From a virus: a stretch of DNA of 21,488 bases. Below are positions 1 through 21,488 of this stretch, piece after piece. A program made the translations under genes and the position numbers. The notes beneath the pieces were generated by a model. The model worked only from the letters and a program-made list of their open reading frames with translations. It was not told the origin of the DNA and did not search any database. Numbering within the stretch: position 1 is the first letter of the stretch; the number at the start of each line of letters is the position of its first letter. The DNA lies in IMG/VR virus record IMGVR_UViG_3300027659_000247, positions 1-21,488 of that record; one strand, written 5' to 3'.

Positions 1-2
1 AG

Positions 3-773
3 GAAACACCTGCTCAACCTATGGCACAACAGCCTGTTGCACCTCCTCAAGAGCTGCGTACAGGTACTGGTAAACCTGCCTTTGCTGGCATGGGTCCAGA
101 AGCAGCATTGAACAAAAAGGGTGAGCCTAAGTTTAAGACTGAATATGCATCAGTAGAAGCTGTTCCTCGTGGTTTTGCTTTTATTCCAGGCGCTCAATAC
201 ATTGACACACCTCGTCAAAACATTGGTCAAGCTGAATACACTAAGGCATACACAAACCAGCCTTTCCCATTGACAAATGAGTTAGCAATCCAAGAGTCAA
301 AGGACATCAACAAATTGTTGGGCAGGGCTACCCGTGCTGAAATGATTGCTGCTGGTTTACCTCCTGCCGAGATCACTCCCGGCATCACCAAGAAAACTTC
401 TGCTGGTACAAAATCTGTACGGGTTGCTGGTATTGTGGGTGCTTTGACTGCCATTCCTGACATTGCAAAAGCACAGACTCCCGGTCAAAGAGGCATGGCA
501 GCGGCTAACTTGCTTGAAGCTGTCCTACCCCCAGGCTTTACTATGTCAGGTGCTGGTGAGGGTTCTGACATGCCTCCTAGGGCTGTTGATCCAAGGATGG
601 CAAACATCAACATGACCAATGCCAGCATGTTTGCTCCAACTGCAAATGATCTATTTGCTGGTAATCCTTACGCCCAATCAGAGCTTGCCAAGAGGCGTAG
701 ACAGGAAACTGAATATACTCGTAAAGTTGGTGCTGGTCGTGGCATCGCTCCTCCATCTGCCTATATGAGATAA
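3..773 (+). CDS. C-terminal part of a phage virion-associated protein (partial at left edge)
   Basis: The frame is open to the left edge, so this is the end of a longer protein rather than a complete gene starting at the ATG at 21. The visible start is rich in Pro, Gln and Ala (around PAQPMAQQPVAPPQ), like a linker. The rest is Ala/Gly-rich with a basic segment (AKRRRQE) near the C-terminus. No catalytic motif is visible. It lies just upstream of the lysis cassette, and the terminase and portal genes lie at the other end of the window on the same strand. That suggests the last part of a long internal-virion or tail protein. The function is inferred from position only. Confidence 0.6.
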   Translation, partial: ETPAQPMAQQPVAPPQELRTGTGKPAFAGMGPEAALNKKGEPKFKTEYASVEAVPRGFAFIPGAQYIDTPRQNIGQAEYTKAYTNQPFPLTNELAIQESKDINKLLGRATRAEMIAAGLPPAEITPGITKKTSAGTKSVRVAGIVGALTAIPDIAKAQTPGQRGMAAANLLEAVLPPGFTMSGAGEGSDMPPRAVDPRMANINMTNASMFAPTANDLFAGNPYAQSELAKRRRQETEYTRKVGAGRGIAPPSAYMR

Positions 774-776
774 ATC

Positions 777-1010
777 ATGGACAAAGAAGTATCACATGCG
801 GAAATCTATGCTCGTTTAATACTGGTTGAAGAAAAAGTAGATCGTATTGATACCAATACCCAAGGCGTAGTAAAAGCTTTTGAGGCTGCTGCTGGTGCTT
901 TTTTGGTTCTTGAAATGCTTGGAAAGATTGCAAAACCTGTACTGTTTATAAGTGGGTTATTTGCTTTTATTGCTATTTGGTGGCAAACAATTAAAGACCA
1001 CATAAAATGA
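777..1010 (+). CDS. Small membrane protein, holin- or hemolysin XhlA-like
   Basis: This 77-aa protein has an N-terminal charged helix with heptad-like spacing (ARLILVEEKVDRIDTNT). A hydrophobic segment near residues 40-50 and a clear transmembrane stretch (VLFISGLFAFIAIWW) follow, and it ends in a short basic tail. A coiled coil followed by a C-terminal membrane anchor is the layout of XhlA-type phage proteins that help lysis. It starts three bases after the preceding stop (TAA-ATC-ATG) and its stop overlaps the next ATG as ATGA. The lysis role is inferred from layout and from the holin and endolysin downstream. It could instead be a virion membrane protein. Confidence 0.65.
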   Translation: MDKEVSHAEIYARLILVEEKVDRIDTNTQGVVKAFEAAAGAFLVLEMLGKIAKPVLFISGLFAFIAIWWQTIKDHIK

Positions 1011-1102
1011 AAGATTGGGCCATTGCATTTATTGCAGCGGCTCTATTGGTTTCATTCATCGTCTGGTGTTTAAAGATTTTCTGGTGGGCTTATGCTGGCT
1101 GA
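1007..1102 (+). CDS. 31-aa single-pass membrane microprotein
   Basis: The ATG overlaps the previous stop as ATGA, and the gene overlaps the next start by 11 bases. The product begins MKDWAIAFIAAALLVSFIVW and is almost entirely one hydrophobic helix, with aromatic residues clustered near the end (KIFWWAYAG). No strong ribosome binding site is seen, so translation probably depends on coupling. I do not recognise a family. The position among other membrane proteins before the holin suggests a lysis accessory, but that is inference. Confidence 0.55.
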   Translation: MKDWAIAFIAAALLVSFIVWCLKIFWWAYAG

Positions 1103-1541
1103 ACTTGCTGCCGCCAATGCGGCCTTTGCTGTTATTAAAGGCGCACTAGCAAATGGCAAGGACTTGTCTGACCTTGGCTCACGGGTCTTTGACTACTTTG
1201 ATAACAAAGCCAAGATACAAGCAAAGGTCAATGAGAAGGGTAATCGCTCAGACATTGAAGAGTTCTTTGCCCTTGAAAAGCTAAACGCTCAAGAAGTTGA
1301 ACTGCGTGAACGCATGATCTACGCTGGTCGTCCAGGTATGTGGCAGGATTGGCAGAAGTACCAAGCAGCAGCAGCTCGTAGACGTAGGGAAGAAAAAGAG
1401 GCAGAGATCAAGGCCATCAGGGCTCGTAGAGCAAAGACAAAGCAATTGATTGAGTATTTTGCAATTGGTATTTCTACAGTTATTCTGGCTGTTATGTTGA
1501 TCTACGGCATCATCATCTACATGATGTACATCAAAAAATGA
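1092..1541 (+). CDS. Membrane-anchored coiled-coil protein, function unknown
   Basis: This 149-aa protein has an Ala-rich N-terminal helix (LAELAAANAAFAVIKGAL). A long charged helical region rich in Lys, Arg, Glu and Gln covers roughly residues 40-115. One transmembrane helix lies near the C-terminus (IGISTVILAVMLIYGIIIYMM), ending in a basic tail. It overlaps its neighbours at both ends (11 bases upstream, ATGA downstream), so it is part of the same transcript as the holin. The architecture could suit a spanin-like or membrane-tethered virion protein. No Rz motif or lipobox is visible, so I leave the function open. Confidence 0.6.
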   Translation: MLAELAAANAAFAVIKGALANGKDLSDLGSRVFDYFDNKAKIQAKVNEKGNRSDIEEFFALEKLNAQEVELRERMIYAGRPGMWQDWQKYQAAAARRRREEKEAEIKAIRARRAKTKQLIEYFAIGISTVILAVMLIYGIIIYMMYIKK

Positions 1542-2146
1542 GCGACAAACCTGAAACCATTGTGGACAAGGTACTGGCTTATGTAGACAGTCCCTTTAAG
1601 CTTTTTTCAGCCATTCTTATGGGGGTCATTGTTTTCTCTGGTTACTTTCTTTGGCAGAACCAAGAGTTTATGAGGGATGCTTACAAGGAATCTAAAAAGC
1701 TGCCTGAGATCAATACAGCAAGAGCCGATGATGCAAGCTCAATGCTTTTAAAGAAGACGGGGGCTACTGTTGTTGCAGTGTTTAAAGTCAACCCATTGTT
1801 TAACAGTCGTGTGCTTTACAAGGCTTACACAAAAGATGGCAGGGACAAATCCATTGAGGATATCGATGTAGGGCTGTTTAGTCAGAACACTGCTAACAAT
1901 AGCGATGTCGTCAAGTTGATGACCAATGAGATTCCTTGCGGGGATTACCGCTATGCCCAATCAGAAGTGGGACTGTGGTACTTAGAGAAAGGTGTGACCT
2001 ATACATGCCGTATAAGCGTTCCACCTGACTCACATCGTTTTGTAGGCCAGATAACTGTGGGTTGGGCTGAACCACCTACGGATATTGAGCAGACAAAGTT
2101 CATGCTGGAGATTGCCGGCGCAATGCTAACCAAGAGAGGTAATTGA
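1538..2146 (+). CDS. N-terminally membrane-anchored phage protein, function unknown
   Basis: This 202-aa protein has one transmembrane helix near residues 20-40 (LFSAILMGVIVFSGYFLW) with a short N-terminal tail ahead of it. The remaining 160 residues look like a soluble globular domain with two cysteines (EIPCGDY and YTCRIS) that could form a disulfide outside the cytoplasm. It starts by ATGA overlap and its stop overlaps the holin start as TGATG. Placement between a coiled-coil membrane protein and the holin suggests a role in lysis or its timing. No known family is recognised. Confidence 0.6.
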   Translation: MSDKPETIVDKVLAYVDSPFKLFSAILMGVIVFSGYFLWQNQEFMRDAYKESKKLPEINTARADDASSMLLKKTGATVVAVFKVNPLFNSRVLYKAYTKDGRDKSIEDIDVGLFSQNTANNSDVVKLMTNEIPCGDYRYAQSEVGLWYLEKGVTYTCRISVPPDSHRFVGQITVGWAEPPTDIEQTKFMLEIAGAMLTKRGN

Positions 2147-2571
2147 TGTTTCCATTAACCGCATTACTTGAAGTAGGTGGCAAGCTTATTGATAAGCTTA
2201 TCCCTGATCCTGAAGCCAAAGCCAAAGCACAACTTGATCTAGCAAAGATGGCTCAAGATGGTGAGTTGGCAAAAATGGCTAATGAGACTGAGCTTTACAA
2301 AACAGAGCAAAACAACCTTACAGACCGCCTTAAAGCAGATATGAGTAGTGACTCATGGCTGTCCAAAAACATTCGCCCTATGACCCTTCTGATGATCCTG
2401 GGAGGGTATTTCACCTTTGCCATGATGTCAGCCTTTGATTACGACACCAATCAATCGTATGTCCAGTTGCTGGGCCAGTGGGGAATGCTGGTCATGTCGT
2501 TTTACTTTGGGGGACGGACCCTTGAAAAGATCATGGACATGAAGGCAAATAAAGACAAGGAAGCAAAGTGA
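2146..2571 (+). CDS. Phage holin, 3-TM superfamily
   Basis: The 141-aa product starts with an amphipathic region (GGKLIDKLIPDPEAKAKAQL), a Lys/Glu-rich helix, then SWLSKNIRPMTLLMI. Hydrophobic segments follow at about residues 78-95 and 108-122, ending in FYFGGRTLEK. This order is typical of the holin 3-TM superfamily. Holins oligomerise in the inner membrane and release the endolysin at the set time. I chose the ATG at 2146, which overlaps the previous stop as TGATG and sits behind AGAGAGG, over a TTG one codon earlier. The endolysin follows directly. Confidence 0.85.
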   Translation: MFPLTALLEVGGKLIDKLIPDPEAKAKAQLDLAKMAQDGELAKMANETELYKTEQNNLTDRLKADMSSDSWLSKNIRPMTLLMILGGYFTFAMMSAFDYDTNQSYVQLLGQWGMLVMSFYFGGRTLEKIMDMKANKDKEAK

Positions 2572-3164
2572 TTACTGCTGAACAACTTAAAGAACTCCAC
2601 ATTGATGACGATTGGCTAGAGCCTTTGAATAATGCTATGCAACGGTATGAGATCAACACACCACTGCGTATAGCTGCTTTCATTGGTCAATGCGCTCACG
2701 AGTCAGGTAACTTCAAGACTTTGCAAGAAAACTTAAATTACTCAGCAGAAGCTTTATGCCGTGTTTGGCCTAGCCGATTTCCAAATCTTCAGGCAGCACA
2801 GCCGTATCACCGCAATCCCGACAAGATCGCAAACAAGGTATACGGTGGTCGTATGGGGAATGGAACCGAAGAAACCGAGGAAGGTAGTCTGTATAAAGGC
2901 CGTGGCCTGATCCAGTTGACCGGGAAGGATAACTACACTCTCTGTGGGGATGCCTTGCAAGAGGACTTTATTCATTCGCCTGACCTTTTGTTGTCTCCAA
3001 AATATGCAACTTTGAGTGCTGCATGGTTTTGGAATAAGCGTGGCCTAAACAAAGAGGCCGATGCAAAAGACTACACCGCCATGACCAAGAAGATCAATGG
3101 GGGTGTAATCGGGTTAGAGGACCGTATCAAGCACATTAATCATGCGCTAGAGGTCTTGGCCTGA
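2568..3164 (+). CDS. GH19-type endolysin (chitinase-like muramidase)
   Basis: This 198-aa enzyme is predicted to cut the glycan strands of host peptidoglycan at lysis. It shows the glycoside hydrolase family 19 signature: AHESGNFKTLQENLNYS with candidate catalytic Glu45, then KGRGLIQLTGKDNY, a late AAWFW, and KINGGVIGLEDR near the end. It is a single catalytic domain with no separate cell-wall-binding domain and no signal peptide, so it should need the upstream holin for export. The start is GTG, overlapping the holin stop as GTGA. The 3' end overlaps the convergent DUF3310 gene by 25 bases. Confidence 0.93.
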   Translation: MITAEQLKELHIDDDWLEPLNNAMQRYEINTPLRIAAFIGQCAHESGNFKTLQENLNYSAEALCRVWPSRFPNLQAAQPYHRNPDKIANKVYGGRMGNGTEETEEGSLYKGRGLIQLTGKDNYTLCGDALQEDFIHSPDLLLSPKYATLSAAWFWNKRGLNKEADAKDYTAMTKKINGGVIGLEDRIKHINHALEVLA

Positions 3165-3436
3165 TACTCAAGCTCAAGCAGCAGTTCTAGGTAATGGATT
3201 GCTTTCTTGATGTCAGCAGCTCCATTTTTTTCCTTGTGACGGGTAACGTATTTCACTACGTTGCCTTCACAAAACCCTAAATCGTTAGCAAGAATGTAAA
3301 CAATGGGCTGAATGCCTTTGTCTTTGTAGTGGTTACCTGATACCTGTTTATCAAGGGCAGATGGCGGTACACACACAATTGGTGTGCAGCCATGTATTTC
3401 ACAGATCTCTGGTGTTGGGCAAGTATCGCAAAGCAT
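3140..3436 (-). CDS. DUF3310 family protein
   Basis: This 98-aa protein has a Cys-rich N-terminus (LCDTCPTPEICEIHGCTPIVC) that could bind metal. The DUF3310 core follows: VSGNHYKDKGIQPIVYI, then FCEGNVVKYVTRHKEKNG and DIKKAIHYLELLLELE. The family is common in phages and often lies near nucleotide-metabolism genes; its biochemical role is not known to me. The ATG at 3436 overlaps the upstream stop as TGATG and lies 5 bases after AAGGAG, which decides it over a GTG one codon earlier. It is the last gene of the leftward operon and runs into the endolysin end. Confidence 0.85.
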   Translation of the reverse strand: MLCDTCPTPEICEIHGCTPIVCVPPSALDKQVSGNHYKDKGIQPIVYILANDLGFCEGNVVKYVTRHKEKNGAADIKKAIHYLELLLELEYQAKTSSA

Positions 3437-3741
3437 CACAACTCCTTAACAAAAACACCATTTGGCATCAAAGTTCCTTTACGGTCCTTGATTTCTTGGT
3501 AGGCCATCTTCATGCAGCTCACCAAATTAATGTCTTGCAAAGCGCAATAGTTGATCAAGCAGACCATCACATCGCCAACTCCATCAACAATGCCTTCAGG
3601 ATCTCTCTTGATGGTGGCATCTGCCAGCTCACCAAGTTCAGACATTGCCTTTAACAGTTGTGTTTCAGGGCTTGAATTTGGAATAATCCTTCGAGCTTCT
3701 GCCCATTGGATAATTTGCATTTCGACATCTGCGTAACTCAT
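3436..3741 (-). CDS. MazG-like nucleotide pyrophosphohydrolase
   Basis: The 101-aa all-helical product has acidic metal-binding motifs typical of the MazG/all-alpha NTP pyrophosphatase family: SELGELADA (Glu35, Glu38) and VDGVGDVMVCL (Asp53, Asp57). Such enzymes hydrolyse (d)NTPs to monophosphate and pyrophosphate. Phage versions may clean the nucleotide pool or lower ppGpp. The ATG at 3741 is preferred because AAAGG lies 6 bases upstream. Another ATG at 3747 overlaps the previous stop but touches the ribosome binding site. It sits between DUF3310 and a small DUF7303-like gene in a leftward operon. Confidence 0.82.
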   Translation of the reverse strand: MSYADVEMQIIQWAEARRIIPNSSPETQLLKAMSELGELADATIKRDPEGIVDGVGDVMVCLINYCALQDINLVSCMKMAYQEIKDRKGTLMPNGVFVKEL

Positions 3742-3743
3742 AT

Positions 3744-3965
3744 TCATCCTTTGGCAAGCAGCCAAACACGCAATCCACCCTCTTCCTTACGGGTAGAGAT
3801 CACCTTATCAGGGTAGACCTTCTTTGAGTTATTGATCTGTGCTCGGATGTAGCTGATCTTTTTAGAGTCAGTACAGGGGATCAAGAAAGAATCACCCACT
3901 TCCATTTGGTCAAATGGATAAGCTTTTCTTGAAGACAGGGGAATGTTTTTTTCAATTGTGAACAT
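3744..3965 (-). CDS. Small DUF7303-like phage protein
   Basis: The 73-aa protein carries YPFDQMEVGDSFLIP, then a helix with Lys and Ser, and ends STRKEEGGLRVWLLAKG. I associate this pattern (YPF, M-x-VGDSF, then a late GG-x-RVW strand) with small phage proteins grouped as DUF7303. The function is unknown; the fold looks like a small alpha/beta DNA- or RNA-binding unit. It resembles the product of 5205-5519 in the same operon. A GC-rich hairpin lies just upstream (3983-4048), so expression might be controlled by RNA structure. Confidence 0.65.
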   Translation of the reverse strand: MFTIEKNIPLSSRKAYPFDQMEVGDSFLIPCTDSKKISYIRAQINNSKKVYPDKVISTRKEEGGLRVWLLAKG

Positions 3966-3982
3966 GGTTTTCTTTTATAAAG

Positions 3983-4048
3983 GGGGCCTACTCGCTGCGT
4001 CTGGTCGTGGATGAACCCACAAGTTCGCCAGCATCCGCTTTCGGCCCC
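3983..4048 (-). ncRNA. Candidate structured RNA or leader: GC-rich nested hairpin
   Basis: This 66-base block in the gap between two leftward genes is far more GC-rich than its flanks. It is closed by a perfect 6-bp pair (GGGGCC at 3983-3988 with GGCCCC at 4043-4048). Inside are nested pairs GCG/CGC (3997-3999 with 4036-4038), CTGG/CCAG (4001-4004 with 4028-4031) and GTGG/CCAC (4007-4010 with 4017-4020). An alternative fold is GGATG/CATCC (4009-4013 with 4032-4036) enclosing GAAC/GTTC. The leftward operon would transcribe the minus strand. It also holds a 19-codon ORF (4034 to 3975). It is not a tRNA: no proper T-arm or anticodon arm can be drawn. Confidence 0.4.
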
Positions 4049-4091
4049 AAAAATTAATGGGTTTTAGTAACTTACATTACTAGTTGCAAGC

Positions 4092-4349
4092 CTAAAAAGG
4101 CATATCGTCATCAATAAAATCAGGCTTGGGCTTACGGGTAGGCTCAGAACTTTGACGGGGGGTGTCTTGTTTTTCACGAACAGAAAGGCTCAAGAAAGTC
4201 TTGCCTGTCTTCTCTGACTTCTTCTTCCATCCAGAAATCCAGTAGTCCTTACCACCTATGTTGATAGACCCGTTGTAATCAGGGTGCTTTTCTGTTTCTT
4301 TTTTGTCATTGGTAAACAATGAGCCTTTATCAGTTTTATCGTATTCCAT
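4092..4349 (-). CDS. SSB-like protein with acidic DDDMPF tail (DUF736-like)
   Basis: This 85-aa protein has a compact beta-rich core (YNGSINIGGKDYWISGW, then KTGKTFLSLSVREK). A Pro/Lys-rich linker follows, and the end is FIDDDMPF. Bacterial single-stranded DNA-binding proteins end in a near-identical acidic tip (DDDIPF) that recruits partner enzymes. The core resembles small phage proteins annotated as DUF736. It lies 3 bases from the end of the ERF annealing gene, with its ribosome binding site (AAAGGG) inside the ERF stop region. That fits a single-strand binding partner for recombination or replication. The SSB role is inferred. Confidence 0.65.
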   Translation of the reverse strand: MEYDKTDKGSLFTNDKKETEKHPDYNGSINIGGKDYWISGWKKKSEKTGKTFLSLSVREKQDTPRQSSEPTRKPKPDFIDDDMPF

Positions 4350-4352
4350 GTA

Positions 4353-4967
4353 TTACCCTTTTGCTTTTTTAAGTGCTGAACGCACAGTGGATGACATTTG
4401 GTTAGCCAACCAGACACGCTGATCAGCTTCCAATGCCTGTTCATCAATCATTGCAAGGGACTCTGCTGCCTTCCCCTGGTTGACCAATTCTTCTACGCTA
4501 CTTGCCAAATCACGCAAGAAACTCTTAATGTCCTCAGGAAGGTCGTCACCAATGCCACCACGAGGGGTTACAACAGGTGCTGTACCCTTGACCCCAGTAG
4601 TTGCATCCAACGCATCGTGTTCAACGATTTCAAGCGCTGCAACCCACAAATAGCGTCTAAGGTAGGTCTGTACTGCCCCAAGGTTTTGGACCTCGTGACA
4701 GCCCTTTAAAGCTGCGCTAGACATGGGTGTTTCAATGACGATCATCTCTTCTGGCTTATCGTTGTTGACAATCCGCATGTCTGCTGTTTCTTTGCCAAAG
4801 CTGATGATGGCTGTCAATCCAACCTCATCCAAAATTCTTAAGGCTGGAATGATGAAGTCACCAAGCTCAAAGTATTTGTAGCCAGCAAACTTGTTGTGGC
4901 CTGACTTTTTCAATTCAATACTGTGAAACTTATGACGAGCATCATTAAGTTTTTTATAGACGTTCAT
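4353..4967 (-). CDS. ERF-family single-strand annealing protein
   Basis: This 204-aa protein is predicted to anneal complementary single strands in phage recombination or genome circularisation. The ERF pattern is clear: an N-terminal helix (MNVYKKLNDARHKFHSIELK), a lysine-rich KFAGYKYFELGDF, and the signature GAVQTYLRRYLWVAALEI near residues 90-110. A low-complexity linker (TGVKGTAPVV) leads to a helical C-terminal part. The ATG at 4967 is chosen because the ERF fold begins there and GGAAAG precedes it. The open frame extends 39 codons further upstream, but that stretch overlaps the next gene and looks non-coding. The SSB-like partner follows downstream. Confidence 0.85.
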   Translation of the reverse strand: MNVYKKLNDARHKFHSIELKKSGHNKFAGYKYFELGDFIIPALRILDEVGLTAIISFGKETADMRIVNNDKPEEMIVIETPMSSAALKGCHEVQNLGAVQTYLRRYLWVAALEIVEHDALDATTGVKGTAPVVTPRGGIGDDLPEDIKSFLRDLASSVEELVNQGKAAESLAMIDEQALEADQRVWLANQMSSTVRSALKKAKG

Positions 4968-4971
4968 TGCA

Positions 4972-5208
4972 TTACTTTCCAAATGTTGCATCGTATTCAT
5001 CTTGGATGATGTCTTTTTGAGTGTCATCATCAAAGTCTTCAAAGTTGATGAAGTGGTTTTCCTCGCAGCATGAGCGCTTGTCATTGCGAGGCTCTAAGCA
5101 GTAAGGGCAGTACTCCACACCCCTGAGATCTTCTTTCGCTTGTTCTAAAAAGTCTTTCATGTGTTCCTCTTGACGTTGGACTGTTTCATAAAATTCTTGT
5201 TGGCTCAT
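4972..5208 (-). CDS. Small acidic protein with a possible zinc-binding Cys cluster
   Basis: This 78-aa product starts MSQQEFYETVQRQEEH, a charged helix. It then has YCPYCLEPRNDKRSCCEE, a CxxC pair followed ten residues later by CC, which could hold one zinc ion. It ends in a very acidic segment (FEDFDDDTQKDI). The ATG at 5208 overlaps the upstream stop as ATGA and follows GGAAAAG. The longer frame upstream is a shadow of the neighbouring gene. It lies 4 bases before the ERF gene. I do not recognise the family; a protein-protein adaptor or DNA mimic is possible but unsupported. Confidence 0.6.
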   Translation of the reverse strand: MSQQEFYETVQRQEEHMKDFLEQAKEDLRGVEYCPYCLEPRNDKRSCCEENHFINFEDFDDDTQKDIIQDEYDATFGK

Positions 5209-5519
5209 TTCTTTTCCAATACAAAAATGCGCCCTGTTGTCTTTGTGTAGTAAGCCTGACCCTTGATGGCCCAAGGCTTGTCGCACCGTTTGACGTAAGA
5301 GCGAAGTGCCTGGGCAACCTTATCGCAATCTTCTGATTTGCAAGATAGGGATTTCCCTATTTCTAGCTCTTTAAACAACGAGTCGTACTTGTAAAACCTT
5401 GCTATACGCTTTTTTGGTTGATCAGTACTGATTCGCAAGGTAGTGATGTCAACTTCTTTGGGCTTGCGATGAGTAAAAGGATTTTTTCCTGCAAAAGTTG
5501 TTTGGATGACGTTGTTCAT
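5205..5519 (-). CDS. Small basic phage protein, distantly DUF7303-like
   Basis: The 104-aa product begins MNNVIQTTFAGKNPFTHRKP. Its C-terminal half, SLFKELEIGKSLSCKSED then KVAQALRSYVKR and TTGRIFVLEKK, parallels the DUF7303-like protein at 3744-3965 (YPFDQMEVGDSF ... GGLRVWLLAKG). The two look like diverged paralogues. The start at 5519 is chosen because it overlaps the stop of the 50-aa gene upstream as ATGA. An in-frame ATG at 5549 preceded by AGGA is the alternative. Many Lys and Arg residues suggest nucleic-acid contact. The function is unknown. Confidence 0.6.
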   Translation of the reverse strand: MNNVIQTTFAGKNPFTHRKPKEVDITTLRISTDQPKKRIARFYKYDSLFKELEIGKSLSCKSEDCDKVAQALRSYVKRCDKPWAIKGQAYYTKTTGRIFVLEKK

Positions 5520-5668
5520 AATTTGCCTAAGGGAGTTGCTAAAAGCCATTTGTTTCCTAAAAATCGTAAGGACCGTACCCACTGAAGGCAGTTATGACGT
5601 TGTGTGTGTGTTGGCACACCCTCTACGCAGTACAGTCGTCTGACTGTTTTCAATGCTTGAACATTCAT
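5516..5668 (-). CDS. 50-aa conserved-looking basic phage protein
   Basis: A strong ribosome binding site (AAGGAG, 6 bases before the ATG at 5668) opens this short gene. Its stop overlaps the next start as ATGA. The product contains LKTVRRLYCVEGVPTHTQR and then WVRSLRFLGNKWLLATP, and is basic and Trp-rich. I recall similar small proteins with the WVRS-x-LG-x-KWLLA pattern in other phages, with no known role. It is the first gene of the leftward early-type operon, right next to the divergent intergenic region, a place where phages often keep host-takeover or regulatory proteins. Confidence 0.65.
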   Translation of the reverse strand: MNVQALKTVRRLYCVEGVPTHTQRHNCLQWVRSLRFLGNKWLLATPLGKL

Positions 5669-5777
5669 TTGTATCTCCTTTTTGTTAAGCAGGGTGTGAA
5701 TGTATCAGGCTTTTTATGTGTTTTGCATAGGTGTTTTCCCTAGTGTGCTTTTGTTTTTTTTGATGTAGGCTCACCCT
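5669..5777. promoter_or_regulatory. Divergent intergenic region, likely promoters for both directions
   Basis: These 109 bases separate the first leftward gene from the first gene of the next rightward block, so they should hold promoters for both directions. The stretch is T-rich on the plus strand and has a short direct repeat (GTGTTTT at about 5717 and 5731) around TTGCATAGG. I see no clean pair of -35 and -10 boxes for either direction, so the promoter claim rests on gene arrangement only. Confidence 0.4.
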
Positions 5778-5972
5778 ATGAGCCACCCTAACATCATTGA
5801 ACACCAATTGGCCTATGAACTTATTGTTCAGGCTACAGACCGTCTGGAACCGTTGCTGCGTCCAGATGACTTAGAAGCTGGTATTGTTGCTTCACTGGCA
5901 ACAGCACTACAAATCGCTAGCAAACGTCAACTAAAGGAGATGCATGAAATCTACCAAACCAACGCCATTTGA
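5778..5972 (+). CDS. Small helical protein, function unknown
   Basis: The 64-aa product (MSHPNIIEHQLAYELIVQAT at the start) looks like two or three helices with acidic loops (EPLLRPDDLEAG) and an Ala/Ser/Leu-rich helix (IVASLATALQIASKRQLKEM). It is the first gene of the rightward block after the divergent region. No strong ribosome binding site is visible: AGG lies about 10 bases upstream. Its end overlaps the next gene by 29 bases. No family is recognised. Confidence 0.55.
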   Translation: MSHPNIIEHQLAYELIVQATDRLEPLLRPDDLEAGIVASLATALQIASKRQLKEMHEIYQTNAI

Positions 5973-6096
5973 TTGGCAAAAAAAAACCCCGTCCTTGTTC
6001 ACAGCAACAGAAAAAGCAACCATGAACTTTTTTGCTGTAGCTAAGAGTACTGAGCGTAAACAGCTTAAAATTTACTCAAAAGCAGGTGCAAAATGA
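5944..6096 (+). CDS. 50-aa basic protein, function unknown
   Basis: A good ribosome binding site (AAAGGAGA) lies 3-4 bases before this ATG, inside the end of the previous gene. The stop overlaps the next start as ATGA. The product starts MKSTKPTPFDWQKKTPSLFT and ends YSKAGAK, with lysines throughout and one short hydrophobic patch (MNFFAVAKS). The signal for a real gene is the ribosome binding site and the coupling. The function is unknown. Confidence 0.6.
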   Translation: MKSTKPTPFDWQKKTPSLFTATEKATMNFFAVAKSTERKQLKIYSKAGAK

Positions 6097-6275
6097 TCTT
6101 TAACGCATTGGCAGAATTTCCTAAAGCTGGTTTGACACCAGATGAAAACGGTGAGTACCATATGGGCTTGTCAGAAATGGCAAGATTCAGTGCTTATCAA
6201 GATCAACAACAGCGTGACCGTGAGTTCGAGACTCGCCTTGATCGTTGGATGACAGACAACAGGAGTGAACTATGA
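6093..6275 (+). CDS. 60-aa acidic protein, function unknown
   Basis: The gene is coupled to both neighbours by ATGA overlaps, with GCAGG upstream as a weak ribosome binding site. The product starts MIFNALAEFPKAGLTPDENG. It continues with a Gln- and charge-rich helix (YQDQQQRDREFETRLDRW) that could form a coiled coil. No motif or family is recognised. Confidence 0.6.
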   Translation: MIFNALAEFPKAGLTPDENGEYHMGLSEMARFSAYQDQQQRDREFETRLDRWMTDNRSEL

Positions 6276-6418
6276 AACAAGGACTGTATGCAAACATTCA
6301 TGCTAAACGTGAGCGCATTGAAGCTGGCTCTAAAGAGAAGATGCGTAAGCCTGGGAGCAAGGGCGCACCATCTGCTGCGGACTTTAAAAAATCGGCTAAG
6401 ACTGCGAAGAAAAAATGA
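6272..6418 (+). CDS. 48-aa highly basic protein, family recurrent in phages
   Basis: AGGAG lies 6 bases before the ATG, which overlaps the previous stop as ATGA. The product begins MKQGLYANIHAKRERIEAGS, then has EKMRKPGSKGAPSAADF and a Lys/Ala tail. I recall this MKQGLYANIHAKR pattern from many tailed-phage genomes, where it is usually listed as hypothetical. Nothing indicates an enzyme. Its charge suggests binding to DNA, RNA or a virion component. It shares a block with the similarly basic next gene. Confidence 0.75.
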   Translation: MKQGLYANIHAKRERIEAGSKEKMRKPGSKGAPSAADFKKSAKTAKKK

Positions 6419-6714
6419 CAGCCGCTTGGACTAAGAAAGAGGGCAAAAACTCTAAGGGTGGGTTGAACGAGAAGGGCCGCAAGTCCTACGAAGCAGCAAA
6501 CCCCGGTAGCAACCTCAAAGCACCAGTGAAGTCTGGTGACAACCCCCGTAGAGCTTCTTTCTTGGCTCGTATGGGTGGTATGCCTGGACCTGAGATGAAG
6601 GACGGTAAGCCTACTAGGCTGCTGTTGTCGCTCAAAGCATGGGGTGCAAGCTCCAAGGCTGATGCCAAGTCCAAAGCTGCTGCTATTTCTGCTCGAAATA
6701 AATCCAAAAAGTGA
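6415..6714 (+). CDS. Basic phage protein, DUF6321-like
   Basis: The 99-aa protein opens with MTAAWTKKEGKNSKGGLNEK and GRKSYEAANPGSNLKAPV, a pattern I associate with the DUF6321 family of tailed phages. FLARMGGMPGPEM and a Lys/Ala/Ser tail follow. No catalytic motif is seen. The strong positive charge and lack of hydrophobic segments suggest a nucleic-acid-binding or virion-associated protein. It starts by ATGA overlap and is the last gene of this rightward block; a hairpin lies 24 bases past the stop. Confidence 0.7.
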   Translation: MTAAWTKKEGKNSKGGLNEKGRKSYEAANPGSNLKAPVKSGDNPRRASFLARMGGMPGPEMKDGKPTRLLLSLKAWGASSKADAKSKAAAISARNKSKK

Positions 6715-6737
6715 TATAGTTATTGAAACCCAGGCTA

Positions 6738-6758
6738 GGTCGGATTAATTACCCGACC
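6738..6758 (+). terminator. 6-bp hairpin in the gap before the replication gene
   Basis: GGTCGG (6738-6743) pairs perfectly with CCGACC (6753-6758) around a 9-base AT-rich loop. It sits in the 108-base gap between the DUF6321-like gene and the replication gene. No U-tract follows (GAAAAG instead), so an intrinsic terminator is doubtful. An operator or a translational control element for the downstream gene is the alternative. The rest of the gap shows no clear promoter boxes. Confidence 0.35.
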
Positions 6759-6822
6759 GAAAAGTGTCCCCTTCCACCTGCCTGTGAGTTTCTTCTGAAG
6801 TGGGATTTGGAACGGAAAATTT

Positions 6823-7548
6823 ATGCACTCGTTTGATCCGGTTGATGCCGAAAAATATGGCATTCTTGAAGCTATTTTGCTTGCCAACATTCGCTGGTGG
6901 ACTGCAAAAAATGAGGCCAACAATCGTCACTATCACAATGGACGGTATTGGACTTATAACAGCGCCAAAGCTTTTGCCAAGCTTTTTCCCTACGCTTCCC
7001 AGCAACAAATTCAAAGAGCATTAAAAAGCCTTGAAGCTGCAAGAATGATTGTCGTTGGGAACTACAACAGTAACCCATATGACCACACCAAGTGGTATGC
7101 GATTGATGATTACTTCGATAGATCAGATTTGATCAATCAGAAAGTCGCATTTGATCAACCATCTAGTACATATATAAACACAGTAGTAAACAAAGAAGAG
7201 ATTTCTTACTTTGATGACTTCTGGAAAGCATATCCCCGCAAAAGCAACAAGAGTTTTGCTCGAAAGGTTTTTGAAAAATTGAAGGTGGATCAGCAGTTGT
7301 TTGACAGGATGGTCCAAGCTATCAACTTGCAAAACAAAACTGTTTGGAAGGACAAGGACCAGCAGTACATCCCACACCCATCAACTTGGCTTAACGGTGA
7401 AAGATGGGAGGATGAGATTTCTTCTTTTGTCAAACCATTGACCCCTGCTGAACGAGCAACCAACATTGCTCTTGGTAGACCATCTGACCAACGACTACTC
7501 ACCCCTGAAGAACAAGCTGAACGGACTAAACGGATTGCAATGCGATGA
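6823..7548 (+). CDS. Phage replication protein with winged-helix domain (origin-binding or helicase loader-like)
   Basis: In this 241-aa protein, residues 1-95 look like a winged-helix DNA-binding domain: ILEAILLANIRWW, YWTYNSAKAFAKLFPYAS, then QIQRALKSLEAARMI. A linker follows, then DDFWKAYPRKSNKSFARKVF and YIPHPSTWLNGERWEDE near residues 130-195. I know that C-terminal pattern from phage proteins next to replicative helicases, in the role of lambda O or DnaT-like loaders. A Pro/Glu/Arg tail ends the protein. It sits two genes before the DnaB-like helicase. Origin binding or helicase loading is inferred from this pairing. Confidence 0.75.
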   Translation: MHSFDPVDAEKYGILEAILLANIRWWTAKNEANNRHYHNGRYWTYNSAKAFAKLFPYASQQQIQRALKSLEAARMIVVGNYNSNPYDHTKWYAIDDYFDRSDLINQKVAFDQPSSTYINTVVNKEEISYFDDFWKAYPRKSNKSFARKVFEKLKVDQQLFDRMVQAINLQNKTVWKDKDQQYIPHPSTWLNGERWEDEISSFVKPLTPAERATNIALGRPSDQRLLTPEEQAERTKRIAMR

Positions 7549-7892
7549 AAGGCCATCAACCACTCATCCACATGAGGATGTACGGCAAAGCTCCTCAGGC
7601 AATCACCATTGAAGACCACAGGTCCTTGAACAGCCAAGATTGGCATCTCTTTGGTGAAACCCCCACCATCAGTGTTTACGGTGATGAGCTATACGACATC
7701 GACTTGCGTTTTTGTGTTGACTTGATTGTGAGCATTAGTAGTTTTTCAGAGATAAGAGCTAAAACACTGTTTTTGCTTGCAAAAAGTGCAAAAGCTAGGG
7801 TTATCACTAGTTGTGTGCTGATTCCTGATGCTCCACACTGGATGCAGACAGGTTGGTCTGACATACACATACAAGCACATACAAGCACTTAA
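7545..7892 (+). CDS. Conserved-looking phage protein, function unknown
   Basis: The 115-aa product starts MKGHQPLIHMRMYGKAPQAI and has a DLRFCVDLIVSISSFSEIRA segment that looks like a buried strand followed by a helix. WMQTGWSDIHI lies near the end. I recall proteins of this shape (MRM-x-GK-x-P start, late QTGW) between replication genes in other phages, with no known role. It overlaps the previous stop as ATGA. Its last codons are formed by the short tandem repeats at 7867-7886. A partner of the helicase or loader is plausible from position only. Confidence 0.65.
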   Translation: MKGHQPLIHMRMYGKAPQAITIEDHRSLNSQDWHLFGETPTISVYGDELYDIDLRFCVDLIVSISSFSEIRAKTLFLLAKSAKARVITSCVLIPDAPHWMQTGWSDIHIQAHTST

Positions 7893-7898
7893 ACAAGC
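7867..7898 (+). repeat. Tandem 10-bp repeats across the gene boundary before the helicase
   Basis: ACATACAAGC occurs twice in direct tandem (7867-7876 and 7877-7886), followed by a degenerate third copy (ACTTAAACAAGC, 7887-7898). The block covers the end of the preceding gene and the short gap before the helicase ATG, where no ribosome binding site is seen. The 10-bp period is one helical turn. It could be a protein-binding site or a low-structure translation enhancer. Confidence 0.6.
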
Positions 7899-7906
7899 AT
7901 ACAAAA

Positions 7907-8887
7907 ATGATTATCAACAAAGATACAGTTGATTTTGCTCTTTACATGAAAGAGACTGACGCTCAGGCAAAGGTTAGGAGTGCTTTCATCTATTCTGAAG
8001 CACTGAAAAACAAGCTCCGATTGAAGAAGTCGGTGAACCCCATTGTTTTGCCTTGGTACGGACAGAAGGACAATTTCGAGTTTCGCAAGGGTGAAGTGAC
8101 CATCTGGGCAGGACAGAACAGTTCAGGCAAGTCACTGGTGACCTCTCAGATTGCTTTGTCCTTGATGGGCCAAGGTGAGAAGGTAGCCATTGCGTCTTTC
8201 GAGATGAAGCCTGTCACTACGCTACAGCGTATGGCAAGGATGTGGATAGGGATGAACCCTATGGCTCCTGAGTTTCAGACTGATGAGGGTTTTAAATCCA
8301 TTGACGACCTGTTTGACCAGTTTAGTTATTGGACTGATGACAAGCTTTGGTTGTACGACCAAATGGGTGCAGTTGACCAGGATGTGATTATCGGAATGTG
8401 CAGGTACTGTGCAAAGGAGCTAAGTATTGGTCACATCTTTATTGATAACCTAGCCACTTGCGTTATGGGTGAAGACGACATGTCAGGTCAAAAGAACTTT
8501 GTATCTGAGCTGATTAACATTGCTCGTGATTACAACGTCCATATTCACTTGGTTCACCATTTGCGTAAACCATCGAACGAATACGCTATCCCCAACAAGT
8601 ACGACACTAAGGGATCAGGTGCGATTGTTGACCTTGTTGACAATGTCTGGATGGTTTGGAGAAACAAGGAAAAAGAGGACGAGTTGAAGGATATTGGTCC
8701 TGCATCAGGAAAGTTTCATGATGCTGACCAGATGTTGTTTTGCCGTAAGCAAAGGAATTATGAGGGATCTGCTAACGGTGAACCAACCATTAAGCTTTGG
8801 TTTCATTTGGATGCACAGCAATATTTGGAGAGAGCTGGTGATGACACTATGTTCTTTCCTAACTGGCCCCACACACGATCAAGGTAA
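7907..8887 (+). CDS. DnaB/RecA-like replicative DNA helicase (no primase domain)
   Basis: The 326-aa protein has a hexameric helicase core. Walker A is GQNSSGKS (residues 69-76) and Walker B is HIFIDNL (Asp180). ASFEM near residue 98 matches the DnaB H1a region, and HIHLVHHLRKP (about 213-223) matches the H3 strand. GSGAIVDLVDNVWMVW follows, then a CRKQRNYEG loop. It would unwind DNA ahead of the fork, powered by NTP hydrolysis. It lacks the N-terminal primase and zinc domains of T7 gp4, so priming must come from another protein or the host. No ribosome binding site precedes the ATG, which instead follows the ACATACAAGC repeats. Confidence 0.88.
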   Translation: MIINKDTVDFALYMKETDAQAKVRSAFIYSEALKNKLRLKKSVNPIVLPWYGQKDNFEFRKGEVTIWAGQNSSGKSLVTSQIALSLMGQGEKVAIASFEMKPVTTLQRMARMWIGMNPMAPEFQTDEGFKSIDDLFDQFSYWTDDKLWLYDQMGAVDQDVIIGMCRYCAKELSIGHIFIDNLATCVMGEDDMSGQKNFVSELINIARDYNVHIHLVHHLRKPSNEYAIPNKYDTKGSGAIVDLVDNVWMVWRNKEKEDELKDIGPASGKFHDADQMLFCRKQRNYEGSANGEPTIKLWFHLDAQQYLERAGDDTMFFPNWPHTRSR

Positions 8888-8893
8888 TCACTG

Positions 8894-9106
8894 ATGTACG
8901 AGTACAGAAAAAAACAATCAAATCAGGGTGACCGAGTTCAAATCGAACAAGGTGAAGCAAGAGTAATTTTCAGATCCTGGCAAACAACACAAGACAACGA
9001 GTTTGTTAGAGGAATGCTAGAAAGATCAGAAAAAATGTATGGCATGGGTGCAAAGGAAAGAATCAGGTCTTATCTAACCCAAATGAAAGAAGGAACATTG
9101 GAATGA
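8894..9106 (+). CDS. Small basic protein next to the helicase, function unknown
   Basis: The 70-aa product begins MYEYRKKQSNQGDRVQIEQG. It then has a VIFRSW strand and a charged helix ending YGMGAKERIRSYLTQMKEG. It lies 6 bases after the helicase stop and couples to the next gene by ATGA overlap. An AAGG sits about 9 bases before the ATG. The late AKERIRSYL helix resembles small phage proteins of unknown function. A link with the helicase is inferred from position. Confidence 0.6.
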   Translation: MYEYRKKQSNQGDRVQIEQGEARVIFRSWQTTQDNEFVRGMLERSEKMYGMGAKERIRSYLTQMKEGTLE

Positions 9107-9195
9107 ATGATTGCAAACACATGTGGGAGCCCATAGAGGGCCAAGGTATGTACAAATGCATTAGATGCAATGCTTTTCGGAGAATTATTAAATGA
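9103..9195 (+). CDS. 30-aa zinc-ribbon microprotein
   Basis: The product contains MNDCKHMWEPIEGQGMYKC and then IRCNAFRRIIK. The C-x-H ... C-x2-C arrangement is a complete four-ligand zinc site in a protein of only 30 residues. I recall similar small proteins (C-x-H-x-W ... GMYKC-x2-C) in many phages. ATGA overlaps on both sides show that it is read as part of the operon. Binding to DNA, RNA or a partner protein is likely, but no target is known. Confidence 0.65.
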   Translation: MNDCKHMWEPIEGQGMYKCIRCNAFRRIIK

Positions 9196-9416
9196 GCAAG
9201 AAAAACACAGGTGGGCCAGCGTTTCCAAACGCAAGCATCAAAACTAAAGAAGGCATTGATGTCTGGGGTGAAGGCGGCATGACCCTGCGAGACTACTTTG
9301 CAGCTAGAGCTATGGCGGCAGACATGACTGATGGCATACATGAGAATGATTTTGCTTGGGCTGCTGCACGGGCTTACAAGGTGGCAGACGCCATGTTGAA
9401 AGCGAGGGAAGCATGA
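9192..9416 (+). CDS. Phage protein of the GGPAFP / GMTLRDYFAA type
   Basis: The 74-aa product starts MSKKNTGGPAFPNASIKTKE. It has GMTLRDYFAARAMAADM, then an Ala-rich helix ending AYKVADAMLKAREA. This pattern (GGPAFP near the start, GMTLRDYFAA in the middle, ADAML at the end) recurs in many phages and prophages of Gram-negative hosts; the role is unknown. A GGAG lies about 9 bases before the ATG, which overlaps the previous stop as ATGA. Confidence 0.8.
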   Translation: MSKKNTGGPAFPNASIKTKEGIDVWGEGGMTLRDYFAARAMAADMTDGIHENDFAWAAARAYKVADAMLKAREA

Positions 9417-9520
9417 ACAAAGACGAAGAACCCACCCCGGCGGACGACCAGCTTTTGTGGATCGTGCTGGCATTTATTGCATTTATGTTGACACTGATGA
9501 CTTTACGGAGTTGTTTATGA
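9413..9520 (+). CDS. 35-aa single-pass membrane microprotein
   Basis: The product starts with an acidic tail (MNKDEEPTPADDQ), followed by one transmembrane helix (LLWIVLAFIAFMLTLMTL). ATGA overlaps couple it to the gene before and to the RusA gene after, and AGGGA precedes the start. An acidic N-terminus on a tiny membrane protein in the replication block is unusual. A role at the host membrane is possible, for example in superinfection control. This is inference. Confidence 0.6.
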   Translation: MNKDEEPTPADDQLLWIVLAFIAFMLTLMTLRSCL

Positions 9521-9945
9521 CCTTTCAGGTTATCTTTCAAGTTGAAGGAACCCCAGTGCCTAAGGGTCGCCCAAGGTTTGCCAGGAAAGGCAAGTTTGTC
9601 TCAACTTACAGTCCAAAAACCACAGTTGACTATGAAATTAAGGTTGCTGACGCTGCCATGACGGCAATGGGCTCACAGAAGCCCCTAGAAGGCCCCATAG
9701 TGGCATGTATTTACATCACCCTACCCATCCCAGCCTCCTACACAAAAAAGCGCTTTAAAGCCTGTTTATCAGGTGAGGAGCGTCCAATCAAACGCAGTGA
9801 CATCGACAACTTCTGCAAAGCAATTTTTGACGGTATGAACGGGATTGTCTTTGAGGATGATAGTCAGGTGGTGTCACTTCACGCCACCAAGGTGTATGGA
9901 ACTGTAGGGATGGTGGAAATCATGGTCCAAGAACATCTCTTATAG
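9517..9945 (+). CDS. rusA: RusA-type Holliday junction resolvase
   Basis: The 142-aa enzyme is predicted to cut four-way DNA junctions in phage recombination and before packaging. The family pattern is clear: GTPVPKGRPRFARKGK near the start, then RSDIDNFCKAIFDGMNGIVFEDDSQV. Asp95, Asp97, Lys101 and Asp114/115 match in spacing the catalytic residues of E. coli RusA (Asp70, Asp72, Lys76, Asp91), as I recall them. The ATG at 9517 is chosen because it overlaps the previous stop as ATGA and has GGAG 6 bases upstream. An earlier ATG at 9457 lies inside the previous gene. Confidence 0.92.
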   Translation: MTFQVIFQVEGTPVPKGRPRFARKGKFVSTYSPKTTVDYEIKVADAAMTAMGSQKPLEGPIVACIYITLPIPASYTKKRFKACLSGEERPIKRSDIDNFCKAIFDGMNGIVFEDDSQVVSLHATKVYGTVGMVEIMVQEHLL

Positions 9946-9959
9946 GGTTTGTCCCTATA
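9941..9959 (+). terminator. 7-bp perfect hairpin at the end of rusA
   Basis: TATAGGG (9941-9947) pairs perfectly with CCCTATA (9953-9959) around a TTTGT loop, straddling the rusA stop codon. No U-tract follows, so it may be a weak or factor-dependent terminator, an mRNA 3'-end stabiliser or an operator. A second perfect dyad begins at the next base. Confidence 0.45.
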
Positions 9960-9976
9960 TCAATCAAGTTGATTGA
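9960..9976 (+). promoter_or_regulatory. Perfect 7-bp dyad, candidate operator
   Basis: TCAATCA (9960-9966) and TGATTGA (9970-9976) are perfect inverted repeats with a 3-base spacer, a typical footprint for a dimeric repressor. The gap (9946-10011) is the longest in this part of the operon. It ends in a strong ribosome binding site, so a secondary promoter here is plausible. TTGATT/TTGACT overlaps the right arm as a possible -35 box, but no clear -10 follows. Confidence 0.45.
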
Positions 9977-10011
9977 CTATCACAATTGAGGCTCCACAAC
10001 AGGAGAACGTC

Positions 10012-10215
10012 ATGATGCAAGAGCAAATTGGAATTGAGAAAACTATTCGTGCTGAGAGTGGCAGTTATTTGCATGTCTCTGAGTGGGACGATGGTGGAGC
10101 GTGGTTGAAGTTGGGCGAAAACCGATCCGGCATTTACACCCCATTGACCCGTTCTGAAACAGAGCAATTGGTGGAAGTGTTGCAAGCTATCTTGGCAAAA
10201 GAAGTGACAGCATGA
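10012..10215 (+). CDS. Small conserved-looking phage protein, function unknown
   Basis: AGGAG lies 6 bases before the ATG at 10012, which decides the start over a TTG further upstream. The 67-aa product has SGSYLHVSEWDDGGAWLKLG, two strands that look like a small beta-hairpin. It ends YTPLTRSETEQLVEVLQAIL, one helix. I recall this arrangement from other phages as hypothetical proteins. The next gene overlaps its stop as ATGA. No catalytic motif is visible. Confidence 0.7.
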   Translation: MMQEQIGIEKTIRAESGSYLHVSEWDDGGAWLKLGENRSGIYTPLTRSETEQLVEVLQAILAKEVTA

Positions 10216-10688
10216 GAAAAAAGAGCAAATATAAACCCAAGGGAGTACGGCTAGATGCTGTTAACTGGGTATTAGCTGGCATGAGAAAGGTAGGAACACT
10301 ACCTACTGCTGGTGTTGGCTTAAAGCTAAAAAACCATGAAGCCTTGGATTCCATCATAAAAGGTGAAGGAACAAAGGAACATGTTGATGTGCTGATCCAT
10401 GCTGTGAACATGGCAGAAGCTTTAATCCGCATTCGGGATGACTTGGGTGCTGATTGGGCAATAGAGATCAAAGCTGCTCAAGATGCTATCTACACAATGG
10501 GTAAACGTGGTGTTGAGAAGGGCAGATTTGCCTTTACAGGACCAGAGATGACTGCTGTCAGGGTGGTGATGGATGTCCATGATGCCCAGCTAGACGACTG
10601 TTCTGTAAAGGAAATGGAACAGGCTTTGTACATTGTTTCTGAAGAGATCCGGCTAAAGAAGTGCCGAGCCATTATGGAGCCAGCATGA
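10212..10688 (+). CDS. Conserved-looking phage protein starting MRKKSKYKPKGVR
   Basis: The 158-aa, mostly helical product opens with a basic arm (MRKKSKYKPKGVRLDAVNWV). It contains KNHEALDSIIKGEGTKEHVD, then HAVNMAEALIRI and GRFAFTGPEMTAVRVVMDVH. HDAQLDDCSVKEMEQAL lies near the end. I recall homologues in phages of Burkholderiales and related hosts, always without a function. It is coupled by ATGA overlap at both ends in the replication block. A DNA-linked regulatory role is possible, but nothing in the sequence proves it. Confidence 0.72.
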   Translation: MRKKSKYKPKGVRLDAVNWVLAGMRKVGTLPTAGVGLKLKNHEALDSIIKGEGTKEHVDVLIHAVNMAEALIRIRDDLGADWAIEIKAAQDAIYTMGKRGVEKGRFAFTGPEMTAVRVVMDVHDAQLDDCSVKEMEQALYIVSEEIRLKKCRAIMEPA

Positions 10689-10960
10689 TGGAAGACCCGT
10701 ACCACTACGAGAAGCCTGAATGGTTGGTGCTCAAACAAAGAGAACACAACCGTAAGTTAAGAGAGAAGCGACTAGGTAGGCCAATAGGAACCTGGGGTGG
10801 TAAACGTCAGGGTGCAGGTATCAAGAAAAAGACAGAAGAGCCCAAGTACACCAACTTAGTCGCATTAACTCTAAACAGTATCCAAAAACAAGTACTCATA
10901 GAAATGGGTAATGGTGATCTGGATACTGGTGTACAGAACTTAATCAATCAACACATTTGA
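10685..10960 (+). CDS. Small basic protein, possible ribbon-helix-helix-like DNA binder
   Basis: The 91-aa protein has a charged start (DPYHYEKPEWLVLKQREH), a Gly/Arg/Lys centre (RPIGTWGGKRQGAGIKKK), and a C-terminal unit NLVALTLNSIQKQVLIEMGN followed by GVQNLINQHI. A short strand followed by two helices after a GGKR-x-GAG linker is how several phage proteins with ribbon-helix-helix-like ends look. The ATG at 10685 overlaps the previous stop and follows GGAG; an earlier GTG at 10661 is rejected. Next is the alpha-CTD-like gene, so a transcription-related pair is possible. This is inference. Confidence 0.6.
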   Translation: MMEDPYHYEKPEWLVLKQREHNRKLREKRLGRPIGTWGGKRQGAGIKKKTEEPKYTNLVALTLNSIQKQVLIEMGNGDLDTGVQNLINQHI

Positions 10961-10969
10961 AAGCAAAGC

Positions 10970-11356
10970 ATGACTAAAACAGAAATCCTTGACCACTTTG
11001 CCTTGTACGCAATGCAAGCGCAAATTGAAAAAATGGGAATCACAAACCCGTTTGCTATGGCTCAGACATCGTATCGATTGGCAGTAGAAATGTTGGAGCA
11101 CCGTGATCGCATCTTGCGAGAGTGGCAAAGGGATCAAGAGATGCAACATAAGCAAATTAACTCTGATATCAAAGAACTTGATTTGCCAATCAGATATCAC
11201 CGATGTTTGGTTTCCGAGCAAATCTTGATGAAGCAAGACCTTTGCAATTGGACAGAGCGTGAGATGAGAAGAATCCCAAATCTAGGGGCTAAGGGATTGC
11301 AGTTTGTTAAAGAAGCAATGGCTTTGCATGGATTGAAATTTAAGGGGCAAGAATGA
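10970..11356 (+). CDS. Protein with an RNA polymerase alpha C-terminal-domain-like module
   Basis: In this 128-aa protein, residues 1-67 are helical and unrecognised. Residues 68-124 align without gaps to the E. coli alpha C-terminal domain as I remember it, with about 22 identities in 57. ELDLPIRYHRCLVSEQI matches the helix with Arg265 and Cys269 (here Arg75, Cys79). RIPNLGAKGLQFVKE matches the loop with Asn294, Gly296 and Lys298 (here Asn104, Gly106, Lys108). Asn268 becomes Arg, Ser299 becomes Gly and Glu302 becomes Phe. The domain binds UP-element DNA and activators, so this protein may bind promoters or compete with host polymerase. The alpha assembly domain is absent. A different helix-hairpin-helix protein is the main alternative. 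Confidence 0.78.
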   Translation: MTKTEILDHFALYAMQAQIEKMGITNPFAMAQTSYRLAVEMLEHRDRILREWQRDQEMQHKQINSDIKELDLPIRYHRCLVSEQILMKQDLCNWTEREMRRIPNLGAKGLQFVKEAMALHGLKFKGQE

Positions 11357-11823
11357 TAGTTTGTCCATTAACTCTTGCAGATGCAAATGCTTTTGTTACT
11401 CTGCATCACCGTCACAACAAAAAAGTTCAAGGTCATAAATTTAGTATTGGCGCAACAGAAAACAATAATCTTGTTGGTGTAGCAATAATTGGACGGCCTG
11501 TATCAAGACATTTAGATGATGGCTTAACAATGGAGGTGACAAGACTGACTGTGCTTGATGATGCTCCTAAAAATACTTGTTCTTTTCTTTATCGTTGTGC
11601 TTGGCGTATTTGGTCTTCAATGGGTGGACAAAGAATAATCACTTACACAACAGAATCAGAAACAGGCGCATCACTCAAAGGTGCAGGTTTTAAAGTTGTT
11701 GCGAAATCACCTTCATGGAAAGAGGGAACTGGATGGACGACTAGGAGCAATCGAGTTTGGCAACCCGTGCATTCAGAAGGAAAAGTTCGTTGGCAAATTG
11801 ATAAAGGACAAAGCAATGATTGA
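11353..11823 (+). CDS. XF1762-family, GNAT-like protein
   Basis: The 156-aa product has the XF1762 pattern: LTLADANAFVTLHHRHNKKV, GHKFSIGATENNNLVGVAII, GRPVSRHLDDGLTMEVTRL, CSFLYRCAWRIWSSMG, then TYTTESETGASLKGAGFKVV. Fold and strand order resemble GNAT acetyltransferases, although the acetyl-CoA loop is not standard. The family is common in phages; its substrate is unknown. AGGGG precedes the ATG, which overlaps the stop of the alpha-CTD-like gene as ATGA. That coupling raises the possibility that the pair acts together on host proteins, but this is only a suggestion. Confidence 0.82.
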   Translation: MIVCPLTLADANAFVTLHHRHNKKVQGHKFSIGATENNNLVGVAIIGRPVSRHLDDGLTMEVTRLTVLDDAPKNTCSFLYRCAWRIWSSMGGQRIITYTTESETGASLKGAGFKVVAKSPSWKEGTGWTTRSNRVWQPVHSEGKVRWQIDKGQSND

Positions 11824-11983
11824 ACAAAAAAAAGATGCTATTGGAAACCCACCGTACTGGGTTTGCACAAAATGCAACTGGGCTTTCCATGTGTTGCAGG
11901 AAGCCAACAGACATCAGTGCGGGATAACAAACAAAACAACTCCAACCTATGTGAGTTATTCAAGGAAAAGCAATGGAAATTAA
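11816..11983 (+). CDS. 55-aa zinc-finger protein
   Basis: The product contains YWVCTKCNWAFHVLQEANRH followed by QCG. C-x2-C then, after 15 residues, H-x-C is a C2HC-type zinc finger with a Trp/Phe core. AAGGA lies about 8 bases before the ATG, and the gene overlaps its neighbours by 8 and 11 bases. The remaining tail is Thr/Ser/Lys-rich and looks disordered. DNA or RNA binding is likely from the finger type; the target is unknown. Confidence 0.6.
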   Translation: MIEQKKDAIGNPPYWVCTKCNWAFHVLQEANRHQCGITNKTTPTYVSYSRKSNGN

Positions 11984-12299
11984 CCCAGAGAAAGCCATTC
12001 GTTACATCCAAGAACATGCAGAGCAATATGCAAAAGCAAAAGGTGATGTAGCGTACACAGAGAACTACCTCAAAGTTGTTAAATCACAACAGATGAACAA
12101 CAGTGACTCCAGTTCTCTTGGTCAACGAGAAGCAGATGCTTATGCAAGTCCTGAGTATGTGCAGTCAATCTTGGCCCACAAACAGGCAGTAGAAGAGGAA
12201 GCCCACCTGAAGTGGATGCTGACTGCTGCTCAAGCAAGGATAGAAGTGTGGAAGACACAGGAATACTCCAAACGCTCTGAGATGCGGAACCTGGGATGA
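11973..12299 (+). CDS. Helical phage protein, function unknown
   Basis: The 108-aa product starts MEINPEKAIRYIQEHAEQYA and is almost fully helical. A polar linker (QQMNNSDSSSLGQREADAYA) follows, then YVQSILAHKQAVEEEAHLKW and ARIEVWKTQEYSKRSEMR. I recall similar proteins (EKA-x2-YI start, AQARIEVW-x-T near the end) beside HNH or Ref-type genes in phages of proteobacteria. An accessory role in recombination or DNA cutting fits that context but is not shown by any motif. It is coupled to the HNH-like gene by ATGA overlap. Confidence 0.68.
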   Translation: MEINPEKAIRYIQEHAEQYAKAKGDVAYTENYLKVVKSQQMNNSDSSSLGQREADAYASPEYVQSILAHKQAVEEEAHLKWMLTAAQARIEVWKTQEYSKRSEMRNLG

Positions 12300-12562
12300 A
12301 CAATAAGATCAGCGCCAAAGAGAGACTACATTTAGCCAGGGTTAAGGAGCTACCCTGTTCAGTCTGTGATGCTCCTGGGCCAAGTGATGCACACCATGTA
12401 AAACAGGGTTTGCAGTACACTTGCGTAGCATTGTGCAAAGATTGTCATCAAGGTAGTTTTCTTGGTTGGCATGGACAAAAAAGAGCATGGTCTATCCGTA
12501 AAATGGATGAAATCGATGCCTTGAACAAAACCATTGAAAGGTTAGTCAATGAACTACGGTGA
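12296..12562 (+). CDS. HNH-like, Ref-type zinc nuclease candidate
   Basis: The 88-aa protein has LPCSVCDAPGPSDAHHVKQG with Cys21, Cys24 and the His33-His34 pair. VALCKDCHQGSFLGWHGQKR follows with Cys47, Cys50, His51 and His59. Two CxxC pairs around an HH motif match small HNH/Ref-like phage nucleases, in which cysteines hold structural zinc and histidines bind the catalytic metal. A C-terminal helix (IDALNKTIERLVNELR) may mediate dimerisation. Cutting during recombination or recycling of host DNA would suit the ERF and RusA set. Activity is inferred. Confidence 0.72.
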   Translation: MNNKISAKERLHLARVKELPCSVCDAPGPSDAHHVKQGLQYTCVALCKDCHQGSFLGWHGQKRAWSIRKMDEIDALNKTIERLVNELR

Positions 12563-12905
12563 ATTCCTGTTGACCTTGATGCACTCGTCAACCAACACAC
12601 AGATCCTGCATCGCCAAACAAAAAGCTACGCAGAACACATCGCTTTGGGTGAGTTCTATGAAGCCATCATTCCCCTGGTAGACACTCTTACAGAGGCTAT
12701 TCAGGGCTTAGAGGGTGAAATCATTGAGTACCCTGTGGACTACTATGGTCCAGCATCCAGTGGCCTTGAAGAGCTTTCCTCGTTGAAAGATTACGTTACT
12801 GAAGAGCGCAACAGTTTGCCAGCTAACAGTGAGATACAAAATATTGTTGACGAGATTGCTGATTTGATTAACAGTACGCTGTACAAGCTTAAATTCCTGA
12901 AGTGA
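12549..12905 (+). CDS. DUF5856-like helical protein
   Basis: The 118-aa product starts MNYGEFLLTLMHSSTNTQIL and HRQTKSYAEHIALGEFYEAI, then IPLVDTLTEAIQGLEGEII. It ends in a helical region with NIVDEIADLINSTLYKLKFL. This H-x2-TKS-x3-H-x-AL-x3-Y pattern is typical of DUF5856, a Dps/ferritin-like helical family found in T4-like and other phages. The histidines and glutamates could bind metal; no function is established that I know of. It is the last gene of the long rightward block, followed 20 bases later by a terminator. Confidence 0.8.
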   Translation: MNYGEFLLTLMHSSTNTQILHRQTKSYAEHIALGEFYEAIIPLVDTLTEAIQGLEGEIIEYPVDYYGPASSGLEELSSLKDYVTEERNSLPANSEIQNIVDEIADLINSTLYKLKFLK

Positions 12906-12925
12906 GTTTCCTTGAGCGAGAATTT

Positions 12926-12952
12926 AGACCTCCTAACCGAGGTCTTTTTTTT
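12926..12952 (+). terminator. Strong intrinsic terminator for the replication block
   Basis: AGACCTC (12926-12932) pairs perfectly with GAGGTCT (12939-12945) around a 6-base loop, directly followed by eight T residues. This is a textbook rho-independent terminator on the plus strand and ends the transcript that started before the replication genes. Confidence 0.92.
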
Positions 12953-13087
12953 GGTCAAAACTTTTTGAACCTGCCAGAAATCCAGAAATGCCTTGGTTAA
13001 AAAATAGGGAGGGCTAAAAAAATTGACGGGGGGGGTCCTTTTATTTCTACAGAAATTCCCATTTTTTGAGGTCAGCCAGGGGGGTTG

Positions 13088-13106
13088 ACTAGGGGTAAAC
13101 CCTAGT
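13088..13106. repeat. 7-bp perfect inverted repeat
   Basis: ACTAGGG (13088-13094) pairs with CCCTAGT (13100-13106) around GTAAA. It lies right after a GGGGGGTTGACT stretch and contains CCCTAG, a hexamer that recurs in both non-coding regions of the window. There is no T-tract, so an operator or origin structure is more likely than a terminator. Confidence 0.6.
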
Positions 13107-13122
13107 TCTCATGTGTTTTTTT

Positions 13123-13135
13123 ACAGTATTACTGT
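13123..13135. repeat. Palindrome ACAGTA-T-TACTGT between T-tracts
   Basis: The two 6-bp arms are perfect with a single central T. It is flanked by TTTTTTT on the left and GTTTTT on the right. It could act as a small dimer operator or a weak terminator on the plus strand; the one-base spacer favours a protein-binding site. Confidence 0.55.
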
Positions 13136-13161
13136 GTTTTTAACGAGTTGTTTTTATGCTG

Positions 13162-13191
13162 AATCGCATAAAATCGCCTACAATCGCACAT
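13162..13191 (+). repeat. Three AATCGC iterons with an exact 10-bp period
   Basis: AATCGC occurs at 13162, 13172 and 13182, each followed by a 4-base spacer (ATAA, CTAC, ACAT). The spacing is one helical turn, so a protein would meet all three on the same DNA face. An ATCG follows at 13190. The region is AT-rich on both sides. This is typical of replication-initiator or repressor arrays. Confidence 0.65.
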
Positions 13192-13348
13192 CGTATATAC
13201 ATGCACCCTAGGTAGCATATACCCCGGAAAGTGGCTTAAAAGCCATTTAAATCGATTTGAAGCATGGTTTTTAGCATTGACAGACAGTAACCCCTACAGA
13301 ATCCAAAACCCGTTATTGATAGTAAGCACTCACTTACTTAACAATGTC

Positions 13349-13372
13349 AAAAAAACCCGGAATAAATCCGGG
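13349..13372 (-). terminator. Intrinsic terminator of the leftward GP88 operon
   Basis: On the minus strand, CCCGGA-TTTAT-TCCGGG (13372-13356) is a perfect 6-bp stem followed by seven T residues (13355-13349). It lies 15 bases past the stop of the last leftward gene (13387). It ends this operon before it runs into the replication block, whose own terminator is 400 bases away. Confidence 0.9.
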
Positions 13373-13386
13373 ATTCTTTGAGCTTG

Positions 13387-13566
13387 TCAGTTTAGGTTAA
13401 CCAAAACCCAAAAATCTGATGGTTTGCATGCTCTCCAGCGTTTAGGGTTGTCAGCATGGATAACGATTAAATTTAGCTCACACACCCTTTGGACAACCCA
13501 AAAAGAACCATCATCTAAATAGGTGATAGAACCAAAATCCCCAGGTTTAATTTTAGTTTTATGCAT
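13387..13566 (-). CDS. 59-aa phage protein, function unknown
   Basis: AGGGG lies 6 bases before the ATG at 13566, which overlaps the end of the GP88 gene by 8 bases. The product starts MHKTKIKPGDFGSITYLDDG and has FWVVQRVCELNLIVIHADNP, then KRWRACKPSDFWVLVNLN. It looks like a small beta-barrel (several strands, three Trp residues), similar in feel to SH3- or Tudor-like domains. I know no family. The tight coupling to GP88 suggests a partner. It is the last gene before the leftward terminator. Confidence 0.68.
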   Translation of the reverse strand: MHKTKIKPGDFGSITYLDDGSFWVVQRVCELNLIVIHADNPKRWRACKPSDFWVLVNLN

Positions 13567-14317
13567 AGTGAACCCCTAAAATTTGAGTAAAGCCTGATGT
13601 GTCTTTTTTGGCTTTGCCTTTAGCGTACAAAGCCACCACTACATTTTTGGGTTCTATGTGTCGCACATCGGTGTTATCACCATCGATCACATCCCAGCCC
13701 CTAAAGCTTGCAGGGATATCGGCTTGTTTTTGGAAAACGACAGCCACCCTGGAATTGTTTGGATTCTGTAAACCCTTGATGGTGATAGGTTTCGGGGTGA
13801 TAGCGCTAAACGAATAGGTCAAATCATAATTCCCTGATGTTTTGCCTGTCAGGTTTCTTGCTGGGTGTTTTGTATAGTCGTAAAACTGCACATCAGGGAA
13901 TAATTGAAACAGGTTTTTGTTGTCCCATATGATTAGGTTTTCATAAGGGATGTCTGATGTGCCATTCGGGCGAACCAAAGGGATAAAACCCTGTTTTTTA
14001 GCTTTGTTTTGTAGTGTCCAAACATCAGCAGCAAACGACAACAAAAAAGCTTGCTGATTGTCATAAAAGAATCGGGTTTTGCTGATTCTTGCTTGCTGTA
14101 CAGAATTAAAAGCACCTCTACCCGCTGATTCCAAACAGCCAAACATGCACCCTGCTGTTTTTGCCATTGAACAGATTTTGTGATCAGGTTTTAGGTAAAC
14201 AATACCCGTCAAGTAACCGATGGATTCGCCCTTGACAGTTTTTGCCGATGATTCGCCTAGGATTGTCTTGTAGGGCAAACCTAGGGTTTTGAGAATGGTT
14301 TTGTAGGGGTTTTTCAT
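13559..14317 (-). CDS. GP88-family phage protein (gene product 88)
   Basis: The 252-aa protein matches the GP88 family known from mycobacteriophages and many other phages. It has TGIVYLKPDHKICSMAKTAG, then CMFGCLESAGRGAFN, VQQARISKTRFFYDNQQAFL, later LFPDVQFYDYTKHPAR and YDLTYSFSA. The core cysteines (Cys49, Cys57, Cys61; C-x7-C-x3-C) suggest a metal or iron-sulfur site, though the spacing differs from the radical SAM CxxxCxxC. The biochemical role is unknown to me. The ATG at 14317 is preferred; an ATG at 14326 and a TTG at 14332 are alternatives. It heads into the 59-aa gene by overlap. Confidence 0.85.
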   Translation of the reverse strand: MKNPYKTILKTLGLPYKTILGESSAKTVKGESIGYLTGIVYLKPDHKICSMAKTAGCMFGCLESAGRGAFNSVQQARISKTRFFYDNQQAFLLSFAADVWTLQNKAKKQGFIPLVRPNGTSDIPYENLIIWDNKNLFQLFPDVQFYDYTKHPARNLTGKTSGNYDLTYSFSAITPKPITIKGLQNPNNSRVAVVFQKQADIPASFRGWDVIDGDNTDVRHIEPKNVVVALYAKGKAKKDTSGFTQILGVHYA

Positions 14318-14345
14318 GATATGCATTTCCAATGTGATTTGATGG

Positions 14346-14462
14346 TTAACCTAAGATAATTTTCTTAAGTTCTGCAATTGTTTTGCCTGTCATTTGAGAC
14401 AATTCTTTTAGTGTCATGTTTAGATGTGTGTCGTAATAGTGTCTAATTTGCTCGTCTGTCAT
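14346..14462 (-). CDS. 38-aa HTH-like microprotein
   Basis: The product begins MTDEQIRHYYDTHLNMTLKE and ends LSQMTGKTIAELKKIILG. Its two helices around a short turn resemble the start of a helix-turn-helix (TLKELSQMTGKTIAELKK). I recall near-identical small proteins in other phages. GGGG lies 6 bases upstream of the ATG at 14462, which follows the previous stop by one base (TGA-T-ATG). At 38 residues it could be a tiny regulator that binds DNA as a dimer. This is inferred. Confidence 0.7.
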   Translation of the reverse strand: MTDEQIRHYYDTHLNMTLKELSQMTGKTIAELKKIILG

Positions 14463-14463
14463 A

Positions 14464-14559
14464 TCAGCCCCCGTAAATGATGAAATAACCCACAAAAGAG
14501 CAAAACATGACGCATGCAAAGATGAATGCATGCAGTAGGTCAGTGAAAAAGCTTTTCAT
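14464..14559 (-). CDS. 31-aa single-pass membrane microprotein
   Basis: AGGGAG lies 6 bases before the ATG at 14559. The product is MKSFFTDLLHAF followed by a hydrophobic helix (IFACVMFCSFVGYFIIYGG), which makes a near-complete transmembrane protein. It lies between two other leftward genes with one- to three-base gaps. Tiny membrane proteins in accessory phage operons can act in superinfection exclusion or inhibit host membrane enzymes; no evidence here chooses among these. Confidence 0.65.
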   Translation of the reverse strand: MKSFFTDLLHAFIFACVMFCSFVGYFIIYGG

Positions 14560-14562
14560 TGT

Positions 14563-14760
14563 TTACTCCCTGATATCGCCTGAATAGGCCCGTTCTGCTT
14601 CCATTGACAAAGCAGTAAGGGTGTTCTTATCAAGAATTGACGTTACATCCGTGCAATCAAAGTAAACCGCTATCAATCGGTCAAGGTAAGACGGGATTTC
14701 AAGGTCTAGCACTACAGTGACAATGCCACCGTTCAGGGTTGTTTTGTATTCATGTTCCAT
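14563..14760 (-). CDS. 65-aa acidic protein, function unknown
   Basis: The product starts MEHEYKTTLNGGIVTVVLDL, two strands, then EIPSYLDRLIAVYFDCTDVT and an acidic helix ending EAERAYSGDIRE. AGGGG lies 7 bases before the ATG at 14760, which follows the upstream stop as TGA-T-ATG. No motif is recognised. The net negative charge and small alpha/beta look would suit an adaptor or an inhibitor, but that is speculation. Confidence 0.65.
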   Translation of the reverse strand: MEHEYKTTLNGGIVTVVLDLEIPSYLDRLIAVYFDCTDVTSILDKNTLTALSMEAERAYSGDIRE

Positions 14761-14761
14761 A

Positions 14762-14968
14762 TCAAGCCCCTTGATTCAAAAATTGCTCATAAGCCACCAT
14801 GTCAGCATGGACACGGTTAAAAAGCCCGGAAAATGCCTTTAAAAGGGTTTCGCGGTTGTTTTGATCTGCAAGCATGTATGCACATGCAATAGCGCTTGCA
14901 AAGCTCCCGTAATGGTCTTGCATGCGTTTTGCTGTTTTGTATGCCTGATCTTCAGTGAGTGTATGCAT
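14762..14968 (-). CDS. 68-aa helical protein, first gene of the leftward operon
   Basis: The product begins MHTLTEDQAYKTAKRMQDHY and is helical throughout, with GSFASAIACAYMLADQNNRE and a C-terminal AYEQFLNQGA. AAGGAA lies about 9 bases before the ATG. Upstream on the minus strand is TGCTATATA (around 15016-15024), a possible extended -10 box for the operon, without a convincing -35. No family is recognised. It is followed by three more small genes and GP88. Confidence 0.65.
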   Translation of the reverse strand: MHTLTEDQAYKTAKRMQDHYGSFASAIACAYMLADQNNRETLLKAFSGLFNRVHADMVAYEQFLNQGA

Positions 14969-15141
14969 GTTATCGATTCCTTTCGATTGTTGATAAAAGT
15001 AGTGCCCTACACCTATATAGCATGGAAGAATCGTGCCAGTTGTCGTAAGTTGTTGATTCTATTGACCCCTTCAAAACCCTATGAGGGCAAACCCTTACAA
15101 CCATGTTATTCATATCAAGTGAATTCAAATGCACTGTAAAT

Positions 15142-15161
15142 TGTGCATAACCTGTGCATAA
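15142..15161 (-). promoter_or_regulatory. Pair of DnaA boxes (TTATGCACA on the minus strand)
   Basis: TGTGCATAA occurs at 15142-15150 and 15153-15161, both in the same orientation with an 11-bp period. The reverse complement, TTATGCACA, matches the DnaA box consensus TTATNCACA exactly. TGTTGATAA at 14988-14996 differs by one base and points the same way. Another exact pair lies at 16004-16024. Confidence 0.65.
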
Positions 15162-15338
15162 CTTTAGGGGTTTTGTATAGGTGGAAATCGGGTCAAAAGC
15201 ATGTCAAAAAAGAAAAGAAAAAAGAAACCCCAATTCTGTCTAAGCCTTACCCCATAAGGGCTAGAGAGTAGAAGAGACAAGCTTTAGACCTTCCAGCGTT
15301 TGACTGGATCAGACAATGGAAACAACCCCAATAATCAA

Positions 15339-15372
15339 TAGTGATTGGGCCCTCACCGTCAGACAATCACTA
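15339..15372. repeat. 9-bp perfect stem-loop
   Basis: TAGTGATTG (15339-15347) pairs perfectly with CAATCACTA (15364-15372) across a 16-base loop. It lies between the DnaA-box pair and the ACCCCCCTAG repeats. It could be a protein-binding dyad or a single-strand structure at an origin. Confidence 0.55.
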
Positions 15373-15410
15373 GGCCTATCCAGAGCACGAACAGACCCCT
15401 ACTGGCTACT

Positions 15411-15472
15411 ACCCCCCTAGGAATAGCTAGACCCCCCTAGAATCGCGTTTAAATGCGTTTGTACCCCCCTAG
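15411..15472 (+). repeat. Three ACCCCCCTAG direct repeats
   Basis: Exact 10-base copies begin at 15411, 15431 and 15463 (20 and 32 bases apart, about two and three helical turns). Two are followed by AT-rich AAT/ATT. The CCCTAG core also occurs at 13100-13105 and 13206-13211 on the other side of the GP88 island. They probably bind one protein. Confidence 0.65.
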
Positions 15473-15809
15473 ATTCGGGAGGGGGTAGGGCTGGCCCTGG
15501 AGCAAAAAGAGGGGGCCCACTCACCCATTCCCAAAATTCCTACAAAAACTTTTCCCTCCTGTCTCAATCTGGAAACGCAAACTAAACCTGAGTATTACTT
15601 CTCTAGAAGAAAAACCCTTGAAACTAGGAAAAGTGCCAGTTTTACCGGGGTTATATAAAAAATTGCCAAGCAGAAATGTAGTACTCGCAGTCCTGTATAA
15701 ATTTTTTTGCTCAAAACTTTTCTGGTTGTTAGAATGCGGTCGGTGGTTAAGCAGTGAAAGCTGTAGGGCTGGGGGATCTCGGTTGCCACCTACTATTGAA
15801 AGGTATTGC

Positions 15810-16328
15810 ATGAATCACGAATGGACGCTCTCACATCCTTTGCATGATGTGGATGACATCGTTGAACTGGCAGACAGTGTGTTTGGCATGGAAGCTGATG
15901 GCATCTTGACCAGGGACAGGAATGTGTTTCGTAAGAATGTGACGATTACGGCTACTGTCCAACTGTTTGACAAGGGTAAAGAGTTCTTAGCTGTCTGTAG
16001 ACCTGTGGATAAGTCTGTGGATAACTTATTGGCTTACTGCTGGTTTGACCGTGGTGGGTACACAACCTACGCAAATGAGGAGATCTCAAACGCCAAGTTC
16101 CACCATGTTGACTTGTCTCTTCCTGTTAGACAACGTGTTAAATTGATCCATGAGATGATTGACCAACATATCCTGTGGGCACATAGTTGGGGTATTCCTG
16201 TTATCTGCTCAACCAGTATCCGAAGTGAGCATGATGGGTTTATGAGAATCCACAAGAAACGTGGATTTACCACTAACGGTAGTTATGCTTGGATAAGAAC
16301 CGAGAATGCTATAAAAGGTTTGACATGA
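15810..16328 (+). CDS. GNAT-like protein upstream of the packaging genes
   Basis: The 172-aa product starts MNHEWTLSHPLHDVDDIVEL and has FDKGKEFLAVCRPVDKSVDN, LAYCWFDRGGYTTYANEE, VKLIHEMIDQHILWAH, then IPVICSTSIRSEHDGFMRIH and KKRGFTTNGSYAWIR. The late H-x2-RGF-x-x-NGSYAW resembles the last strands of GNAT acetyltransferases (IHEKLGF-like). Similar proteins stand before terminase genes in some phages. AAAGG, 7 bases upstream, supports the ATG at 15810; a longer open frame from 15618 is non-coding. Two perfect DnaA boxes lie inside it (16004-16024). The substrate is unknown. Confidence 0.68.
   Translation: MNHEWTLSHPLHDVDDIVELADSVFGMEADGILTRDRNVFRKNVTITATVQLFDKGKEFLAVCRPVDKSVDNLLAYCWFDRGGYTTYANEEISNAKFHHVDLSLPVRQRVKLIHEMIDQHILWAHSWGIPVICSTSIRSEHDGFMRIHKKRGFTTNGSYAWIRTENAIKGLT
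16004..16024 (-). promoter_or_regulatory. Pair of perfect DnaA boxes inside a gene (TTATCCACA on the minus strand)
   Basis: TGTGGATAA occurs at 16004-16012 and 16016-16024, 12 bp apart. Its reverse complement, TTATCCACA, is the strongest E. coli DnaA box. The codons read PVDKSVDN, a near repeat of VDK/VDN, so a protein-level reason is possible. The same orientation as the 15142-15161 pair favours a real DNA signal. Confidence 0.5.
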
Positions 16329-16816
16329 AAAAACCCAAAGACGCTGATATTCTTTTTGGTGAGATCAGACCAGAAGGCAGCAACGTGACTGATCCTGAAG
16401 AGCTGGAGAAGAGAAAACACTACATGAGGATGAAGAGGGCCGAGAAAAGGGCTATGGGTTTGGCTACTGGTGAGAAGTTCCCCAAGCAAGAGGCTTCTAA
16501 GCCTCAACAGAGACAGCAAAAATCGATTGTTAATCGGGTTACTGAATACGGCGCTTTGTTCAACAAGCTGAATGAGGAGAGGTTGGCTAAAGGTCTGCCT
16601 CCTTTGAAAACAGCAATGGAGGTACTGATTGATGCGATGCAATCTGATGAAATTGATATCAAGGATAAAGCCCGTATTGCTGATAAGCTGGCTCCGTTTG
16701 AATCATCTCGTGCCCCAATCATTTCTATTGAGCATGTGAACAACGTCAACAGAGAAGAAGAGGTGTCTGCTGATGACGCTCTTTCCGACTTCTTGACGGC
16801 TTTGCGTAAAGTGTAA
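16325..16816 (+). CDS. Putative small terminase subunit
   Basis: The 163-aa product has a highly charged N-terminal half (RKHYMRMKRAEKRAMG), then a helical unit VNRVTEYGALFNKLNEERLA. DIKDKARIADKLAPFESSRA and IISIEHVNNVN follow, with a C-terminal acidic tail and helix (DALSDFLTALRKV). The K-x-RIADKLAPF-x2-SR-x-P-x-ISIEH stretch resembles the central and C-terminal parts of several small terminase subunits. Position ahead of the large subunit supports this, although four small genes lie between. The ATG overlaps the previous stop as ATGA and follows AAAGG. A scaffold or regulator is the alternative. Confidence 0.5.
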   Translation: MKKPKDADILFGEIRPEGSNVTDPEELEKRKHYMRMKRAEKRAMGLATGEKFPKQEASKPQQRQQKSIVNRVTEYGALFNKLNEERLAKGLPPLKTAMEVLIDAMQSDEIDIKDKARIADKLAPFESSRAPIISIEHVNNVNREEEVSADDALSDFLTALRKV

Positions 16817-16845
16817 TAATCCCATTACTTTCATGAAAGGTTAGT

Positions 16846-17112
16846 ATGTCTACCAACTTCCTGTACGCCCAAGCGCCTAACCGCACTGGCAACATGTCCA
16901 AGCACTGCCCAACCAAATCTGGTGGTGCAACCAATGTAACTGGTCCCAAGCACGGTGTGTCTGGCCCCAAAGGTCAACAAGGCGCTCCTAAGGCTGGTGG
17001 CAACATCGCTAGTCGCAATCAAAAGGTTCAGGTCAGCACCCATGCTGATTACTGTGGGACCATCAAGAACGATGGCTACATGGACAAATCTGTTAAAAAC
17101 TATCTGGGGTAA
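16846..17112 (+). CDS. Small Gly/Lys-rich protein in the packaging block
   Basis: AAAGG lies 5 bases before the ATG. The 88-aa product starts MSTNFLYAQAPNRTGNMSKH and has a Gly/Pro/Lys-rich middle (TGPKHGVSGPKGQQGAPK). It ends with DYCGTIKNDGYMDKSVKNYL. The repeated G-x-PK-x-G units look disordered and may bind nucleic acid or a virion surface. It contains two cysteines. No family is recognised. A 29-base gap before it has no terminator or promoter that I can see. Confidence 0.65.
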   Translation: MSTNFLYAQAPNRTGNMSKHCPTKSGGATNVTGPKHGVSGPKGQQGAPKAGGNIASRNQKVQVSTHADYCGTIKNDGYMDKSVKNYLG

Positions 17113-17115
17113 ATC

Positions 17116-17346
17116 ATGTCCTACGGAAAAGTAATCTCTGGCGGTAAAGCCATGACCAATGGCCTAACTAAGAACATCAACAACAAGCTCAAAGGCTTTG
17201 AAGAAGGTCACAAACGTGGTCAGACTCTGGCTACTGCTGTTGGCAAAGCTTTCAACCAAAACCCTCTTTCTGATAACCACTTGAATAACATCAACGTGGC
17301 AGCAGCTAAGAAGTTCACCACCCCCAAGCTCCCAACCAACGTATAA
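17116..17346 (+). CDS. Small basic protein, function unknown
   Basis: The 76-aa product begins MSYGKVISGGKAMTNGLTKN and is rich in Asn, Lys and Gly (INNKLKGFEEGHKRGQTLAT, then AVGKAFNQNPLSDNH). It ends AAAKKFTTPKLPTNV. It starts three bases after the preceding stop (TAA-ATC-ATG), the same junction as at 777. The small size, basic charge and packaging context suggest a minor virion or DNA-associated protein, unproven. Confidence 0.62.
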   Translation: MSYGKVISGGKAMTNGLTKNINNKLKGFEEGHKRGQTLATAVGKAFNQNPLSDNHLNNINVAAAKKFTTPKLPTNV

Positions 17347-17354
17347 GGTAATGT

Positions 17355-17996
17355 ATGGCAACGTATGATATTGCGGCACTGAAAGAAGATCTACCAACGG
17401 CTAAGGACCTTGCTCAATTTGTCTATGACAAAACGAGCATTGCTCTTGACCTTGTTGGCAAACCCAAAGAAGAACAATACCAAGTCGCTAAAAACGCCTT
17501 GGAAGGCAAGAAGATCCCGACTGAATTCCAGACGGATCTGAACCCTTACATTGATCGAAAAGAACTTATCCCTGCTGATGAAAAGCGGATTCTTCCTCCT
17601 CGGAGTAAAGATCTGCCTGACGAAGGATCACAGGTTCATTTCTTTGGGGCTACCAACATGCCTCACCCGTCAGACCCTCAGTCCGACAAGAAGGTGCAGA
17701 TCAACTTCCGCAAGTACGACAACGGCGTAATCACTTTCCAGGTGATGGGTCCATTGGAGCAAGTTGCTATTGGCGAACGCATCAACAAGTTTGGTCAGAA
17801 GCAACCTGAGAAGTATTCTTGGATTGACCCTCGTACCGAAGAAATGGTGTTGCGCCGTGCTGATGGCACATACACTGAAAAAGGCCGGGGCATGTATGCT
17901 TACTGCATTGGTGAAAAGGGTGGTGGTATCTGGTCCCTGATTGACCGTGACATGCTCAACATTGTCCAGAAGAACGTCACCAATCCGTGGGTCTAA
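17355..17996 (+). CDS. Phage protein of unknown function in the packaging block
   Basis: The 213-aa product has a helical N-terminal part (DLAQFVYDKTSIALDLVG, then EQYQVAKNALEGKKIP) and a linker rich in Pro and charged residues. A beta-rich C-terminal domain follows, with VQINFRKYDNGVITFQVMG, SWIDPRTEEMVLRRADG and GGIWSLIDRDMLNIV. AAGG precedes the ATG. It lies between small basic genes and the large terminase. I recognise no family; a virion-associated or packaging-accessory role is inferred from position. Confidence 0.62.
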   Translation: MATYDIAALKEDLPTAKDLAQFVYDKTSIALDLVGKPKEEQYQVAKNALEGKKIPTEFQTDLNPYIDRKELIPADEKRILPPRSKDLPDEGSQVHFFGATNMPHPSDPQSDKKVQINFRKYDNGVITFQVMGPLEQVAIGERINKFGQKQPEKYSWIDPRTEEMVLRRADGTYTEKGRGMYAYCIGEKGGGIWSLIDRDMLNIVQKNVTNPWV

Positions 17997-18184
17997 TGGA
18001 AGATCACAGCGCAACCTTTCGGCAGAAGTTATCTGCCCAGGCAGAGACTTGTGCAAGAAAAACTCTTGAGTGGTTGCAAAAGGATCTTCAAGGAGATCGT
18101 GTACTAAACCCTGAAGAGGTTTTTTACCTAGCATCTGCTGCTGATCTGCTGCTGACCATGCGTGACACTTATGGCAAAAAGTGA
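17996..18184 (+). CDS. 62-aa helical protein before the large terminase
   Basis: The product starts MEDHSATFRQKLSAQAETCA and has RKTLEWLQKDLQG, then NPEEVFYLASAADLLLTMRD. It reads as a short helical bundle. The ATG at 17996 overlaps the previous stop as TAATG, which decides it over a GTG three codons upstream. It overlaps the terminase start by 14 bases. The size and place would suit a very small terminase partner, but there is no recognisable DNA-binding motif. Confidence 0.62.
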   Translation: MEDHSATFRQKLSAQAETCARKTLEWLQKDLQGDRVLNPEEVFYLASAADLLLTMRDTYGKK

Positions 18185-19763
18185 AGCCAGTGATTACATC
18201 CTTCCGATTTACAAAGATCGGGCGCTAAAGCATTTGATTAAGTTGGCTGGAGGTAAGGCTGCTATCAAGCACCTTGATTCTGAACAGCTTAAAAAGATGA
18301 AAGATGCTAGGGATGTAATCGCCAAAGACATGCAGTACAACACCTTGAAGTGGTTTAGACCCTTCAAGTACCAATCTGAGTTCTTTGAAACTGGCTCTCG
18401 CTTTACCCGTAGGGGAATGATTGCCGCTAACCGTGCTGGCAAAACAGTAGCTTCTACCTATGAGGCTGCTTATCACCTGACAGGCAGATACCCAAAGAAC
18501 TGGAAAGGCAAGGTTTGGGATAAGCCCATCATTGCTATGTGTTCTGGTGAATCCTGGGAGCAGGTGGCTAAAACACTGCAAAGCAAACTGCTTGGATGTG
18601 ATGACATCAAGCAATCGTACAAATTAGGAACAGGCTCCATCCCGCTTGAGTGTATTGACGATAAGTCATACCGCACAGATGGGGCCAACGTCCTGTCTAT
18701 TGAAGTCTGGCATATCTCTGGTGGCAAATCAAAACTCTACTTCTCCAACTACACACAGCAAGTGCGTCATCTGCAAGGTTTTGAACTTGACCTTGTTGTC
18801 TTGGACGAGCAACCACCAGACGAGATCTTCTCGGAGCTTGTTGTCCGTACCGCACAAAGGAACGGGCAGGTACTGTGTTCATTCACCCCACTCAAAGGCA
18901 TGTCAGGACTTGTTCGCAAGTTCTGGGACAAGATAGAGGGCTACACCCATGTTCGTGTAACCTGGGACGACATCCCTTTTGAAAACGAGTGGAATGAGAA
19001 GTTCTTTAGCCAAGAAGAACGTGATCAACTGTCTCGAGACTTTATGCCGTGGGAACGTGATTGCCGAATGAAAGGCATCCCCCTGGTTGGCAAAGGCGTG
19101 GTATTCCCACTACTTAGCTGGCCTACCTACAAAGCAATTGATGTTGATCTGAAGAGCAACGAGAAGATGGAACGACTGATTTCATTTGACTTGGGCATTA
19201 AGAATGACCCAACGGTGATCAGCTTCTTCTTTCGGGATCCTGTGGAAGAGGTCATCTACTTGCACCGACAGATTAAGGTGGCTCAAGGCGAAACCCCAGA
19301 CGAGTACGTCCATTACCTGATGGACAAAGACACCAAGGGTGTTCCTATTGCCCTGCCCCATGATGCAACCCAAGCAGGACGGTACACTTTGACAGAACAA
19401 TCGGTGCGTGAGGTGTTTGAGGACAACTATGGCCTAAACTGCATCGCAGGTGCTATATTGAACCCAGTGAACGACCAAGGCAAGGTAACCAACCATAAGT
19501 CCTACGGAATCAATATAATGCGGCTAGGCATGGAGCGTGGCACATTTAAAATAAATGAGTCTTGCGTGGATTTTTTGGATGAATCAAGAAACTATGCCAT
19601 TGACGAAGCTGGACGATTTAGTGATCCCGATGACCACATTGACTCTGCTCGAATTGGTATTCTGGCTTTGATTCAGGGTCATGGAGAATCTATGGTTAGC
19701 CGAGCAAACGCATTCCAATACCGTAGACCAACAGCCGTTGATGGCAAGGTGCAGAGAATTTAA
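18171..19763 (+). CDS. terL: Terminase large subunit
   Basis: The 530-aa motor packages DNA into the prohead. The ATPase half shows Walker A ANRAGKT (about residues 86-92), a Q-motif-like FKYQSEFF before it, Walker B LDLVVLDEQPPDEI, and a coupling motif LCSFTPLKGMSGL. The nuclease half starts ISFDLGIKNDPTVISFFF with its first catalytic Asp and ends DDHIDSARIGILALI with a later acidic cluster. The length is typical. The ATG at 18171 overlaps the previous gene; an upstream GTG at 18162 is less likely. No clear ribosome binding site is seen. The portal gene follows 9 bases later. Confidence 0.95.
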   Translation: MAKSEASDYILPIYKDRALKHLIKLAGGKAAIKHLDSEQLKKMKDARDVIAKDMQYNTLKWFRPFKYQSEFFETGSRFTRRGMIAANRAGKTVASTYEAAYHLTGRYPKNWKGKVWDKPIIAMCSGESWEQVAKTLQSKLLGCDDIKQSYKLGTGSIPLECIDDKSYRTDGANVLSIEVWHISGGKSKLYFSNYTQQVRHLQGFELDLVVLDEQPPDEIFSELVVRTAQRNGQVLCSFTPLKGMSGLVRKFWDKIEGYTHVRVTWDDIPFENEWNEKFFSQEERDQLSRDFMPWERDCRMKGIPLVGKGVVFPLLSWPTYKAIDVDLKSNEKMERLISFDLGIKNDPTVISFFFRDPVEEVIYLHRQIKVAQGETPDEYVHYLMDKDTKGVPIALPHDATQAGRYTLTEQSVREVFEDNYGLNCIAGAILNPVNDQGKVTNHKSYGINIMRLGMERGTFKINESCVDFLDESRNYAIDEAGRFSDPDDHIDSARIGILALIQGHGESMVSRANAFQYRRPTAVDGKVQRI

Positions 19764-19772
19764 GGATAAATC

Positions 19773-21488
19773 ATGTTAGATCGCCAAAATATTATCGTTG
19801 AGTACATCGAAGCACCTGCTGGCAACAAAGGGATTGTTTTCCAAGTAGCTCACGAAGTCTATTTGAAAATGGTGGATTATTTGCGATTAACGCAAGCAAA
19901 AAACACTTTTAACCGTCTTTCTGATTACCACTACTTGAATATTGCTGTCAGCAACTCCACTGAGCCAATCAGGGGAATTGATTACATCCACCCCGTGGTA
20001 ACTCCTGGTGTTGATTACGCTACAGCCATCATCACAAAATGCCTGATGCCTAACGGCAAGGTTAATTTTGAGTTTGAGCGCTTTAGTGAGATGGACAGTG
20101 AGCAATCCAATCAGGCTACCGAGATGGTCAAGTACATGATCAACTCCAAGAATGATTCTTACGCTTGCATCCGAGATTGGGCCCAAGACTCTTTGCTCCA
20201 CAAGAACGGTATTGTTATGGTGTCGCCTGTGCGTGACCCCATTACCCAGTACAAGGAAGTGGAAGGCACAAAAGACCAATTGCGTGTGTTTGAGACTATG
20301 GCTGCTGAAAAGGGCCTGACAGTTAAGCGTCAAAACATGCGTAAGATTGACGTAAACCTTGAAGGCGTGATGCAGGAGATGATGACTCCTGATGACGAGC
20401 CAGGGACGATGCAAGAAGAAGTCAATGATGCCATTTTGGCAAACACTGTCTACCGTGCCAAGTACAAGATGACGGGATTCTCGACATCCGTCCGAATCAA
20501 GCATGTTGCCCAGCATTACTTTGTGTGCAACCCCACAATCCCCAACATTCAAGATCAAGACTTCCTTGGGTTTTATGACCCAATGACGATCCATGAGTGC
20601 AAAGCCCAATTCCCTTATGTTGACCTTGAAAAGCTTGCTGAACACGCTGCCTATGGTCCTGCTGGTGCTTATCAGGCAGGTGCATTGGAAAACGATCTTG
20701 CTTTGCATGCTCGTGATTCCACTCCTGTTCCCGGTCAAGGCGTAATTGCGTCTGCTGGTGCTGACAGGTACAGCCGAGTGATCATGCTGACTACGGCATG
20801 GATCCGCAAAGACGTAGATGGTGATGGGGAAGAGGAAATCGTTGAGGTTTGCTTCTCAGGCTCTTACGTTCTGTACGTCAAAGAGGTGGACTTCATTCCT
20901 TTGGCTGCAATGTGCCCCAAACCCATCACAGGAAACTTCTTTGGTTACTCTTTGGCAGAGCGTTTGGTTCCTATGCAGGAATACGCTACATCAATTGCCC
21001 GTGCTGAGATGGCTTTTGCCATGCAAGCCTCGACTCCTCGTATTGGCGTAAACCCAGAGTTCATTGATGCCGAAGAGATCCAACGTGGCGTGTCTGCCAT
21101 GTTTATCTTGGACCGCAAGTTTGATGCTACCAAGCACATCTATGAGTTTGGAGCCATGCAGGGCAATCTGGCCTACGTTCAGTCGTCTATGCAGCGCTTT
21201 GAAGCTGACAAGATGGCAATGATAGGCATGACAAGCCCCAACGATGTGCTGAACCCTGAAGTGATGAAGGACGGCAACTCAGGTTTCAAATTGCAACTGG
21301 CAATGGGTCCTAACCAGTTGATCCAAGACGAGATGGTCAAGAACTGCGCTATTGGTTTGCGAGACATGATCTATATCGTGTGGAAAACCCTGATCCAGTA
21401 CTCTGATGACTACAACATTCAGCAGTTAGCTGCCATTTGCGGCAAAGGTAAGCCATTCATGGATGCCATCTCAATGGATAACTATGAA
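19773..21488 (+). CDS. Portal protein (partial at right edge)
   Basis: The frame runs 572 codons without a stop to the window edge. AAGGA lies 6 bases before the ATG. The product has IDYIHPVVTPGVDYATAIIT, VKYMINSKNDSYACIRDWAQ and DSLLHKNGIVMVSPVRDP. FGYSLAERLVPMQEYATSIA and later DVLNPEVMKDGNSGFKLQL follow, the order seen in podovirus-type portal proteins of the P22-like kind. A portal forms the dodecameric vertex that binds the terminase and tail. The position right after the large terminase supports this. The end is missing, so its full length is unknown. Confidence 0.85.
   Translation, partial: MLDRQNIIVEYIEAPAGNKGIVFQVAHEVYLKMVDYLRLTQAKNTFNRLSDYHYLNIAVSNSTEPIRGIDYIHPVVTPGVDYATAIITKCLMPNGKVNFEFERFSEMDSEQSNQATEMVKYMINSKNDSYACIRDWAQDSLLHKNGIVMVSPVRDPITQYKEVEGTKDQLRVFETMAAEKGLTVKRQNMRKIDVNLEGVMQEMMTPDDEPGTMQEEVNDAILANTVYRAKYKMTGFSTSVRIKHVAQHYFVCNPTIPNIQDQDFLGFYDPMTIHECKAQFPYVDLEKLAEHAAYGPAGAYQAGALENDLALHARDSTPVPGQGVIASAGADRYSRVIMLTTAWIRKDVDGDGEEEIVEVCFSGSYVLYVKEVDFIPLAAMCPKPITGNFFGYSLAERLVPMQEYATSIARAEMAFAMQASTPRIGVNPEFIDAEEIQRGVSAMFILDRKFDATKHIYEFGAMQGNLAYVQSSMQRFEADKMAMIGMTSPNDVLNPEVMKDGNSGFKLQLAMGPNQLIQDEMVKNCAIGLRDMIYIVWKTLIQYSDDYNIQQLAAICGKGKPFMDAISMDNYE

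What the first reader, a model, noticed from the sequence alone, without database searches (positions are those of the whole stretch)
10970..11356. Phage protein with an RNA polymerase alpha C-terminal-domain fold fused to an unknown helical domain
Residues 68-124 align without gaps to the E. coli alpha C-terminal domain as I recall it, about 22 of 57 identical. The UP-element arginine (Arg75 = Arg265), Cys79, and the PNLG-x-K loop with Asn104, Gly106 and Lys108 are kept. Three other contact positions are changed (N268R, S299G, E302F). There is no assembly domain, so the protein cannot replace alpha. It could bind UP-like DNA, act as a decoy for activators or sigma region 4, or steer host polymerase to phage promoters through its N-terminal half. 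It is tightly coupled to a GNAT-like XF1762 gene.
Basis: partly seen in the sequence, partly recalled or inferred. Interest (0 to 1): 0.85.

Follow-up and report, generated by a model that had tools for sequence, protein, structure and literature searches.

The report
Phage hairpin fused to polymerase alpha domain
A small aquatic-phage protein joins a common phage helical module to a DNA-binding domain derived from the host RNA polymerase alpha subunit, and its relatives mostly sit inside phage DNA-recombination operons, so it is probably a DNA-binding helper protein rather than part of a polymerase.

Summary
The 128-residue ORF at 10970-11356 carries a real RNA polymerase alpha C-terminal domain (PF03118, E=1.5e-12). 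Alignment to E. coli gives 22/56 identities, and the top structure matches are alpha subunits. The reading needs correcting in two places. First, the "unknown helical domain" is the widespread phage "DYFAxxAM" helical hairpin, which the same genome also carries alone at 9192-9416 (profile-profile E=3.4e-9, plus intermediates). The protein is therefore a phage module fused to a captured alphaCTD. A sister subfamily (L221) has an alphaCTD 34/58 identical to E. coli that still keeps S299 and E302. Second, the Mom-like neighbour is not a conserved partner (4 of 57 loci). In 32 of 57 loci the gene adjoins a recombination gene, and in 26 of these it lies between a single-strand annealing protein (Erf or Sak) and a YqaJ exonuclease. 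The DNA-binding residues R265, N294 and G296 are invariant and K298 is K/R in 36 unique sequences, while the activator surface is altered. Best reading: an early duplex-DNA-binding accessory of phage recombination/replication (about 0.45). Transcription modulation remains open. A homologue is already in UniProt under an automatic name, and I found no study of one.

The parts
10970..11356 (+). ORF of 128 aa: DYFAA-type helical hairpin (about residues 5-47), continuous long helix to about residue 63, then RpoA-type alphaCTD (about residues 66-124)
10982..11110 (+). N-terminal helical hairpin (residues 5-47), homologous to the DYFAxxAM phage family
   Evidence: hhalign probability 96.1, E=3.4e-9; reciprocal HMM hits; two helices predicted in both
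11135..11320 (+). RNA_pol_A_CTD domain (PF03118), residues 56-117
   Evidence: E=1.5e-12; 48.4 bits
9192..9416 (+). Stand-alone DYFAxxAM hairpin protein, homologue of the N-terminal half
   Evidence: phrog_2201 E=7e-20, phrog_37111, phrog_30599; model with two helices at 32-46 and 54-73
11353..11823 (+). Mom-like DNA-modification gene, ATGA overlap; accessory neighbour, present in only 4 of 57 loci
   Evidence: phrog_1384 E=4.6e-37; PF25680 Mom 27.4 bits
11816..11983 (+). Small C-x2-C...H-x-C (probable zinc-binding) protein; in 15 loci its homologue lies directly beside the alphaCTD gene without Mom between
   Evidence: sequence reading
9457..9945 (+). RusA Holliday-junction resolvase of the same operon
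   Evidence: PF05866 E=2.7e-32
10661..10960 (+). Upstream gene of unknown function, ends 9 nt before the alphaCTD start

Best explanation
It is a small early phage DNA-binding protein made by fusing a phage-specific helical hairpin (DYFAxxAM family) to an alphaCTD captured from a proteobacterial RpoA. The alphaCTD binds double-stranded DNA through its helix-hairpin-helix and R265/N294/G296/K298 surface (inferred from conservation). The hairpin and long helix probably dimerise or dock onto a partner of the phage DNA-metabolism machinery (inferred). It most likely acts as an accessory of phage recombination/replication, for example by holding an annealing protein, exonuclease or resolvase on duplex DNA. 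Shown: both domain identities, homology of the hairpin to stand-alone phage proteins, conservation, and operon position. Inferred: DNA binding, partner docking and the recombination role.
For: alphaCTD identity. N-terminal half equals DYFAxxAM family: a DYFAA-only profile finds 36 alphaCTD-family ORFs at E 2.7e-6 to 0.02 with none in training; the N-terminal profile against 8826 ORFs hits, beyond the family, only DYFAA ORFs, from 2.5e-6; hhalign E=3.4e-9; intermediates L223-L226 'GMTLLDHFAGLAMQA'. Capture: L221 alphaCTD 34/58 identical to E. coli and best matched by gammaproteobacterial RpoA at 2e-14. DNA-contact residues conserved. Operon: 26 of 57 loci have SSAP (Erf PF04404 or Sak PF06378) - alphaCTD - YqaJ (PF09588), 32 of 57 have at least one; DYFAA-alone genes sit between Erf and YqaJ in several loci and apparently in MW202462; window and others next to RusA.
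Against: The alphaCTD gene with the same small partners (CCHC or hth66) occurs in two different early operons, as expected of a mobile cassette with no fixed recombination partner. Loci are related phages, so counts are not independent. In the window itself the Erf gene is elsewhere (4353-5084, minus strand). N268 and S299, DNA-contact positions in E. coli, are changed. There are no interaction or DNA-binding data.
Confidence: 0.45

Rival explanations
1. Transcription modulator: the domain competes with or supplements host alphaCTD at UP elements, or contacts sigma region 4 or activators, shifting host polymerase to phage promoters.
For: The domain is specifically RpoA-derived rather than a generic helix-hairpin-helix. 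The acidic residue equivalent to D259, a sigma-contact position, is E/D in 36/36, and R265 is invariant.
Against: Activator-facing positions are altered (V287 to R/H/K in all 36, R317 to Q in 34), D258 is never acidic and E261 is N in half. Neighbours are DNA-metabolism genes. A syntenic complete phage lacks the gene, so it is not needed for basic transcription.
Confidence: 0.3
2. Generic counter-defence or moron-type DNA-binding protein in early operons, for example masking phage DNA from nucleases; its position beside recombination genes is hitch-hiking.
For: Accessory distribution, exchange of small neighbours (CCHC, hth66, DYFAA, Mom) and presence in two operon contexts.
Against: Strong purifying selection over many aquatic phages and repeated placement between annealing protein and exonuclease with two annealing-protein families.
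Confidence: 0.2

Closest known systems
RNA polymerase alpha subunit C-terminal domain (RpoA, PF03118)
   Same: Sequence, fold, R265, C269, N294, G296, K298
   Different: No alpha NTD; N268 to R, S299 to G, E302 lost in this clade; fused to a phage hairpin
A0A6J5MNY7 'RNA polymerase, alpha subunit, C-terminal' [uncultured Caudovirales phage]
   Same: 58% identity over all 128 columns: same family, already in UniProt
   Different: Automatic name only; I found no study
DYFAxxAM small phage proteins (phrog_2201, phrog_37111, phrog_30599; a relative is Pseudomonas phage D3 orf38)
   Same: The N-terminal helical hairpin; some lie in the same slot between Erf and YqaJ
   Different: They lack the alphaCTD and carry their own N-terminal extension
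Other phage alphaCTD-like proteins (Microbacterium phage Mazun gp26, Rhodococcus phage Finch, Mycobacterium phage Mithril)
   Same: Phage proteins with an alphaCTD-like domain
   Different: Mazun gp26 does not match the hairpin profile; Finch and Mithril are longer and were not examined further

Membership tests
RNA polymerase alpha CTD (PF03118) | Profile match above curated cut-off | tested here: met
   47.5 vs 23.8 bits; 35 of 35 related records also above cut-off
RNA polymerase alpha CTD (PF03118) | DNA-contact determinant R265, N268, C269, N294, G296, K298, S299 | tested here: inconclusive
   R265, C269, N294, G296 invariant and K298 K/R; N268 mostly R and S299 always G. Sister subfamily L221 keeps S299
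Functional RNAP alpha subunit | N-terminal assembly domain | tested here: not met
   Residues 5-47 belong to the DYFAxxAM phage hairpin
DYFAxxAM phage hairpin family | L-x-D-[YH]-F-A-x2-A-M ... A-Y-x2-A-x2-M-x3-R motif (window protein has S for the first A) and helical hairpin | tested here: met
Phage recombination operon accessory | Conserved position between SSAP and exonuclease | tested here: inconclusive
   Met in 26 of 57 loci, not in the window itself
Duplex-DNA-binding protein | Measured DNA binding | not testable with these tools
   Needs gel shift
Transcription modulator | Binding to RNAP, sigma or UP-element DNA | not testable with these tools
   Needs pull-down, gel shift and in vitro transcription

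The most novel reading that the evidence does not exclude
Phages captured a host RNA polymerase alphaCTD and re-used it as the DNA-gripping half of a recombination mediator, encoded between annealing protein and exonuclease, so that a promoter-recognition domain of RNA polymerase now serves DNA recombination or couples it to transcription.
Probability: 0.3. Interest if true: 0.75.

Novelty: new variant of a known kind. Interest (0 to 1): 0.5.

Why it matters
It gives a concrete case of a phage taking a domain of the host transcription machinery and fusing it to a phage-only module, with surviving intermediates (L221-like proteins close to cellular RpoA). It identifies the other half of a protein that databases name only 'RNA polymerase alpha C-terminal', and ties it to phage recombination operons. 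It also links a very common unnamed phage hairpin family to that setting, which makes both testable.

Tried and rejected
Mom partnership: rejected as a family feature (4 of 57 loci). Homologues in bacterial genomes: two scans of one genome each for 84,980 species found none, so no prophage host assignment; the peptide patterns used reach only fairly close relatives. PHROGs give no alphaCTD family for this protein. Many 'phage' records matching bacterial alphaCTD (for example Staphylococcus, Listeria and faecal records, 75-90% identical to B. subtilis) look like host rpoA contamination and were not used as evidence. Literature searches found no study of phage stand-alone alphaCTD proteins (jumbo-phage review PMC7824862 checked). 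PMC7552054 (phage Rac, a GNAT that leads to cleavage of RNAP alpha) is a different protein, and the neighbour here is Mom-like, not shown to be Rac. UP-element-like sequences in phage promoters were not tested. No tree of alphaCTDs was built (about 60 aligned residues).

Full report
What is there. The ORF at 10970-11356 (+) encodes 128 aa and overlaps the next start by ATGA. Residues 56-117 match Pfam RNA_pol_A_CTD at E=1.5e-12, 47.5 bits, cut-off 23.8. PDB sequence matches are RNA polymerase alpha subunits from 1e-8. An AlphaFold2 model (pLDDT 84.8; pTM only 0.54, so the placement of the two halves is not reliable) gives helices 3-22 and 27-63 followed by the alphaCTD helices, and Foldseek returns RNAP alphaCTDs.

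Family. Scans of viral contigs found 56 loci at 56-98% identity (a first scan found 26) and a few more distant ones; two scans of bacterial and archaeal genomes found none. The window is itself a virus record of 21,488 bases. A full-length homologue is already in UniProt, named 'RNA polymerase, alpha subunit, C-terminal' (A0A6J5MNY7, 58% over 128 columns). Among 36 unique sequences R265, C269, N294 and G296 are invariant, K298 is K or R, N268 is mostly R, S299 is always G, and E302 is lost except in one. Positions of the activator surface differ (V287 to R/H/K in all; R317 to Q in 34, by an ungapped extension into the tail), while the acid at D259 is kept. The naming of these positions as DNA, sigma and activator determinants rests on established E. 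coli work known to me, not on a test here. Median dN/dS is 0.09 in the CTD and 0.18 in the N-terminal half.

The N-terminal half. Its motif L-x-D-H-F-A-x2-A-M ... A-Y-R-x-A-x2-M-x3-R matches the common phage 'LRDYFAAKAMQ ... AYKVADAMLKARE' proteins, one of which the window encodes at 9192-9416 (phrog_2201 E=7e-20). A profile trained on those proteins alone finds 36 alphaCTD-family ORFs at 2.7e-6 to 0.02. A profile of the alphaCTD N-termini searched against 8826 ORFs finds, beyond the family, only DYFAA ORFs; that ORF set was enriched in DYFAA proteins by an earlier scan, but held thousands of others. hhalign gives 96.1% and E=3.4e-9. L223-L226 are stand-alone proteins with an intermediate 'GMTLLDHFAGLAMQA' motif. 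The stand-alone protein is also predicted as a two-helix hairpin. So the protein is a fusion of a phage module with an alphaCTD.

Origin of the alphaCTD. L219-L221 have the same architecture (35% identity to the window protein), and the L221 alphaCTD is 34/58 identical to E. coli, keeps S299 and E302, and matches gammaproteobacterial RpoA best at 2e-14. L064 and L217 carry two copies each, and L071/L222 a divergent copy without the hairpin. The simplest reading is capture from a proteobacterial rpoA followed by divergence (inference; the domain is too short for a firm tree and none was built).

Surroundings. Of 57 loci (window included; related phages, so not independent), 26 have an annealing protein directly upstream and a YqaJ exonuclease directly downstream or one small gene away; the annealing protein is Erf (PF04404) in 19 and Sak (PF06378) in 7; 32 have at least one of the two. 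In L058 the order Erf - alphaCTD - YqaJ - small protein runs with short overlaps. DYFAA-alone genes fill the slot between Erf and YqaJ in several loci, and in MW202462 the match falls in the gap between the erf and exonuclease genes. The other context, including the window, is RusA - unknown - alphaCTD - small CCHC protein - unknown - unknown. The Mom-like gene is present in the window, L022, L047 and L076 only, inserted between alphaCTD and CCHC; L028/L029, 98% identical in the alphaCTD protein, lack it. L221 lies in a third early setting with a DNA polymerase-like ORF and an exonuclease. A complete phage with related terminase (80.9% identity), RusA and some flanking genes lacks the alphaCTD gene, so it is accessory.

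How it most likely works. The conserved R265/N294/G296/K298 surface should bind duplex DNA; the hairpin and long helix should dimerise or dock on a partner. Position beside SSAP, exonuclease, resolvase and Zn-finger genes favours a role in phage recombination or replication (0.45). Transcription modulation (0.3) and a generic DNA-masking or counter-defence role (0.2) remain. None of the binding steps is shown.

Novelty. Phage proteins with alphaCTD-like domains are already named in databases. The hairpin assignment, the near-cellular intermediates and the recombination-operon setting were not found described in the papers searched, in a library that lacks most subscription journals.

Noticed in passing
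window 11353-11823: Mom-like DNA-modification gene (phrog_1384 E=4.6e-37), inserted between alphaCTD and CCHC genes in 4 of 57 loci.
   Followed up: partly
window 11816-11983: Small CCHC (probable zinc-binding) protein, directly beside the alphaCTD gene in 15 loci without Mom; a more constant neighbour than Mom.
   Followed up: partly
L064 3405-4299; L217 3001-5793: Two alphaCTD-hairpin paralogues in one phage contig, in L064 separated only by the CCHC gene.
   Followed up: partly
L222 3001-3192 (same contig as L071): alphaCTD-like domain without the R265 equivalent and without the hairpin, followed by a different C-terminal region (QWIGLTEEE...).
   Followed up: no
L052, L060, L072-L074, L079: A 66-67 aa protein with no Pfam match (MAKIQLSQHQAFMLKHFALGWKF...) follows the alphaCTD gene in both operon contexts.
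   Followed up: no
window 13559-14332 (-): Conserved phage protein of unknown function with several cysteines (phrog_1617 E=1.4e-54); a similar ORF lies in L064 5454-6221.
   Followed up: no
window 12549-12905: DUF5856 / phrog_858 protein labelled starvation-inducible transcriptional regulator.
   Followed up: no
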